Below are positions 1 through 64,000 of a stretch of 64,000 bases of DNA, one piece after another; within the stretch, counting starts at the first letter, position 1, and each line of letters opens with the position of its first letter. A model generated the notes under the pieces. It did not search any database. It was not told where the DNA came from and saw only the letters and a program-made list of their open reading frames with translations. Made by a program: the position numbers and the translations under genes. The DNA is from Flavobacteriales bacterium (GTDB lineage: Bacteria; Bacteroidota; Bacteroidia; Flavobacteriales_D; Sanyastnellaceae): the NCBI GenBank assembly GCA_002862785.1, contig PKDZ01000073.1, positions 1 to 64,000 of the forward strand, in the 5' to 3' direction.

Positions 1-1344
1 ACGACAACCGCTACCTACAGCGATTATGAATTCGCGTTCGAGGCGCGCCAGGACAGCTTCACCTTCGGATTCCGGAGCGGAATCGACGATCGTGGCCTCA
101 AGACCCGCCTGACCCTCTATCCCAATGTCCGCCACACGATCCGGGCCGGAATGGAGTACACCTACCACACCTTCCTGCCCACGGAGTTCTATGCGACGTC
201 CAACAACGTCGACTTCGACCTCGGCGAGGCGGTCCGCACACGGAGCCACGAGCTTGCGCTTTATGTGGAGGACGAATTCGACGTGTCCGACGCCCTGCGC
301 ATCAATGCGGGTCTCCGGTGGAGCGGCTTCGTGCAAACGGGCCCCTTCACCCGCTATGTGCCGCCCGAAGAGAGCGACCCCTTGGCCTCCACCCAGGACC
401 CGGAAGAAATCCGCTACGCCTCCGGGGACATCGTGGCCACCTATGGCCTGTTCGACGGATCGGTCTCGGGCCTCGAGCCCCGGCTCTCCATGCGTCTGAA
501 GACAGGACCGAGGAGCTCCGTCAAGGCGGGCATCGGGCGCAACCTGCAGTACATCCACCTCGCCCAGCTTGCCCCCACCTCCCTGCCTGGCGACATCTGG
601 CTCCCCAGCTCCGACCGGGTCCGACCGCAGGACGGCACGCAGGTCTCGGCGGGCTGGTTCCGCGACTTCGGTGCCGACCGCAACATCGAGGGCTCCATCG
701 AGATCTACCACAAGTGGCTGAACAACCTCGTCGCCTACGCCGACGGCAGCGCGCCGGAGGACAACATCCGCAACAACGTCGACAACAACCTCGTCTTCGG
801 GACGGGCACCAGCTACGGCGCGGAATTCTTCCTCAAGCGCCGGCGGGGAGGGTGGACGGGCTGGCTGGGGTATACCTGGAGCCGGACGGACCGCCTCTTC
901 GCGGACCTCAATGAGGGCCTCCCCTTTCCCTCCCGTTATGACCGTCGCCACGACCTCAGCCTCGTGCTCGAATGGCGAATCGACGACCGCTGGAAACTGG
1001 GGGGCACCTTCATTTACGGAACGGGCAATGCCATCACGGTGCCATCCCAGCGGTATTTCGTGGACGGCAATCTGCTCGATGTCTACGGGCCACGCAATGG
1101 CTTTCGCATGCCGGCCTACCACAGGGCAGATTTCGGGGCCACCCTTGATCCGCGGGTGAAGCCGGGCAAGAAGCGCCGTGGTCAGTGGGTCTTCTCCGTC
1201 TACAACCTGTACAACCGCCAGAACCCTTTCTTCATCTACTTCAACAACGAAGGCGACCTTGCCGAGGGGACATTGGACATCCAGGCCTACCAAGTGAGCC
1301 TCTTCCCCATCCTGCCCTCTGTGACCTGGAACTTCAAGTTCTAA
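1..1344 (+). CDS. TonB-dependent receptor, C-terminal part (5' end outside window)
   Basis: The frame is open from base 1, so only the last 447 residues are present. They show the alternating amphipathic strands and aromatic girdles of an outer-membrane beta-barrel, including stretches such as YVEDEFDVSDALRINAGLRW and a final strand ending in Phe (WNFKF), the usual C-terminal signature for barrel assembly. The pattern matches the barrel of TonB-dependent receptors, which import iron chelates, vitamins or glycans using TonB/ExbBD energy. The plug and any carboxypeptidase-like N-terminal domain lie upstream of the window, so the substrate cannot be named. The ABC exporter gene starts 10 nt after the stop codon. 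A plain beta-barrel of another family is the alternative, but the tail fits TonB receptors best. Confidence 0.8.
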   Translation, partial: TTTATYSDYEFAFEARQDSFTFGFRSGIDDRGLKTRLTLYPNVRHTIRAGMEYTYHTFLPTEFYATSNNVDFDLGEAVRTRSHELALYVEDEFDVSDALRINAGLRWSGFVQTGPFTRYVPPEESDPLASTQDPEEIRYASGDIVATYGLFDGSVSGLEPRLSMRLKTGPRSSVKAGIGRNLQYIHLAQLAPTSLPGDIWLPSSDRVRPQDGTQVSAGWFRDFGADRNIEGSIEIYHKWLNNLVAYADGSAPEDNIRNNVDNNLVFGTGTSYGAEFFLKRRRGGWTGWLGYTWSRTDRLFADLNEGLPFPSRYDRRHDLSLVLEWRIDDRWKLGGTFIYGTGNAITVPSQRYFVDGNLLDVYGPRNGFRMPAYHRADFGATLDPRVKPGKKRRGQWVFSVYNLYNRQNPFFIYFNNEGDLAEGTLDIQAYQVSLFPILPSVTWNFKF

Positions 1345-1349
1345 TTTCG
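1342..1349 (+). promoter_or_regulatory. -7 promoter element (TAATTTCG) for the ABC exporter
   Basis: TAATTTCG matches the Bacteroidota -7 consensus TAnnTTTG with one change. It overlaps the TAA stop of the receptor gene and ends 5 nt before the ATG at 1355. The same arrangement is seen before several other genes in the window, so a near-leaderless transcript is inferred. Confidence 0.45.
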
Positions 1350-1354
1350 CCGGC

Positions 1355-3253
1355 ATGGGCGCACTCGCCGCATTGAACCCCTATCTGTGGAAGTACCGCG
1401 GACGACTCTTCCTCGGGTTCGTCTTCGTCTTCCTGACCAATGCGTTTGCTGTCTTCGCCCCGGTGGTCATCGGGGAAGGGGTCAATGCGCTGCAAGACGC
1501 CTACACCCGATTCCTGCTCCCCCTCTCGGAAGGCACCCCGGCCACCGACGTGTTCCGGAATGCCTCCCTTCCCCTCCCCCCAACCCTATCCCGCCTTGCG
1601 GAGTGGTTGTCCTTCGACCCGTCCGGTGTCAGCGACCCGACCAGCCGAGAAGAGGTCATTCACGCCGTCGGCCTCATCGCCGGACTGCAGGCCCTTCTTT
1701 ACCTCGTCGCCTACCTCTTGAAGGGCGTCTTTTCGTTCATGACCCGGCAAACGATCATCGTGATGAGCCGCCTGATCGAATACGACCTGAAGGCCGCCAT
1801 CTACGACCACTACCAGTGCCTGCCGCTCTCCTTCTACAAGGTCAACGCCACCGGAGACTTGATGAACCGGATTTCCGAGGATGTCTCCAAGGTGCGGATG
1901 TACCTCGGGCCCGCCGTGATGTACGGATTGACCCTGGTGACGATGATGGCCCTGACCGTTGGCGTGATGGTCCGCATCGACGCCACGTTGACCCTGTGGT
2001 CGCTGGCGCCCCTGCCGTTCATGAGTGTCTCGGTCTACTTCGTGAGCGCCCGCATCCACCAAAAGAGCGATGCGGTCCAGGCTCAGCAGAGCCTGCTCAG
2101 CGCCATGGTGCAGCAGGCCTTCTCCGGCATCCGCGTGCTCGTCGCCCACCGGCGCGAGGCGCGCGCGGAGGAGCGCTTCGCCAACGAAGCCGACCTCTAC
2201 AAGACGCGCACGCTGGACCTCGTGAAGGTCGACGCGCTCTTCATGCCCATCATCGTCATGCTGGTCGGCCTGAGCACCATTCTCACCATCTACGTGGGCG
2301 GACTCCGGGTCCTCTCCGGCGACCTTGAGCTCGGCCACATTTTCCAGTTCGTCTTCTATGTCAACCTGCTCACCTGGCCGTTCGCCTCGATTGGGTGGGT
2401 GACCTCGCTGGTGCAGAAGGCCTCGGCAAGCCAGGCGAGAATCAATGCCTTCCTCGATGTGGAACCCGACATTTCCAGCCCGGCCTCACCGAAGGAATCC
2501 AGAAACATCCGGGGACACATTGAATTCAGGGGTGTCGGCCTGACCTATCCCGACTCGGGCATCCTCGCACTGGACGGGGTGGATTTCACCCTCGAACCCG
2601 GACAGACTCTCGCTGTGATCGGACGGACAGGCAGTGGAAAGAGTACGCTCGCCCAACTCGTCGCGCGCCTCTATGACCCGACCGAAGGCCACGTGCTCGT
2701 AGACGGCGTTGACCTCAGGGAGCGTGACCTTCACGGACTGCGCGGGGCCATCGGCTATGTCCCCCAGGATGTGTTCCTCTTTTCGGACACCATTCGAGCC
2801 AACATCGGATTTGGCGTCGACGATGCGGAGGACGCGGTCATCGAGCAAGCGGCGCGCGATGCGGATGTCCACGACAACATCAACGGATTCCCCGAGGGGT
2901 ACGCCACCCTCCTGGGTGAGCGGGGTGTCAACCTGAGTGGAGGCCAGAAGCAGCGTGTCTCCATTGCCCGGGCCATTCTCAAGCGGCCGCGCATCCTCAT
3001 CTTCGACGACTGTCTGTCTGCGGTGGACACGGAGACCGAAGCCACCATCCTCGGCAACCTCCGGCGCATCATGGAAGGCCGGACCTCCATCCTGATTTCT
3101 CACCGCGTTTCAACGGTGCGGTCCGCCGACCTCATCCTCGTCCTGGACCAGGGCCGGGTTGTGGAACGGGGACGGCATGATGAGCTCATCGAACGCGACG
3201 GTCTGTATGCCGAGCTTCACCGGAAGCAGCTCCGTTCTTCCGAAGAGAAATGA
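1355..3253 (+). CDS. ABC-type exporter, fused permease and ATPase
   Basis: 632 residues with an N-terminal type I exporter membrane domain (about six helices, residues 15-330) and a C-terminal nucleotide-binding domain. Visible motifs are Walker A (GRTGSGKST, near residue 423), the signature LSGGQKQR (near 527), Walker B (ILIFDD, near 548) and the H-loop ISHR (near 582). The catalytic glutamate that normally follows Walker B is an aspartate (IFDDCLSAVD), as in degenerate sites of some heterodimeric exporters. A long loop (residues 45-100) lies between the first two helices. The product belongs to the MsbA/BmrA/MdlB-like group that exports lipids, drugs or peptides across the inner membrane; the substrate is unknown. 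The start is supported by the -7 element 5 nt upstream. Confidence 0.9.
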   Translation: MGALAALNPYLWKYRGRLFLGFVFVFLTNAFAVFAPVVIGEGVNALQDAYTRFLLPLSEGTPATDVFRNASLPLPPTLSRLAEWLSFDPSGVSDPTSREEVIHAVGLIAGLQALLYLVAYLLKGVFSFMTRQTIIVMSRLIEYDLKAAIYDHYQCLPLSFYKVNATGDLMNRISEDVSKVRMYLGPAVMYGLTLVTMMALTVGVMVRIDATLTLWSLAPLPFMSVSVYFVSARIHQKSDAVQAQQSLLSAMVQQAFSGIRVLVAHRREARAEERFANEADLYKTRTLDLVKVDALFMPIIVMLVGLSTILTIYVGGLRVLSGDLELGHIFQFVFYVNLLTWPFASIGWVTSLVQKASASQARINAFLDVEPDISSPASPKESRNIRGHIEFRGVGLTYPDSGILALDGVDFTLEPGQTLAVIGRTGSGKSTLAQLVARLYDPTEGHVLVDGVDLRERDLHGLRGAIGYVPQDVFLFSDTIRANIGFGVDDAEDAVIEQAARDADVHDNINGFPEGYATLLGERGVNLSGGQKQRVSIARAILKRPRILIFDDCLSAVDTETEATILGNLRRIMEGRTSILISHRVSTVRSADLILVLDQGRVVERGRHDELIERDGLYAELHRKQLRSSEEK

Positions 3254-3256
3254 GTC

Positions 3257-5299
3257 TCAGCAGTCGTTGCCGAGATAGCCGAGTATGAGGAGCAAATCGG
3301 CCACGCCGACGTGCTGGTCAAAGTTGAAATCCGCCTCGAGGAAGCCGGAGCTTCCGAAATAATTGAGGAACTCGAGCAGGTCTTGGATGCTCACGAAGTC
3401 GTCGCCGTTGAGGTCGCCCGGGCATCCACCACCGAGCTGCTCCAAGCCCAGGATGAAGCCGTTGCAGTCGTTGTCCACGCCCGCCAGCGTGGGAGGAGCG
3501 CCCGGGTACATCGTGGCGTCCAGGTCGTTGCAATCCGAACCGGGCTCCGTGAACGCTCCGACGGGTGGGGTGCAGGATTCGAACACCGTCACGCCTGCCA
3601 CGCCGTCACCATCCAGGTCGAGGTAGAAGGGCAAGGACTCGCCGTCCTCGTCAATGCCTTGATCACAGTCGTTGTCCACGCCGTCGCAGGGGTCTTCCAA
3701 GCCCGGACGGATTTCAGGGTCAGCATCGTTGCAATCGCCGCCGACATGGGCATAACCCGGCCCGGGACTGCACCCGAAGACCACATTGGAGAACACCCCG
3801 TAGCCGTCGCCGTCCGCATCGGGATAATGCGGTGCGTCCGGCGTCACGTCTACGTAGATCTGGTCCGCGTGCACCACTCCTTGGCCTTCCAGGCGGAGGG
3901 TGACCCCGTACATGTCGGTCCAATCGAATCCCGCAATCGCCAGCTCCCACTCCCCCGGCCCCGGCAGGCTGTCGATGGACGCCCATGACACCCCGTTCGG
4001 GACATGCACCGACAACGGTCCCTGCACGCACTCGTCCAGACTGAGGTGAAGGTGCAACGTATCGCTGGGGCAGACAGCCGAGAATCCGGGCCAGACAGTC
4101 ATGAACTGGGTGCGAATCAGGAACAGGCCGTTCTGCTGGTCCGACACGGCGATGGTGCCGGAGTCGAAATAGGGGTAATTGCTCCAGCTCCCATCGAAAC
4201 TGGGGCCGGAAACATCCGGACGGGTGTCGAAGTGGGCTTTGGGCTGAAGCCAGTCCGGAGAACCGGCATCGAACGTCAACAGACGCCATCCATCGGCATA
4301 GTTGCTCTGGTGAACGAAGTGGCCAAGGGTGTAGAGGTTGTGGTCCGCCCCCTGAGTGCCGTGGCCATAGCTCGAAATCCACTGGGGGTTGTCGAGGTCC
4401 TCCAAATCGAAGATGTAGGTCGTCGTCTCCGACACCACTCCGCTGCTTTCGTCGGATTCATCCCCGAGGAAGAAGAACCGCTGGTCCTGGGACAACCAGC
4501 CCTGGTGGATGTACCCGTATGGGTCCGGGCCGGCGATGGACAGCTGGACGATGTCGGCCGGGTCGGTCACATCCAGCACCCGGAAGTCATCCGAGCAGCT
4601 GGCCAGGAGGATGCGCCGTCCGGTGTGGGCCGTGTCGGGACCGGCATAGGTCACCACCTGCGCGTCGTGGACATAGGCCTCACTCCAACTGCCGAGCAAG
4701 GTCGGATTCCCGGCCTCGGAGAAATCATAGATGAGCAGGCCTTCGATGGCATTGGGACCGCAGACATAGACCCGCTCGTCCTCCTCGTGGACGACCACGT
4801 TGTGTGCCCGCGAAAATCCTCCGACCAGCGTGTCGGTGCTGAAGGTGTACGCTGGACCGATGGAGGTGAAATCCCGGAGGCGGGTCAAGTCGAAGACCTG
4901 CAGTTTCGAATTGATGGTCTCGCTGACGACCACCATGTGGTGGCCCACCACCTTGATGTCGCGCCACAGGCTGTTGGCCAAACCGGTCGTGGGAAGCTCT
5001 CCGACGATGCGGGGCTGGGCCGGATCGGTCACCTCGATGAACCAAGTTCCATCGCGTTTTCCGAAGAGCACGTACTCCCGGCCATCCAGCGGATCGGTCC
5101 ACCCCCACAGATCATTGGCCGCCATGCCGCCCGTATCCTCGATGGGGACGTGCCCGAGAAGCTCCACATTGGAGCAGGGCCATTGGCCATCCACCATGCC
5201 ATTGACGCAGGCACTCTGGGCCAGGAGTCCTTCGGAAGGAAGGCCCAACCCCGCCCCCAGAAGGAGCGAACAGAGGAAGAACAAAGACAGGCGGCTCAC
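3257..5299 (-). CDS. Secreted choice-of-anchor-B (LVIVD-repeat) protein with MopE-like and dockerin-like calcium-binding tail
   Basis: 680 residues starting at a GTG codon, with a signal peptide (hydrophobic core FFLCSLLLGAGLGL, cleavage near LLAQSA). Residues 30-400 form a propeller-like LVIVD/choice-of-anchor-B domain with repeats such as FIEVTDPAQP and FRVLDVTDPADI. The C-terminal 200 residues carry two MopE-like metal-binding blocks (DADGDGYG, GDCNDADPEIRPG, CDGVDNDCDQGIDED; then SDCNDLDATMYPG, GVDNDCNGF) and end with two dockerin-like EF-hand loops (GDLNGDDFVSIQDLLEFL and a second DFNFDQHVGVADLLLIL) closing on LGNDC. The protein is probably exported and calcium stabilised. The paired EF-hand tail may act as an attachment or secretion signal; that is inference. 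It converges with the ABC exporter, with only 3 nt between the stops. Confidence 0.8.
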   Translation of the reverse strand: MSRLSLFFLCSLLLGAGLGLPSEGLLAQSACVNGMVDGQWPCSNVELLGHVPIEDTGGMAANDLWGWTDPLDGREYVLFGKRDGTWFIEVTDPAQPRIVGELPTTGLANSLWRDIKVVGHHMVVVSETINSKLQVFDLTRLRDFTSIGPAYTFSTDTLVGGFSRAHNVVVHEEDERVYVCGPNAIEGLLIYDFSEAGNPTLLGSWSEAYVHDAQVVTYAGPDTAHTGRRILLASCSDDFRVLDVTDPADIVQLSIAGPDPYGYIHQGWLSQDQRFFFLGDESDESSGVVSETTTYIFDLEDLDNPQWISSYGHGTQGADHNLYTLGHFVHQSNYADGWRLLTFDAGSPDWLQPKAHFDTRPDVSGPSFDGSWSNYPYFDSGTIAVSDQQNGLFLIRTQFMTVWPGFSAVCPSDTLHLHLSLDECVQGPLSVHVPNGVSWASIDSLPGPGEWELAIAGFDWTDMYGVTLRLEGQGVVHADQIYVDVTPDAPHYPDADGDGYGVFSNVVFGCSPGPGYAHVGGDCNDADPEIRPGLEDPCDGVDNDCDQGIDEDGESLPFYLDLDGDGVAGVTVFESCTPPVGAFTEPGSDCNDLDATMYPGAPPTLAGVDNDCNGFILGLEQLGGGCPGDLNGDDFVSIQDLLEFLNYFGSSGFLEADFNFDQHVGVADLLLILGYLGNDC

Positions 5300-5422
5300 G
5301 GCTCGACAGATTCCCTACAAGATACGAATTCGTCGATAATAATTTGTGTTTCGTCGAAGTCTTGCGCCCATTTTGGGGCTTGGGGCATCGAACCTTTGTC
5401 CGCGGGAAGCGGTTCTTTGGTC

Positions 5423-6373
5423 GTGACCGAGCACGCCGGCTCCCCTTCTTCGCGCTCCCTGAGCACGGTTCTCGTGACCGGGGCCTCGGGGTTGGTGGGG
5501 CGTTCCGTCGTCCGGCGCATCCACGAAGAGTACCCGTTCGCCAAGATTCACATCCTCGGCCGCAACGCTTCTGGCGTGCGCGAATTGGGCAGCATTCCCG
5601 TCTGCGGATTCCATTGGGACCCGGACGTAGGCCAGCTCGACCCGAAGGCCGTGGTCGGTGTCGATGGCCTCGTTCACCTCGCCGGCGAAACCGTCGCCCA
5701 ACGGTGGTCCCCCAGCGTCAAGTCGCGCATCCGGTCCAGCCGCATTGATTCCCTCGGATTGATCGAGGTCGCCTGTCGGGAGCACGCGATTGCCCCGCGG
5801 GTGGTGTCGGCAAGTGCCATTGGGTGGTACCCCTCGGGAGACTCCGCACAGGACGAATCGATGCCTGCCGCCACCGACTTCCTCGCCGAGGTGGTGCAGG
5901 ACTGGGAAGCCTCCGCAGCCACCCTCGGCTCCCTAGGAGGAGGCCATGTCTCCTTGCGGATAGGTCTGGTTCTGTCGGCCGAAGGCGGCGTCCTGCGCAA
6001 GTTGGCACCTCTCTACCGCCTCGGACTCGGGTCTCCGCTGGCCCCCGGAACCCAGTGGCAAAGCTGGATCCACATCGACGACCTGACGGACATGATTGTG
6101 CAGGGTCTATCCGGCAATGTCTGGGAGGGCTGTGTGAATGCAGTCTCGCCCCATCCGGTGACGCAACGGGAATTCAGCCGCACCCTCGCCCGTGTCCTCC
6201 GCAGACCCCATGTCTTTCCTGCCGTGCCGCGATTCGCCATCCGCCTCATGTACGGCGAAGCTGCCAATGCCCTGCTTGCTTCCCACCGGATCACGCCGGC
6301 CAAAGCCCTCGAATCTGGGTTCGCTTTTCACCATCCCGACCTCGAGGCGGCCATGCGGCATCTGTTGACCTGA
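5423..6373 (+). CDS. TIGR01777-type SDR family NAD(P)-dependent epimerase/oxidoreductase
   Basis: About 316 residues. The N-terminal Rossmann motif TVLVTGASGLVG binds NAD(P). Further family landmarks are GLVHLAGETVAQRWSPSVK, SASAIGWYP followed by acidic residues, the RIGLVLSAEGG strand and WIHIDDLTDMI near the C-terminus. Members are widespread cytosolic proteins (SDR39U1/YfcH group) of unknown substrate. The reading frame is open for a long way upstream, but the conserved domain begins around 5460 and the upstream codons lie antisense to the preceding gene. I therefore chose GTG at 5423; TTG at 5417 is nearly as good. It is divergent from the secreted protein gene that starts at 5299. Confidence 0.85.
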   Translation: MTEHAGSPSSRSLSTVLVTGASGLVGRSVVRRIHEEYPFAKIHILGRNASGVRELGSIPVCGFHWDPDVGQLDPKAVVGVDGLVHLAGETVAQRWSPSVKSRIRSSRIDSLGLIEVACREHAIAPRVVSASAIGWYPSGDSAQDESMPAATDFLAEVVQDWEASAATLGSLGGGHVSLRIGLVLSAEGGVLRKLAPLYRLGLGSPLAPGTQWQSWIHIDDLTDMIVQGLSGNVWEGCVNAVSPHPVTQREFSRTLARVLRRPHVFPAVPRFAIRLMYGEAANALLASHRITPAKALESGFAFHHPDLEAAMRHLLT

Positions 6374-6433
6374 TACCCCGTCTGAACCCATCCGAACCCA
6401 CCTCGTGTGGCTTCAGGACAATTTTTTTCGTTT

Positions 6434-6515
6434 TCGTGTGAACATGACACGACCCTGCGTGTTCCAATTCCGACTCCGAACGAGGGGTTCTTGATCAGTA
6501 AGGTGTTAATGATCA
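6434..6515. promoter_or_regulatory. Intergenic palindromes upstream of photolyase
   Basis: The 214-nt gap 6374-6587 is more AT-rich than its surroundings and carries no gene I can support. It contains a perfect inverted repeat, TCGTGT (6434-6439), a 7-nt spacer and ACACGA (6447-6452). It also holds two copies of the palindrome TGATCA (6492-6497 and 6510-6515) whose centres are 18 bp apart. These are plausible operators for a dimeric regulator, perhaps of the photolyase gene. No regulator gene is adjacent, so the assignment is tentative. Confidence 0.35.
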
Positions 6516-6529
6516 CGTTTGATTTGCTG

Positions 6530-6555
6530 ACGGCCCGGGTTCACTCCCGGGCTGT
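6530..6555 (+). terminator. GC-rich hairpin, possible terminator
   Basis: A 10-bp stem, ACGGCCCGGG against CCCGGGCTGT (one G-T pair), encloses the 6-nt loop TTCACT. It is followed by CTCATTTT, a weak T-tract. It could end transcription from the epimerase gene or from a small RNA in the gap. Confidence 0.4.
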
Positions 6556-6587
6556 CTCATTTTCCGCCCCCCACATTCTCCCCCTGT

Positions 6588-7931
6588 ATGACCCCCATTT
6601 CCCTGTTCTGGCATCGACGTGACCTGCGAATCGAAGACAACCGCGGGCTGGCTGCTGCATTGGAGTCCGGCCATCCTGTGCTCGGCTTCTTCTGTTTTGA
6701 CAAGACCATCCTCGATGTCCTGCCCGAGGTGGATGCCCGCGTTGGGTTCATCCACACCGAACTGGAGGGAATGGCGAGGAAATACAAGTCGGCCAGCAGC
6801 CAGCTCATTGCCCGCCATGGAGTTCCCCTCGAGGAAATCCAGTCGCTTCGGCAGGACCTGCAGGCAGCTGGATACGAACTCCGCCAGATTCACACCAACC
6901 GGGACTATGCCCCCTACCCCGTTGCCAGGGATGGAGAAGTGCGGGCCTGGTGCGAACAGGAAGGCATCGGGTTCCACACGCATGACGATCACGTCATCCT
7001 GCCCCCCGAAGCTGTCCTGAAGGATGACGGCACGCCCTACACGGTATTCACGCCGTACAGCCGGAAATGGCACAAGGTCCTTGACGCGCAGGACAGCGAC
7101 CCCCTGGCCGAAGCCGTGGTGGCCCTTGATGGCCAGGGCATCAGGCCGTTCCCGGAACAGGAACTCCCCTCCCTCTCCTCGATGGGATTTGACGAGGCCT
7201 CGGCCGACCCCTCTGGGTGGGCGGCCTTTGAGGGCCGTCAACCCGATGCGGATGTGCTCCGCCGCTATGCCGAGCGCCGCGACACGCCGTCCGTGGTGGG
7301 TACGGCCAGAATGAGTCTCCACCTGCGGTTCGGCACGGTCTCGGTCCGGTCCCAAGCCCGATTGGGCTTTGTCCACAGCGACAAGTGGCTCACCGAGCTC
7401 ATTTGGCGCGAATTCTATCAAGCCATCGTCCACCACTTTCCCCACAGTGCCAAGGATGCCTTCCGGGCCAAATACGACCGGATTCCCTGGCGCCATGACG
7501 ACGACCATTTCGCCGCCTGGTGCGAAGGCAAAACAGGCTATCCCCTGGTGGATGCCGGCATGCGCGAATTGAATGCCACCGGGTTCATGCACAACCGTGT
7601 GCGGATGGTGGTCGCCAGCTTTCTCTGCAAGCACCTCCTGCTCGATTGGCGCTTGGGGGAGCGCTATTTCGCCGAAAAGCTGCTTGATTTCGAACTCGCC
7701 TCCAATGTGGGAGGATGGCAATGGGCCTCAGGCAGCGGGTGCGACGCCGCCCCGTACTTCCGGGTTTTCAATCCGGAGAGCCAACTGAAGAAGTTCGACC
7801 CTTCCGGAACCTATGTCCGCCGCTGGGTTCCTGAGTGGGGCACGCCGGCCTACCCCGCTCCCATCGTGGAGCACAAGTTCGCCCGACAGCGCGCCATCGA
7901 CACCTACAAGGCCGCCCTGACCGAGGCCTAA
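6588..7931 (+). CDS. phr: Deoxyribodipyrimidine photolyase (cryptochrome/photolyase family)
   Basis: 447 residues, typical for class I photolyases, which use FAD and an antenna pigment to split cyclobutane pyrimidine dimers with blue light. The N-terminal alpha/beta antenna domain begins with SLFWHRRDLRIEDN. The C-terminal FAD domain has WREFYQAIVHHFP, GYPLVDAGMRELNATGFMHN, RVRMVVASFLCKHLLLDW and WQWASGSGCDAAPYFRVFNP, covering the FAD pocket and the tryptophans used for electron transfer. The upstream intergenic region carries palindromes that could regulate it. The stop is 9 nt before the next gene, so the CoA-transferase may be co-transcribed. Confidence 0.95.
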   Translation: MTPISLFWHRRDLRIEDNRGLAAALESGHPVLGFFCFDKTILDVLPEVDARVGFIHTELEGMARKYKSASSQLIARHGVPLEEIQSLRQDLQAAGYELRQIHTNRDYAPYPVARDGEVRAWCEQEGIGFHTHDDHVILPPEAVLKDDGTPYTVFTPYSRKWHKVLDAQDSDPLAEAVVALDGQGIRPFPEQELPSLSSMGFDEASADPSGWAAFEGRQPDADVLRRYAERRDTPSVVGTARMSLHLRFGTVSVRSQARLGFVHSDKWLTELIWREFYQAIVHHFPHSAKDAFRAKYDRIPWRHDDDHFAAWCEGKTGYPLVDAGMRELNATGFMHNRVRMVVASFLCKHLLLDWRLGERYFAEKLLDFELASNVGGWQWASGSGCDAAPYFRVFNPESQLKKFDPSGTYVRRWVPEWGTPAYPAPIVEHKFARQRAIDTYKAALTEA

Positions 7932-7940
7932 CTTGCGGGC

Positions 7941-9059
7941 ATGGCCCCGCACGATGTCCCACCCCCGCTTGGAGATGACCGCCCCTTGGAGGGACTGAAA
8001 GTCATCGAGCTCGCCTCGGTGCTGGCCGGCCCATTGGTGGGCACTTTCCTCGCCGAATTGGGCGCGGACGTGATCAAGGTAGAAATGCCGGGCATAGGAG
8101 ATGTGACGCGCAGCTGGCGCCTTCCAGGGGAATCGACGGACGGACCCAGCGCCTATTACGTCGCGGCCAATGGCCCCAAGCAAGGCCTCCGCCTGAACCT
8201 CAAGACCGAGACAGGCCAGCGGGAATTGGACGCCCTGCTCGCCGAGGCGGACATCCTGCTCCAAAATGCCCGTCCAGATTCACTGGAAGCACTGGGGCTG
8301 GACCCCATGCGACTCGCGGAACGCCATCCCCGGCTGATCCATGTGCACCTGCTCGGATTCCTCGACCAACCTGGCCGGGCTGGATATGACATTGTCGTCC
8401 AAGCCGAATCCGGCTTCCTGTCTATGAATGGAGAGCCCGGCGGATCACCCTTCAGGATGCCCGTCGCCCTCATGGACGTGCTCGCCGCGCACCAGATGCG
8501 GTCGGCCCTCCTTCTCGCCCTCTACGACCGAGAGCGTTCGGGAAAAGGGGCGTACGTGGAGACGTGGCTGGATGCGTCCGGATTCAGCGGCCTCGCCAAC
8601 CGGGCCACGGAGCACCTCGTCGCCGGTCAATCCCCGCAACCGCTGGGTGCCCTGCACCCTCAGATCGCCCCCTACGGCGAGCTCTTCCAGTGTGGCTGTG
8701 GAGGGTGGATTGTGGCGGCCGTCGGCAACGACGGACAGTTCCAGGCGCTCTGCACACTCCTGGGCCTCGACGATCTGGCCGAAGACCGTCGGTTCAACAC
8801 CAACCCGAATCGCGTGACAAACCGTTTGGCGCTTGCCGAGTGGTTGGCTCCGGCCTTTTCGCAGCAGGATGCGGACGCCCTCATGAACGAGGCGATTGCC
8901 GCTGGCATTCCCCTCGGCCGGGTCCAATCCGTGGAGGAAGCCCTTTCGTCGGGAACCGGACGCGCCATGACTGCGGAGTTTGCCCTCGAAGGGACCCCTG
9001 TGCGCCACGTCCGCCAGGTGGCGTTCCGGCTTCAGCGCAACGGCAGCCGGACGACGTAA
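7941..9059 (+). CDS. CaiB/BaiF family (family III) CoA-transferase
   Basis: 372 residues. The N-terminal LEGLKVIELASVLAGPLVG and ELGADVIKVEMPG are hallmarks of family III CoA-transferases, which move CoA between carboxylic acids through an aspartyl-CoA anhydride. The likely catalytic Asp lies in the segment PVALMDVLAAHQM, the usual position in this family. The acyl substrate cannot be inferred: homologues act on carnitine, formate/oxalate, bile acids, succinate or methyl-branched acids such as the AMACR racemases. The 3' end overlaps the convergent transglycosylase gene by 28 nt. Confidence 0.88.
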   Translation: MAPHDVPPPLGDDRPLEGLKVIELASVLAGPLVGTFLAELGADVIKVEMPGIGDVTRSWRLPGESTDGPSAYYVAANGPKQGLRLNLKTETGQRELDALLAEADILLQNARPDSLEALGLDPMRLAERHPRLIHVHLLGFLDQPGRAGYDIVVQAESGFLSMNGEPGGSPFRMPVALMDVLAAHQMRSALLLALYDRERSGKGAYVETWLDASGFSGLANRATEHLVAGQSPQPLGALHPQIAPYGELFQCGCGGWIVAAVGNDGQFQALCTLLGLDDLAEDRRFNTNPNRVTNRLALAEWLAPAFSQQDADALMNEAIAAGIPLGRVQSVEEALSSGTGRAMTAEFALEGTPVRHVRQVAFRLQRNGSRTT

Positions 9060-9955
9060 TACTGATCGTGGGGAATGGGCAATTTGCCCGACCGCAACCA
9101 CGGGTTGAGGGTCTTCAACGCGTTGTAGCTGACCCCGGCCTCTCGGGCGAATGCAGCCAGGTCGTCCACGGAATCCACGAGGATCGTGTCCCGACCGGGA
9201 ACCGGGGAATACCAATCGTCCGCCGCGAGCATGAACCCGTGGGCCTCCGGGGCCTCCATCACCTGCTTGGTCGCATACAGCCGGTAGATGTAGCGGGCGG
9301 TCTCGTCGTTGAGCATCAGATCCCAATAGGATTCTCCCTGCTGCTGGTCCAGGCGCCGAGACAGTCCCGACATCCCCATGTTGTAGCTGGCGGCCGCCAG
9401 GATCCAGTCGCCGTATCGGCGGTGCGCCTCGTTGAGGTAGGCGCACGCGGCGCGGGTCGCCTTTTCCACGTGGTAGCGCTCATCCACGTCCCGGTCCACA
9501 CGGAGGCCGAACTCCTCGGCGGCGGGTTCCATGAACTGCCAGAATCCGCGGGCATCGGACGGGGACACCGCATTGGCCAGTCCCGACTCAATGACGGAGA
9601 GGTACTTGAAGTCCACCGGCACGCCCGAATCCACGAGGATGGGCTCGATGAGGGGGAACCACCGGCCGGACCGTTTGAGGGTCAGCAAGCTGCTGCTGTG
9701 CCGGAAGGTCCCGATGAGCAGCTCCTTCTCCATCCGTTCTCTCACGCCTAGACGCTCTAAGGGCAAGGGGGTACTGGCGAACTCGAGACCATCCGCAATG
9801 CGGGGAGGGGTCACCGTCTGAGGCACCGTGTCCATGCGGGCTGCCATGGCGGTGGGCGCGGGCTCGCCAACCGCCCCGGTGAGGGTCAGGGCGAGGAGGA
9901 TAAGGCTCCCGGCGCCCAGCAGGACGAGGCTGCGGAAGTGGACCCGAGTCGCCAT
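9032..9955 (-). CDS. Membrane-bound lytic murein transglycosylase, MltD-like, with C-terminal LysM-like region
   Basis: 307 residues with an N-terminal signal or membrane anchor (LVLLGAGSLILLALTLTGAVG). The SLT (goose-lysozyme-like) domain covers roughly residues 95-230, with LSVIESGLANAVSPSDARGF carrying the catalytic Glu and AAASYNMGMSGLSRR as the second conserved block. The last 50 residues (DDLAAFAREAGVSYNALKTLNPWL) look like a single degenerate LysM peptidoglycan-binding repeat. It cleaves the MurNAc-GlcNAc bond of peptidoglycan to give 1,6-anhydro ends. It is the last gene of the minus operon and its ATG overlaps the rfbC stop by one base (TGATG), so it is probably translationally coupled. 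Confidence 0.88.
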   Translation of the reverse strand: MATRVHFRSLVLLGAGSLILLALTLTGAVGEPAPTAMAARMDTVPQTVTPPRIADGLEFASTPLPLERLGVRERMEKELLIGTFRHSSSLLTLKRSGRWFPLIEPILVDSGVPVDFKYLSVIESGLANAVSPSDARGFWQFMEPAAEEFGLRVDRDVDERYHVEKATRAACAYLNEAHRRYGDWILAAASYNMGMSGLSRRLDQQQGESYWDLMLNDETARYIYRLYATKQVMEAPEAHGFMLAADDWYSPVPGRDTILVDSVDDLAAFAREAGVSYNALKTLNPWLRSGKLPIPHDQYYVVRLPLR

Positions 9956-10512
9956 CAGAAGGGGGAATCAAAATCGGCAAAGAGGCCCGCTGCGGCATCT
10001 TTGGGAGACAGCAGTGGATTCTCGACGCCCCAGTCAATGCCGAGGTCGGGATCGTCCCAGCGCAGGGAGCGCTCGTGTTCGGGACTGTAGACTTCTGTGC
10101 ACTTGTAGCAGAAGACGGTGTCGGGTTCGAGCGTCACGAATCCGTGGGCGAATCCCTCGGGCACCCAGAACTGCCAACGGTTCTCGCCGGTCAACAGGGC
10201 CATCTGGTGCTGGCCGTAGGTGGGGCTGTCCGCCCGGAGGTCCACAGCCACATCGAGGGCCGATCCGCGGACCACACGGACCAGCTTGCCTTGCGCCCGG
10301 TCGGGCACCTGAAAGTGGAGTCCGCGCAGAACGCCCTCTCCTGAGACGGACTCGTTGTCCTGGACAAATTCGACGGAGCGACCGAGGGCCGCTTCGAAAT
10401 GGGAAGAGCGCCACGTCTCGGAAAACCGCCCGCGGTCATCGCCGAACTGGCGCGGCCGAATCATGAGCGGACCGTCGATCGGACCGGATTGAAGGTCAAG
10501 CGGATGGTCCAT
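9955..10512 (-). CDS. rfbC: dTDP-4-dehydrorhamnose 3,5-epimerase
   Basis: 185 residues, the usual RmlC size. RRFGDDRGRF-type residues near the start, the catalytic His in GVLRGLHFQ, the HGFVTLEP strand and the catalytic Tyr region CYKCTEVYSPEHE are all present. The enzyme epimerises C3 and C5 of dTDP-4-keto-6-deoxyglucose on the way to dTDP-L-rhamnose for O-antigen or exopolysaccharide. No rmlA, rmlB or rmlD gene is in the window. The neighbours (polysaccharide export lipoprotein, transglycosylase) fit an envelope role. It starts 3 nt after the stop of the export gene. Confidence 0.93.
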   Translation of the reverse strand: MDHPLDLQSGPIDGPLMIRPRQFGDDRGRFSETWRSSHFEAALGRSVEFVQDNESVSGEGVLRGLHFQVPDRAQGKLVRVVRGSALDVAVDLRADSPTYGQHQMALLTGENRWQFWVPEGFAHGFVTLEPDTVFCYKCTEVYSPEHERSLRWDDPDLGIDWGVENPLLSPKDAAAGLFADFDSPF

Positions 10513-10515
10513 GGT

Positions 10516-11325
10516 TCAGTTGCCCGAGGCGATGCTGATCAGGGCGATAAAGCTGCTGATGGTCGAGAGCAGGCTGAGGATCGGGGTCACATCGGCGAGG
10601 ACCTCACTGGCCAGCTGGGGCAGCGGCTCCACGTAGATGATGTCGCCAGCCTGGACCGTCGTGTTGGCGTATTGCAAGCCGTCGATGGTCGAGAGATCGA
10701 ACTGGTGGATGGTCTGCCCATTCGGTCCGCGACGGATGAGCTTCACTTTGCGGGCATCTCCACGCGCCCGGATGCCCCCGCTCAGGGCGAGCACCTCAAG
10801 CAGACTCGTGTTGGGATTGGTGAGCGGCACGACCGAAGCCACGCCCGCCTCTCCAGGGAAAATCAGGACCCGCTGGTTGGTCACTTCGATGAGGGCGAGC
10901 GGATTGATGTAGTTCTCGCTGTAGGCCTCCTCCAATTTGGTTTCCGCCTCGTCGATGTTGAGTCCGGCCAGCTGGACGGGTCCCAGCTCCGGGAGCTCTA
11001 CCGTGCCATCGGGACGCACTTCATAGACGAACCGGTTGTTCTGGTTCATCGCTTGCAGGTTGCCCCCGCCATTGCCATTGACCGCTCCGGCATTGGTGCC
11101 CGCGGTCATGGAGAGCAGCCGCTCCCCCTTGTTGGAGTAGAGCTGGAAACTGACGAGGTCGTTGGGCGCGATGCGGTAGTTGACGTCGCTGATCGGGTTG
11201 AACGGATCGAAAGCGAAGTCCGAGGGGGTCCGGAACATGATGTTCCGGTTGATGGTGCAGCCCGTCCAGGACAACGTGGAGAGCACCAGTACAAGGGGCA
11301 AAAGGCGTGTCAGGGGTCGCATCAT
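10516..11325 (-). CDS. Polysaccharide export outer-membrane lipoprotein, Wza-like
   Basis: 269 residues with a lipoprotein signal peptide (LLPLVLVLSTLSWTGC, lipobox LSWTGC). A polysaccharide export domain follows (YRIAPNDLVSFQLYSNKGER), then SLBB-like strands (GTVELPELGPVQLAGLNIDE, LIEVTNQRVLIFPGEAG and a LLEVLALSGGI block). A C-terminal hydrophobic segment (ILSLLSTISSFIALISIA) may cross the outer membrane, as in Wza. It should form the outer-membrane channel for exopolysaccharide. The start is ATG at 11325 or the adjacent ATG at 11322; a perfect -7 element ends 4 nt before the first. It leads the operon wza-like/rfbC/mltD-like. Confidence 0.9.
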   Translation of the reverse strand: MMRPLTRLLPLVLVLSTLSWTGCTINRNIMFRTPSDFAFDPFNPISDVNYRIAPNDLVSFQLYSNKGERLLSMTAGTNAGAVNGNGGGNLQAMNQNNRFVYEVRPDGTVELPELGPVQLAGLNIDEAETKLEEAYSENYINPLALIEVTNQRVLIFPGEAGVASVVPLTNPNTSLLEVLALSGGIRARGDARKVKLIRRGPNGQTIHQFDLSTIDGLQYANTTVQAGDIIYVEPLPQLASEVLADVTPILSLLSTISSFIALISIASGN

Positions 11326-11329
11326 GGTT

Positions 11330-11337
11330 CAAAATTA
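11330..11337 (-). promoter_or_regulatory. -7 promoter element (TAATTTTG) for the export operon
   Basis: An exact TAnnTTTG match that ends 4 nt before the ATG at 11325 (7 nt before the alternative ATG at 11322). It implies an mRNA that starts at or within a few bases of the start codon. No clear TTG -33 box is seen. Confidence 0.6.
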
Positions 11338-11384
11338 ACCGCCTCTTCCCGCGTCCGGGAGGACACGAACCGACTTTGTCCAAG

Positions 11385-11392
11385 TATTTTCG
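11385..11392 (+). promoter_or_regulatory. -7 promoter element (TATTTTCG) for the GNAT-mltG operon
   Basis: One mismatch to TAnnTTTG; it ends 7 nt before the ATG at 11400. Its presence favours that ATG over in-frame upstream starts, which would lie upstream of the predicted transcript start. Confidence 0.5.
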
Positions 11393-11399
11393 ACCGCCC

Positions 11400-11936
11400 A
11401 TGGCCCTTCCGTCCGATCTGCTCCACAATGGCTCCACCCGGCTTCGCGCACTGGAACCCTCCGATGTCGAACAGGTCGTGCAATGGGAGAACAACCCCGA
11501 ACACTGGGCCGTGACGGGCACCTCGGCCCCGTATTCCCGGGCGGCGCTCGAGGCCCTGTGCCAAGGCCACCAGGACCTGTACACTGCGGGACAACTTCGC
11601 TGGATCATCGAAGAGGATGGGCACGTCGTCGGCGCGGTCGACCTGTATGACTTCCGGGCACGGGACCAGAGAGCGGGCATCGGCATCCTCATCCATCCCG
11701 ACGCCCGCGGCCAAGGTGTGGCCCAGCGGGCCCTGAAGATTGCCCTCCGGCATGCCGAGCTGGCCTTGATGCTCCGCACCGTGCACGCCGAGGTGCACGC
11801 CGACCACACCAGTAGCCTGGCCCTCTTCGAAGGGGCCGGATTCGTCCGGGCAGGACAGTTCGCGGACTGGACACGCACGCCCGAGGGATGGAAAGACGTT
11901 GTGCTTCTGCAATGCCGGTTTTCCGATCGTCCATGA
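11400..11936 (+). CDS. GNAT family N-acetyltransferase (RimJ/RimL type)
   Basis: 178 residues covering one acetyltransferase domain of the RimJ/RimL/SpeG type: STRLRALEPSDVEQVVQWEN, the acetyl-CoA loop GIGILIHPDARGQGVAQRALK (positions about 98-118), then ALFEGAGFVRAGQFADW. It transfers acetyl from acetyl-CoA to an amine; the acceptor is not predictable. The frame is open upstream, but homology and the -7 element support ATG 11400. Its stop overlaps the mltG start as ATGA, suggesting translational coupling. Confidence 0.87.
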   Translation: MALPSDLLHNGSTRLRALEPSDVEQVVQWENNPEHWAVTGTSAPYSRAALEALCQGHQDLYTAGQLRWIIEEDGHVVGAVDLYDFRARDQRAGIGILIHPDARGQGVAQRALKIALRHAELALMLRTVHAEVHADHTSSLALFEGAGFVRAGQFADWTRTPEGWKDVVLLQCRFSDRP

Positions 11937-12961
11937 AGTCCCGCCGTGTCTTCCTCCTCACACTCGTGCTGGTGCTCTTCGGCATGGCGGGTGGATTCGT
12001 GACCAAGACCGCGCTCGGACCCAACAGCATCGAGCAAGACGGCCGCTTCGTTGTAAATCCGGGCCTACCGGTGGACAGTGTGGTCGCCCAACTCGATCGG
12101 GAGGGCCGCATCGCCCGCCCTGTCTCCCTCCAACGCTACCTGTCCTGGCGGGGATGGACGGAGCCCGGGACCTTCAAGGCCGGCCGCTATCTCATCCCCG
12201 AAGGACTCGACAATCGGACCTTGGCCCGTCTTCTCATGTCTGGTTCGCGGGAGGCGGTCCGCGTCCGTTTCACGGGAGGCCGGTCCGTTGAGGAGTTGGC
12301 AGAAGCCGTCGCGCCCCAGGTCGCCTTTGATGCCGAGGACCTCATCCGGGCCATGCGAGATCCGTTGCTGGCCGCTCGGAAGGGGACGGATGTCGAGGCC
12401 TTGAGGACCCGGTTCATCCCCAACACCTACGAGGTCTGGTACGCCCTGTCCGCCACGGACTTCATCGACCGCATGGTCGGGGAATGGGACCGTTGGTGGA
12501 CTGCGGACCGTCGAACGCAGGCCGAATCCATCGGACTAAACCCCACCGAAGTGGGGATCCTCGCTTCCATTGTGAAGGCCGAGACGAGCAAGATGGAGGA
12601 GGCCCCCACCGTGGCCGGACTCTACTTGAATCGTCTGGACCGGGGCATGCGGCTCCAGGCCGACCCGACCCTCATCCACGCCTTGGGAGATCCCACCATC
12701 CGCCGGGTCCTGAACGTCCATCGCGAGATTGACAGTCCCTACAACACCTATGTCCACAAGGGCCTTCCGCCCGGTCCCATCAATTTCCCCGAGCCCGCCT
12801 ACCTCGAGGCCGTCCTGAACGCCGAGGAACACGACTACATCTTCATGTGTGCCCGGGAAGACTTCAGCGGTTACCACGCCTTTGCCCGGACGAACCGCGA
12901 GCACGAGCGCAACGCGCGCCGCTACCGCAAGGCCCTCGACCGCCAAGGCGTCTACCGCTGA
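11933..12961 (+). CDS. mltG: Endolytic murein transglycosylase MltG (YceG-like)
   Basis: 342 residues with one N-terminal membrane helix (RRVFLLTLVLVLFGMAGGFV), a LysM-like middle region and the YceG catalytic domain. The catalytic Glu is in SIVKAETSKMEEAPTVAGLY, and the conserved ADPTLIHAL, SPYNTYVHKGLPPGPI and AFARTNREHERN blocks follow. MltG cuts nascent glycan strands at the inner membrane and sets their length. It overlaps the acetyltransferase gene by 4 nt. Confidence 0.93.
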   Translation: MKSRRVFLLTLVLVLFGMAGGFVTKTALGPNSIEQDGRFVVNPGLPVDSVVAQLDREGRIARPVSLQRYLSWRGWTEPGTFKAGRYLIPEGLDNRTLARLLMSGSREAVRVRFTGGRSVEELAEAVAPQVAFDAEDLIRAMRDPLLAARKGTDVEALRTRFIPNTYEVWYALSATDFIDRMVGEWDRWWTADRRTQAESIGLNPTEVGILASIVKAETSKMEEAPTVAGLYLNRLDRGMRLQADPTLIHALGDPTIRRVLNVHREIDSPYNTYVHKGLPPGPINFPEPAYLEAVLNAEEHDYIFMCAREDFSGYHAFARTNREHERNARRYRKALDRQGVYR

Positions 12962-12986
12962 TCGAACACAACGGCCGGCCGCAGTG

Positions 12987-12994
12987 TAGTTTTG
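12987..12994 (+). promoter_or_regulatory. -7 promoter element (TAGTTTTG) for the DUF5916 gene
   Basis: An exact TAnnTTTG match ending 7 nt before the ATG at 13002. It points to a leaderless or near-leaderless mRNA. Confidence 0.55.
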
Positions 12995-13001
12995 CCGGCC
13001 G

Positions 13002-15413
13002 ATGAACCGTTGCTCCTTCCCGTTCCGCACCCGTTGTGCAGGGTTCATCCTGCTCTTCGCATGGCTTTGCCTTCCGGCGGAGGGTGTCGCGCAGGCCTGG
13101 CCGGAAGGACTCCCCAGGAAACCGGAGGCCGAAGCCATCCGGGTGGAGTTCGGCTCCATTCAGATTGATGGACGACTGGACGACGAGGGCTGGTCTTCCA
13201 TCGCGCCCGAAACCCAGTTCCGTGAATTGCGTCCGGTCCCCTTTGCACTGCCCAAGCAGCAGACAGAGGTCCGCTTCGCTTACGACGATCGGGCCCTCTA
13301 CGTGGGTGCCCGCATGTGGGACACCGCCCCCGACAGCATCCTCCACCAGCTCATCCAGCGCGACGGTGATGGCAACACAGACGTTTTCGGCATCTGGTTC
13401 AATTGCTTCGACGACGGGGTGAACGGCGTGCGTTTCTCAGTCACCCCGGACGGCGTCCAATCGGACGAGCTCCTGTCCAACGACGATGCGGACGGCAGCT
13501 GGAACGCCGTGTGGCAGGCCGAATGCCGCATCGACGACCGTGGCTGGGTCGCGGAATTCGCGCTGCCTTGGTCGGTCTTCCGGTTCAACGACTCCGGCGA
13601 CGCCCCCCAGAATTGGGGCATGAATTTCTATCGGTACATCCGCCGCTACCGGTCCGACTATGTGTGGCGCGCGATGGACCCCAATCAGGAGGGCCTCATG
13701 AACCAGGGCGGCCTGCTCACGGGCATTCAGGGCATCACCCCTCCCCCTCGGTTCAGCCTGTATCCATATGCTAGCGCCTACCTCGATACCGAGGGGTCCG
13801 AGTCGGTGACCCGCCTGAACGGAGGCCTCGACATGAAGGTGGGCATCGGCGACGCCTTCACCTTCGACATGACGCTGGTGCCAGACTTCGGCCAGGTCGT
13901 CGCCGACAATCTGGTGCTGAACCTAAGCCCCTACGAGGTCCGGTTCAATGAGAACCGGCAGTTCTTCACCGAGGGCACCGAGCTGTTCAACAAGACCGGC
14001 ACCTTTTACAGCCGCCGGGTTGGTGATCGCGAACAGCTCCTCAACGCCTCCAAGGTCACGGGCCGAACCCAGGGAGGAACGGGGCTTGGACTGCTCAATG
14101 CGGTGTCCCGGGATGGCGACGGCTCCCTGACGGACTTCTCGGTGGCGGTGGTTGACCAAAACCTGCCCAACAATGGATATGTATCCGTCCAGAGCGGACA
14201 GGTGCTCCGGGGCGATGGCCGCGCGGACGATTGGGTCGGGAGTGCGGCCTTCCAGGTCCGTGACCCCCTGCAGCGTTGGTCTTTGAAAGCTCAAGGCGGA
14301 CTGAACCGCCACTCCGAATCCATCAACGGTTCTGGCGAAGGCCACACGTGGGGCATGGAATTGAGTCGGCTCAAAGGGAGGCTCCGGTGGTCGGTGGGAC
14401 ACTATGTTGAGACTCCGGAATACGACCCCAACGCCGTCGGCTTCCTACGGGCCCCCAATGCTGTCTCGGAGTACGCCAACATCGAATACCGCATCCAGTC
14501 CCCTTTCGAAGTGCTGGGATTCGGCTTCAACCGGATGTCCTGGGAATTGGAGGTGACCAGGGAGATGCTTCACACGCCGCGCTCTTTTGTCAGCCAGACC
14601 TATGACCTCGAGTGGCGGCTGTTCCTGGCCAGCTTTGACTTCATCAAGTTCGGCGCCACGGCGATGCCCTACGATGGCCGGGACTACTTCGCGCCTCGGC
14701 TCGAGGACCGGTTCTGGCGGGTGCCGAAGTGGTGGTCATGGGATGCTTTCATGAGCACGGACTACCGCCGGGAATTCGCCATCGACATCGGCACGTGGAA
14801 TGCCGGCGGGGTACTCTATCCGGATTGGAAAGAGCGCAACTTCCGCATCGAGCCCATCTGGCGGCCCAACGACCATTTCCGGATCAGCCACGTCTACAGC
14901 CACCAGGACAAATACAACGAGCGCGGTTGGTCCTCGCTCGTGGACAGCCTGCCCAATGGAACGTCCCTGGACGCGACGCGCAGCCTTTGGTCCAAGCGCA
15001 ACAACTACTCCCGTACCCATGTCCTGAACGCGAGCTACGTCCTCGACAACCGCAAGGGCATCACCTTCCGCCTGCGCCACTACTGGAGCCGGGTGGAGAA
15101 CGGCAGTTTCTACTGGCTGGAAGACGACGGCCTGCTCGGACCCACCGACGAGATTTCCCTGACCGACGAGGGCACTTCTCCCTACGACATCAGCTACAAC
15201 GCCTGGTCCATTGACTGCGTGTTCCGCTGGATTTTTGCGCCAGGCAGTGAGTTGTCGGTGGTGTGGAAGAACCTGCTCGAAAGCCAGGGCGACCTGCTGC
15301 CCGACACCTACGCCGACAACCTCGAGGCGGTCCTGCGGGTGCCTCACCGGAACAGCTTCTCCTTCAAGGCCATCTACTTCCTCGATTACGCGGACCTCAC
15401 CGGCCGCCGCTGA
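13002..15413 (+). CDS. DUF5916 family secreted or outer-membrane protein with CBM9-like N-terminal domain
   Basis: 803 residues with a signal peptide (AGFILLFAWLCLPAEGVAQA). Residues about 45-220 form a carbohydrate-binding family 9-like sandwich (IRVEFGSIQIDGRLDDEGW, TEVRFAYDDRALYVGARMWD, WVAEFALPWSVFRFND). The remaining 580 residues are the DUF5916 region, rich in alternating strands (LYPYASAYL, FDMTLVPDFGQVVADN, FNENRQFFTEGTELF), consistent with an outer-membrane barrel. The family is common in Bacteroidota and its role is not established. It converges with the M23 peptidase, with 22 nt between the stops. Confidence 0.85.
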   Translation: MNRCSFPFRTRCAGFILLFAWLCLPAEGVAQAWPEGLPRKPEAEAIRVEFGSIQIDGRLDDEGWSSIAPETQFRELRPVPFALPKQQTEVRFAYDDRALYVGARMWDTAPDSILHQLIQRDGDGNTDVFGIWFNCFDDGVNGVRFSVTPDGVQSDELLSNDDADGSWNAVWQAECRIDDRGWVAEFALPWSVFRFNDSGDAPQNWGMNFYRYIRRYRSDYVWRAMDPNQEGLMNQGGLLTGIQGITPPPRFSLYPYASAYLDTEGSESVTRLNGGLDMKVGIGDAFTFDMTLVPDFGQVVADNLVLNLSPYEVRFNENRQFFTEGTELFNKTGTFYSRRVGDREQLLNASKVTGRTQGGTGLGLLNAVSRDGDGSLTDFSVAVVDQNLPNNGYVSVQSGQVLRGDGRADDWVGSAAFQVRDPLQRWSLKAQGGLNRHSESINGSGEGHTWGMELSRLKGRLRWSVGHYVETPEYDPNAVGFLRAPNAVSEYANIEYRIQSPFEVLGFGFNRMSWELEVTREMLHTPRSFVSQTYDLEWRLFLASFDFIKFGATAMPYDGRDYFAPRLEDRFWRVPKWWSWDAFMSTDYRREFAIDIGTWNAGGVLYPDWKERNFRIEPIWRPNDHFRISHVYSHQDKYNERGWSSLVDSLPNGTSLDATRSLWSKRNNYSRTHVLNASYVLDNRKGITFRLRHYWSRVENGSFYWLEDDGLLGPTDEISLTDEGTSPYDISYNAWSIDCVFRWIFAPGSELSVVWKNLLESQGDLLPDTYADNLEAVLRVPHRNSFSFKAIYFLDYADLTGRR

Positions 15414-15435
15414 GGACGATTCCTTCTTGGAAGGG

Positions 15436-17097
15436 TCACTCCAGGGGCCAGGTGAATTCCCGGTGCCCGAGGTTGCCCACTTCGTCCACCGCCCAGATCT
15501 TGATTTCGGCTCCCTCCGTCAGGATGCCATCCTCGATTGGGTACACCAAGACCCCCTTCTCCCACCCGAACCGCATCCACCGGCCGTCACACCGGCCTTC
15601 CCACCGGTCGATGCCCGACAGGTCATCCGCAATGGACAGGCGCAGGTTGCCCTCCTTGACGTGCGGCGTGCCCAGCGCCGGCGGCACGGTGTCCGGCCGG
15701 ACCTCGAACAGGCCGAACTGCTTGACCTTGGCACCAATCATGCCGCCGCGCTCGTCTGCCACCCACGTGCCGTCCACCTCGCCCTCGTCGTCGAGGCCAC
15801 AGAGGACGAGCGGTTCGCCGGACCCACTCCAGGCGTCCGGCACCGGGACGGTGAGCTGGTAAGCCGACCGCGTGACCCTCGCCTCGGACTGCACGGCGAA
15901 CCGTCCTGTTGAATCGCCGAGGAGCTCGATGGCCGCGTCGCCGTAGAGGGCCCCGGGCGGCACCTCAATCCCCATTCGGCCATGGGTCAGTCGGTGCCGG
16001 CGCCGGTGGTCGAGCAGGACCTCAGGAGCGATCGAATCGTCCGGCAGACTATCCCCCACGAGCAGGACGGACGCCCGGGAGGCGTTGTCCATCAGGTCGA
16101 GGACGACCACATCGAGGCGTGCGGTGTCCCCGAGCGCCACCTCCAACGGGGCCATATCCCCGGTGCGTTGATAGATGTCGAGCCGATTGCCGGGCAGGCG
16201 GTGCAGCCGGTGGACGCGTGTCCGGCGGTCCTGCCAGGCGGCGATGTCGATGTGCGCCGAAACGTCTTTGTTGGTGGAGAAGTCCAAGGTGTCCATCCGG
16301 TGCCGGTGGATCAGGCTGTCATTCAGGAAAACATCGAGGCCATAGGGGCCATGGGTGAAGGCCTCCCCATCGAGCTTGTCAAAGGCCTCCACGCCCAGCC
16401 GGAAGGGGCCGGCCACCCGGACCGTCTCCCCATAAGCCGGACTCCACCGGAATCGCTCCCGGGCGCCCTCGGCCATCGCTCCTCCGACGGGCAACACCCA
16501 GACGGCGCGGAACTCCGGAGGAACGTCATCGTGGGTCATCCCCTCCCCGACCAATGTCCAGTGCAGGGGATTGATGGGCCATTGCGTGCGCTGGTCCCGG
16601 ACCTCGTAATGGAGGTGGGGGCCGAAGCTCCGGCCTGAATTCCCACTCCAACCGATGGTATCGCCGGCGCTGAAGCTGAAGGTTGCCGTTGGCGGTCCGT
16701 CAAAGGCCCAGCGCTCATTGGCATACTGGGTTTCGCGCAGCCAGGCCTCGATGTCGGGATGGAAGCGGGACAGATGGGCGTAGACCGTGGTTAGGCCCCG
16801 GCCGTCCAAGTAGAGGGCGAGTCCATATCCTGCATCGGAGACCTTGACCCGGCTGATGCGCCCGGTTTGCGAAGCGAGTACGGGCACCCCCTCCACGCCA
16901 CCAGTCCGGATGTCCATGCCGGTGTGAAAGTGGCCCGTCCGGATTTCACCAAAGTTGCCGCTGAACCTCAGAGGGATGGACAACGGAGAATGCAGGGTGT
17001 CCTGAGCAATCAGGAATCCGGAAACGAGCAGAATCCCCCCCAAACAAAGCCAACTGCGGCGGATCCACCCGCCATTTCCGTTCATACCCCGTCGCAT
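15436..17097 (-). CDS. M23 family metallopeptidase (LytM-type), secreted
   Basis: 553 residues with a signal peptide (WLCLGGILLVSGFLIAQD). The M23 zinc site is complete: GHFHTGMDI (His and Asp ligands) and HLHYEVRD, with VYAHLSRF between them. Such enzymes cut peptide cross-links of peptidoglycan. Residues after about 180 form a long beta-rich extension containing an Ig-like tail (DTVPPALGTPHVKEGNLRL) that may dock the protein to the envelope. The start could be ATG 17097 or ATG 17085. A -7-like TAATTTGC just upstream of 17097 favours the longer form. Confidence 0.9.
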   Translation of the reverse strand: MRRGMNGNGGWIRRSWLCLGGILLVSGFLIAQDTLHSPLSIPLRFSGNFGEIRTGHFHTGMDIRTGGVEGVPVLASQTGRISRVKVSDAGYGLALYLDGRGLTTVYAHLSRFHPDIEAWLRETQYANERWAFDGPPTATFSFSAGDTIGWSGNSGRSFGPHLHYEVRDQRTQWPINPLHWTLVGEGMTHDDVPPEFRAVWVLPVGGAMAEGARERFRWSPAYGETVRVAGPFRLGVEAFDKLDGEAFTHGPYGLDVFLNDSLIHRHRMDTLDFSTNKDVSAHIDIAAWQDRRTRVHRLHRLPGNRLDIYQRTGDMAPLEVALGDTARLDVVVLDLMDNASRASVLLVGDSLPDDSIAPEVLLDHRRRHRLTHGRMGIEVPPGALYGDAAIELLGDSTGRFAVQSEARVTRSAYQLTVPVPDAWSGSGEPLVLCGLDDEGEVDGTWVADERGGMIGAKVKQFGLFEVRPDTVPPALGTPHVKEGNLRLSIADDLSGIDRWEGRCDGRWMRFGWEKGVLVYPIEDGILTEGAEIKIWAVDEVGNLGHREFTWPLE

Positions 17098-17142
17098 GTT
17101 TGCAAATTACCCACCGGCCTTCAGCCCCCGTCCTGCGAGACG

Positions 17143-17150
17143 TAGATTTG
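17143..17150 (+). promoter_or_regulatory. -7 promoter element (TAGATTTG) for the zapA-rny operon
   Basis: An exact TAnnTTTG match 11 nt before the ATG at 17162, in a 64-nt divergent intergenic region shared with the M23 gene. The 5' leader would be only about 5-8 nt. Confidence 0.5.
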
Positions 17151-17161
17151 AATTCGTGGAT

Positions 17162-17491
17162 ATGAACCAGCCATCGGAACAAGTGCTCTTGGGCACCATG
17201 CTGCAGGAGATTCGGGAGAAGGCGGCCGCGCTCATCGCCGAACGGAACCGTCTGATGGAGGAGAAGAAGCGTCTGGAACAGGAAGTCGATCGGCTCAACG
17301 CCCGGCTCACCGAACAGGACGCCCGACTGGCTGAAATCGAGTCCACACCCCAACCCCAACCCACCCCTGCTCCCTCCGCCGATCCCGTGGTCGGCGAGCG
17401 CATCCGCGCCCTCGTAGAAGAAATCGATGCCTGCATCGCGCTCATGCCGCACACCCGCGACATGGCCACCGTCGAACTCCTGTCCGCATGA
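17162..17491 (+). CDS. Small coiled-coil protein encoded next to zapA
   Basis: 109 residues. The first 60 are heptad-rich (IREKAAALIAERNRLMEEKK, then RLEQEVDRLNARL) and should form a coiled coil. A Pro/Gln linker (PQPQPTPAP) and a short helical tail follow. I do not recognise a named family. Its size, coiled coil and position directly before zapA suggest a division-related partner, analogous in concept to ZapB, but that is inference. The stop overlaps the zapA start (ATGA). An upstream in-frame start is possible but lies ahead of the -7 element. Confidence 0.75.
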   Translation: MNQPSEQVLLGTMLQEIREKAAALIAERNRLMEEKKRLEQEVDRLNARLTEQDARLAEIESTPQPQPTPAPSADPVVGERIRALVEEIDACIALMPHTRDMATVELLSA

Positions 17492-17817
17492 ACGAATCCT
17501 CCATCCAAGTCACGATTGCCGGAAGGACCTACCCGCTCACCGTAGCGGAAGGAGAGGCAATGCGTGTCCGGGAGGCGGCGGGCAAAATCGACGAACTCGT
17601 GCAGCGCTTCCAGCGCGACTACGGCGTATCCGACCGCCAGGACCTGATTGCCATGGCGGCCTTGCAATTGCTCAGCGACTCCCCTGCCGACATCCGGTCG
17701 GAAACGGTGGAGGTGCCGGTCATTCCCGCCGAGGTCTTCGATGGCCTTGAAGAGGTCCGATCGCTGCTGGCCCAAGCCGGAATTGCGCCAGAGGAAACAG
17801 GGGAAGACACCCCCTGA
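17488..17817 (+). CDS. zapA: Cell division protein ZapA
   Basis: 109 residues, the normal ZapA length. The N-terminal strand [19 protein letters not shown], the helix [20 protein letters not shown] and the motif [16 protein letters not shown] are characteristic. ZapA binds FtsZ and cross-links protofilaments in the Z-ring. It is coupled to the upstream coiled-coil gene (4-nt overlap) and followed 4 nt later by rny, a common Bacteroidota order. Confidence 0.88.
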
Positions 17818-17821
17818 CCCC

Positions 17822-19363
17822 ATGGACCCCACCCCCTACATCATCGGCGGCATCGCCGGACTCGTCGCCGGAGGCGGCGTGGCCTACGCCATCCTGAACG
17901 GCGTTCTCAAGGGCAAGGCTTCCACCATCATCAAGGAAGCGGAGCAGAAAGGCGAAAACATCAAGGAGAAGAAAATCCTGCAGGCCAAGGAGAAATTCCT
18001 GAAGCTGAAGGAGGAGCACAGCAAGGAAATCAAGGCGCGCAACGCCAAGGTGCAAGCCCTAGAGGACCAGCTGAAGAACACCGAGCGCAACCTGAAGCGC
18101 GACGACCAGCAATTGAAGGACCACCGCAAGCGCCTCCAGCGCGACGAGGAGACCCTCAAGGCACGGCTCCAATCCAACGAGACCAAGCAGAAAGAACTGG
18201 AGAAGACACAGGCCCAAGCTGCCAAGCTGCTTTCGGAAGCCGCGGGAATGTCCGTGGACGCTGCCAAAGAGGAACTCAAGGAGCAGATTTTGGGCGATGC
18301 CCGCGCCATGGCCGCCCAAGAGGTCCAGGACATCCTCGATGATGCACGAGGCCGGGCCAACCAGGACGCCAAGAAAATCGTCATCCAGACCATCCAACGC
18401 GTGGCCACGGAGCACGCCGTGGAGAACAGCGTGTCCGTCTTCAACATCGGAAGCGACGACATCAAGGGGCGCATCATCGGCCGGGAAGGACGCAACATCC
18501 GGGCACTGGAGGCCGCGACGGGCGTCGAGTTCATCGTGGACGACACCCCGGAAGCCATCATCCTGAGCTGCTTCGACCCCGTCCGCCGGGAGATTGCCCG
18601 ACTCAGTCTCCACCAGCTCGTCAGCGACGGCCGCATCCACCCGGCCCGCATCGAGGAAGTCGTGGGCAAGACCACCCGGAAAATCGAGGAGGAGATTTTG
18701 CAAGTCGGCAAGCGCACGGTTATTGACCTTGGCATTCCCAACATGGCCAATGCCTTGGTGAGGATGGTCGGCCGGATGAAGTACCGCTCCAGCTACGGGC
18801 AGAACCTGCTCCAGCACAGCCGTGAGGTCGCCAACCTCTGCGCCACCATGGCGGCTGAGCTCGGTCTCGATACCAAGGCCGCCAAGCGCGCTGGCCTGCT
18901 CCACGACATCGGCAAGGTCAGCGACGAGGAGAGCGAGTTGCCACACGCCATCCTCGGCATGAAGCTCGCCGAGAAGGCCGGAGAGCGACCGGATGTGCTC
19001 AATGCCATCGGCGCCCACCACGACGAAATCGAGATGACCTCCCTCATCTCCCCCATCGTCCAGGTCTGCGATGCGATTTCCGGCGCCCGTCCCGGTGCCC
19101 GCCGCGAAGTGGTTGAGAGCTACATCCAGCGCCTCAAGGACCTCGAGAACATCGCCCTCGAGCAGCCGGGCGTGACCCAGAGCTACGCCATCCAGGCCGG
19201 TCGTGAGCTCCGCGTCATGGTCGAGAGCGAGCAGGTCAACGACGAGATGGCTGAGCAGATCAGCTTCAACATCTCGCAGCGCATCATGAATGAGATGACC
19301 TACCCGGGACAGGTCAAGGTGACCGTCATCCGGGAGACCCGGGCCGTGAGCGTCGCCAAATGA
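17822..19363 (+). CDS. rny: Ribonuclease Y
   Basis: 513 residues. There is an N-terminal membrane helix ([20 protein letters not shown]), a long charged coiled coil (residues 25-200) and a KH domain ([20 protein letters not shown] with the GREG loop). An HD domain follows, with H and D in [15 protein letters not shown] and GLLHDIGKV. RNase Y is a membrane-anchored endonuclease that starts mRNA decay. The start is the ATG at 17822, 4 nt after the zapA stop; its stop overlaps the flippase start (ATGA). Confidence 0.95.
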
Positions 19364-20868
19364 GCCAAGGCCAGGACGGCACCTTTTCTCGCTCCGTCCA
19401 ATGGCAGACCCTGAATGTCGGGGTCCAGATTCTCATCCAGCTCGCGTTTGTCCGCGTCCTCGGTGAGTTCCTCTCTGAATCCGAATGGGGCCTCGTCGGC
19501 GTGGTCCTCGGCTTCGCCGGCTTGCTCGAAATCTTCGCGCAGCTCGGGGTCGGCCCGTCCCTCATCCAACGGAAGGACCTCAGCCGGGACCAGGTCTCGG
19601 CCGCCTTCTGGTTTTCCCTGTTCCAAGGGGCCGCCTTCTGCGCCTTGGTCTACTTCACGGCGCCCGCGGTCGCGCGTTGGTTCGAGAAACCGGACATGGA
19701 ACCGGTCATGCGCTGGGTCGCCTTCAGCTTTCTGATTGCCTCGGTGGCCCTCGTCCCGCGCTCCCTGCTTATCCGGAGGATGGATTTCCGGAGCCTCTTC
19801 TGGTCCTCCCTCCTCGCCATGGGACTCGGCACCGGCCTCTTCGGCATTTGGGCCGCGACCCAAGGCTGGGGCGTCTATGCCTACATCGGCGCCCTGCTCG
19901 TCCAGAACTCCCTGCTCGGGCTGAATTACTGGTGGAGGACAGGGCTGCGCATCTCCCTGCAGCCGCATGTGCGCCAGGCGGGAAGCCTCCTGCGGTATGG
20001 TGCGGCCAGCACCGTCTTCAATTTCCTCAATTACGCCGCCACCAAGCTCGATTTGCTCGTGCTCGACAAGTTCCTGCCGGCGGCCAAGGATGCCACGGTG
20101 GGTCTCTACGAACGCAGCGTCTACCTGATGAACACGCCGGTCACCGTGCTCGGCAAGCTCTCCGACAGTGTCCTGTTCAGCGGCATGAGCGGTGTGCAGG
20201 ACGAGCAGGAACGGTTGCGCGGCATCTTCTATGGTGGCACCTATGTGGTCACTACCCTCGTCATTCCCGGGGTGATTCTGCTGGAACTCTTCATGGAGGA
20301 CGTCGTCCTGACCCTGGTCGGGTCCACCTTGCTCCGGGTCGTTCCCTATGCCCGCATCTTGGTGCTGGCCATCCTGTTTCGCAGCTGGATCAAGGTCTGT
20401 GATGCCGTTGTGCGCGCAGTCGATGCCATCGTCCCCGCTTCGGTCATCAAGGCCGGCTTCTGCGCCATGGTCGGACTGTCCGCCTGGTATGGAGCACATG
20501 AAGGACTGGAGGCCCTGTGCCTCGGCATGGTCGTGGCCACCTCGGTCCAGGCCGTGGCCATGCTCCTGCTGACCCGCCGAAGCATCCGCTTCGAATGGGG
20601 CATGCTCTTCAAGCTCTCCCTCCCAGGACTGCGTGTCGGTCTTGCCTCCCTCTTGGGCGCTGTTCCCGCTTGGCTGCTCGCGGATGCCCTGCACTGGTCC
20701 CTCCATTTCCTGCTTGGTGCGGGCGGCATGGCCATGGGAGCCTTTGCCTTGGCTTGGTTTCGGCCTCAGGGACTGCGGGTCGGCCCATACGACCTCCTCG
20801 CCCAGCTGGCCACGCGCCTGCCTTCCGCTGCACTTCGGAACCGTTGGGTATCCGACGACACCCGTTGA
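19360..20868 (+). CDS. Oligosaccharide flippase (Wzx-like, MATE/MVF superfamily)
   Basis: 502 residues with about 12-14 predicted membrane helices. The N-terminus [20 protein letters not shown] and the block [20 protein letters not shown] are typical of polysaccharide synthesis flippases that move lipid-linked glycan units across the inner membrane. It is coupled to rny by a 4-nt overlap, an unusual partner, so the link may be only transcriptional. A second flippase gene is at 49048. Confidence 0.85.
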
Positions 20869-20881
20869 GCGGGCCCCGTGC

Positions 20882-20889
20882 TACTTTCG
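20882..20889 (+). promoter_or_regulatory. -7 promoter element (TACTTTCG) for the DUF4476 gene
   Basis: One mismatch to TAnnTTTG, ending 7 nt before the ATG at 20897. It is the same geometry as the element at 12987. Confidence 0.5.
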
Positions 20890-20896
20890 CGGCCCG

Positions 20897-21574
20897 ATGC
20901 ACCGCTCACTCCTCTCCTTCTTCGTCTTGGGCTTTGGGCTTCTGCTCTCTGCCGACGGATGGGGCATGTCGGAGAGGGACAGCCTCTGGGTCCGGGGCGG
21001 ACTGACCCTGGCCGACTCGATGGTCGTCGACGTGGAATGGCGTCTTGGAGGACAGGACCCCGGCAGTGGGACCGATACGGTCTGGACCCGGATTTCGCGG
21101 ACCGACGCCCTGTTGGCCTGGGCCCGGACCGACTCCGCCCAGGTCCAGCTCGACGCCGCTTGGCCCGCCTGGATGGACAGCGCGGAATTCCAGCTGGCCC
21201 TCGACGTCTCAGGATTGTCTCTATCCCTGTTCCGGGACACCCTCCGTGCGCCATGGGGACCGCTGGAATCCGGTTGCTTTCCGACCACCCCCACCCATGA
21301 GGTAAACCAGCTCCTCCGGGACCTCGGGGACCTTCCGTTCGAGTCCAAACGTCTTGACGCCGCCGTGCCCTGGCTGCGCCGCCACTGCCTGTCCATTCCC
21401 GATGTGCGCCGCATCGCCAACCTGTTCGACGATGACGGCAGACGCATGTCCATTGTGCAGGTGGCCCGCATCACCCGGCCGGAGGTCATGCCCTCTCTGG
21501 TGGACCTGTTCTTCAGCTCGCGGTACAAGGCCCAATACCTCGAGTGGCTAAAGGGCGACGAGTGCCCAAATTGA
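20897..21574 (+). CDS. Secreted DUF4476-like protein
   Basis: 225 residues with a signal peptide (LLSFFVLGFGLLLSADGWG). The C-terminal 90 residues (VNQLLRDLGDLPFESKRLDA, LSIPDVRRIANLFDDDGRRM, SRYKAQYLEWL) resemble the helical DUF4476 domain found in many secreted Bacteroidota proteins, whose role is unknown. The middle is a divergent beta region. The frame is open upstream, but the -7 element and signal peptide fix the start at 20897. Confidence 0.7.
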   Translation: MHRSLLSFFVLGFGLLLSADGWGMSERDSLWVRGGLTLADSMVVDVEWRLGGQDPGSGTDTVWTRISRTDALLAWARTDSAQVQLDAAWPAWMDSAEFQLALDVSGLSLSLFRDTLRAPWGPLESGCFPTTPTHEVNQLLRDLGDLPFESKRLDAAVPWLRRHCLSIPDVRRIANLFDDDGRRMSIVQVARITRPEVMPSLVDLFFSSRYKAQYLEWLKGDECPN

Positions 21575-21670
21575 GGATGCGGACCGGCCGCCTCTCCCGT
21601 GTGGAAAACGCGGTCAAACCCGAATTGAACGGAATGAGGCCGCCGGTTGTTTTCACAGCAACTTCGCACC

Positions 21671-22756
21671 ATGATGTCCACCTCGACCCAGACCATCCAC
21701 AACTTCTCCGCCGGCCCTTGCATCCTGCCCCCGTCCGTGATGCAGCAGGCCTCCGATGCCGTACGCGAACTCGACGGGTCGGGCCTCAGCCTGGTTGAAA
21801 TCTCCCACCGGAGCAAAGCCTTCGTCGACGTCATGGAGGAGGCGCGCAGCCTTGTCCGAAGCGAGTTGAACCTGCCCGACCACTACGAAGTGCTCTTCCT
21901 GCAGGGCGGTGCCAGCCTCGGATTCCTCACCACGGCCATGAACTTCACCCCTGAAGGCGGCAGCATGGACTACGCCGTGACCGGGACCTGGGCGAAGAAG
22001 GCGTTGAAGGAGGCCCAGAAAATGGGTGCGGCCCAGGCCATCACCTCCAGCGAAGAGACCGGCTTCGACCGCATTCCGGCCCTGCCGGCCACCAGCAGCG
22101 CCGGCGCCGTCCACATCACGACCAACAACACGATTTTTGGCACCCAGTACGCCGGGGACCCGACCATCGACACGCCCATGGTGGCCGACATGAGCTCGGA
22201 CATCTTCTCCCGGCCGGTGGACATCGAGAAGTACGCCTGCATCTACGCCGGCGCCCAGAAGAACATGGGCCCTGCCGGCACCGTGCTGTATATCTACGAC
22301 AAGAACAAGGCCGGACAGCATGGCAAGGATCTGCCGAGCTACCTCGACCTCGCCGTCCACGCCGACAAGGACAGCATGTTCAACACCCCACCGGTCTTCG
22401 CCGTCTACACCAGCATGCTCACGCTCCGCTGGCTCAAGGCTGAGGGCGGTGTCGCCGAAATGCAGAAGCGCAATGCCGCCAAGGCCGCCTGCATCTACGG
22501 GGAAATCGACCGGAACCCCCTCTTCAACGGATTCGCCCAGGCCGACTCCCGCAGCGTGATGAACGCCACGTTCACCGCCGCCGATGACGCCCATACGCCG
22601 CTCTTCCTCGATGCCTGCGCTGCGGCCGGCATCAATGGCATCAAAGGGCACCGTTCGGTCGGGGGCTTCCGCGCCTCCATGTACAACGCCCTGCCCCTCT
22701 CCAGCGTCGAGGTTCTCGTCGACGTCATGAAGGAGTTCGAGCGGACCCACGGTTGA
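21671..22756 (+). CDS. serC: Phosphoserine aminotransferase
   Basis: 361 residues. NFSAGPCILPPSVMQQA opens the class V aminotransferase fold, followed by FLQGGASLGF, TTNNTIFGTQY, and the PLP lysine in YAGAQKNMGPAG. It converts 3-phosphohydroxypyruvate and glutamate to O-phosphoserine, step two of serine synthesis and hence upstream of cysteine and glycine. Two adjacent ATGs (21671, 21674) are possible starts. It is followed by serA 30 nt later. Confidence 0.95.
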   Translation: MMSTSTQTIHNFSAGPCILPPSVMQQASDAVRELDGSGLSLVEISHRSKAFVDVMEEARSLVRSELNLPDHYEVLFLQGGASLGFLTTAMNFTPEGGSMDYAVTGTWAKKALKEAQKMGAAQAITSSEETGFDRIPALPATSSAGAVHITTNNTIFGTQYAGDPTIDTPMVADMSSDIFSRPVDIEKYACIYAGAQKNMGPAGTVLYIYDKNKAGQHGKDLPSYLDLAVHADKDSMFNTPPVFAVYTSMLTLRWLKAEGGVAEMQKRNAAKAACIYGEIDRNPLFNGFAQADSRSVMNATFTAADDAHTPLFLDACAAAGINGIKGHRSVGGFRASMYNALPLSSVEVLVDVMKEFERTHG

Positions 22757-22786
22757 ACTGATCCACACCCATCCATTACCATTGAC

Positions 22787-23752
22787 ATGAAAGTCCTCGC
22801 CAACGACGGCATTTCCGCCAAGGCCAAGGCCGCCCTCGAAGCGGAAGGCATCACCGTCTCCACCGATCACGTGGAGCAAGCCGACCTCATCGACACCCTC
22901 AACCGCGAAGGCTACGCCGGCATCCTCGTCCGCAGCGCCACCAAGGTCCGCCAGGACCTCATCGACGCCTGCCCCGACCTCCGCTTCATCGGACGCGGCG
23001 GTGTCGGCATGGACAACATCGACGTCGACTACGCCCGCGGGGCGGGCAAGGTGGTGTTCAACACGCCAGCGGCCAGCTCCCAGAGCGTGGCCGAGCTGGT
23101 CATGGCCCACCTGTTCGCCATGGCGCGCTCCCTGCACCGCAGCTACCCGGCCATGCCGGAGCGGGGCGCGGTAGAGTTCAAGGTGCTCAAGAAGGCGTAT
23201 GCCAAAGGCATCGAGCTCCGCGGCAAGACGCTGGGCATCGTCGGGTTCGGCCGCATCGGCACCTCCGTGGCCGAATACGCCCTCGGATGCGGCATGCACG
23301 TCATCGGGGTCGACCGCGAAGGCACGTCCCGCACCGTCAACGTCAAGGTTCAATTGGGCGGAGGCAACGTCCAGGAGGTCGCCGTGGAGATTCCGCTGGT
23401 TTCGATGGACGAGATGCTCGCCCAGGCCGACGCCGTGACCTTCCACGTGCCCGCCCAGGCCGACGGTTCGCCCGTCCTCGACGCCGCGGGCGTCGCGGCG
23501 ATGAAGGAAGGCGCCATGTTGGTCAACACGGCCCGCGGTGGCACGGTCGATGAGGCCGCGGTCAGCGCCGCCGTCACCTCCGGCCACCTCCGTGCGGCCG
23601 CCCTCGACGTCTTCGTCGGTGAGCCCAAGCCCGACCCGGCCCTGCTTCAGGTGGACGGCCTGGCGCTCACGCCGCACATCGGCGCAGCCACCCTCGAGGC
23701 GCAGGACCGCATCGGTGACGAACTCGTCGAGCGCATCCTCGAATTGCGTTAA
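22787..23752 (+). CDS. serA: D-3-phosphoglycerate dehydrogenase, short form without ACT domain
   Basis: 321 residues of the D-2-hydroxyacid dehydrogenase fold. The NAD motif is GIVGFGRIGTSVAEYAL; catalytic Arg is in LVNTARGG, Glu in VGEPKPDP and His in LTPHIGAAT. It oxidises 3-phosphoglycerate, the first step of serine synthesis, and lies directly after serC. It lacks the C-terminal ACT domain, so serine feedback through that domain is not expected. Confidence 0.92.
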   Translation: MKVLANDGISAKAKAALEAEGITVSTDHVEQADLIDTLNREGYAGILVRSATKVRQDLIDACPDLRFIGRGGVGMDNIDVDYARGAGKVVFNTPAASSQSVAELVMAHLFAMARSLHRSYPAMPERGAVEFKVLKKAYAKGIELRGKTLGIVGFGRIGTSVAEYALGCGMHVIGVDREGTSRTVNVKVQLGGGNVQEVAVEIPLVSMDEMLAQADAVTFHVPAQADGSPVLDAAGVAAMKEGAMLVNTARGGTVDEAAVSAAVTSGHLRAAALDVFVGEPKPDPALLQVDGLALTPHIGAATLEAQDRIGDELVERILELR

Positions 23753-23793
23753 TTCGAACATCCCACCGGTTCCCCGGTGCGGCGCTGCGTTCA

Positions 23794-24978
23794 ATGACCA
23801 CGAAGCCCGCCCTCCTGAAGCCCTTTTGCGCGGTGTTGCCACCGGCCGACAAGGCCCATCTGGTGGCCATCCGGAGCTATGTCACCTACAGCAACTACGA
23901 GCTGAAGGACAAGCTCGCCCGCAATCCGTTCAGCTACCTACACGTCATCCATCCGTCGGGTGAACAGACCCCGCACGGCGCGGACATGCAACCGATCCGG
24001 GAAGCCTACGAAGCGTTCGTGGATCGAGGTTGGTTGCAGCGGGATGAGCAGGCCGCGTATTACGCGTTGCGGCAGGAAAGCCCACTGGGCACCGTGACCG
24101 GACTGGTCGGGCTTGTTCCGGTGCAGGCCGTGCGGGAGGACCGCCTCAAGGTTCACGAGTCCACCCTCAGCGACCGGGAGGTCCTGTTTGCCAACTACCT
24201 CGCCCAGGTCGGCCTCAATGCCGAACCGGCCCTGCTTGGTCATGCGCCATCGCCGGACATCACGGCCCTGACCACATCGGCCACGGCCGGCCGGCCTGAC
24301 ATGGATTTCACCACCGCGGACGGCGTGCGTCACTCGCTGTGGCGCGTGGTGGGTGAGATCGCGCGCAGTTTGGAGTCTTCGCTGGCCCAGTTGGATGCGG
24401 TCTACATCGCCGATGGACACCACCGCGTGGCCTCCAGCTTGCGCGTGGCCGACGCCCACCCGGACCACAAGGAGGCCCAGCATTTCATGGCCCTGCTCGT
24501 CCCGGGCGACCAGCTCGTCTTCCGGGGTTACCACCGCATCGTCAACCTCCGCCGCCATGCGCTCGATCCTGATCGTGTGAAGTCGGTGTTCGACTCCATG
24601 AAAGGCGTCCGTTGGATTGAGGGTGAGGAGACCGCAGCCCACGGCATCCAGCTGCGGGGCGCCTTGTCCGGCACTCTGCTGGTGGACGCCGCTGTTGCGG
24701 GCGTGACCCTGCCCGAATGGCTGCAGCACAGTGTCTTGGGACCAGTCTTCGGCATCCTCGAACCCCGGACGGACAAGCGGTTGCGGTGTGTCACCGAAGA
24801 CCAACTGAAGTCGTGGACAGAGAAAGAGGGCGACCTGGCCTTCGTCATGCCGCCGCTCGATTTCGAAGGACTGAAATCGGTGGCCGATGGGGGCCGCCAC
24901 ATGCCGCCAAAGAGCACCTGGATTGCCCCGAAGTTGCGCAGTGGACTTGCCCTGTTTGATTTCGGTCGGGCCGAGTGA
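23794..24978 (+). CDS. DUF1015 family protein
   Basis: 394 residues with the family blocks PFCAVLPPADKAHLVAIRSY, NPFSYLHVIHP, YIADGHHRVASSLRVA and FRGYHRIV. The YIADGHHR motif suggests a HxxR active or phosphate site, and the family is often described as an uncharacterised HTH/kinase-like protein. It follows serC-serA, an order conserved in many Bacteroidota, which implies a link to serine metabolism. The activity is not known from the sequence. Confidence 0.88.
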   Translation: MTTKPALLKPFCAVLPPADKAHLVAIRSYVTYSNYELKDKLARNPFSYLHVIHPSGEQTPHGADMQPIREAYEAFVDRGWLQRDEQAAYYALRQESPLGTVTGLVGLVPVQAVREDRLKVHESTLSDREVLFANYLAQVGLNAEPALLGHAPSPDITALTTSATAGRPDMDFTTADGVRHSLWRVVGEIARSLESSLAQLDAVYIADGHHRVASSLRVADAHPDHKEAQHFMALLVPGDQLVFRGYHRIVNLRRHALDPDRVKSVFDSMKGVRWIEGEETAAHGIQLRGALSGTLLVDAAVAGVTLPEWLQHSVLGPVFGILEPRTDKRLRCVTEDQLKSWTEKEGDLAFVMPPLDFEGLKSVADGGRHMPPKSTWIAPKLRSGLALFDFGRAE

Positions 24979-24988
24979 CCTTTGTCCC

Positions 24989-25669
24989 ATGCAGGAGATT
25001 GGAGCCGCTTGGACCTCGGTACGCGAGGCCGTCCCAGACCACGTGACCGTCGTGGCGGTCAGCAAGACCAAACCCGTCGAAGCCGTGGTTGCGGCCCATG
25101 CCGCCGGCGCCCGGGCATTCGGTGAGAATCGGGTGCAAGAGCTGGTCGGGAAGCACGAAGCCCTCACGCACCCCGACGCTCCGCATCATGCTGATTATGC
25201 GGACCTGCAATGGCACCAGATTGGAACCCTGCAGCGCAACAAGGTCAAGTACATCGCCCCGTTTGTCAGTCTGATTCACGCCGTGGATCAGGTGTCCCTG
25301 CTCGACGAGATCGAGAAACGGGCCGCCGCTGCACGGCGGCGCATTCCGGTTCTGCTGCAAGTGCACATCGCCGAGGAGCAGACCAAGTTCGGATTCGGTG
25401 CCGATGACCTCCCGACCGTGTGTGACCGTTTGGATGCGGGCGATTGGGCCCATGTCGACGTCACCGGTTTGATGGGCATGGCCACCTTCACGCCCGACAC
25501 GGTCCAGGTGGGACGTGAATTTGCCGGCCTCCGTCGGCAGTTCGAGTCGATGGGTGCCGGACGGAATTGGACCACCCTGTCCATGGGCATGAGCGGAGAC
25601 TGGCGGATCGCCGTGGAAGAAGGCAGCACCATGGTGCGCATCGGGAGCGCGATTTTCGGAAGCCGATGA
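24989..25669 (+). CDS. YggS/PROSC family pyridoxal-5'-phosphate homeostasis protein
   Basis: 226 residues, alanine-racemase-like TIM barrel. The PLP lysine is in VVAVSKTKPVEAV; AFGENRVQELVGK, WHQIGTLQRNKVKYI, LLQVHIAEEQTKFGF and LSMGMSGDWRIAVEEGSTMV complete the family signature. It binds PLP and buffers its supply. GACCTTTG, a variant -7 element, ends 4 nt before the ATG, so it may have its own promoter. Its stop overlaps the next gene (ATGA). Confidence 0.93.
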   Translation: MQEIGAAWTSVREAVPDHVTVVAVSKTKPVEAVVAAHAAGARAFGENRVQELVGKHEALTHPDAPHHADYADLQWHQIGTLQRNKVKYIAPFVSLIHAVDQVSLLDEIEKRAAAARRRIPVLLQVHIAEEQTKFGFGADDLPTVCDRLDAGDWAHVDVTGLMGMATFTPDTVQVGREFAGLRRQFESMGAGRNWTTLSMGMSGDWRIAVEEGSTMVRIGSAIFGSR

Positions 25670-25944
25670 ATGCGCGCCTCCGTCCCTACGAGCCCTGGTT
25701 CCGGGCCTGGTTGATTCTCGCTCCGCTGGTGGCGTGGGGCAGCCACTTCATCATCTTCAATGCCCGGATGCGCTTGGCCCAGCTGGCCAAGGACAGCATG
25801 CAAGTCGACGAGCCGGAGGGCACCGTCGGCTATGCGGCCGCTTGTACCGTGGCCTTCACGCTGCTGATGGTCGTGATTGCCCGCCTCTGGGTCAAGGTGA
25901 CTCCGGCGGACGATGGCGAGGCCAAGGAGGAGGCAGACGCCTGA
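25666..25944 (+). CDS. Small two-helix membrane protein, unknown function
   Basis: 92 residues with two hydrophobic segments (WLILAPLVAWGSHFIIF and AAACTVAFTLLMVVIARLWV) and an acidic C-terminus. I do not recognise the family. It overlaps the yggS-like gene by 4 nt, so it is translated from the same mRNA. A GGCGGT/ACCGCC hairpin (25973-25988) sits between it and the convergent FAD oxidase gene. Confidence 0.65.
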   Translation: MNARLRPYEPWFRAWLILAPLVAWGSHFIIFNARMRLAQLAKDSMQVDEPEGTVGYAAACTVAFTLLMVVIARLWVKVTPADDGEAKEEADA

Positions 25945-25979
25945 GCGCCCACCCTCCTCCTTGTGAATCGCAGGGCGGT

Positions 25980-27125
25980 TCAGACCGCCAGCTTGGTGCG
26001 TTCTCCCTTCAGGGCCTCTCGGGTCATCGCAAATCGGGACACGTCGAATTCGGGCTGGACACCCAGGGCCATCTGGGCGAGCAGGCGGCCGATGAGCGGA
26101 CCGAACTTGAAGCCGTGCCCGCTAAACCCCGCGCCGACAATGAGCCCGTCCGGAGTGCGGTCGAGGATGAAGTCCCGGTCCGCGGTGCCACTGTAGAAGC
26201 AGACGTATTCCCAATCGATGCGGGCCTCAGCGAGCTCCGGCAGGTGGGCCGCCAAAAAGGCCCGGGCCTCTTGTTTGAAGTCCTCACTGACCTTGCGGTC
26301 GTCGCCGTCGGGATGACCGGCGGGACCGGGATGGTGGTTGGCCACCTTGATGCGGCCGTCCTTCACTGTGGGGATGGCGTAGAATCCACTGCCGAGGTCG
26401 CTGAAAACCGGCAGGCGGTGGAGCCTCTCCCCGAGGGTGGAGGCGTCGAAATAGACCAGCTGCTGGCGCGTGACCTCCATGGGCACATTGACCCAACGGC
26501 GGGTCCACGCCCCCGTGGTCACGACCACCTGGTCAAATTCAGCCCAGCCTTGGGCGCACCGGACGGCCTTGGACTGCACCTCGAGGGCTTCCCTCCGCCA
26601 TTCCACCCCTTCATTGCCCAGCCACGCGGCCAAGCCCTGCAGGATGACCTCCGGATCGAGCACGCCGCCGAGCCGGTCCACTGTGGCCTGGCCGACCTCG
26701 AACCCCGGCCATTCTTCGGCTACGCGGCCCCGCCCGAGGCGGTCCGCCCGGAGACCCATGTCGCGCATCGTGCGCCAGCTCTCCAACGCGTGCCGGTCCC
26801 CCGGCTGCTCGACAAGGAGCTTGCCCGTTTCGTGGAGCAAAGGCCGCCCGAGCTGGACGGACCACTCCGCCCAAAGGCGCCGGGCCCGAACCGCCATGGA
26901 CACGAAGCCCTCGTCCATTCCGTAGTGGACGCGGAAACTGCGACCGGTGTCCACTGAGGCGCCGGGTCCAGTCCCCATCGGATGGGGATCATAGAGGGTC
27001 ACGTGGGCCCCGGCCCGGATCAGGTTCGCCGCCGTGAAGCCGCCCATGATGCCTCCGCCCACGACCGCCACACGACGGACACCGGAGGATGAGACCTGTC
27101 TGAGAAGGTGAGGATGGCCGGTCAT
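25980..27125 (-). CDS. FAD-dependent amine oxidase of the sarcosine/N-methyltryptophan/pipecolate oxidase group
   Basis: 381 residues. The dinucleotide-binding motif VAVVGGGIMGGFTAANLIRA lies near the N-terminus. CFYSGTADRDFILD (about residues 312-325) matches the region of monomeric sarcosine oxidases that carries the covalent 8-alpha-S-cysteinyl-FAD cysteine. GFSGHGFKFGPLIG is the conserved C-terminal flavin contact. The enzyme should oxidise a secondary amine or cyclic imino acid with O2, giving H2O2. The substrate is not known. Its ATG overlaps the stop of the ATP-grasp gene (ATGA), so the two form one operon behind the cysteine-rich leader at 28199-28270. Confidence 0.87.
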   Translation of the reverse strand: MTGHPHLLRQVSSSGVRRVAVVGGGIMGGFTAANLIRAGAHVTLYDPHPMGTGPGASVDTGRSFRVHYGMDEGFVSMAVRARRLWAEWSVQLGRPLLHETGKLLVEQPGDRHALESWRTMRDMGLRADRLGRGRVAEEWPGFEVGQATVDRLGGVLDPEVILQGLAAWLGNEGVEWRREALEVQSKAVRCAQGWAEFDQVVVTTGAWTRRWVNVPMEVTRQQLVYFDASTLGERLHRLPVFSDLGSGFYAIPTVKDGRIKVANHHPGPAGHPDGDDRKVSEDFKQEARAFLAAHLPELAEARIDWEYVCFYSGTADRDFILDRTPDGLIVGAGFSGHGFKFGPLIGRLLAQMALGVQPEFDVSRFAMTREALKGERTKLAV

Positions 27126-28117
27126 GACGATGCGAGGTGTTGGCGGTTGACGGGCACCTTGGCGAGCTCCGCACCGAGGAAGTCGGCGATGGCGCGCATG
27201 CCCTGGCGCTCGTTGCCCAGACGGGCTTCGGCCTCCGCATTGTAATTGGTGTTGATGTTGACGTCGTAGAAATGGAGCCTTCCCTCGGCATCGGGTGACG
27301 CCTCCATCGCCGCGACTTCCATACCGGAATCGGCAAGGAACGCGAGGCACCGGTCCACATCGGCGGGTTCATGGTTGGCAAGCACCTCAAACTTGGCGCG
27401 TCCATCGGCTGGGCAGAACGTACTGCCCACCTGGCAGGCATCGGACGGACACAGGTCAAAGCCGCCGCCCGTGTCGATACTGACGGTGTAGTAATGCCGC
27501 CCTCCGATGAATTCGAGCCGCAGGACCCGACCGTCCGCTGGCTTGGCGTAATCCTGAAGGACCACCGTACCGTCGAGGGTGTAGTCGCCAAACGACGTCG
27601 CCACACGATCGACATCCGATGCGTTGCGCACGAGGGTCACGCCGGTGCCCTTGCCGCCCCGGTTGGGCTTGACGATGAAGGGCCGGTCCCACCGGGAAGC
27701 CGCCCGACGGAAGGCGTCTGCCCCTGTGGCCGCAACGGTGCGCGGGGTCGACAGACCATGGTCGCGCAGGGCGATCATTTGTTCGACCTTGCTCACCTCC
27801 AGCGCGGTCGCCTTGCGGTTGTTGACCACCCGACGACCGTGGGATTCGAGCCAGGCCATCACGCCCCGCGTCGCCTCCCACGCGAACCGGTGGTCCCGCG
27901 TGTGGCTGCTGGCGCTCATGCGATTGTAGAAGACGCCCTCCGGCGGCACCGAGGACAGGTCGATCTCGGCATCGTCGATGAACCACTCCCGATAGGAAAG
28001 GCCCCGGAGCTCGAGTTGGGCGATGAGGGGTTCCACCCACACGCTGTTTTCGTGGAGGATGTGGATGGCCGGTCGTGTATCGAGAGAAGCGGAGAGCGGG
28101 GAAAAGGGGGAAATCAT
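27122..28117 (-). CDS. RimK-like ATP-grasp ligase
   Basis: 331 residues. An N-terminal pre-ATP-grasp region (AIHILHENSVWVEPLIAQLE, FYNRMSASSHTRDH) is followed by the ATP-grasp fold: RPFIVKPNRGGKGTGVTLV binds ATP phosphates and HFYDVNINTNYNAEAEARLG holds the metal ligands. Such enzymes join a carboxylate to an amine through an acyl phosphate (RimK, glutathione synthetase and relatives). The substrates are unknown. It is the first gene after the leader peptide and terminator and is coupled to the FAD oxidase. TTG at 28123 is an alternative start, but ATG 28117 is preferred. Confidence 0.85.
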   Translation of the reverse strand: MISPFSPLSASLDTRPAIHILHENSVWVEPLIAQLELRGLSYREWFIDDAEIDLSSVPPEGVFYNRMSASSHTRDHRFAWEATRGVMAWLESHGRRVVNNRKATALEVSKVEQMIALRDHGLSTPRTVAATGADAFRRAASRWDRPFIVKPNRGGKGTGVTLVRNASDVDRVATSFGDYTLDGTVVLQDYAKPADGRVLRLEFIGGRHYYTVSIDTGGGFDLCPSDACQVGSTFCPADGRAKFEVLANHEPADVDRCLAFLADSGMEVAAMEASPDAEGRLHFYDVNINTNYNAEAEARLGNERQGMRAIADFLGAELAKVPVNRQHLASS

Positions 28118-28140
28118 GGTCAAGTGAAATGAGGGAGAAC

Positions 28141-28165
28141 AAAAAGCCCGGCTGGAAGGCCGGGC
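28141..28165 (-). terminator. Intrinsic terminator acting as attenuator
   Basis: On the minus strand GCCCGGC (28165-28159), a 6-nt loop and GCCGGGC (28152-28146) form a perfect 7-bp GC stem followed by TTTTT (28145-28141). It lies 33 nt after the leader-peptide stop and 23 nt before the ATP-grasp start, in the same orientation. It therefore sits inside the 5' leader rather than at an operon end. Confidence 0.85.
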
Positions 28166-28198
28166 GCAATACGATCAAGGAGAATGTTTCAATGGAAA

Positions 28199-28270
28199 TC
28201 AGCCAACATGACGGTACCGTGCCCGGGGAGCCGGACAACAGAAACAACAACATGTGGCGAACGCATTCAT
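28199..28270 (-). CDS. Cysteine-rich attenuator leader peptide
   Basis: A 23-codon ORF running from ATG (28270) to TGA (28199). Codons 7-12 read TGT TGT TGT TTC TGT TGT, giving CCCFCC. The last Cys codon begins the 5' arm of hairpin 1 (TGTCCGG, 28237-28231), which pairs with CCGGGCA (28226-28220). CCGGGC can instead pair with GCCCGG (28165-28160), the 5' arm of the terminator. A ribosome stalled on Cys codons would cover the first arm and favour the antiterminator pairing. A ribosome that reaches the stop would cover the second segment and let the terminator form. This is the classical amino-acid attenuation layout. The peptide is not expected to have a function of its own. Confidence 0.8.
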   Translation of the reverse strand: MNAFATCCCFCCPAPRARYRHVG

Positions 28271-28274
28271 ACCT

Positions 28275-28307
28275 GTAATATAGGAATAAAATCGGGTGAT
28301 ATCAAAA
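28275..28307 (-). promoter_or_regulatory. Promoter of the leader peptide/ATP-grasp/FAD oxidase operon
   Basis: TTTTG (28307-28303), 20 nt, then TATATTAC (28282-28275) fits the Bacteroidota -33/-7 architecture, with the last two bases of the -7 element off consensus. It ends 4 nt before the leader ATG and begins 11 nt after the priA stop, in locally AT-rich DNA. Confidence 0.6.
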
Positions 28308-28317
28308 TTTGACCTTG

Positions 28318-30768
28318 TCAATAAGGGTCTACATCGACAATGACCCGAATGGACTTATACTCCTCCACTGACCGGAAGGCCTCGATGTCCTCCCTCATCA
28401 AGGCCTTCACCTCACCGGGTGACGCCTCCCGCTCAAACTTCAGCAGGATGTGCCGGTGGTACTGGTCGTTGATGCGCGGAATCTGCGGTTCCTCGGGCCC
28501 GACCACCCTTCCACCGAACCGGCTACGCAGGCGACCAGCGAGGGCCGAAGCCCCATGGCGCACCTTGTGGGGATCACGATGGCGCAACACCAAGCGGATG
28601 AGCCTGACGACCGGCGGATACTGAAAGGTGTGCCGCTCCTGCATCTCGGCCTTGGCCATGGAGACCGCATCGTGGCGGACCACATGCGTGAACACCCAGT
28701 GCTCGGGATCGAAGGTCTGTATCAAGACGCGGCCCTGGTCCTCCCTCCTTCCGGCTCGGCCCGCCACCTGCGTCAGCAACTGGAAGGTCCGTTCGAGCGC
28801 TCGGAAATCCGGATGGTGCAGCATCCGGTCGGCCTGCAAGATGCCGACCAGGCCCACGTGCTCGAAATCGAGTCCCTTGGTGACCATCTGGGTCCCGACC
28901 AGCACCTGGACTTCGCCAGTCTCGAACGCCTGAATGATCCGCTCGTGTCCCGTCCGGGTGCGTGTCGTGTCGAGGTCCATCCGCGCCGCCTTGACTTGCG
29001 GAAAATGGGTGGCGATTTCTTCCTCGATGCGCTCGGTGCCAATGCCCTTGGACTCCACCTCCTCACTTCCGCACCGGGGGCAGATCCGCGGTTCCGACTC
29101 CCGGTAGCCACAGTAGTGACAGTGCAGGTCCTTGAGGTATTTGTGGTAGGTCAAGGACACATCACACCGCGCACATTCTGGAACCCAGCCGCAGGTCCGG
29201 CATTGATGCACGGGGGCGTATCCGCGCCGGTTCTGGAACAGGATGACCTGGCGTCCGGCCTCCAGCGTCTCTCCGATGGCCTCGAGGAGGGTCCGGCTGA
29301 AGTGCCCTTCCATCCGGCGTTGCTTGTGGGCCTTTCGCAAATCCACCAGCTCAACGGTTGGCAGCGAGGTTCCACCAAAGCGTTCCTTGAGCGGCACAAA
29401 CACCGCCCGGTCCTGGCCCACGGCCCAGCGGGCTTCAAGTGACGGCGTGGCCGAGCCGAGGAGCACCTGCGCTCCATGAAGGTGACCGAGCATCGCCGCT
29501 GCATCCCGGGCCTGATAGCGAGGGGCCGGATCCTGTTGCTTGTAGCTGGGGTCGTGCTCCTCATCCACAACGATGAGCCCGAGGTTGCGGAACGGAAGAA
29601 ATACAGCGCTCCTCGCCCCAACGAGCAGGCGCCCCTTGCCCTTTTCCTCGGCCACGCGGCGGAAGGTGGTGGTGCGCTCCCGGGGCGTAAATCGGCTGTG
29701 GTAGACCTCGAGCCGGTCTCCGAAGAAGCGACGAAGCCGAACGATCAACTGGGTGGTCAAGGCAATCTCCGGCACGAGGAAAAGGGCGTCGCGTCCGGAG
29801 GTCAATGCGTCGTGGATGAGGTGCGTGTACACCTCGGTCTTCCCAGAACCAGTGACCCCTTCGAGGAGGACCAGCCCCTTCTCCTCCATGCCCAGCCTGA
29901 TGGCGTCGAGGGCGGTCTGCTGCGCCGGGCTCAAGGCCGCGAGGGGAAGCTCCTTCGACTCGCTCCCGCTCATCCAGGGATCCTGCTTGAACAGGAACAC
30001 CAATCCCTTTTCAACCAGCCGTTTAAAGAGGGCGCCATCGAGATCGCGTCGGCGAACCAGTTCCGCCACTGGAACCCCTGTGGCCTTGCGGTCTTCGTCG
30101 AGCAGGGCCATCATCGCCCGCGATTGGGCAGGCGCCCGGGCATCCAATGCATCCAGCTGATCTCCGAGCCAACCCTCATCGGCCACCGCCCGCTCCGAGA
30201 GCCGCACCATGGACACGACCTTTCGACCGGGACCGCTCTTCATCTCCTCATTGGACAGAATCCACCCCGTTTCGACCAGCCTGCGGAGGACGGGCGCCGG
30301 GTCTTTGACACCCAGCAGATCGCCGACCTCACGGAAGGTCATCGCCCCCCTCAACCGAAGGGCCTCCACCACCTGGAATTCCCGGTCCTCCAGTCCGGAG
30401 TCGTCGCGTTCCCCGGCGTCCGGTGCCGGCTGGAGCTTGGTTTCGCTCGCGAGTCGCATCCCCGCCGGCAGGGCGGCAAGGGCCACCTCTCCTGGAGAAC
30501 AACAATAATGTCCCGCCATCCAATCCCAGAAGCGAAGCGTCGTCTCAGAGAGAATGGGCTCGGCATCCAACAGGCTCACGAAGGCCTCGGTGCGGTGACC
30601 CGGAGCTTGCCCGTGCACGCCACGGACGACAGCCGTGTGCAGCCGCTTTCCGCGGAGCGGAACGATGACCCGGCTTCCCACTTCCACACGACCGATCTGC
30701 TCCGGCGGAACGGAATAAGTCAGCAGCCCGGGGAGCGCGAGGGGAAGGATGACGTCGACGTACTGCAC
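28318..30768 (-). CDS. priA: Primosomal replication restart helicase PriA
   Basis: 816 residues from the GTG at 30768. The N-terminal 3'BD domain (QYVDVILPLALPGLLTYSVP) recognises fork ends. Helicase motifs include Walker A GVTGSGKTEVY, Walker B VVDEEHD and GSATPSLEA. Two zinc-binding groups of four cysteines follow (CRTCGWVPECARC and CHYCGYRESEPRICPRCG). PriA reloads the replisome at stalled forks. A longer form from TTG 30816 is possible, but the -7 element TACTTTCG at 30782-30775 lies within that extension and ends 6 nt before the GTG, which favours the shorter start. Confidence 0.93.
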   Translation of the reverse strand: MQYVDVILPLALPGLLTYSVPPEQIGRVEVGSRVIVPLRGKRLHTAVVRGVHGQAPGHRTEAFVSLLDAEPILSETTLRFWDWMAGHYCCSPGEVALAALPAGMRLASETKLQPAPDAGERDDSGLEDREFQVVEALRLRGAMTFREVGDLLGVKDPAPVLRRLVETGWILSNEEMKSGPGRKVVSMVRLSERAVADEGWLGDQLDALDARAPAQSRAMMALLDEDRKATGVPVAELVRRRDLDGALFKRLVEKGLVFLFKQDPWMSGSESKELPLAALSPAQQTALDAIRLGMEEKGLVLLEGVTGSGKTEVYTHLIHDALTSGRDALFLVPEIALTTQLIVRLRRFFGDRLEVYHSRFTPRERTTTFRRVAEEKGKGRLLVGARSAVFLPFRNLGLIVVDEEHDPSYKQQDPAPRYQARDAAAMLGHLHGAQVLLGSATPSLEARWAVGQDRAVFVPLKERFGGTSLPTVELVDLRKAHKQRRMEGHFSRTLLEAIGETLEAGRQVILFQNRRGYAPVHQCRTCGWVPECARCDVSLTYHKYLKDLHCHYCGYRESEPRICPRCGSEEVESKGIGTERIEEEIATHFPQVKAARMDLDTTRTRTGHERIIQAFETGEVQVLVGTQMVTKGLDFEHVGLVGILQADRMLHHPDFRALERTFQLLTQVAGRAGRREDQGRVLIQTFDPEHWVFTHVVRHDAVSMAKAEMQERHTFQYPPVVRLIRLVLRHRDPHKVRHGASALAGRLRSRFGGRVVGPEEPQIPRINDQYHRHILLKFEREASPGEVKALMREDIEAFRSVEEYKSIRVIVDVDPY

Positions 30769-30774
30769 GAGAAG

Positions 30775-30782
30775 CGAAAGTA
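30775..30782 (-). promoter_or_regulatory. -7 promoter element (TACTTTCG) for priA
   Basis: One mismatch to TAnnTTTG, ending 6 nt before the GTG start. A TTG 18 nt upstream could be the -33 box. Confidence 0.5.
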
Positions 30783-30854
30783 CCTTAGTCGAGTTCCCTG
30801 CAAGGCCATCGGTCAACCCGTGAACCCCGTGGACACATTTCCGGTTGTCTTCCC

Positions 30855-31325
30855 ATGCATCACCTCAACGTCGGCGATCCTGCCCCCGCCTTTTCCGCCC
30901 TCGACCAGAACGACAAGACCCACACCCTCGAAGACTACAAGGGAAAAAAGGTCGTCCTCTATTTCTACCCCAAGGACAACACCTCAGGCTGCACGAACCA
31001 GGCCTGCAGCCTGCGGGACGGCATGGCCGACCTCCAGGCCGCCGGCATCACGGTGCTCGGGGTGAGCATCAACCACGCCGCTTCCCACCGGAAGTTCATC
31101 GACAAATTCGAGTTGCCCTTCGACCTCCTGGTGGACGAGGACCACAGCCTGCAAGATCTCTACGGGGTGTGGGGACTGAAGAAATTCATGGGCCGCGAGT
31201 ACGACGGAACGCACCGCACCACCTTCTGCATTGACGGGGACGGCACCATCGCCGCCATCATCCGGAAGCCAAAGGTCAAGGAGCATGCCGCAGAGGTGCT
31301 CGCCGCCTTCGGGGATGAAAGTTGA
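30855..31325 (+). CDS. bcp: Thioredoxin-dependent peroxiredoxin, BCP/PrxQ type
   Basis: 156 residues. [16 protein letters not shown] opens the fold; [20 protein letters not shown] holds the peroxidatic Cys (in SGCTNQAC) and the second Cys five residues later that acts as resolving Cys in PrxQ enzymes. It reduces peroxides with electrons from thioredoxin. It is divergent from priA. Confidence 0.93.
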
Positions 31326-31413
31326 CCCCGCGTTCACAAAAACCGGGCACAACGTAAATCCCTTACGGAGCGGGTCTTCTACTTTGCTCTCGCTTCATTC
31401 GAAAACCACCGAC

Positions 31414-32445
31414 ATGGCTGCAGACAACAAGGAAAAGCTCAAGGCGCTCCAACTCACCCTGGACCGCATCGACAAAACATACGGAAAGGGCACCGTGATG
31501 AAACTCGGCGATGAGGCCGTGGAGAAGGTGGACGCCATCTCCTCGGGATCCATCTCCCTCGACATCGCCCTCGGAGTGGGCGGATTCCCTCGAGGACGGG
31601 TCGTGGAAATCTACGGGCCGGAGAGCTCGGGAAAGACCACCCTCGCCACCCACGCCATCGCCGAAGCCCAGAAGGCCGGCGGCATCTGCGCCTTCATCGA
31701 CGCAGAACACGCGTTTGACAAGTACTACGCCGAGAAATTGGGCGTCGACACCGAGAACCTCCTCATCTCCCAGCCAGACAACGGAGAGCAGGCCCTCGAA
31801 ATCGCCGACAACCTCATCCGGTCGGGCGCCATCGACCTCATCGTGATTGACTCCGTGGCGGCTTTGACCCCGCGAGCCGAGATTGAAGGAGAGATGGGCG
31901 ACACGGCCGTCGGACTGCAGGCCCGCCTCATGTCGAAGGCCCTGCGCAAGCTCACTTCCACCATCAACAAGACGGGATGCTGTTGCGTGTTCATCAACCA
32001 GCTTCGCGAGAAAATTGGGGTGATGTTCGGCAACCCAGAGACGACCACGGGTGGAAACGCCCTCAAATTCTACTCCTCGGTCCGGATTGACATCCGCCGC
32101 AGCAGCCAAATCAAGGATGGTGATGTGGTGATGGGCAACAGGACCAAGGTCAAGATTGTCAAGAACAAAGTGGCCCCTCCCTTCCGCCGTGCGGAGTTCG
32201 ATATCATGTATGGCAAGGGCATCTCCAAGGTCGGTGAGATCATCGACCTCGGTGTGGACCTCGGCATCGTGAAGAAGTCCGGCTCCTGGTTCAGCTATGG
32301 CGAGACCCGCCTCGGCCAGGGTCGCGACGCCGTCAAGAACCTGCTCGAGGACAACCCGGAGCTCATGGAAGAGCTCGAAATCGGCATCAAGGCCGCCCTC
32401 AACGACGAGGTGGCAGAAGAGACGGTCGAGCAGGCCGAAGCCTGA
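31414..32445 (+). CDS. recA: Recombinase RecA
   Basis: 343 residues, near-universal RecA sequence: Walker [29 protein letters not shown] (Asp-Lys-Tyr at the usual Ala-Leu position), Walker [11 protein letters not shown], and loop L2 region [16 protein letters not shown]. It drives homologous recombination and LexA-type SOS signalling. The start is ATG 31414; in-frame upstream codons overlap the bcp 3' end. A TACTTTG element 27 nt upstream may be its promoter. The stop overlaps the start of the TPR gene (TGATG). Confidence 0.97.
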
Positions 32446-33461
32446 TGACCCAATTTCAGGTCGGACTGCTCACGGTCTTGGCCCTCTGCACGGGATGTGG
32501 CGCCCAGGCTCCGGATACGGAGTCGGGCGTCGTCATTCAGGATTCCCTGTCGTGGCTCAACGCGCGCATCCTCGAGGCCCCAATGAATCCTGATCGCTAC
32601 GCGGACCGGGCTGCATTCCACCTGCGCCGTGGCGAACTCGGAAAAGCGATGGACGATCTCGCCCTCGTCGTTCAGGCCGATTCCACGCGACTCGACGCCC
32701 GACAAACCTTGGGTGAGCTTCGGTTCGGAGTACAGGATTTCGAAGGGGCTGTGCGTGAATGGGAAGGTGCCCTCAGGGTGGATGGCCGATATGCGCCAGC
32801 TTTGCTTTCCCTTGCCAAGGTGGATGTGCTGCTTCGGTCCTACGACCCGGCGCTCAAGCGGATCAATGCCGCCCTACAAGCGGACGACCGGTTGGATGAG
32901 GCCTATTTCCTCAAGGGAAGGTTGTACCTCGAGACCGGCGACACCGTGAAGGCGGCGAGTTCCTTCCAGACGGCGGTCGAAGTGAACCCAGACCGGTACG
33001 AAGCGTTCATCCAATTGGGCCTGCTCTATGCGGCGGCGCATGACGACCTCGCATTGGAGTACTTCCGGACCGCCAGGTCGCTCCGTCCCAACAGCATCGA
33101 AGCCCTGTACGACGAGGCCATTTTTCTTCAGGAACACGCAGGCCAGGACACTTCGCGATACGGAGCGGCCCTCGATCTCTACGACCGCATCCTCGCGCTC
33201 GACCGTTCCAATGCTTCGGCTGCCTTCAACAAGGGATTCGTTTTCCTCGAGTACATGGCGGACTACGGAAATGCGGAGCGCTGGTTCGACGAGGCCATCG
33301 CCCTGCTGCCCCGCTATCATCAGGCCCACTACAACCGGGGGCTGGCCATCGAGAGCCAAGGCCGGAGCGCCGAAGCGCTCGAGGCCTACGATGCTGCCCT
33401 CGCCATCGACCCGGCCTACACGCCGGCGGCCATCGCCAAGGGCCGCGTGCTCGGCCGCTGA
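32445..33461 (+). CDS. TPR-repeat lipoprotein
   Basis: 338 residues with a lipoprotein signal (VGLLTVLALCTGC). At least seven tetratricopeptide repeats follow, for example DRYADRAAFHLRRGELGKAM, RYEAFIQLGLLYAAAHDDLA and YHQAHYNRGLAIESQGRSAE. It is probably a periplasmic or outer-membrane-anchored scaffold. Its start overlaps the recA stop by one base, an odd operon partner that may only reflect compaction. A strong bidirectional terminator follows. Confidence 0.82.
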   Translation: MTQFQVGLLTVLALCTGCGAQAPDTESGVVIQDSLSWLNARILEAPMNPDRYADRAAFHLRRGELGKAMDDLALVVQADSTRLDARQTLGELRFGVQDFEGAVREWEGALRVDGRYAPALLSLAKVDVLLRSYDPALKRINAALQADDRLDEAYFLKGRLYLETGDTVKAASSFQTAVEVNPDRYEAFIQLGLLYAAAHDDLALEYFRTARSLRPNSIEALYDEAIFLQEHAGQDTSRYGAALDLYDRILALDRSNASAAFNKGFVFLEYMADYGNAERWFDEAIALLPRYHQAHYNRGLAIESQGRSAEALEAYDAALAIDPAYTPAAIAKGRVLGR

Positions 33462-33482
33462 TCTCGAAACCGACTGGACATG

Positions 33483-33511
33483 AAAAAGCCGGCTCAAGGG
33501 CCGGCTTTTTT
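33483..33511. terminator. Bidirectional intrinsic terminator
   Basis: AAAAA, a GCCGGC stem, the loop TCAAGG, the matching GCCGGC arm and TTTTTT. It lies between the convergent TPR gene and rplT and can serve both strands. Confidence 0.92.
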
Positions 33512-33530
33512 CATGGGGCGAACGTGGTGA

Positions 33531-33875
33531 TCACTTCACCTGGTCCACCACGGCCTTGAAGGCGGCGGGGTGGTTCAACGCGAGGTCGGCGAGGACCTTG
33601 CGGTTCAGTTCGATGCCGGCCTTGTGGCACTGGCCCATGAACTGGGAGTAGCTCATGCCGTGCTGGCGGGCACCGGCGTTGATGCGCGTGATCCACAGGG
33701 AGCGGAACTGACGCTTCTTGAGCTTGCGACCGACGTAGGCGTAGGTCAGGCCCTTCTCCACCGCATTTTTGGCGACGGTCCAGACGTTCTTGCGGGCACC
33801 GTAGTACCCTTTGGCCATTTTCAGGACTTTCTTCCGACGCGCTCGGCTGGCGACGGCGTTGTTTGAACGAGGCAT
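33531..33875 (-). CDS. rplT: 50S ribosomal protein L20
   Basis: 114 residues with the classic L20 start [19 protein letters not shown] and [20 protein letters not shown]. It is an assembly protein of the large subunit. It is the last gene of thrS-infC-rpmI-rplT and ends at the bidirectional terminator. Confidence 0.97.
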
Positions 33876-33949
33876 GTTCTATAGGATTTGGCGGACAGCG
33901 TCCCGCTCAGGCGGGCTCTTGGGGGCTGGACGCCGGTTTGGGTTCAGTG

Positions 33950-34144
33950 TCAGATGCCTAACTGGGTCTTGATGTTCGGCGTGTCCGCCTTGCTCACCAA
34001 GCCCGTCTGGGTCAGGTTGCGCTTCTGCTTGGTCCCCTTCTTGGTCAGAATGTGGGACTTGAAGGCGTGCTTGCGCTTGAGCTTCCCCGTGCCGGTCACG
34101 GTGAACCGCTTCTTCGCGCTGCTCTTGGTCTTCATCTTCGGCAT
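33950..34144 (-). CDS. rpmI: 50S ribosomal protein L35
   Basis: 64 residues, [20 protein letters not shown] onwards, the normal L35 length. An in-frame ATG nine bases upstream (34153) would add three residues not seen in the family, so 34144 is chosen. It lies between infC and rplT. Confidence 0.96.
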
Positions 34145-34187
34145 GTCGTCCATATATGGTGGTTCGGGCTGAGGCCCTCCCCGGGAT

Positions 34188-34742
34188 TTACTTTTTCGGT
34201 CGGAGCGTGATGAACATCCGCTTTCCTTCCAGTTTCGGCATCAGCTCCACCGTGCCCACGTCCTCCAGCTCCTGCGCGAAACGCAGCAACAGGATTTCTC
34301 CCCGCTCCTTGAAGACGATGCTCCTTCCGCGGAAGAAGACGTGCGCCTTGAGCTTGTTGCCCTCCTCGAGGAACTTGCGGGCGTGCTTGACCTTGAAGTT
34401 GAAGTCGTGGTCGTCCGTGTTCGGACCGAAACGAATCTCCTTCTGGGTCACCTTGGCCTGATTGGCCTTGATTTCCTTCTGCTTTTTCTTCTGGTCGTAC
34501 AGGAATTTCTGGTAATTCAGAATCCTGCAGACCGGAGGATCCGCTTTCGGGGAAATCTCCACAAGGTCCAGTTCCTGCTCCTCAGCCATCTTGATGGCAT
34601 CATCCAATTCGACGATGTCGGCGTCTCCGACATTGTCTCCGACCAAACGCACTTTGGACGCCCGGATTTCCCGATTCGTCTTGTGCGGATTCTTTTTGAT
34701 TACCCGGGCGGGGCCGCGGGATCGTCTGCGTCGAATAGCGAT
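34188..34742 (-). CDS. infC: Translation initiation factor IF-3, with AUC start codon
   Basis: 184 residues. The N-domain has [20 protein letters not shown] and [20 protein letters not shown]; the C-domain has [20 protein letters not shown] and [13 protein letters not shown]. No ATG or GTG is available at the 5' end. Flavobacterial IF-3 proteins commonly begin Met-Ala-Ile-Arg; here that position is ATC GCT ATT CGA, so ATC at 34742, 7 nt after the thrS stop, is the best start. TTG at 34766, inside thrS, is the alternative. A non-AUG start is known for infC in enterobacteria and allows IF-3 to repress its own translation. Confidence 0.92.
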
Positions 34743-34749
34743 GGTGCTA

Positions 34750-36711
<1,962 letters not shown>

Positions 36712-36728
36712 GCGTTCCGGATTCGGCG

Positions 36729-36736
36729 CAAAGATA
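36729..36736 (-). promoter_or_regulatory. -7 promoter element (TATCTTTG) for thrS operon
   Basis: An exact TAnnTTTG match 17 nt before the thrS ATG, giving a short leader of about 12 nt. Confidence 0.6.
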
Positions 36737-36881
36737 ATCCCCACCCTGCGGCCTGCCCCGATTTCCAAAGGATGCCAAAAGAGGGACCGCTGCGGGTGGA
36801 GCGCATACCGCAGGGCCGCCCTTCCACATTGTTATTCAGAAGGCCGGGATCGACCCGGTCCGAAACCCCAACCTGCAGCCC

Positions 36882-37568
36882 ATGAGACTCCATCCTGCCC
36901 TCCTCCTCACCCCCCTCGCCCTCGTCGCCCTCCCATTGCTTGCGGAGGCCGCCCCCCAGGACCTGAGGGACTTTGACGATTTCATCCACCACGTCCGATC
37001 CGAAGCCGAGTCCGGCGACCCCGAGCGCATCGCTGACTGCTTCGCCCCCCTCATCCTGACGGAGACCGACTGTGCTCCCGAGCCCTTCGGCGACGCCCTC
37101 GGCTACGATGCCCAGCGCTTCGGATGGAAGCAGCTCGGCCGTGACATCGCCCGCTACGCCGATGGGTTTGCCCTCGTCGATGCCGACGGGACCATGACCA
37201 ATCTCCACGCCCGAGCGGCCGGCAAACCGCACTACCTCGACATCCTCGGGAACCGCGTGAAGTTCCGCCGCGAGGCTGGCAGCGCCGGGGACATCATTGC
37301 GATGCTCGACACCGGCACCCTGCCCGGTCGCATCGACGAGACCCGCTGGACCGTGACGCGCGATGGCGTCCGGTGGACTCCTGTGGTGGCGCACTTGACC
37401 GGCATGGGCAAGGTCCGCGGATACATTGGAGAAGACTACGTGACGCAGTCCGATTCCAAGGGTGACCTGACGCTGACCGCACAATATGATGGACAGCGCT
37501 GGGTCCTCACGGGGTATGAGCGACACCGTCCGGAGCTCGCCGTCAAGAACGGTTCCCCCACGCCTTGA
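36882..37568 (+). CDS. Secreted protein of unknown function
   Basis: 228 residues with a signal peptide (ALLLTPLALVALPLLAEAAP). The mature part is mixed alpha/beta with LRDFDDFIHHVRSEAESGDP and RWTVTRDGVRWTPVVAHLTG, and resembles no family I recognise. The alternation of residues late in the protein suggests a small sandwich or SH3-like fold. The 3' end overlaps the convergent DUF4442 gene by 26 nt. The 170-nt gap upstream, shared with thrS, holds no further gene; a CCGGG/CCCGG inverted repeat lies at 36844-36858. Confidence 0.7.
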   Translation: MRLHPALLLTPLALVALPLLAEAAPQDLRDFDDFIHHVRSEAESGDPERIADCFAPLILTETDCAPEPFGDALGYDAQRFGWKQLGRDIARYADGFALVDADGTMTNLHARAAGKPHYLDILGNRVKFRREAGSAGDIIAMLDTGTLPGRIDETRWTVTRDGVRWTPVVAHLTGMGKVRGYIGEDYVTQSDSKGDLTLTAQYDGQRWVLTGYERHRPELAVKNGSPTP

Positions 37569-38049
37569 GGTGCCAATGCACGGCCGCCTCGGCGCAATGT
37601 TCGCCCGAGAGGTCATACAGGGAGGAGGGCTGCACGATGCGCGCCACCCCTTCCGCTTCCAACACGCCGGTCAGTCCCAGGACGTCCGGCGTGTTCCTTT
37701 GGGCCCGAACCACACAGTCGCCCTTGGGTTTGCCGAGGTAGTCAATCTCCAGGCGCGACATGATGATGCGGTAATCCTGCATGCCCACCTCGAGCAAGAT
37801 GGACGCGCCCGAGCCGAATTCGAGGGCGGTCGCGATGGCACAGGCGTGCATGCCCCCGAGGTGATTGCGGTTCGACCTCCGGCTGGGCAGGCTGATCTCC
37901 ACCTGCTCCTCCGTGACGGCGGCGATGCGGATGCGGTGCGGCCGGTTGAACGGCAACGCCATGCGCATGAGCCGGTCCATCGACCGCGGACGGCCTAGCC
38001 GGGCTTCCTCCAGGGCCTTGGCGGCCCGGCGGGGAAGCGCGGCGTTCAT
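37543..38049 (-). CDS. DUF4442 (hotdog-fold thioesterase-like) protein
   Basis: 168 residues. PFNRPHRIRIAAVTEEQVEI, the central NRNHLGGMHACAIATALEFG block and the strands DYRIIMSRLEIDYLGKPKGD fit the PaaI-like hotdog DUF4442 family. Such proteins often hydrolyse acyl-CoA, but the substrate is unknown. The start overlaps the stop of the MazG-like gene (ATGA). Confidence 0.8.
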   Translation of the reverse strand: MNAALPRRAAKALEEARLGRPRSMDRLMRMALPFNRPHRIRIAAVTEEQVEISLPSRRSNRNHLGGMHACAIATALEFGSGASILLEVGMQDYRIIMSRLEIDYLGKPKGDCVVRAQRNTPDVLGLTGVLEAEGVARIVQPSSLYDLSGEHCAEAAVHWHLKAWGNRS

Positions 38050-38468
38050 TGACCCGCCGTTTCTTGAAGGGCGCCGGCCCGCTCGAGGACGCCGGCGATG
38101 TCCGGCCGGAAGTAATTCGGCCCCTTCATCACCTTGCCGTCCTCCCGGTAAATGGGCTGGCCATCGGCCCCGAGCTTGGACATGTTGGACTCCTGAATGG
38201 TCCGGAAGACGTCGACCATCACATCCTGCATCCCGTGGGTGACCATGGTCCCGCAGAGGATGTACAGCATGTCGCCGAGGGCATCGGCGACCTCGACCAT
38301 GTCGCCCGCCTTGGCGGCCTCGAGGTATTCGTCATTCTCCTCGGCCATCAGCCGGTGCCGGAGTTCCATTTCTCCCGAATCCACCGCCGTGGTCGGAACG
38401 TGTCGATGCGGCAAGCCAAAGGTCTTCTGGAACAGGGCCACCGCGTCGGTGCATTCTCTGAGGGTCAT
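38046..38468 (-). CDS. MazG-like / PRA-PH-like nucleotide pyrophosphohydrolase
   Basis: 140 residues. AEENDEYLEAAKAGDMVEVA and DALGDMLYIL give the EExxE..ExxD metal-binding pattern of all-alpha NTP pyrophosphohydrolases. FQKTFGLPHRHVPTTA and a C-terminal SNMSKLGADGQPIYREDGKV tail place it in the single-domain phosphoribosyl-ATP pyrophosphohydrolase-like group. It probably hydrolyses a non-canonical NTP; the exact substrate is unknown. It is divergent from moxR. Confidence 0.83.
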   Translation of the reverse strand: MTLRECTDAVALFQKTFGLPHRHVPTTAVDSGEMELRHRLMAEENDEYLEAAKAGDMVEVADALGDMLYILCGTMVTHGMQDVMVDVFRTIQESNMSKLGADGQPIYREDGKVMKGPNYFRPDIAGVLERAGALQETAGQ

Positions 38469-38529
38469 GCCGACAAGATGGGCAACATCTTTTAACCGCC
38501 CCCCCCACTCCGGGGCTGGGGCTCCCCCC

Positions 38530-38537
38530 TATTTTTG
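38530..38537 (+). promoter_or_regulatory. -7 promoter element (TATTTTTG) for the Bat locus
   Basis: An exact TAnnTTTG match 13 nt before ATG 38551 (10 nt before TTG 38548). It lies just after a C/G-rich tract (38494-38529). Confidence 0.55.
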
Positions 38538-38550
38538 ACAGTCTCTGTTG

Positions 38551-39621
38551 ATGGAATTCACCCGGACAATGACACCTGATCTGATGGAAAGTCAACCCCT
38601 CGCTCCCTCCGTGGACCCGGCCCCGAATGGGCATCCCGACATCCAGGCCCTCACGGACCGCATCGCGGCGGCCAGCGCCTTTGTCGACCCCCTGCGGCAT
38701 GAAGTCGGCAAAGCCGTGGTCGGACAGAAAGGCATGGTGGACCACCTGCTGATTGGCCTGCTAGCCGACGGCCATGTCCTCCTCGAGGGCGTGCCGGGCC
38801 TCGCCAAGACGCTGGCCATCCAAACCCTGAGCCGCGCCGTCGCCGTCGACTTCAGTCGCATCCAGTTCACCCCGGACCTGCTTCCGGCGGACGTGGTCGG
38901 CACCATGATTTACAACCAGAAAGAAGAGGCCTTCTCCGTGAGCAAGGGCCCCATCTTCGCCCACTTCGTCCTCGCCGACGAAATCAACCGGGCTCCGGCC
39001 AAGGTCCAGAGCGCCCTGCTCGAGGCCATGCAGGAGCGGCAAGTGACCATCGGTTCCGAGACCTTTCCCCTGCCCTCTCCCTTCCTCGTCCTGGCCACCC
39101 AGAATCCGGTGGAACAGGAAGGCACCTACCCCCTCCCCGAAGCCCAGGTCGACCGCTTCCTGCTGAAGGTGGTCATCGATTACCCCACCGCGGAGGAGGA
39201 GCAGCAAATTCTCCGTGCCCAGGTCGCCTCCGGCCCGCGCCCGGCCATCCAGCCCGTGGTCAAAGCGGAGGCCCTGCTCGCCGCCCGCGAGCTCGTCCGA
39301 GAGGTCTACATGGATGAGAAGGTGGAGCGGTACATCGTCCAATTGGTCAACGCGACCCGCCGTCCAGAGAATCAGGGGCTGGGTCACCTGAAGCCGCTGA
39401 TCGGGTTCGGCGCCTCGCCCCGGGCCACCATTGGTCTGGCCCTCGCCGGCAAGGCCAAGGCCTTCATGGCCGGCCGGGGCTACGTGATCCCGGAGGACAT
39501 CCGAAGCGTGGCCATGAGCGTTTTGCGCCACCGCATTGGACTGACCTTCGAGGCCGAGGCCGAGGAGATCAGCCAGGAACAAATCGTCACCGAAATCCTC
39601 GACCAGGTCCAGGTTCCCTGA
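38551..39621 (+). CDS. MoxR-family AAA+ ATPase
   Basis: 356 residues. Walker A VLLEGVPGLAKT, Walker B HFVLADEINRAPAKVQSALL, the sensor region LATQNPVEQEGTYPLPEAQV and ASPRATIGLALAGKA are typical MoxR. MoxR ATPases act as chaperones for von Willebrand factor A (VWA) proteins, here the BatA/BatB products encoded downstream. The first ATG (38551) is chosen; ATG 38569 is possible. It heads an operon with gaps of 2 nt or overlaps up to 47003. Confidence 0.93.
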   Translation: MEFTRTMTPDLMESQPLAPSVDPAPNGHPDIQALTDRIAAASAFVDPLRHEVGKAVVGQKGMVDHLLIGLLADGHVLLEGVPGLAKTLAIQTLSRAVAVDFSRIQFTPDLLPADVVGTMIYNQKEEAFSVSKGPIFAHFVLADEINRAPAKVQSALLEAMQERQVTIGSETFPLPSPFLVLATQNPVEQEGTYPLPEAQVDRFLLKVVIDYPTAEEEQQILRAQVASGPRPAIQPVVKAEALLAARELVREVYMDEKVERYIVQLVNATRRPENQGLGHLKPLIGFGASPRATIGLALAGKAKAFMAGRGYVIPEDIRSVAMSVLRHRIGLTFEAEAEEISQEQIVTEILDQVQVP

Positions 39622-39623
39622 GC

Positions 39624-40490
39624 ATGGAAGCCGCGGAGCTGATCCGACGCGTCCGGCGGGTGGAACTGCGCGCCCGCGGCCTGAGCAATCAGGTCTTCTC
39701 GGGTGAATACCACAGCGCCTTCAAGGGCCGTGGCATGGCCTTCAGCGAGAACCGGGCCTACCAGCATGGCGACGAGATCCGCACCATCGACTGGAACGTG
39801 ACCGCCCGGATGCGGTCCCCCTACGTCAAGGTCTTCCAGGAGGAACGGGAGTTGACGGCGATGCTGCTCATCGACGTCTCCGCGTCGGGCACCATCGGCA
39901 GCCGGGGATCGACGAAGCGGGAACTCGCCGCAGAACTCGCCGCCGTCCTCGCCTTCTCAGCCGGACAGAACAACGACAAGATTGGTGCCCTCCTCTTCAG
40001 TGACCGGATTGAACGGTTCATCCCCCCCAAGAAGGGGCGCAGCCACATCCTGCGCATCGTCCGGGAAATCATCGATCTCGAACCGCAGGGACAAGGAACC
40101 GACATCGCCGCTGCCCTCGAGCACTTCGGGCGGGCGATGAAGAAGCGGTGCATCGCCTTCCTCATCAGCGACCTTCAAGACCGTGGCTTCGAGGACATCC
40201 TCAAGCGGACCGCCCGCCGGCATGACCTGGTCGCCCTGCAATTGCGGGACGCGATTGAAGGCAAGGCGATGAAGCTGGGCTGGGTGTCCGGATTTGACCC
40301 GGAATCCCGCACGATGGGGCACATCGGGACGGGCTCTCTCCGCTGGCGGAAGCGCTATGAAAAGGCGCTCGCCGGGCACCAAGCCCACCTGGAATCGGAG
40401 ATGAAGCGGTCCGGTGTGGACCACGCCATCCTCCACACGGACCGCCCTTACGTCCAACCCCTGATGCAGCTGTTTGACCGCCGTGGCTGA
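39624..40490 (+). CDS. DUF58 domain protein (VWA-like) of the Bat locus
   Basis: 288 residues. GLSNQVFSGEYHSAFKGRGM and YQHGDEIRTIDWNVTARM are the DUF58 hallmark; LLIDVSASGTIGS is a MIDAS-like DxSxS metal site. DUF58 proteins are constant partners of MoxR. No membrane segment is seen, so it should be cytosolic. It lies 2 nt after moxR. Confidence 0.92.
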   Translation: MEAAELIRRVRRVELRARGLSNQVFSGEYHSAFKGRGMAFSENRAYQHGDEIRTIDWNVTARMRSPYVKVFQEERELTAMLLIDVSASGTIGSRGSTKRELAAELAAVLAFSAGQNNDKIGALLFSDRIERFIPPKKGRSHILRIVREIIDLEPQGQGTDIAAALEHFGRAMKKRCIAFLISDLQDRGFEDILKRTARRHDLVALQLRDAIEGKAMKLGWVSGFDPESRTMGHIGTGSLRWRKRYEKALAGHQAHLESEMKRSGVDHAILHTDRPYVQPLMQLFDRRG

Positions 40491-41460
40491 CCTCCGCACC
40501 CTCACGCTCTTCCTCGGTCTGTGCGCCTCAGCCGAGTGTGCTTCCCAGGCCGTCTTCTCGGTGACGGCGGACCGGGACAGCGTCGGCATTGGCGAGGTCC
40601 TGACCCTGACCCTGGAATCCGACGAGTCCATCACGGAAGGACAGCGGTGGACTTGGCCGGCCTTGGCCGAAGGAGACTCCCTTGCGCAGGGCTGGGAAAT
40701 CCTGTCGGTCGGCACCATCGACAGCGCGGCTTCCCTCGCGCTCGACGCCGGTATCCGGCGGACCCAGGCCGTGGAAATCCTCGCGTGGGACACCGGATTC
40801 AGGGTCATCGAACCCTTGCAACTGGGCGGAGACAATCCTGTCCTGAGCGCCCCTCTGCTCATCCAGGTTGGGGCCGATGCCCTTGAGGACAACCCCGCTC
40901 CGCGGCCGATGCAGGGCTATACCCACTTCGAGTGGACGTGGTGGGAACGCCTGATGCGCATCCTCCCCACCCTCCTGCTCGTGCTCGGCCTCGCTGCCGT
41001 CGCGTGGTGGGTCCTCCAGCGGATCCGCAACCGCGAGTCCGTCACCCCATCGCCTGTGGTGCCACAGAAGCCGGCCGAGCCGGCGCACCTCACGGCCCTT
41101 CGGATGCTCCTGGCCCTTGAAGCTGACCAACCTTGGAAGGACGGCGAAGGCAAAGAGGCGCAGGCCCAACTGTCTGAGGCTATGCGCCTGCACCTGCAGG
41201 GCACCTTCGGGGTCAAGGCACTGGAGCGGGCCACCGAGGAGTTGACCGCCCACCTCACCGGAGCGCCCATCCGCGGACTCGACGGAGAAGACGCCCGTTG
41301 GCTGGTGTCCCTCCTTCGCCAGTCCGACCTCGTCAAATTCGCCAAGCAGGATTTGTCTTCCGATGCCCATCTGCACGCCGTTCGCGAGGCATTGGCATGG
41401 GTCCGCCGCACGTCGCCCGCGGCCGCTTCGGCCGAACCCAATTCCGACCCGAATGACTGA
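40483..41460 (+). CDS. Bat-locus membrane protein with periplasmic domain
   Basis: 325 residues. A signal peptide (LTLFLGLCASAECASQA) precedes a beta-rich periplasmic domain. One membrane helix (ILPTLLLVLGLAAVAWWVL) and a cytoplasmic helical tail (residues about 190-310) follow. This matches the protein usually encoded between DUF58 and batA in Bacteroidota, related in design to BatD/DUF4381. The precise role is unknown. GTG 40483 overlaps the DUF58 stop by 8 nt; TTG 40474 is possible. Confidence 0.75.
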   Translation: MADLRTLTLFLGLCASAECASQAVFSVTADRDSVGIGEVLTLTLESDESITEGQRWTWPALAEGDSLAQGWEILSVGTIDSAASLALDAGIRRTQAVEILAWDTGFRVIEPLQLGGDNPVLSAPLLIQVGADALEDNPAPRPMQGYTHFEWTWWERLMRILPTLLLVLGLAAVAWWVLQRIRNRESVTPSPVVPQKPAEPAHLTALRMLLALEADQPWKDGEGKEAQAQLSEAMRLHLQGTFGVKALERATEELTAHLTGAPIRGLDGEDARWLVSLLRQSDLVKFAKQDLSSDAHLHAVREALAWVRRTSPAAASAEPNSDPND

Positions 41461-42547
41461 ACGGACTGCGTCGGGATGGATGGCCGCGAGGCTGAAGCAA
41501 GCGGCCGCACAGGGTGCGGCGTGGGCCTTGATTGGAACCCTCTTCCTCGCGCTGGACCGCCGCTTCGAATGGGCGGCTCCAACGGCCTTCTGGTGGGGCA
41601 TCGCCGTGGCGGGCTGGAGCCTCTGGCGCATCGCCCAACCGATGGTGGCCCCGACCTTCCGCATCAACCTCCGCCACCTCGACCTCGTTCCGCCGAGGCG
41701 CGACCAATGGATTCCCTTGGTGCCCGATGGAATGCGGACGCTGGCCCTCGGCCTCATCGTCCTCGTCCTCGCCAGGCCCCAAAGCTCCTCCAGCATTGAG
41801 AACATGACCCGTGAGGGCATCGACATCGTCATGGCCATGGACGCCTCGGCGAGCATGCTCAGCAAGGACTTCAGGCCTAATCGACTCGAAGCGGCCAAAG
41901 CGGTCGCCAGCGAATTCGTGGAAGACCGTCCCTTCGACCGGGTCGGGGTTGTGGTCTACGAAGGAGAGAGCTTCACCCAGGTGCCTCTGACCACCGACCA
42001 CCGCGTGGTGCAGGACGGCCTGAACGCGCTGGAAACCGGACGGGTCGAAGGCGGCACCGCCATCGGCATGGGGCTCGCCACGGCGGTGAACCGGTTGCGC
42101 AAGAGCGACGCCAAAAGCAAGGTGGTCATCCTCATCACGGACGGAGAGAACAACTCCGGACAGATTGAGCCGCAGGATGCCGCCCAACTCGCCCGGCTCG
42201 AGTCCATCCGGGTGTACACGGTGGGAGTCGGCACCATCGGACGCGCCAAGAGCCCCGTCCGGCAGCGGCCGGACGGCAGCTACATCTATGATTGGGTGGA
42301 AGTCAACATCGACGAGCCCACCCTCAAGTCCATCGCCCAAGAGACCGGTGGCCGGTATTTCCGCGCTACGAGCGGGGAAAAGCTGAAAGAGATCTACACT
42401 GAGATTGATGCCCTCGAGAAGACCCGGTTCAACGTCTTCCGGTACAACAAGAAAACCGAAGAGTTCCCGCTCGTCGGCTGGCTTGCCCTGGCCTGCTTGG
42501 CCGCCGAGGCCGTCCTCCGCCACCTCTTCATCCGGAGCCTGCCATGA
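41453..42547 (+). CDS. batA: BatA, VWA-domain membrane protein
   Basis: 364 residues. Two N-terminal helices (AWALIGTLFLALDRRF and WWGIAVAGWSLWRIAQP) and a third (LALGLIVLVLARP) precede a VWA domain with the MIDAS motif MAMDASASML and ILITDGENNSG. A C-terminal helix (VGWLALACLAAEAVLRHLFI) closes it. In Bacteroides the Bat genes support aerotolerance; the proteins form an inner-membrane complex with MoxR. The ATG overlaps the previous stop by 8 nt, and its stop overlaps batBC (ATGA). Confidence 0.92.
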   Translation: MTERTASGWMAARLKQAAAQGAAWALIGTLFLALDRRFEWAAPTAFWWGIAVAGWSLWRIAQPMVAPTFRINLRHLDLVPPRRDQWIPLVPDGMRTLALGLIVLVLARPQSSSSIENMTREGIDIVMAMDASASMLSKDFRPNRLEAAKAVASEFVEDRPFDRVGVVVYEGESFTQVPLTTDHRVVQDGLNALETGRVEGGTAIGMGLATAVNRLRKSDAKSKVVILITDGENNSGQIEPQDAAQLARLESIRVYTVGVGTIGRAKSPVRQRPDGSYIYDWVEVNIDEPTLKSIAQETGGRYFRATSGEKLKEIYTEIDALEKTRFNVFRYNKKTEEFPLVGWLALACLAAEAVLRHLFIRSLP

Positions 42548-44517
42548 CCGCGCCATCCAGAGCATATAAGGTGTTTGCCAACGTCACGGGATTGGTCCTC
42601 TTCGAACTGGTCTTCTGGTCAAGCGTGGTCGCCCTCGCCATTCTTCTGCGGAAGGTCGCCCCCCAGCTCGACCTGCATTACCCCGGAGCTTGGCCGGCTC
42701 TGCTGGTGGCGCCGGTCGGGTTGCTGCTCTTCGCCGGCCATTATCGTTGGAAACAACGAAGGATGGCCGAAGCCGCCGAACTGGAACTCAGCCGTTCGCT
42801 TTGGCCTGATGCCCGCCCCCGCCGGGCCGTCTGGAAATTCCTGATCTGGCGGACCGGCATCGCCTTGTTGGCCGTGGGCCTGATGGACCCCAAATGGGGC
42901 ACCCGCATGGAGGAGATGGAATCGGAGGGTGTGGACATCATGATTGCGCTCGACGCAAGCCGATCGATGCTCACGGAAGATGTGGGCGTGGCCCGTTTGG
43001 ATTTGGCCAAGCGCAGCATCGAGCGGGTCGTCCAGCAACTCGACGGGGACCGGGTTGGACTCATCGTGTTTGCTGGAGAGGCCTATGTGCAAGCGCCCCT
43101 CACTCAGGACCTGACCGCCGTCAAGCTCTTTCTCGACGCGATTGGGACGGAAACCGTCCCGCTGCAAGGGACCGCTGTCGGCGCTGCGCTGGCCTTGGCC
43201 ATGGACTCCTTCGATCCGGAAAGCCAGGCGAGCCGTGTGGTGCTGGTCCTGACCGATGGCGAAAACCACGAGGACGATGCGCTTGCGCGGACCTCGGAAG
43301 CCGCTGAGCAGGGCATCTCCGTGCACACCGTCGGTATGGCGTCGGAAGCCGGGGGGCCCATTCCAGAGTATGACCGGTATGGTCGGTCCAAGGGCTACAA
43401 GACAGACGAATCCGGACAGCCGGTGGTGTCCACCCTCGACGAGCGCATGCTGGTCGCCATGGCCGAGGCTGGTCAGGGAACCTATGTCCGAGCCAACCAA
43501 GGATTTGTGGACCTCGCCCCCTTCCTCTCCAGCCTCGACGGCATGGAGCAGGGTCAAGGCAGCACCGTCGCCTACACCGACTACCGCCACCAGTATGCGA
43601 CCTTCTTTCTCATCGGCTTCCTCCTGCTGATGTTGGAAGGGGCTTGGCCTACTGGCCGCCTTCGCCTCCGCGGCATGGGACTCGCCCTCGGACTGCTGCT
43701 GATGGCCGAAACCACGTCCGCCCAGACCGGGCAGAAGGGGAGCAAGGAAGAGGCCGTGGCCGGATCCCAAGCCATGGTCGACCGCGACTTCCCGTTAGCG
43801 GACAGCCTGTTCCGGGCGGCGGCGGGCTGGGAAGGAGCTGAACCCGGCCAACTGGAGATGAACCGCGGCCTGGCTCTGGCCTCGGACGGGCAGGGAGAAG
43901 ACGCCCTGAAATCCTTCCAGCGAGCCGCAGCCGAAGCGGAATCGCCCCGCGTCAAGGCCGATGCCTGGAACAATGTGGGCAACGTGCTCCTCGCCGGGCA
44001 GGACGCCCAAGGTGCGGTACAGGCGTACATGAACTCATTGCGCCTCGATCCATCCGATGCCGACACCCGATACAACCTCGCCCTTGCCAAGGCCATGTTG
44101 CAGGAGCAGCAGGAACAGGAGCAGGACGGAGAGCAGCAGGACGGAGAACAGCAGGACGGAGAGCAGCAGCAGGAACAGGAGCAGGACGGGGAGCAGCAGC
44201 AGGAACAGGAGCAGGACGGGGAGCAGCAGCAGGACGGGGAGCAGCAGCAGGACGGAGAGCAGCAGCAGGACGGAGAGCAGCAGCAGGACGGGGAGCAGCA
44301 GCAGGAACAGGAGCAGGACGGGGAGCAGCAGCAGGACGGAGAGCAGCAACAAGGTGGTGAGGAGCAAAAACGACCGGTGGGCATCCAACCGGAGGACGCC
44401 CAGCGCATCCTCGATCTGCTCGAACGAAATGAAGCGGCACTCCGTGCCAAATTGCAGGCTCAGGAAAACGCCAAGCGGCGCAAGGCCAAACGACAGAAAA
44501 TCGAAAAGGACTGGTGA
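42544..44517 (+). CDS. BatB-BatC fusion: VWA membrane protein plus TPR and Gln/Glu/Asp/Gly-rich linker
   Basis: 657 residues. The first 395 are BatB-like: membrane helices near residues 15-36, 50-66 and 98-113, a VWA domain with DASRS (137-141) and VLVLTDGENHED, then two helices (YATFFLIGFLLLMLEGAW, MGLALGLLLMAETTSAQ). Residues about 410-515 hold TPRs (GQLEMNRGLALASDGQGEDA, VKADAWNNVGNVLLAGQDAQ) as in BatC. Residues about 520-606 are a low-complexity tract of EQQQDG and EQEQDG units. A basic helical tail (NAKRRKAKRQKIEKDW) ends the protein. BatB and BatC are separate proteins in the best-known Bat operons. Confidence 0.9.
   Translation: MTAPSRAYKVFANVTGLVLFELVFWSSVVALAILLRKVAPQLDLHYPGAWPALLVAPVGLLLFAGHYRWKQRRMAEAAELELSRSLWPDARPRRAVWKFLIWRTGIALLAVGLMDPKWGTRMEEMESEGVDIMIALDASRSMLTEDVGVARLDLAKRSIERVVQQLDGDRVGLIVFAGEAYVQAPLTQDLTAVKLFLDAIGTETVPLQGTAVGAALALAMDSFDPESQASRVVLVLTDGENHEDDALARTSEAAEQGISVHTVGMASEAGGPIPEYDRYGRSKGYKTDESGQPVVSTLDERMLVAMAEAGQGTYVRANQGFVDLAPFLSSLDGMEQGQGSTVAYTDYRHQYATFFLIGFLLLMLEGAWPTGRLRLRGMGLALGLLLMAETTSAQTGQKGSKEEAVAGSQAMVDRDFPLADSLFRAAAGWEGAEPGQLEMNRGLALASDGQGEDALKSFQRAAAEAESPRVKADAWNNVGNVLLAGQDAQGAVQAYMNSLRLDPSDADTRYNLALAKAMLQEQQEQEQDGEQQDGEQQDGEQQQEQEQDGEQQQEQEQDGEQQQDGEQQQDGEQQQDGEQQQDGEQQQEQEQDGEQQQDGEQQQGGEEQKRPVGIQPEDAQRILDLLERNEAALRAKLQAQENAKRRKAKRQKIEKDW
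44101..44352 (+). repeat. In-frame tandem repeats within batBC
   Basis: About 250 nt of near-identical 15-, 18- and 30-nt units of the type GAGCAGCAGCAGGACGGG, encoding EQQQDG and EQEQDGEQQQ blocks. Length changes by slippage would stay in frame. Confidence 0.9.
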
Positions 44518-47003
44518 TGTCTTCCCTGATTCGACCCCATCATGCCCGGACCCGCGTCTTGTTGGCCCTGTTGCTCGCCACCTCCGCCATGGCAGCCTTT
44601 GGGCAGGGCAGCGCCTCCATCACGGTGGACCGCAATCCCGTCGTGGCCAACCAGCCCTTTCGCATCACCTTCGAATTCAAGGACGCCCGCGTCAATTTCT
44701 CGGCCCCTCCCTCCATCGAAGGCCTTCGATTCGTCAGTGGGCCCGCCACCTCGAACAGCACGCAGATTGTCAACGGATCGATGTCGTCCAGCCGGAGCTA
44801 CACCTACACTGCCGTGGCCTCTACGGTGGGGGTCATGCGCATTCCGGCCCTGCGGTTCAAATCGGGGAGGGACATCCTCGAAACCCGACCCATCACCTTG
44901 CGTGTGGCGGCCGAAGGCGATCGCAATTCGGCCGCTCCCGCCCAATTCGAGGCGGTCATCGAGGCGGACCAGCGGTCCGTCTTCCTCGGTGAGCCCGTCC
45001 GGATTCAATACCGCATCTACAACCGGCTCGATGCCGTCGACGTCCGGAGCTACACCTTTCCGGATCTGACCGGAGCCTGGAGAGAAACCGTTGAGGGGGA
45101 GGACCCCCGATGGGAAAATACGGTCATCAATGGGCAGCGCTTCCAAGTGGCCACCATCCGGACGGACATCCTTTACCCCACCCAGACCGGCACCCTGCAG
45201 CTCGAAGGCTTCGATGTCGAGGCCCAAGCGCGCATCTCCTTCTTCAACACGCGGCCCCTCGCCTCGTCCGCCCGCCCCGTGAGCATCGAGGTGAAGCCCC
45301 TTCCCGGAAATGCCCCTTCCCCTTCACTCGGCACCTTTGGCGACCTCAAGGTCCGTTGGTTCTCGGAAGGCACGCCTCCGCTGACGTCCAACGAGGCCAT
45401 CAACCTGACCCTCGAATTCAGCGGACAAGGCAACCTCGGGCTGATCGGCACGCCCGACATGAATTGGCCGGCGGATCTAGAAGTCTTTGACCCGGAGATC
45501 AAGGACCGCATCCGCACGACGGTCAACGGCCAGAGCGGAAAGCGGACCCTCACCTATTTGGTCATTCCCCGAGCGGAAGGCGCCTACGACATCGCCTTGC
45601 CCGACCTCTCCTATTTCGATTGGAAAACTGCCCGGTACGAGCGCGTGTCTGTCCCGCCCATCCATCTGGACATCGAAGGGTCGGCCGAAGAAGGGCCTTC
45701 GTTCGGCTTCAATAGCAAATCAGACGTGACCATCCTCACCCGGGATGTCCGGTTCATCCGAACGGAGACCGAATTGCGCCCGCGCACCCAGCCGTTCTTC
45801 GGCGGCCCCCTCCACCTCGGCCTCTGGGCCTTTCCACCTGTGGGGCTGGCCGCCCTGGCCATGATGCGCACCCGGCGGAGGCGCGAGGAGTCGGACCCGG
45901 CTTCCGCCCGGAAGAAGCGGACCCGAAAGGCCTTGAAGGCCCTGCTCAGCGAAGCGGACCGGGGCAAGGCCTCGCTCGACCAACTCGGGGCCGCCGTTCA
46001 CGCTTATCTACAGGCCCTTATCGACCTCGCTCAAAGCGAAGCGAACCGATCGGCTTACGAGGCCGCGTTGAGGGACCGTTGTTCCGAATCCACCACCCGG
46101 GTTTGGCTCGACATCGTGGATGCCGTCGACCGTGGACGCTTCGCTCCCGGCGCGCCCGAACCCGCCGCCTTAGCGGACAGAATCCGCGAGGCCCTGAAAC
46201 AACTCGACACCACTCCTCGACGGGGAGCGGCCGGAGGAGGCGCCGCAGTGCTGGCGATGCTCTTGTGGACTGGGTTGGCGGCCTCGGCGGCTCCGGACCC
46301 GGGAGGTGCCCTGGCCGAGTTCCAGCGCGGCAACGTCGCCTACACCAATGGGGAATTCGAGGAGGCCATCTCGGCGTACACGGCCGTGGCAGAAAAGTGG
46401 ACCTCCTTCGAACTCGAATACAACCTCGGAGGCGCTCACTACAAGGCCGGCCAAATCGGCCCCTGCATCTTGCACTACGAGCGCGCCCGGAGGCTTCGTC
46501 CCAATGACGACGACCTGAGCGCCAATCTCCTGTTGGCCCAGGCGGCCGTCACAGACCGCATCGAGGGAATGCCGGAAATCGGCATCGCCTCCATCTGGCG
46601 GGAACTGATCTCCCAGGAGCGGCTGGCCGGATGGACCGCCGCCTCTCTTTTTCTGTGGCTGCTCGGATTCGGGCTGCTGGGTTTCCGAATGTTTCAGAAA
46701 GACATCGCCCAACGTCGGTGGCTCGGCCTCACGGCCCCGGCGGTGTTGTTGCTCGCATTGGGATTGGGCGCCTTGAGCAAACAGACCCACCAGCGCATCG
46801 TGTCCGAGGAAGGCGCCGTGGTGATGGCACCGCGGGTCGAGGTCATGAGCGCCCCATCCGGTGGGGAGGCCCCCTCCAAGCTGTTCGTGCTGCACGAAGG
46901 CACCGTGGTGGAGCTCCTGAGGGAAGAGGGCGCCTGGCGTCAGGTCCGGCTGGCCAATGGCAATTCGGGCTGGCTTGAGGCCTCGGCCGTGGAAGGCATT
47001 TGA
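44517..47003 (+). CDS. BatD-BatE fusion: DUF11/BatD-like domains, TPR and SH3 domain
   Basis: 828 residues. A signal peptide (VLLALLLATSAMAAFGQ) is followed by the BatD Ig-like array (SASITVDRNPVVANQPFRIT, FLGEPVRIQYRIYNRLDAVD) to about residue 410 and a membrane helix (LGLWAFPPVGLAALAMM). A cytoplasmic helical region comes next, then a second hydrophobic segment (AAVLAMLLWTGLAASAAP) that looks like an internal signal. The BatE part has TPRs (AEFQRGNVAYTNGEFEEAIS, FELEYNLGGAHYKAGQIGPC), two helices and a bacterial SH3 domain at the end (VVELLREEGAWRQVRLANGN). The start is ATG 44517, overlapping the previous stop (TGATG). A CCCC..GGGG structured region (47004-47033) follows. Confidence 0.9.
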   Translation: MSSLIRPHHARTRVLLALLLATSAMAAFGQGSASITVDRNPVVANQPFRITFEFKDARVNFSAPPSIEGLRFVSGPATSNSTQIVNGSMSSSRSYTYTAVASTVGVMRIPALRFKSGRDILETRPITLRVAAEGDRNSAAPAQFEAVIEADQRSVFLGEPVRIQYRIYNRLDAVDVRSYTFPDLTGAWRETVEGEDPRWENTVINGQRFQVATIRTDILYPTQTGTLQLEGFDVEAQARISFFNTRPLASSARPVSIEVKPLPGNAPSPSLGTFGDLKVRWFSEGTPPLTSNEAINLTLEFSGQGNLGLIGTPDMNWPADLEVFDPEIKDRIRTTVNGQSGKRTLTYLVIPRAEGAYDIALPDLSYFDWKTARYERVSVPPIHLDIEGSAEEGPSFGFNSKSDVTILTRDVRFIRTETELRPRTQPFFGGPLHLGLWAFPPVGLAALAMMRTRRRREESDPASARKKRTRKALKALLSEADRGKASLDQLGAAVHAYLQALIDLAQSEANRSAYEAALRDRCSESTTRVWLDIVDAVDRGRFAPGAPEPAALADRIREALKQLDTTPRRGAAGGGAAVLAMLLWTGLAASAAPDPGGALAEFQRGNVAYTNGEFEEAISAYTAVAEKWTSFELEYNLGGAHYKAGQIGPCILHYERARRLRPNDDDLSANLLLAQAAVTDRIEGMPEIGIASIWRELISQERLAGWTAASLFLWLLGFGLLGFRMFQKDIAQRRWLGLTAPAVLLLALGLGALSKQTHQRIVSEEGAVVMAPRVEVMSAPSGGEAPSKLFVLHEGTVVELLREEGAWRQVRLANGNSGWLEASAVEGI

Positions 47004-47121
47004 CCCCCGGTGAACAACCGGCTATATGGGGGGTTCTCCCCTCATGCAACTGTCTCAGTTCGTAAAACGTGTGAGCGACGCAACGCAGACCCCGTGTGTG
47101 TTGTTGTTTTATCAGCGCGCA

Positions 47122-49005
47122 ATGAACCGACAATTCCTCTTCGCCCTGTGGGCCCTTGTGGCCACAGGTTCTGTTTCTGCCCAGAACGAGCACTTCGATT
47201 GGCTCGGATCCGATACTGAGCCGCTCCCGACGGACAGCATCGACGCCCTCCCCTACAGTGGTGAGGCCAACGATTTTTCGGGAGGCTATGCCATCGGAGA
47301 CACCGTCGGCGACTTCCACCTGTGGACTCTGAATGGCAACGAATTCATCCTGTCCAATGAGGTGGAGGAGAACAAGCCGACCATCCTGTTCAACGGATCC
47401 GCCACGTGCGTGCGTTTCCAGAATGACTGGGACCTGATGGAAGCGGTTTCGCCCATCCAATGGGTCACGCAACACTTCGACATGTTCAACTGGGTTCCGG
47501 TTTACGTGGCCGAGGCGCACGCCCTCGACATGGAGAACTGCCCCTCCAACTGTCCGGACTTCCCGATTCCCGGCCCGCACGGCGAATACATGCTCCAGCA
47601 CCGGACGGTCCAGGAGCGGCTGGATGCCGCCCAAATCGTCATGGATTGGATGGGCCCAGGATCGGACACGAATTGGAATTTCCCGTTTGATGACATCCTC
47701 ATCGACTCGCCGGACAACCTGATGTACACCCACTACTTCATGCGGCCGGCCGGCATCGTCGTGATCGATTGCGATGGCGTGGTGGTGGCACGGGGAGACT
47801 GGTTGGGCACGTACCTGAACGACTACACCAATCGCCAGTTCCTCGTCGACCTCGTCGAAAACCCGGAAGTATCCTCCGCCGAATGCCTTTTGGCGTCTGA
47901 CTCCGAGGAGCCGTGTGGGGCCGACATGCTCGACAGTGACGGGGATGGTGTGTGCGATGCGGCCGAACTGCTTTGGGGCACTGACCCCTTCAACCCATGC
48001 GACCTCGGCAGCGAGGGCATCGACGATACCGACGGCGATGGAGCCTGCGATGCGCTCGAAGCCTACGTCGGGTCCGACCCGAACAACCCCTGTGATCCGG
48101 TGGGCGTCGACACGGACGGCGATGGATTCTGCGACATCGAAGAAGAGCTGATGGGATCAAACCTCTTCAATGCCTGCTCTCCCTCCAACTCCGATGCGGA
48201 CGAAGACGGATACTGCGACAGTGAAGAGCTGGTCATGGGCTCTGACATGAACGACCCTTGCAGCCCGGACGGAACGGATTCCGACATGGATGGCCTGTGC
48301 AACAGCGCCGAAATGGCCAGTGGTTCTGACCCGAACAACACCTGCGACCCCCTGGGCGAGGACACCGATGAGGATGGCCTGTGTGACCAGATTGAACTTA
48401 TCATCGGGTCCTCCATCGAAGACCCGTGCGACCCCTATCACGAGGATACCGACGGTGATGGGCACTGCGACGTGCTGGAAACCCTCGAAGGTTGGGACCC
48501 CGCGGATGCCTGTTCACCGGATGGAGGAGACCTCGATGGCGACGGCTGGTGTGACGGCATCGAGCGGGCCAACGGGTGGAATGAAATCGACCCGTGCAGC
48601 CCCGTGGTCACCGACACCGATTCGGACGGATGGTGTGACATGGAGGAACTTCTCTCCGGTTGGGATCCGGAAGACCCTTGCTCACCCAATGCCACCGACA
48701 CCGACGGGGACGGCCTTTGCGATGTGTTCGAGGAGCTGAACGGATCCTCCCCGTTCTCAGCCGAGTCCGTCTTGGGCCTCGATGGCCCCGAAACGGCTGT
48801 GGTCTCGGTTACTTGGATTGGCAGTGGTTTCTCGGTGGAATGCGACGGCTGTTTGGGCCTGCCTTGGCGTCTCATCGACCTCACCGGCCGCACGGTCCAG
48901 CAAGGCCGAATCGAGGCTTTCAACGGCGTGACGGTTCCCGCCGGCAGCTACGTCCTGAGCCTTCCGACAGCCGGTCACCACGAGGTGTTGCCCGTCCAAT
49001 ACTGA
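47122..49005 (+). CDS. Secreted deiodinase-like thioredoxin-fold protein with calcium-binding repeats and T9SS-type C-terminal domain
   Basis: 627 residues with a signal peptide (FLFALWALVATGSVSAQN). Residues about 57-265 resemble iodothyronine deiodinases: FHLWTLNGNEF, ILFNGSATCVRF (Cys96 at the selenocysteine position), VPVYVAEAHALDMEN, VQERLDAAQIV and an IDCDGVVVARG strand. Ten thrombospondin-3-like repeats follow (DTDGDGFCDIEEELMGSN type), each with two Cys and DxDxDG loops. The last 75 residues (LPWRLIDLTGRTVQQGRIE, VPAGSYVLSLPTAG) look like a type A sorting domain of type IX secretion. It is probably a cell-surface redox protein; its reaction is unknown. The start was chosen at the signal peptide. 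Confidence 0.78.
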   Translation: MNRQFLFALWALVATGSVSAQNEHFDWLGSDTEPLPTDSIDALPYSGEANDFSGGYAIGDTVGDFHLWTLNGNEFILSNEVEENKPTILFNGSATCVRFQNDWDLMEAVSPIQWVTQHFDMFNWVPVYVAEAHALDMENCPSNCPDFPIPGPHGEYMLQHRTVQERLDAAQIVMDWMGPGSDTNWNFPFDDILIDSPDNLMYTHYFMRPAGIVVIDCDGVVVARGDWLGTYLNDYTNRQFLVDLVENPEVSSAECLLASDSEEPCGADMLDSDGDGVCDAAELLWGTDPFNPCDLGSEGIDDTDGDGACDALEAYVGSDPNNPCDPVGVDTDGDGFCDIEEELMGSNLFNACSPSNSDADEDGYCDSEELVMGSDMNDPCSPDGTDSDMDGLCNSAEMASGSDPNNTCDPLGEDTDEDGLCDQIELIIGSSIEDPCDPYHEDTDGDGHCDVLETLEGWDPADACSPDGGDLDGDGWCDGIERANGWNEIDPCSPVVTDTDSDGWCDMEELLSGWDPEDPCSPNATDTDGDGLCDVFEELNGSSPFSAESVLGLDGPETAVVSVTWIGSGFSVECDGCLGLPWRLIDLTGRTVQQGRIEAFNGVTVPAGSYVLSLPTAGHHEVLPVQY

Positions 49006-49047
49006 GTCCGACTCGCATCCAACGCGTTTCTTTGGGGCACTCGCCCC

Positions 49048-50316
49048 ATGATGCCCCGCAAATCGATTCCTGAACCAAACGGCGGCCACCCTCTCCGTAA
49101 TGTGGTGCGGTTGGTGACGGCGGCGGCCGGGGTTCAAGGAGCCGCCCTCCTGGCCTTGCCCCTGCTCCAGCGGTGGTGTTATGGTCCAGGGGACTTTGCC
49201 GATTTCGCCCTCTATTCCCAATGGGCCGGTCTATTCGGCGCCGTGGCCACGGTGCGGATGGACCTGGCCGTCGTGAAGCACGACCAGGACCGGATGGCCC
49301 GTGCCGCGATGGCCAACGGCCTCCGCGCCCTCGGTGTGACCGCGTTGCTCTCTGGTTTGGCCATGCTCTGTCTTCATCTGGGCGGAAGCCACATGGGCCG
49401 GCTGTCCGGCCTTTGGTTCTGGCTCCCCCTCGGTGTTGTTGGACTCGGTCTCGGCAACCTCGCCACAGCCTGGCTCACACGGGAGAACCGCTTCGGCCTG
49501 GTTGCACGCCATCGAGGTTGGGGTGGCGTGTCCGGCGAGGCCTTGCGCTTCGCCTTCAGCGGTCTGGCGGGAACGGGGCTCATCGCCGGTCGCATTGCCG
49601 GACAATGGCTCACGGCCGGGCTCGCCCTCCGCTCCATGAACGGGCTCACCGCCGCCGACCACCCCTCCCATGAAGAGCGCCGGACCGCTTGGGTCCTTGA
49701 CCGTGATTACGTGCGGTACACGACCCCGGCCAATCTGCTGGCCATGGGCGCCAACGCCTTGCTGATCCTCTACCTGTTCGAGGCCGCGCCGAAGGATACC
49801 GTCGGACAGGTCGGTGCGGCCGCAGCCTATCTGACCGTAGCGGCCGGCCTGCTCATCCGCGGGGTAAACGATGTCTTCTTCCGTCTCTTGAATGACATTG
49901 CGGATGACCAGCTGATGGCTGTCTACCTGAGGTGGGCTCTGCCTCTTCTCGTCATCGCCTCGCTGGGTGTGTTCGCCCTGCACTGGATTCCCGACTTCTG
50001 GGTGGTGTCTCTGCTTGGTGAACGGTGGGCCGACCTCTTGCCCGTGATGTGCATCCTGTCGACGTGGATGGTTCCGTGGGTTGCGGCCTCCTCGCTGTCC
50101 GGCATCTTCCCCCACCTCGGCCGTCAGTCGTGGTCCTTGGCGCTCGACGTTCTCCATCTGGTTCTGGTGGCCGGATGGCTCGCTTGGTTTGCGACAAGCC
50201 AGCCCCCCATTGTCCCTGGGGATTGGACCATCCTCAAGCAATACGCCCTCGTTCAGGGCAGCTTCTACCTCATCGCCCTCGTCGCGGGCGTGATTGCCTG
50301 CCGCCGGGCTCAGTGA
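49048..50316 (+). CDS. Polysaccharide flippase-like membrane protein (Wzx/MATE type)
   Basis: 422 residues with about 11-12 hydrophobic helices. LVTAAAGVQGAALLALPLLQ, FADFALYSQWAGLFGAVATV and LGNLATAWLTRENRFGLVAR fit oligosaccharide flippases that read membrane-bound glycan lipids. It is shorter than the flippase at 19360 and may be divergent. The 5' leader includes a GGGGC/GCCCC hairpin (49034-49047) just before the ATG, and TTTCTTTG (49027-49034) is a one-mismatch -7 element. The stop overlaps the convergent histidine-rich gene by 7 nt. Confidence 0.78.
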   Translation: MMPRKSIPEPNGGHPLRNVVRLVTAAAGVQGAALLALPLLQRWCYGPGDFADFALYSQWAGLFGAVATVRMDLAVVKHDQDRMARAAMANGLRALGVTALLSGLAMLCLHLGGSHMGRLSGLWFWLPLGVVGLGLGNLATAWLTRENRFGLVARHRGWGGVSGEALRFAFSGLAGTGLIAGRIAGQWLTAGLALRSMNGLTAADHPSHEERRTAWVLDRDYVRYTTPANLLAMGANALLILYLFEAAPKDTVGQVGAAAAYLTVAAGLLIRGVNDVFFRLLNDIADDQLMAVYLRWALPLLVIASLGVFALHWIPDFWVVSLLGERWADLLPVMCILSTWMVPWVAASSLSGIFPHLGRQSWSLALDVLHLVLVAGWLAWFATSQPPIVPGDWTILKQYALVQGSFYLIALVAGVIACRRAQ

Positions 50317-50861
50317 ACGTGTTCGTAGTCCCCGTCGAGCGCGAGGGACTGCTCCGCAGCCGGCAGAGACTCGACCATGAGCATCTCGTGGTGGTGCTCG
50401 CCCTCCGCTTCGCCATGGCCATGGTCCCCGTCATGGTGATGCTCCTCACCGTGATCGTGGTCCTCGTGGGCGTGGTCCCCGTGGTGGTGGTCGCCGTCAT
50501 GGTCGGCGTGGGCCTCGAAGTGGATTTCGCAGCGCACCTCCTGGAAATGAAGGTTTCCATCGAGGTAATACTCCAGCCTCAACACGCCCTTGCTGCGCTC
50601 GTCCGACCGCAGGATGAAGAAGGATCCAGCGGTCCAGCCCGCTTCACCTTGGAAGGCAAACCGGCCATCCTCATAGAACCGGAGGCGGCGTGCTTCTCCA
50701 TCTTCTCCCTCGATGAGCCACTGGCCGGACAACTGCTCGTGGAACGGCGCACCGTGGTCAGGATGTGAAGCGTCCGACGCAGACAAAAGGACCACAGGAA
50801 AGGCGGTGACCGGGACGGACAAAAGGGCGAACAGAGCGGCGAAGGAGGCGAACCGGAGCAT
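50310..50861 (-). CDS. Histidine-rich secreted metal-binding protein, unknown family
   Basis: 183 residues. The N-terminus (FASFAALFALLSVPVTAF) is a signal peptide. Residues about 40-115 form a small beta domain (LSGQWLIEGEDGEARRLRF, GWTAGSFFILRSDERSK). Residues about 117-160 are His/Asp/Glu-rich with HADHDGDHHHGDHAHEDH-type repeats, able to bind Zn, Ni, Cu or Co. I recognise no named family. Metal storage, sensing or delivery in the periplasm is an inference. ATG 50861 is chosen because the -7 element TAGTTTCG ends 5 nt before it, and a GTG at 50867 would overlap that element. Confidence 0.75.
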   Translation of the reverse strand: MLRFASFAALFALLSVPVTAFPVVLLSASDASHPDHGAPFHEQLSGQWLIEGEDGEARRLRFYEDGRFAFQGEAGWTAGSFFILRSDERSKGVLRLEYYLDGNLHFQEVRCEIHFEAHADHDGDHHHGDHAHEDHDHGEEHHHDGDHGHGEAEGEHHHEMLMVESLPAAEQSLALDGDYEHVH

Positions 50862-50866
50862 GAACA

Positions 50867-50874
50867 CGAAACTA
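50867..50874 (-). promoter_or_regulatory. -7 promoter element (TAGTTTCG) for the histidine-rich gene
   Basis: One mismatch to TAnnTTTG; it ends 5 nt before ATG 50861. Confidence 0.5.
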
Positions 50875-50951
50875 CATCATGCAAGAGGTCTTATCTTGCC
50901 ATTCCGGTCCTTCTTCCGCGGTGGCCGGAGACCTTGCAAGCAGACAACACG

Positions 50952-53306
50952 ATGCAGACGATTCTCCTTCGCCTTCCGCTCCTCGCGGGGCTTGTCGCCA
51001 TGGCCCTGTCAGCCGGTGCTCAGCTCGAAGGCAACACGAACGACAACCCCTTCCGCCAGCTCTACGACGTGCTCCCCACGCCCAACAGCGTGCGCACGGC
51101 CAGCGGGGCGCCGGGACACGAGTACTGGCAGCAGAAGGTGGACTACGTGATGGACATCCGCCTGGACGATGGCCGTCAGCGCATCGACGGCAAGGAGACC
51201 ATCACCTACATCAACAACAGCCCGGACGAGCTTCGCTACCTCTGGCTCCAGCTCGACCAGAACGTGCGGGACCTCGACAGCGACAGCCACATGATCCGCG
51301 AGGGCTTCATGGAGGACCGCATGACGTTTGACCGCATCGCCGATCTCGAGCCGGATTTCGATGGTGGTTTCAAGATTGAAGCGGTCAAGGACGCCGGCGG
51401 CAAGGCCATGGCCCACACCATCAACCAGACCATGATGCGCATCGACCTGCCCAAGCCGCTGGCGCCCGGCGGCAAGTTCACCTTCCAGGTGGACTGGTGG
51501 TACAACATCAACGACCGCATGAAGGACGGTGGCCGAAGCGGCTACGAGCATTTCCCGGAGGAGGACAACTACCTGTACACCATTGCCCAATTCTTCCCTC
51601 GCCTTTGTGCGTACTACGACCGGATGGGGTGGCAGAACAAGCAGTTCCTCGGAAGCGGCGAGTTCACGCTCGAGTTCGGAGATTACGACGTGAGCATCAC
51701 GGTGCCGAGCGACCACATCGTGGCGTCGACCGGTGTCCTGCAAAACCCGAAGGAAGTGCTGACTGCCGAGCAGCGCGCCCGCCTCGAGCAGGCGAAGGCC
51801 TCGGACAAGCCGGTCCTCATCGTCACCGAGGAGGAAGCCCGAGAAACCGAGAAGACCAAGGAGAAGGGACTGGCCACCTGGCGCTTCAAGGCCAAGGACG
51901 TGCGGGACTTTGCCTTTGCCTCCAGCCGGAAGTTCATCTGGGACGCCATGGCCGTCGAGCTCGACAACAGCACGCCGCTGGCCATGAGCTTCTACCCCAA
52001 GGAGGGCAACCCGCTCTGGGAGCAATACAGCACGGAGGCCGTGGCCCAGACGCTTTTGACCTACAGCGAATTCGCCTGCGAATACCCTTACCCCGTCGCC
52101 ATCAGCGTCCACACGAAGTGGATCGGGATGGAGTACCCGATGATCTGCTTCAACGGCGGACGGCCGGAGCCCGATGGCACCTATAGCGCCCGCACCAAGC
52201 ACGGCATGATCTCCGTGATCATCCACGAGGTGGGCCACAACTTCTACCCGATGATCATCAACTCCGATGAGCGCCAGTGGACCTGGATGGACGAGGGCCT
52301 GAACACCTTCGTGCAGTACCTGGCCGAAAAGGAGTTCGACCGGAACTACCCCACCCGCCGTGGACCGGCCCGGAAGATCACGGGCTACATGGGCGGTGAT
52401 CCGAAGCGGATTTCCCCCATCATGACCAACTCGGAGAGCATCTTCCAGTTTGGCCCCAATGCCTACGGCAAGCCGGCCACTGCCCTCAACATCCTCCGGG
52501 AGACCGTGATGGGCCGGGAGCTCTTCGACTTCGCCTTCAAGGAGTACGGCCGCCGCTGGGCTTTCAAGCGACCGACCCCGGCCGACCTCTTCCGGACGAT
52601 GGAAGACGCGTCCAGCGTGGACCTCGACTGGTTCTGGCGCGGGTGGTTCTACACCAACGACCACGTGGACCTCGCCCTGTCCGACATCCAGTGGTACCAG
52701 ATCTCGACCGGCGACCCCGACGTCGAGAAGCCGCTGGCCAAGGACGAAAAGGACGCCGAGCCCGTGGACATCGCCCTCGTCCGCGACGAGGAGTACATCG
52801 CCGAGAGTCGTCTTGAGGCCCGGCCCGAGCTCAACGACCACTACACCACCGTCGACCCCTATGCGGTCATGGAGATCGAGCGCAGCGAATACCAGGACTA
52901 CGTGGCGGCCCTCGACGAGGACGAACTCGCCATGCTGTCCTCCGGCAAGCACTTCTACCAGCTCACCTTCGAAAACATCGGGGGACTGGTGATGCCGTTG
53001 GTCGTTGAATTCACCTACACCGATGGCACCACGGACGTGCGCCGCGTGCCCGTCGAGATTTGGCGCAAGGGCGGCAAGGAGGTCACCAAGGTCTTCGTGA
53101 CCCCGAAGGAGGCCACGCGCATTGTGCTGGATCCGTTCCTGGAACTCGCCGATACCGACCTCTCCAACAACGCGTGGCCACGCAATGTGCGCCCGACGCG
53201 CATTGACCTGTACAACGACGCCACCCGCGGCTACGGCCGAAGCTCGGGCAACCTGATGCAGCGGGTCCGCGACAACCAGGACTACCTCGAGTCCCTCGAC
53301 GACTGA
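50952..53306 (+). CDS. M1 family metallopeptidase (aminopeptidase N-like), secreted
   Basis: 784 residues with a signal peptide (LPLLAGLVAMALSAGAQ). The M1 zinc site is complete: VIIHEVGHNFYP (HExxH) and WMDEGLNTFVQYL, the third ligand Glu. IGMEYPMICF replaces the GAMEN exopeptidase motif, as in many Bacteroidota M1 proteins. The DLDWFWRGWFYTNDHVDLAL block and a C-terminal beta domain follow. It probably trims peptides in the periplasm or at the cell surface. ATG 50952 is the best start. A TATCTTGC element about 55 nt upstream may be its promoter. The next gene starts 7 nt after the stop. Confidence 0.92.
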   Translation: MQTILLRLPLLAGLVAMALSAGAQLEGNTNDNPFRQLYDVLPTPNSVRTASGAPGHEYWQQKVDYVMDIRLDDGRQRIDGKETITYINNSPDELRYLWLQLDQNVRDLDSDSHMIREGFMEDRMTFDRIADLEPDFDGGFKIEAVKDAGGKAMAHTINQTMMRIDLPKPLAPGGKFTFQVDWWYNINDRMKDGGRSGYEHFPEEDNYLYTIAQFFPRLCAYYDRMGWQNKQFLGSGEFTLEFGDYDVSITVPSDHIVASTGVLQNPKEVLTAEQRARLEQAKASDKPVLIVTEEEARETEKTKEKGLATWRFKAKDVRDFAFASSRKFIWDAMAVELDNSTPLAMSFYPKEGNPLWEQYSTEAVAQTLLTYSEFACEYPYPVAISVHTKWIGMEYPMICFNGGRPEPDGTYSARTKHGMISVIIHEVGHNFYPMIINSDERQWTWMDEGLNTFVQYLAEKEFDRNYPTRRGPARKITGYMGGDPKRISPIMTNSESIFQFGPNAYGKPATALNILRETVMGRELFDFAFKEYGRRWAFKRPTPADLFRTMEDASSVDLDWFWRGWFYTNDHVDLALSDIQWYQISTGDPDVEKPLAKDEKDAEPVDIALVRDEEYIAESRLEARPELNDHYTTVDPYAVMEIERSEYQDYVAALDEDELAMLSSGKHFYQLTFENIGGLVMPLVVEFTYTDGTTDVRRVPVEIWRKGGKEVTKVFVTPKEATRIVLDPFLELADTDLSNNAWPRNVRPTRIDLYNDATRGYGRSSGNLMQRVRDNQDYLESLDD

Positions 53307-53313
53307 TCAGTCC

Positions 53314-54726
53314 ATGATGCGATTTGCTCCCGCTTTCCTGTTTCTCCTCCCGACGCTTCCGTCCCAAGCCCAGACCATCGTATGGGAGGACCCCATCGAG
53401 GTGGCGACCTCCGAGTTTGGGCTGAACAACCTCCGCATGGAACTCGATGCGACTGGGCTCCCCATCATCCTGCACGGCAAAACCGGATCGAGTGGCGGTT
53501 TGTACTGCACCCGGTCGAATGGCAACGGCTTCGACGCCCCCGTGCAGATCACACAGGAAACTGGGCTGTTCATCAACGACAGCGAAGGACCGCGGATGGC
53601 CGTTGACGGGGACCTGGTCGTCGTGGGCTATCAGATTTCGGGTCAATGGGCCCAAGGTGGTCGGACCGTCCTGTCCACGGACGGGGGAGAGACCTGGGGG
53701 GATCCCGTCGCCATTTCCCCCGGGGCCACGGAGGACCACTTCATGCCCACGCCCGCCTTCGACGCAGAAGGCCACCCGTGGGTGGCGGTGAAATGGGGGG
53801 ACAACCCCACCCTCGAAGGCATCCTGTCCTGGGATGAGGAAGCCGGAGCATACGGTGAAGCGGTGGATGGCGGCAGTGCCTTCCCCGGAGGCATCGCCTG
53901 CGAATGCTGTGCGTCCATGCCGTTTGAGCACGAGGGACGGCTGTACAATGCGGTCCGCATCAACGACAACAACACCCGGGACTTCCACCTCGCCCGGACG
54001 GATGAAAGCGGCGCCTGGACCGAAAGCCTCGACATCGACCCCACGAACTGGACCATCAACTCCTGCCCGGCTTCCGAGGCCGAAGTGGCCGTGTTGGGCG
54101 ACGGCACGCTCGCCTTCGTCTTCATGTCCGCCGCGGAGGGAGGCAGCCGCACGTATTGGAGCACGGTGGACCCTGAAACGTGGAGCCTGACCGGGTCGGA
54201 CCGCATTGCGCCGGATCTGGAATCCGTGGAGAACCACCCGTCCATTGCGGCTGACGAAGACCACTGCATCGGCGCTTGGGAGCGCAACGACGGCGGGTAT
54301 GACATCTGGGTCGGTCTGGGGCCCAACGACGAACAAGGACCAGCCAATTGGCACTGGACCCAGGACAACGTCACTGCTCCCCTGTCCGGACACAGTCGAA
54401 AGCCAGTCATCCGGGTCCAAGGCAACACCGTCCACCTGGTCTACCAGCGCCCTTCGGAAGGGCTCGTCCACTACCGGAGGGGCACAGTGGTCCCCGATTT
54501 CGTCAACGAGCTGGGGACGGAATTGTGGTCCTGCACTCCCTTCGAATACGGGTGGCGAATCGAAGGAAGTCCCCTTCCCTTCTCATGGAGTCTCCATGAT
54601 GCGTTGGGCCGCACCGCCCACACTGGGACCAGCCCAGATGGACGGGTTCCCGCCTCATTCCGAGGCGCGGGAATTCTGGACGTCCGGGTAAAGGGTCAGC
54701 GCCGCGCCTTCCGCGTTCAACGCTGA
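53314..54726 (+). CDS. Secreted Asp-box (sialidase-like propeller) protein
   Basis: 470 residues with a signal peptide (RFAPAFLFLLPTLPSQAQ). A six-bladed propeller is suggested by repeats such as VLSTDGGETWGDPVAI (an Asp box, SxDxGxxW), FDAEGHPWVAVKWGDN and PSIAADEDHCIGAWERNDGG. No sialidase catalytic set (Arg triad, Tyr-Glu pair) is evident, so enzyme activity is doubtful. The last 75 residues (SWSLHDALGRTAHTGTSPDG) resemble a T9SS-type sorting domain. It lies 7 nt after the M1 peptidase gene. Confidence 0.75.
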   Translation: MMRFAPAFLFLLPTLPSQAQTIVWEDPIEVATSEFGLNNLRMELDATGLPIILHGKTGSSGGLYCTRSNGNGFDAPVQITQETGLFINDSEGPRMAVDGDLVVVGYQISGQWAQGGRTVLSTDGGETWGDPVAISPGATEDHFMPTPAFDAEGHPWVAVKWGDNPTLEGILSWDEEAGAYGEAVDGGSAFPGGIACECCASMPFEHEGRLYNAVRINDNNTRDFHLARTDESGAWTESLDIDPTNWTINSCPASEAEVAVLGDGTLAFVFMSAAEGGSRTYWSTVDPETWSLTGSDRIAPDLESVENHPSIAADEDHCIGAWERNDGGYDIWVGLGPNDEQGPANWHWTQDNVTAPLSGHSRKPVIRVQGNTVHLVYQRPSEGLVHYRRGTVVPDFVNELGTELWSCTPFEYGWRIEGSPLPFSWSLHDALGRTAHTGTSPDGRVPASFRGAGILDVRVKGQRRAFRVQR

Positions 54727-54746
54727 CCCTTCCCGAATTTCAGGGC

Positions 54747-54845
54747 TCAGTCGAGCCAGGCGATGTCGCCTGTGGCCACGTCGTAGTCATTGACGTCGCC
54801 CACGAACGCAGGTCTTCACCTCCTCCGCGGAGAGTGCACCTCCCC
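54747..54845 (-). pseudogene. Possible 3' remnant of a degraded gene
   Basis: On the minus strand, one frame gives FVGDVNDYDVATGDIAWLD ending in TGA at 54747. A different frame just upstream gives GGALSAEEVKTC. Both look like real protein but are joined only through a frame change, with stops elsewhere. The codons are GC-biased like the genome. This could be a relic of a lost gene or chance. The rest of the gap 54727-54947 holds only the promoter of the next gene. Confidence 0.25.
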
Positions 54846-54919
54846 CTTCTTATGATCCAAGACCAACCCCATGAATTCATAAGATTCCCGAACCGGCATT
54901 GAGCATCGCACCTGTGATG

Positions 54920-54927
54920 TAGTTTCA
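54920..54927 (+). promoter_or_regulatory. Promoter of the NTF2-like gene
   Basis: TAGTTTCA (two changes from TAnnTTTG) with a TTG 18 nt upstream; the ATG at 54948 is 20 nt downstream. Confidence 0.4.
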
Positions 54928-54947
54928 GTGCTCAATCACAAAACATC

Positions 54948-55409
54948 ATGGTTACCAAAGAACAAATTCTGGCGGCTCAGGAAGAGTGGGGCGCCGGTGT
55001 GGTCAAAATTGGATTCCTCAAAGATTCGCGTTCGGAGTGTGAGGAGTTCACCAATGACTTCTTGGATAAATTGTACGCCTTCGATTTGGGGACAGTCTTG
55101 TTTAAGCCCACGAAGTGCGCGGTCGAGCAGTTCCGCGCATCCAAAGCGGAAGCCACGTCCTACTTCATCGCAGGCGAAGGCCGCGCGTGCTCTGAGGACG
55201 GCGGATTCGCCATCAATCCTTGGACCAAGGTGAGGTTCGAAAACACCGGATTCATCACGGAGGAGAACCGGGCCATTGCCATGGGCAACTACTTCTTTAC
55301 GGACTTGAACGGAAATGAGGCCAAGGTCGAATTCACATTTGGCTACACGGCGAAGGACGGAAAATTGAAAATTGACCTTCACCACTCCTCCTTCCCTTAC
55401 AATCCGTAA
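54948..55409 (+). CDS. Small NTF2/SnoaL-like protein of unknown function
   Basis: 153 residues. The pattern of an N-terminal helix (EEWGAGVVKIGFLKDSRSE), LYAFDLGTVLFKPTKCAV, a middle loop (ATSYFIAGEGRACSEDGGF) and C-terminal strands (VEFTFGYTAKDGKLKIDLHH) fits the cone-shaped NTF2/SnoaL fold. A catalytic role is not clear; HHSSFPY near the end is striking. The coding DNA is less GC-rich than its neighbours and uses AT-ending codons, suggesting high expression or transfer. A strong terminator follows, so it is a single-gene unit. Confidence 0.72.
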   Translation: MVTKEQILAAQEEWGAGVVKIGFLKDSRSECEEFTNDFLDKLYAFDLGTVLFKPTKCAVEQFRASKAEATSYFIAGEGRACSEDGGFAINPWTKVRFENTGFITEENRAIAMGNYFFTDLNGNEAKVEFTFGYTAKDGKLKIDLHHSSFPYNP

Positions 55410-55448
55410 CAGAAAAGGACACCACCCGGATCCAGTCCGGACGGACAA

Positions 55449-55475
55449 GGGGCGGCAATAGCTGCCCCTTTTTTT
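55449..55475 (+). terminator. Intrinsic terminator after the NTF2-like gene
   Basis: GGGGCGGC (55449-55456), loop AATA, GCTGCCCC (55461-55468), then seven T. Confidence 0.93.
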
Positions 55476-55529
55476 GCCCTCTTATCACAAGAAAAGGAAA
55501 ACCCGATGTTTCCGTGACGGTTGATGACC

Positions 55530-55553
55530 AATGTCTGGGCAGACCATGACATT
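55530..55553. promoter_or_regulatory. Nested palindromes upstream of the nitric oxide synthase gene
   Basis: GTCTG GG CAGAC (55533-55544) is a perfect palindrome. AATGTC (55530-55535) and GACATT (55548-55553) form a second inverted repeat around it. They lie 55-78 nt before the start codon, in AT-richer DNA, and could be an operator. A TATTTTAG element at 55579-55586 is a possible -7 box. Confidence 0.4.
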
Positions 55554-55607
55554 CGTCAGTACCAGATGAAAACTCCTCTGTATTTTAGAAATGTTGTTTT
55601 CTTGACC

Positions 55608-56876
55608 GTGGCCCATTTCGCAACCCCCAAAATTGCCGAGCAGCGCCAGTTGCTCCTCGCAGACGCCTCCTCGTTCTTGAGGTTGATGGAGTCCGACGCG
55701 CAATGCGGGAAACTGGATATCGACTGGGCAGATCGCCTCTCCAACATCGAGTCCCAGATCCGGGAAACCGGGACCTACCTCCACACCGCGGAGGAGCTGG
55801 AGTTCGGGGCTCGACTCGCCTGGAAGAACAGCAACCGCTGCATTGGCCGCCACATGTGGCGCTCGCTTCACGTCATCGACCAACGCGACACCCGGGACCT
55901 CGACGGCGTCGTCTCTTCCATGGGCGACCACTTGGAGAGGGCCTGGAATGACGGTCGCATCCAAAGCGTCATCACGGTCTTCGCCCCCCGCCATCCTGAG
56001 CATCCTGAGCGCCCGGACGCCGTCCGGTTCGCCAACCATCAGCTCACCCGGTATGCCGGCTTCGACCAACCCTCTGGCCATCCCCTCGGCGATCCGGCTT
56101 CCCGAGACCTGACCCGGGATTTAATGGCGCAAGGCTGGACACCGAAGGAAAAGACCCGCTTTACCCCATTGCCCTGGAGCATCTGGCTCAACGACCAGCG
56201 TCAACCTCCCATTGACGCCTATGCCGAGCATCCGGACTGGCTCCACGAGGTGGAGATGACCCACCCTGACAACGCCGCCTTCACCGACCTCGGCCTAAAG
56301 TGGTACGCCTTGCCCGCCATCAGCGAGATGGCACTGGTCATCGGTGGCATCGTGTACCCTTGCGCCCCCTTCAATGGATGGTACATGGGCACGGAAATCG
56401 GGGCACGGAACTTTGGGGACGCGGACCGTTACGACATGCTGCCCGAGGTGGCCCGGCTGTTTGGGCTGGACACTGCCTCCGAGCGCCAGCTCTGGCGGGA
56501 TCGGGCGCTGGTGGAATTGAACCGGGCCGTTCTACATAGCTTCGACCTCGCCGGCGTCCAGATTGGCGACCACCATGAATTGAGCCGCCAATTCGACCGG
56601 TTCTGCAGAGCCGAGGAGCGCAACCAGCGGGACGTGACCGGCGACTGGAGCTGGCTCGCCCCGCCCATTTCGGCCTCCGCGACCCCCCAGTTCCACAAGC
56701 GGTTCGATGAGCGGGTCATTCCCCACACCAATTACTTCTACCAAAGCCCGGTGGAAGTGGACGTCGAAGTGCGGAAATCCGGCCGGTCCAACCCCAGCAT
56801 GCCCCATCCGGACCCGTATCACTTGGGGCACGCGCACGCCACGCCGCGCTGCCCCTACGGCTTCGACCGGAAGTAA
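55608..56876 (+). CDS. nos: Nitric oxide synthase oxygenase (bacterial type, no reductase domain)
   Basis: 422 residues from GTG 55608. The haem thiolate Cys78 is in AWKNSNRCIGR. The arginine-binding Glu263 lies in NGWYMGTEIGARNFGDADRY, and the C-terminal WSWLAPPISASATPQFHKRF region supplies pterin and dimer contacts. It should convert L-arginine to citrulline and NO, or a related nitrogen oxide, with electrons from a separate reductase. A 37-residue tail after FYQSPVEVDVEV is rich in His and Cys (HPDPYHLGHAHATPRC) and is not part of the minimal family. The frame is open to ATG 55566 and 55524, but codons there are AT-rich and atypical, so they probably form the 5' leader. Confidence 0.93.
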   Translation: MAHFATPKIAEQRQLLLADASSFLRLMESDAQCGKLDIDWADRLSNIESQIRETGTYLHTAEELEFGARLAWKNSNRCIGRHMWRSLHVIDQRDTRDLDGVVSSMGDHLERAWNDGRIQSVITVFAPRHPEHPERPDAVRFANHQLTRYAGFDQPSGHPLGDPASRDLTRDLMAQGWTPKEKTRFTPLPWSIWLNDQRQPPIDAYAEHPDWLHEVEMTHPDNAAFTDLGLKWYALPAISEMALVIGGIVYPCAPFNGWYMGTEIGARNFGDADRYDMLPEVARLFGLDTASERQLWRDRALVELNRAVLHSFDLAGVQIGDHHELSRQFDRFCRAEERNQRDVTGDWSWLAPPISASATPQFHKRFDERVIPHTNYFYQSPVEVDVEVRKSGRSNPSMPHPDPYHLGHAHATPRCPYGFDRK

Positions 56877-56888
56877 ACGGGCAGTTCC

Positions 56889-57305
56889 CTACTCTTTTCG
56901 CCAGAGACAGCGCCGAACTCCGCTGCCGCACCGTTCTGTGATGCGGTCGCCCTTGACGTTGTACTTCGTGAACACCACATCGCCGATGAGGTCGGCGTGA
57001 AAGGCGCCCGCGCTGTCAGGATAGAGGACAAGGCTGGCCTGGGTCGTGTCGATGGCCTCGAACCGGTAGGTCCCGCCATGCCCTTGACCGGCTGCGAAAT
57101 CAAACCGGTATCGGGGCTCCTCATCGGGCGAGAACGCCTCGAGAAACGCCATGCGCTCGGGCCCATTCAACGGGCATTCGCCACAGCCCACCTCGTCGTC
57201 CAGCGCATACTTACCCACGATGCGGACATCAATGGGGTCGCACCCAGTCAGGAGCACCACCAACGTGAGGCCAACACCCGCCAAACAGGACCACTCCTTC
57301 TTCAT
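56889..57305 (-). CDS. Small lipoprotein of unknown function
   Basis: 138 residues with a lipoprotein signal (LAGVGLTLVVLLTGC). The mature protein has a CGECPL pair, YRFDFAAGQGHGGTYRFEAI strands and a Cys-containing tail (ERCGSGVRRCLW), suggesting a small lipocalin-like or sandwich fold. No family is recognised. It starts 7 nt after the hydrolase stop, so they are co-transcribed. Confidence 0.75.
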   Translation of the reverse strand: MKKEWSCLAGVGLTLVVLLTGCDPIDVRIVGKYALDDEVGCGECPLNGPERMAFLEAFSPDEEPRYRFDFAAGQGHGGTYRFEAIDTTQASLVLYPDSAGAFHADLIGDVVFTKYNVKGDRITERCGSGVRRCLWRKE

Positions 57306-57312
57306 GGGAACA

Positions 57313-58248
57313 TCAGAGGTCATGGTGATCGCCGAACCGGGCCACATGGCATCCGGCATCGAGCACACGCCGGGTGGCCTCCGAGGCGGGATCGAGCAGC
57401 CGGTTGGTGTGGTTGAGATGAGTGAAGTGGACCTTGTCCCGCTCGGCTGCGGGCCACGACGCCATGAGGGCCAAGCTTTCGACGATGAACGGATGTGGGA
57501 TCTCCGCCATGTCCCGGTGGCCGAGTTCGGCACCGTCAAAGAAGGTGCCGTCGAGGAAGGCGATGTCCACGGCGGCCACCTCGGCCTCGAGGCTCCGCTC
57601 CCACTTGGACCACTTGTCGATGTCGGGGATGAACAAGGCCGTCCGGTTCGGGCCCTGGATGCGATAGCCGACCGTCTCGGAAAACTCATCGCGGTGCGGC
57701 ACCCGGATCGGCGTCACGGCCACTCGCTGGCCCGCCTGCACTGTCTGGTCCTTCTCAAGGGGCTGGATGTCGATGTTGTTCAGGTCCACGAGCTGACTCC
57801 AGGGCCCGTTGGTCCTCAGGAATTCGGCCATCTGCGGCATGGCGTACACCGGCACGCCATCTGCCCCGAGGGATTCGCGGCCAAGCGAGCCGAGCCCGGC
57901 GTAATGCCCCCAGTGGGCGTGAGTCAGGAAAATGCCGTCGGGCATGCCGCCGTGGGCGCCCTCCTCCTCGGCCAGCAAAAAGGTCTGGCGCGGCAGGTCG
58001 GGCGTGGCCTCGAACAAGAACTGCTCGCCGGACTCCGCATCGACCAGGCCCAGCGCCACCACGTGGTGGTTCGAAGCCGGCCTCAAGAAGAGGTTGCGGC
58101 AATCCTCCCGCGTGCACCCGATGTGCGGATAGCCTCCATCCTGCGCATTGCCCAGCACCACCAGCGTCACCTCACCGCCCCCATCCTGCGCGAGGACGTC
58201 GCAAAGAGCCAGACTCAGAGACAACAACAATAGAAGCAAGCAGCGCAC
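57313..58248 (-). CDS. Secreted PqqB-like MBL-fold hydrolase
   Basis: 311 residues from GTG 58248 with a signal peptide (LLLLLLSLSLALCDVLAQD). VLGNAQDGGYPHIGC with two nearby Cys, LTHAHWGHYAGL, VPHRDEFSETVGYRIQGP and HFTHLNHTNRLLD are the PqqB-related signature. The usual HxHxDH zinc motif reads HAHWGH, with Gly in place of Asp, as I recall for this secreted Bacteroidota subgroup. No other PQQ genes are present, so a role in PQQ synthesis is unlikely. A TAAATTGA element ends 4 nt before the GTG. Confidence 0.85.
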   Translation of the reverse strand: MRCLLLLLLSLSLALCDVLAQDGGGEVTLVVLGNAQDGGYPHIGCTREDCRNLFLRPASNHHVVALGLVDAESGEQFLFEATPDLPRQTFLLAEEEGAHGGMPDGIFLTHAHWGHYAGLGSLGRESLGADGVPVYAMPQMAEFLRTNGPWSQLVDLNNIDIQPLEKDQTVQAGQRVAVTPIRVPHRDEFSETVGYRIQGPNRTALFIPDIDKWSKWERSLEAEVAAVDIAFLDGTFFDGAELGHRDMAEIPHPFIVESLALMASWPAAERDKVHFTHLNHTNRLLDPASEATRRVLDAGCHVARFGDHHDL

Positions 58249-58267
58249 GGGGTCAATTTAGACCATG

Positions 58268-58297
58268 AAAAAGGCCCGCGGTGATGCGGGCCTTTTT
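58268..58297. terminator. Bidirectional intrinsic terminator downstream of tRNA-Arg
   Basis: AAAAA, GGCCCGC (58273-58279), loop GGTGAT, GCGGGCC (58286-58292), TTTTT. On the minus strand it ends the tRNA transcript, 23 nt after the tRNA-Arg 3' end. Confidence 0.9.
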
Positions 58298-58319
58298 GTG
58301 TGAATCGGAATGAGTCCGG

Positions 58320-58394
58320 TGGTAGCTCCGACAGGAATCGAACCTGTATCTAGGGTACCGGAAACCCTCATTCTATCCATTGAACTACGGAGCC
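58320..58394 (-). tRNA. tRNA-Arg (anticodon CCG)
   Basis: Cloverleaf with acceptor GGCTCCG/CGGAGCT, a D-arm (TTCAATGGATAGAA), anticodon stem AGGGT/ACCCT around TTCCGGT and T-loop GGTTCGATTCC. CCA is encoded at the 3' end. It reads CGG codons. A strong terminator hairpin lies 4 nt upstream. Confidence 0.95.
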
Positions 58395-58398
58395 GTAG

Positions 58399-58427
58399 AA
58401 AAAAACGGTGCGCGGGGAGCGCACCGT
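58399..58427 (-). terminator. Strong terminator-like hairpin between tRNA-Ala and tRNA-Arg
   Basis: On the minus strand ACGGTGCGC (58427-58419), loop TCCCC and GCGCACCGT (58413-58405) form a perfect 9-bp stem, followed by seven T. It sits 11 nt after tRNA-Ala and only 4 nt before tRNA-Arg. Confidence 0.8.
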
Positions 58428-58438
58428 CCGGTTGGTTG

Positions 58439-58512
<74 letters not shown>

Positions 58513-58548
58513 TCCACAAGGTGGTTTGCTTCCCGTTGGAAGCGAGGG

Positions 58549-58578
58549 CAAATATAGGTGCTCCTATGATTCGCCCAA
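58549..58578 (-). promoter_or_regulatory. Consensus promoter of the tRNA unit
   Basis: TTG (58578-58576), 19 nt, then TATATTTG (58556-58549), an exact -7 match. It lies 37 nt before tRNA-Ala and is the best -33/-7 pair in the window. Confidence 0.8.
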
Positions 58579-58584
58579 CGTTTT

Positions 58585-60135
58585 TCAAGGAGCCACCCAC
58601 AGGCGGCGGCGCAGGGTGTGGCCGCGCCCATCCGACTCCACCACGATGCGCCACCCTTCGGCGCCCGTGCAGGTCCAGCGGCCGCCGTGGCCCAAGGCGC
58701 TGAGGCGGCCGGACGCATCGAAGATGGCCCACCTTGTTTCCGGGGCGAACGGCCATCGGTCGCCATGCCGCAGGGTGACGATGGGCGTGGGATCGGTTGT
58801 GTGGTCGTTCGGGGTTCCGAACCCGACGAACGCCGCGTCGGGCAAGACGGCTTGGACAGCCGTGGTCTCAAATCCGTTCTGGAGCTGGGGGGTGGAAATG
58901 CGGAACAGGGCGGCGTCCAGACTGCCGTTGTCAGGGCCGAGTTCCGTCCAGCTGTTGCTGGATCCGGCCAGAAGCAGTCGACCCTCGTGGTCAAGGGCCA
59001 TGGCGTGGAGGTCCTCCTCCCCTGTCCCGCCAAAGGCGAACTGACCGAACCAAGCGCCCGTCTCACCGAACCTTGTCTGGACGAGAATGCCGGAACCACC
59101 GGCTCCGGCTTCCGTGGTGCGGGCAGCGCACTGGACCACATCGCCCATCCAATGCAAGGCGCGCGCCGGCCGGTCCGATCCGGAGACGGTCTCCTGGATC
59201 CAGGACTGACCCCAGAGGCTCGGGTCGGCCGGATCCGCTGAAGGGTTGAGGCGGCCATAGACGGCGTCGAGGGTGCCGTCCGTGGACTGGAGGGTGCCGG
59301 ACCAGGCCACGCCTTGAGGGCCGGCGGTGAGGCTGACGATGGCGAGGTCGGGGTCGGCGATCGGGGCCTTCGCCACCAAGGTCGGGTTGCCGCTGATGAC
59401 GGCCACCATCAGGATGGTGGAGGGCGCTGCAGGATCCGGACCGTGAGCCGCGATGTAGAGTGTGTCGGCGTGCCAATCGGCCGCGACCGGGGTGTGGCCT
59501 TCCGCCCCATCGAGCCAGGCCAGCGTGGGGCTGGACTCTGTCTGGCCGTCCCAAATTCCGAGGCGGACGCCGCCATTGCCCCCGGGCACCACCGTCGGGG
59601 CCTCGCTGCCGACCCAGATGAATCCGCTGCCCGCCGGAACGAGGGCGGTGGATGTGATGACGCCCCCGGTTGACCAGCTGTGGCGGGCGAGGATGCCGTC
59701 CTCCGGATGCACGCCCATCAACGTGGATTGCCATTGGCCCTCCACCGGAGCATCGTAGAGGACCCAGGCCGTCGCGGAATCCGCTGGGCTGCGGACCACA
59801 TCGCGCACCGCAAGCGTCGAGGGCGCCTCCAGGGGGGCGTCCGGCGAGCCAACGAAGGCGAAGGACCAAGACCAGTTGAGGGCCGTGTCGAACGCGGTGA
59901 CAAAGCCCTTGAGGCCCGTCGGTCCGCCCGGGGCCCAAACGGCCTGGCCCTCGGCCATGACGATGTCGCTGGTGGTCTCTCCGGCCAACAGGATGCCTTG
60001 CCCATCAGCCCAGACGGCCGTGGCCTCATCCTGGCCCTCCGCTCCGAACAGCCGCACGTCCACCGTTCCCGGCCCCTGGGCCGAGCCGGTCAGGACCGGC
60101 CACAGCATGAGCGGGAGGAGGAGCGATCGGCGCAT
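58585..60135 (-). CDS. Secreted propeller-like protein of unknown function
   Basis: 516 residues with a signal peptide (LLLPLMLWPVLTGSAQG). Repeats such as AVWADGQGILLAGETTSDIV, GFIWVGSEAPTVVPG and HAMALDHEGRLLLAGSSNSW resemble the SBBP/quinoprotein-like propellers found in Bacteroidota exported proteins. The C-terminal 60 residues (RWAIFDASGRLSALGHGGRW) look like a divergent T9SS-type sorting domain. Its ATG overlaps the kdsA stop (TGATG), although the functions seem unrelated. Confidence 0.75.
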   Translation of the reverse strand: MRRSLLLPLMLWPVLTGSAQGPGTVDVRLFGAEGQDEATAVWADGQGILLAGETTSDIVMAEGQAVWAPGGPTGLKGFVTAFDTALNWSWSFAFVGSPDAPLEAPSTLAVRDVVRSPADSATAWVLYDAPVEGQWQSTLMGVHPEDGILARHSWSTGGVITSTALVPAGSGFIWVGSEAPTVVPGGNGGVRLGIWDGQTESSPTLAWLDGAEGHTPVAADWHADTLYIAAHGPDPAAPSTILMVAVISGNPTLVAKAPIADPDLAIVSLTAGPQGVAWSGTLQSTDGTLDAVYGRLNPSADPADPSLWGQSWIQETVSGSDRPARALHWMGDVVQCAARTTEAGAGGSGILVQTRFGETGAWFGQFAFGGTGEEDLHAMALDHEGRLLLAGSSNSWTELGPDNGSLDAALFRISTPQLQNGFETTAVQAVLPDAAFVGFGTPNDHTTDPTPIVTLRHGDRWPFAPETRWAIFDASGRLSALGHGGRWTCTGAEGWRIVVESDGRGHTLRRRLWVAP

Positions 60136-60965
60136 CAGGCGATGGCGTCGAGGTAGGCGGACCGCATGACCTTCATCTGGCGGGCCAGGTGGGCGAAACG
60201 GTCGAGGGACAGCATGTTGGCCCCGTCGCTCTTAGCGTTGGCCGGATCGGGGTGGGTCTCGATGAAGACCCCGTCTGCGCCGGCGGCCACGGCCGTTCGA
60301 GCCATGTGGGCGATGAGTTCGGGGCGGCCACCGGTCACACCGGAGGCTTGGTTGGGTTGCTGCAGGCTGTGCGTCAGGTCCATGATGGTCGGGGCAAACG
60401 ACCGCATGGCGGCCAGCCCCCGGAAGTCGACCACGAGGTCCTGATAGCCAAAGGTGGTGCCGCGCTCCGTGACCCACGCCTTGCCGTTGCCGCTGTCGTG
60501 CACCTTGGTGACGGCGTGCTGCATGGACTCTGCACTGAGGAACTGGCCCTTTTTGACGTTGACCACCTTGCCGGTCTCCGCCGCGGCGACGACCAGATCG
60601 GTCTGGCGGCAGAGGAAGGCGGGGATCTGCAGGACGTCCACATGGGACGCGGCGAGGGCACACTCTTCGGCGGTGTGGACATCCGTGGTGACGGGGAGCC
60701 CGAATCGCTCGCGGACAGCGGCCAGGATGCCGAGGGCCTTCTCGTCGCCGATGCCGGTGAAGCTGTCGATGCGGGAGCGGTTGGCCTTGCGGTAGCTGCC
60801 CTTGAAAATCAGCGGAAGGTCAATTGCGGCGCAGGTCTCCGCGAGGTGTTCCGCGATGCGGAAGGCCATGTCCTCCCCTTCGATGGCGCAGGGCCCAGCG
60901 ATGATCTGGAGGCGGTCTCCGGCCGTCCAGCCGGTTTCAGGCGCATGGGGTGTGAGGGCAGGCAT
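60135..60965 (-). CDS. kdsA: 3-deoxy-8-phosphooctulonate (KDO-8-P) synthase
   Basis: 276 residues. IIAGPCAIEGEDMAFRIAEH, PLIFKGSYRKANRSRIDSF, TTDVHTAEEC, QIPAFLCRQTDLVVAA and FIETHPDPANAKSDGANML cover the phosphoenolpyruvate and arabinose-5-phosphate sites. It condenses PEP with arabinose-5-P to give KDO-8-P, committing carbon to the lipopolysaccharide core. ATG 60965 is chosen; a GACCTTCG -7-like element ends 4 nt upstream. Confidence 0.95.
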   Translation of the reverse strand: MPALTPHAPETGWTAGDRLQIIAGPCAIEGEDMAFRIAEHLAETCAAIDLPLIFKGSYRKANRSRIDSFTGIGDEKALGILAAVRERFGLPVTTDVHTAEECALAASHVDVLQIPAFLCRQTDLVVAAAETGKVVNVKKGQFLSAESMQHAVTKVHDSGNGKAWVTERGTTFGYQDLVVDFRGLAAMRSFAPTIMDLTHSLQQPNQASGVTGGRPELIAHMARTAVAAGADGVFIETHPDPANAKSDGANMLSLDRFAHLARQMKVMRSAYLDAIA

Positions 60966-60985
60966 GGCGCGAAGGTCGTGAAGGC

Positions 60986-62230
60986 TCAGAAGGTTTGGTG
61001 CCAATTCAATCCCAAGGCCATCCGCCCACCCGAACCGGGCAGCGCCAGCCAACGGGTCGACACGGCAAGCGTGCCGCCGGGCCGGCCCTGGCGCACGTCG
61101 CGGGTGGCGAACTCAAGGTCGAGGGGGATGTAGGTGCCGCCCCACCCACCGTAGCCGATGCCGACCGTGGTCCGGACGGCGCCGCGGCCACTGGCACGGA
61201 CGAGTTCCGCTTGCCCACGTGGGGCGCCCCGGTTGTTCTCGAGGCGCAGACTCCACACCACACCGGGGGTGCGCAATGATGAACGGTCCCATTGGAAGCG
61301 AACGGTGTTGGGCATCCGACGGCGAAGCGTTCCGGCCAAGGTGTCCTTCTGGAGGACGTGCGAGAAGTTCAACCCCGCCTCCTCGAACACGGGCAGGCCG
61401 GCTTCCGCATAGGCGGTGTCGATGCGCTGCCAGATCCAACCGCCGAAACGGCCCGAACCCCAATCCCGGACCGAGAAGGACCAGCGGTCGGGCCGTCCGC
61501 CCTCTCCTTCCGCATCCTCGATGGCGATGCCGAAGTCCAGGCTGAAGATGGTCCCCACCCCGGAGGAGCTGGTGGCCGACCCTTTCAGGTCCAATTGAAG
61601 CGAATCCCCGTCCCATTGGTAGCGGCTGTTGTACTGGAGGGAACCGCTCTCGTGGAGGTGGACTTCGCCCGCGTTGACACTCCAGTTCAAGGTCATGTCC
61701 ACCGGCGTGGACCGCACCTCCGTCCGGTGGGTCCGGATGCCCCCGACCTTGAGGGACGTCGAGGCCCAACGCCGGAAGGTCGACGTGCCCAGCCACCCTT
61801 CCGTGTTGCCCTCGATGCCGTGCCGACCGAAGAAGAAGGTGGCCATCCCGGGCGACCAGGTCGCCGTGACCAACTGCTGATGCTCCAGGGCGACCGTGGT
61901 CCGCCATCGGCCCTTGTCCGGCTCCTCCCCGATGTTCATCGGCGGCAGGACGAGCGCGACGCCCTGCCGGGTCAGGCCGCCGCCCACACCCGTCCCCCGC
62001 TGGGCGGTCCGGGATGTCAGCGTGCGCACCGGCGAGGTGATGTCGCCCCCGAAGGCGAGGCCCGCCAACACCCACTTGGTGGCGGCATTGGAGGCCCATT
62101 GGTTCTCGGAGTAAATCTCAATGGAATGAATGGGACGGGTGTCCAGCGAATCGGCCGAGTTCGCCGTGGACGAGGGGAAAGACGGGGAAAGGGCCGCAGC
62201 GGCGGCGCAGAGGAAAGCAGCAAGCGTCAT
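60986..62230 (-). CDS. Putative outer-membrane protein of unknown function
   Basis: 414 residues with a cleavable N-terminus (AAFLCAAAAALSPSFPSS) and a strand-rich body (WRTTVALEHQQLVTATW, SLQYNSRYQWDGDSLQLDLK, VVWSLRLENNRGAPRGQAEL) ending in Phe (NWHQTF), consistent with a beta-barrel. The middle GIAIEDAEGEGGRPDRW loop is unusually acidic. It overlaps the upstream lipoprotein gene by 4 nt (ATGA), so they likely act together in the envelope. Confidence 0.65.
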   Translation of the reverse strand: MTLAAFLCAAAAALSPSFPSSTANSADSLDTRPIHSIEIYSENQWASNAATKWVLAGLAFGGDITSPVRTLTSRTAQRGTGVGGGLTRQGVALVLPPMNIGEEPDKGRWRTTVALEHQQLVTATWSPGMATFFFGRHGIEGNTEGWLGTSTFRRWASTSLKVGGIRTHRTEVRSTPVDMTLNWSVNAGEVHLHESGSLQYNSRYQWDGDSLQLDLKGSATSSSGVGTIFSLDFGIAIEDAEGEGGRPDRWSFSVRDWGSGRFGGWIWQRIDTAYAEAGLPVFEEAGLNFSHVLQKDTLAGTLRRRMPNTVRFQWDRSSLRTPGVVWSLRLENNRGAPRGQAELVRASGRGAVRTTVGIGYGGWGGTYIPLDLEFATRDVRQGRPGGTLAVSTRWLALPGSGGRMALGLNWHQTF

Positions 62231-63861
62231 TGAATGGAGATGATGGCGTCACCGTCCAGGCGACCTTTCACCACAACGCCTTGGGCCGCGTCGAATTGTG
62301 CCCCGCCTTCCGCGGCTTGAATGTCCACCTCCACCCGCAGCTTGGCCCCATTGCGCAGCGCCTCAAAATGCGGCTGCATGAAATCAAGGCTGGCCACAGT
62401 GGTCATCGGCGCACTGGGATCGCCGCTTCCGGCGGGCAGAACGACCTCTTCGAACCGCCACCACTCCGGGCCGAACGCCACTTCGAGGAACTGTTGGAAG
62501 GGCGAAAGGTCCACGAGTTTCATGTGCAGGGTCGCCCCCACGGGCAAGCTGCTGGCCACCGTAAGATCCAAGCGCCCCTGGTAGTCGAGCCAGTCGGGCG
62601 GCACCACGTCGAGGGTGTCGACGAGCACGGCCCGAGCGGACGACACCGCCAAAGGAGCTGACAAGACGGCCTCCAATTGAGGCAACTGCTCGAGGTCGAG
62701 GCGGTCGGTGCCGCCGCTGACATCGCCGAGGGGGTTGATGCCGAGGTTGACCGACCATCCGATGGTCTCGGGAAGGGAAGACAGGAAATCGCTGAGGTTG
62801 CCCTGATCGGACGACAACCCGAGTTGAGCAGTGCCCGGCTGGGCCGTCCAACTGCCCATGTCGGAACCGGACACCTGAGCACGGGGGAGGAAGACCGCCT
62901 CCCCGAGGACGGCGTCCTCGAGCGCCGTCGTTTCCAGTGCTGCGCCGACCGAGTCCGTTCGCGTCACCGACGTCAAGGCGGCGGCAAAATCGACCCCCGC
63001 GGTGTTGATCAGCGTGAGGTCCAGATCGAGCCCCGTCCAACCGACCTCCAACGATTGGAGTCCACCGAAGTCATCCACCTCGATCTGGTCGTCGAGGGTC
63101 AGATTCTGGGGGTCGAATCGGCCTTCGACCTGCGCCACACGGAGGCCCGTGAGGGCCACGGAAAGGGACAGTTCATCCTCGCCCATCACCCCAACGGGCT
63201 CGGTCGCCGAGGCCGGGACTCCAACACTCCATTGTGTTTTCAACTTGCTGAATATCAAATTTTCAGAACCATCTAAATCAAGCTCTACTTCATTTAAAGG
63301 AAGCACGACTTCAGCGGTGTCCGCGTTGACGGTGAGGACGATTTCATTGGCCCCTCCATTGACCCCGGAGGGGAACTGCGCCCCCGTGAAGGTGTACCTC
63401 AATTCGAGGGGTCCCTGGACCGTGCTGGCGACCCGCAGCACCAGCTCGCCGCCGGAGAGCCTGACCCGCCGGAGCCCGGCATCGGGAATGGCGAAGGAGA
63501 CGGTCTCGTCCTCCGACCACACTTCCGCCCCGGGAGCCACGGGAATGGGGCCACCGATGAACGGCAGGGTGAAGACGTCCGTCCACGCCGTATCGAGGTC
63601 GGGAATGAGCTCGTCAGCATCGAGGAGCGGTTGGCGGGAGCGGACCTCCAACATGAGCCCCTCCTCTCCTTCCGTCCACAGGGTGTCGGGGACCAGGTCG
63701 GACCAACCGAGGCTGTCCTGGAAAAGGATGACACCGTGCAACGGGGTGCGCCACGTGATCGGCTCGGTGCGGCACCCACCGAGAACAGCCAGGAGCAGGG
63801 TGACAAACAGGACGAGCGACAGAGCCGCCACAGGGCCATCCGATCCAAGGCGTGCTCTCAT
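62227..63861 (-). CDS. Lipoprotein of unknown function
   Basis: 544 residues with a lipoprotein signal (LSLVLFVTLLLAVLGGC). Two or three beta-rich domains follow (GVILFQDSLGWSDLVPDTLW, LELRYTFTGAQFPSGVNGG, LTVASSLPVGATLHMKLVDL). There is a low-GC patch at about 63230-63300. No family is recognised. ATG 63861 overlaps the stop of the upstream partial gene (TGATG); GTG 63882 is an alternative. It is coupled to the barrel-like gene at 60986. Confidence 0.68.
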   Translation of the reverse strand: MRARLGSDGPVAALSLVLFVTLLLAVLGGCRTEPITWRTPLHGVILFQDSLGWSDLVPDTLWTEGEEGLMLEVRSRQPLLDADELIPDLDTAWTDVFTLPFIGGPIPVAPGAEVWSEDETVSFAIPDAGLRRVRLSGGELVLRVASTVQGPLELRYTFTGAQFPSGVNGGANEIVLTVNADTAEVVLPLNEVELDLDGSENLIFSKLKTQWSVGVPASATEPVGVMGEDELSLSVALTGLRVAQVEGRFDPQNLTLDDQIEVDDFGGLQSLEVGWTGLDLDLTLINTAGVDFAAALTSVTRTDSVGAALETTALEDAVLGEAVFLPRAQVSGSDMGSWTAQPGTAQLGLSSDQGNLSDFLSSLPETIGWSVNLGINPLGDVSGGTDRLDLEQLPQLEAVLSAPLAVSSARAVLVDTLDVVPPDWLDYQGRLDLTVASSLPVGATLHMKLVDLSPFQQFLEVAFGPEWWRFEEVVLPAGSGDPSAPMTTVASLDFMQPHFEALRNGAKLRVEVDIQAAEGGAQFDAAQGVVVKGRLDGDAIISIQ

Positions 63862-64000
63862 CACTTGGCGGGGCGTTTCCACGGTTCGAAACAGAAAAGC
63901 AGGGCCAACCCGATGGGCAGGACCGCCGGATGGAACGCTTGACGGGTCACCTCGGGCGGGGCCAAGCTCAGGATTGCAGTGCCGGCGGCGGCCATCCCCA
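63861..64000 (-). CDS. C-terminal fragment of an unidentified membrane protein (gene continues beyond window)
   Basis: The minus-strand frame is open from the window edge to a TGA at 63861 and gives about 45 residues: AAAGTAILSLAPPEVTR, then a hydrophobic AVLPIGLALLFCFEPW and a basic tail. It probably ends in a membrane helix. The stop overlaps the lipoprotein start, which supports it as real. Too little is present to name it. Confidence 0.55.
   Translation of the reverse strand, partial: GMAAAGTAILSLAPPEVTRQAFHPAVLPIGLALLFCFEPWKRPAK

Follow-up and report, generated by a model that had tools for sequence, protein, structure and literature searches.

A probable cysteine-responsive leader-peptide attenuator upstream of an ATP-grasp/FAD-oxidase operon in a Flavobacteriales bacterium

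The region between priA and a two-gene operon in the genome of a Flavobacteriales bacterium raises the question of whether a very short, cysteine-rich open reading frame (ORF) can switch transcription of the genes behind it. The window, i.e. the whole 64,000-nucleotide stretch of DNA analysed here (contig PKDZ01000073.1), carries on its minus strand a leader ORF with the cysteine cluster CCCFCC, an intrinsic terminator, and then genes for a predicted ATP-grasp ligase and an FAD-dependent oxidase. A first-pass annotation, made from the sequence alone, had read this arrangement as a cysteine-responsive transcription attenuator. The locus was therefore examined for its parts, their conservation and covariation in related genomes, the modelled effect of a ribosome on its folding, and the regulatory elements found before homologous genes in other bacteria.

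Structure of the leader region

The promoter, CCCFCC leader, 1:2 hairpin and terminator named in the first-pass annotation were all present on the minus strand between 28306 and 28141 (Table 1). The proposed TTTTG-N20-box promoter was located as TTTG, N20 and TATATTAC. The 23-codon ORF indeed has five Cys codons in six positions, the first arm of the hairpin TGTCCGG/CCGGGCA begins within the last Cys codon, and the perfect 7-bp terminator (GCCCGGC-N6-GCCGGGC) is followed by T5. Two other claims needed correction. The suggested competing pairing between CCGGGC and GCCCGG exists, but it is far too short: the real antiterminator comprises 16 bp in three blocks, in which CCGGGC, CGGTAC and GTCA pair with GCCCGG, GTATTG and TGAT, and its calculated energy is -24.0 kcal/mol against -16.1 kcal/mol for the terminator hairpin. 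The end of segment 3 doubles as the 5' arm of the terminator. The stop codon of the leader does fall between segments 2 and 3, but this is not the classical trp layout. In trpL, the stop codon sits between segments 1 and 2; here segment 2 is inside the ORF.

Table 1. Features of the leader region and its neighbouring genes in the window
Feature	Position	Strand	Remark
Putative promoter: -33 element TTTG (28306-28303), N20, -7 element TATATTAC (28282-28275)	28275..28306	-	sequence
Leader ORF MNAFATCCCFCCPAPRARYRHVG and stop codon, 23 codons	28199..28270	-	Cys cluster kept in 14/14 relatives, other residues vary
Regulatory codons TGT TGT TGT TTC TGT TGT (CCCFCC)	28235..28252	-	Cys codons 28252-28244 and 28240-28235
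Segment 1, TGTCCGG, starting in the last Cys codon	28231..28237	-	pairs with CCGGGCA 28226-28220
Segment 2, CCGGGC A CGGTAC C GTCA, 5' strand of the antiterminator, within the ORF	28209..28226	-	
Segment 3, TGAT C GTATTG C GCCCGG, 3' strand of the antiterminator	28160..28177	-	
Intrinsic terminator: GCCCGGC (28165-28159), loop CTTCCA, GCCGGGC (28152-28146), T5 (28145-28141)	28141..28165	-	14/14 relatives
First structural gene: predicted RimK/LysX/DcsG-like ATP-grasp carboxylate-amine ligase	27122..28117	-	LCPxxxC and FCP motifs invariant
Second structural gene: FAD-dependent DAO-family oxidase (monomeric sarcosine oxidase / N-methyl-tryptophan oxidase type)	25980..27125	-	
priA, upstream neighbour outside the switch	28318..30816	-	

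Bacteroidota promoters have the consensus TTG/TTTG-N~20-TAnnTTTG. At this locus, 4 nt separate the TATATTAC box from the start of the leader ORF, and a -7-like box lies exactly 4 or 7 nt 5' of the uORF start in all 14 sequences compared. Given this spacing and the usual position of the transcription start site in Bacteroidota, the leader ORF is probably leaderless or preceded by a 5'UTR of a few nucleotides. All five clustered Cys codons of the window's leader are TGT, and nearby genes favour TGC (TGC:TGT 24:11); in the relatives' leaders, the TGT:TGC ratio is 65:18. The 146-nt leader folds more stably than its dinucleotide shuffles (z-score -2.36). No Rfam model, including the T-box and SAM riboswitch models, reached its gathering score at the locus, and the hits with E<=1 were weak and at chance level.

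The structural genes share an ATGA overlap (27125-27122). The first product has a predicted ATP-grasp ligase fold (pLDDT 83) with an invariant Cys in LCPxxxC. Its nearest matches in a fold search were DcsG, LysX/ArgX, PsnB, RimK and Ddl, all only 13-19% identical; they point to the ATP-grasp ligase fold in general and to no particular substrate. The best hits of a profile search, the RimK-family and LysX models, were all under the cut-off (TIGR04187 gave 30 bits against the 350 required), and a sequence search of the PDB with this protein returned weak hits only. The second product belongs to the DAO-family oxidases, close to monomeric sarcosine oxidase. Speculatively, a ligase and an amine oxidase of this kind might serve to activate an organosulfur amine and to oxidise it, by analogy with gamma-glutamylation pathways.

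Conservation, covariation and ribosome geometry

The ATP-grasp gene was found in 17 genomes of the window's genus and family, in 14 of which the upstream DNA could be judged; L016 and L017 (47-48% identical) and L004 (63 nt of upstream sequence only) were kept apart. A uORF with a cluster of 4-6 Cys is present in all 14, mostly straight after priA. Its other residues vary, as in MNGNLSFCCCCCPAHSGRLPSCKRMC, MMRIALCCCCCCPAPPGRLPSCTGED, MHDTCCIICCCCPTSSGKLSSCPGMI and MFITNTCTCCCCLAFRKPGRKACKMK, each with a terminator behind it. An ORF with at least four Cys in six codons occurs in about 0.2% of shuffled 400-nt upstream regions, as against 12 of 12 close relatives. The 7-bp terminator, with at least T5, lies between leader and gene at the window locus and in its 13 close relatives, and in each of the 13 close relatives with genome contigs the ATP-grasp gene has the FAD-oxidase gene next to it.

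The RNA of segment 2 (CCGGGCA..GTCATG) is kept in these sequences, but a one-base change in length between it and the Cys cluster shifts its reading frame between clades. Segment 2 is read as PAPRARYRHV in the window, L002 and L003, and as PAxxGRLPSC in L005-L013. As judged from the alignment, it is the RNA and not the peptide that is conserved at segment 2; what is kept of the Cys cluster is its codons. The reading of an unchanged RNA in different frames argues against a functional peptide or a precursor of a ribosomally synthesized and post-translationally modified peptide (RiPP).

Covariation supports the long antiterminator. Pairs were counted in 12 aligned relatives; L014 and L015 were omitted from these counts because MAFFT misaligned their segment 2, and were retained when sequences were folded one by one. 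Over the first 11 positions of the antiterminator, 87.8% of cells form standard pairs. Ten cells are changed on both sides (G-C/C-G, U-A/G-U/G-C). This result was reached in 0 of 500 shuffles, and sliding the register destroyed the pairing signal. Since related sequences inflate shuffles of this kind, a second test was added, in which the variable part of segment 2 was paired either with its own segment 3 (mean -8.6 kcal/mol) or with that of another species (-5.4 kcal/mol; permutation of random matchings, p=5e-5). Hairpin 1:2 is paired in 94% of cells, with its closing pair changing from G-C to A-U. The terminator arms are nearly invariant and so yield little covariation. The comparison of priA/ATP-grasp intergenic regions, which had been put forward as a check of the first-pass annotation, thus found the Cys cluster, the antiterminator and the terminator in 14 of 14 sequences, with covariation in the antiterminator.

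An extra hairpin brackets the leader stop codon, inside the antiterminator, in several of these genomes. It reads GGGAATG..CATTCCC in L007, L010 and L012, and GAGAATG..CATTCTC in L006. Across L006, L007, L010, L012 and L013 it appears to covary, and the window has a shorter version (28210-28180). Might this hairpin set the timing of ribosome release?

The effect of translation was modelled by folding the RNA made up to segment 4 with the ribosome as a 25-nt mask. The modelled probability that the core of segment 3 is paired with the leader was 0.97 when a Cys codon occupied the A-site, at the best position, and 0.12 when the ribosome lay over segment 2. It dropped below 0.6 at the first codon past the last clustered Cys in 13 of the 14 sequences. 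When no ribosome was present, the antiterminator mostly refolded at the modelled equilibrium (0.83 on average, 0.28 in the window itself), and it could still form when the ribosome stood at the stop codon (28201-28199), 3' of segment 2 (0.52 in the window). Because of this refolding, termination must rely on close coupling of ribosome and polymerase, or on hairpin 1:2 forming first as a kinetic trap. As the antiterminator re-forms with a ribosome at the stop codon, this codon is not placed as in trpL, where a ribosome at stop blocks segment 2; not every attenuator of this kind needs the trpL placement.

These features suggest the following mechanism. RNA polymerase would start at the leader ATG or within a few bases of it, giving leaderless or near-leaderless translation. 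With ample Cys-tRNA(Cys), the ribosome would pass the Cys cluster onto segment 2 and mask it; segment 3 could then pair with segment 4, and transcription would stop at T5. With Cys-tRNA scarce, the ribosome would halt on the Cys codons and cover segment 1; segment 2 would then capture segment 3 in the long antiterminator, and the ATP-grasp/FAD-oxidase operon would be transcribed. The molecule sensed is very probably Cys-tRNA(Cys). An operon that is on when Cys-tRNA is short would belong to a cysteine-starvation response, and its enzymes, whose link to cysteine is indirect, probably help the cell to obtain cysteine or reduced sulfur. The anatomy and its conservation are strong; the start site, the translation of the leader, the sensing of Cys-tRNA and the role of the enzymes are what we infer from sequence and folding models. 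On this basis, it is highly likely that the CCCFCC locus is a cysteine-responsive leader-peptide transcription attenuator.

Leaders upstream of the ATP-grasp gene in other bacteria

Homologues of the ATP-grasp protein in metagenome-assembled genomes (MAGs) of Saprospiraceae and other Bacteroidetes are 44-49% identical and have other gene neighbours, with neither priA nor the FAD gene. Five of seven such loci have Cys leaders unrelated to that of the window (MTIYTNPNNACCCCCCNDHCVI, MKLFTNSINTFCCCCCCCNDPNLN, MIILNGITQCCPCCTNAQGRDL, MIKNLYLHISVCCCCYSVILSNEWLV and one with CCLCCCCC), all of them followed by different T-run terminators. At L034, L041 and L047, the modelled pairing falls no more than a few codons away from the Cys cluster, and L031 and L033 show a partial pattern. 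Genes similar to cysE and cysK lie 1.7 kb downstream at L047. Cys leaders were also detected at 9 of 15 loci of family f36, from another class of the same phylum, which we take to be Salinibacter-like (e.g. MTAPSPAHCCCCPYTRA and MCCCRVPRSLV). Most of the unrelated leaders in these two sets have a terminator. The ATP-grasp gene stands without a Cys leader at L016, L017, L036, L079 and at least three of the Salinibacter-like loci.

Outside Bacteroidota, a Cys leader was found at one of 60 loci. In this case (L046, a Muproteobacteria MAG), a poly-Cys ORF, MSVVTCRCCCCCSMGDV..., lies about 100-190 nt before position 3001 and has no T-run terminator. A Cys-rich ORF at the Nitrospira locus L053 was treated as a chance occurrence. 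None of the genes that recur beside the ATP-grasp gene outside Bacteroidota was informative, and a search of 20 Proteobacteria, Acidobacteria and other ATP-grasp loci with Rfam models gave no match.

Other sulfur-related control elements precede the same gene family. In Clostridium punense (L039:1316-1553) and Oceanirhabdus (L070:1345-1582), a T-box (Rfam, 109 bits) leads a gene pair in which the ATP-grasp gene comes after a gene of the GltP/DctA symporter family. We read its specifier as UGC (GAA-G-UGC-C-CC) and its bulge, UGGAACC, as fitting the U73 discriminator of tRNA(Cys), so that the T-box appears to be of the Cys type; the GltP/DctA-like symporter may be a cystine transporter. At the Bacillus locus L088, a SAM riboswitch and a metQ-like gene are located upstream of the ATP-grasp gene. 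The first-pass reading of a cysteine attenuator thus gains support from the conservation in close relatives, from unrelated Cys-run leaders elsewhere and from the Clostridia T-box, all before the same gene.

A paralogue of the ATP-grasp protein (28-34% identical) occurs in family f9, presumably Hymenobacter-like. It has a SAM riboswitch at 18 of 18 tested loci, and a Cys mini-ORF, e.g. MACCCCCCPA, follows the SAM aptamer at 15 of 30 loci. This tandem possibly exerts control by two inputs, SAM and Cys-tRNA. The succession of SAM riboswitch and poly-Cys mini-ORF (MGCCCCCCLA and similar) was observed among L140-L169, e.g. at L168:945-1037. The start of the gene behind the paralogue at L129 resembles, in our reading, an SsuD/SfnG-type monooxygenase.

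Cys-run ORFs were also seen before genes other than those of the ATP-grasp family. In one Bacteroidota family, ORFs ending in 4-7 Cys (MFFLSHTCCCCCCC, MIVFNTYCCCCCC, MNAPRLLFCCCC) lie 50-66 nt upstream of the cysteinyl-tRNA synthetase gene cysS (L180, L200, L201). No T-run terminator was seen at L180. Most cysS genes have no such ORF, nor has the cysS of the window's genome. A search of that genome for a second Cys leader with the pattern TGYx4, which does not cover the window's own CCCFCC, returned 24 overlapping hits, none convincing. It is an even question whether poly-Cys leaders run a cysteine-starvation regulon across Bacteroidota, the Salinibacter-like family included, that would take in the ATP-grasp gene, cysS (in one family) and the Hymenobacter-like SAM tandem. 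If this is true, the tandem would place one operon under the joint control of SAM and Cys-tRNA.

Two further observations concern upstream ORFs. In a genus of the same class (L194, L196, L198), a conserved ORF, MSNNRNMFNLPKGRMHANMRMCCCCCCC with its stop codon (and variants), precedes a phytanoyl-CoA-dioxygenase-like gene by about 54 nt; L194 and L198 have no T-run terminator. At L193, the ORF MLGCCCCCCGSGYYRCLVKL... lies 47 nt before a gene for an outer-membrane-type protein with a carboxypeptidase-regulatory-like start, and a hairpin with a short T-run is located near the ORF end.

Alternative explanations and known systems

Could the terminator simply belong to priA, with the ORF arising by chance and the operon unregulated here? 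The distance from the end of priA to the leader ATG is 48 nt, and terminators after genes are common. However, a Cys cluster in 14 of 14 sequences against a chance rate of about 0.2%, the covariation of the leader, and the Cys leaders before the same gene at loci where priA is not a neighbour leave this explanation a negligible probability, and we regard it as refuted in practice. Ribosomes might alternatively act through Rho or on translation rather than through an intrinsic terminator, as has been proposed for mycobacterial poly-Cys ORFs, and the related Cys leaders of L180, L194, L198 and L046 do lack a T-run terminator. Such an action is very improbable at the present locus, where the 7-bp terminator and its T-run stand between leader and gene in the window and its 13 close relatives.

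The Cys cluster might also matter as peptide. Copper-responsive, Cys-containing leader peptides are known in Rhodobacter, and as many as seven cysteines in a row would bind metal; a nascent peptide that binds a thiophilic metal or is oxidised could arrest the ribosome and so report the metal or redox state. Control by a nascent exported protein has been described (PMC9973294). Several findings nevertheless make such sensing improbable. In 13 of 14 sequences, the geometric switch point coincides with the last clustered Cys codon, as expected for a hungry codon in the A-site, and the cluster under decoding would still be inside the exit tunnel. Moreover, the number and spacing of the Cys vary (CCCFCC, CCSCC, CCIICCCC, CCCCCC), the Clostridia place a T-box that reads tRNA(Cys) over the same gene, and the downstream genes are not metal genes. 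A last explanation takes the ORF as a RiPP precursor modified by the ATP-grasp ligase and the FAD oxidase, as in graspetides. A small Cys-rich ORF beside an ATP-grasp gene would fit, as would the presence of PsnB graspetide ligases among the fold matches, although the TIGR04187 match is far under its cut-off. Against it, a conserved terminator parts the ORF from the genes and the ORF overlaps the antiterminator; there is no conserved core peptide, the frame of segment 2 differing between clades; 59 of 60 ATP-grasp loci outside Bacteroidota have no such ORF; and similar Cys runs precede cysS. A precursor role is hence hardly credible, and cysteine-responsive attenuation is the reading retained here.

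The locus resembles the trp, his, leu, ilv and phe attenuators in its short ORF with a run of regulatory codons, its mutually exclusive 2:3 and 3:4 structures, and a 1:2 hairpin that begins in the regulatory codons. According to the model, a stall on these codons likewise frees segment 2 and moving on masks it. It differs in the Cys codons themselves, in having segment 2 within the ORF, 5' of the stop codon, and in the probably leaderless or near-leaderless ORF. The Cys T-box (RF00230), found in two Clostridia before the same ATP-grasp family, also senses tRNA(Cys), but binds the tRNA directly, without a leader peptide; the window has none.

Attenuation by Cys-rich uORFs, which the first-pass annotation had mentioned for mycobacteria, is documented in Actinobacteria, although in forms that lack terminators or act on translation. 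The mycobacterial poly-Cys leaderless ORFs are reported to be cysteine-responsive attenuators and to act on translation (Canestrari et al. 2020, doi 10.1111/mmi.14498, as cited in PMC9094748, PMC9031893 and PMC13236596). They share with the present locus a Cys run, a short, probably leaderless ORF and proposed Cys-tRNA sensing, and they precede sulfur-related genes; unlike them, the window has an intrinsic terminator and a covarying antiterminator, in another phylum, with other genes and no shared sequence. The candidate leader ORFs of actinobacterial cys and cbs operons (Seliverstov et al. 2005, PMC1262725) have Cys runs near the stop codon and, unlike the window, no conserved terminator hairpins. 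According to a 2010 survey, leader-peptide systems were known only from Proteobacteria and Actinobacteria until the Firmicutes case that the survey itself added (PMC2965389). In Bacteroidota, such attenuation has been inferred from signs of it ahead of amino-acid operons in Flavobacterium psychrophilum (PMC9723704) and from 5'UTR sORFs of Bacteroides thetaiotaomicron (PMC7366714); the main text of these two sources names no cysteine case. The earlier statement that no described case was known from Bacteroidota held in our literature searches, with subscription papers and supplements beyond reach; within the same limits, they found no described Cys attenuator with an intrinsic terminator in any group.

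Taken together, the mutually unrelated Cys leader, Cys T-box and SAM riboswitch would put members of the widespread ATP-grasp family, previously not tied to sulfur, under the control of sulfur amino acids. They provide a first functional handle on this family, whose members can now be tested as enzymes of cysteine or sulfur salvage. Leader-peptide attenuation is textbook knowledge, and the actinobacterial survey had the Cys runs without the other parts of an attenuator; the present locus would be a complete cysteine version, with all parts and their covariation, in a phylum that had offered mere hints.
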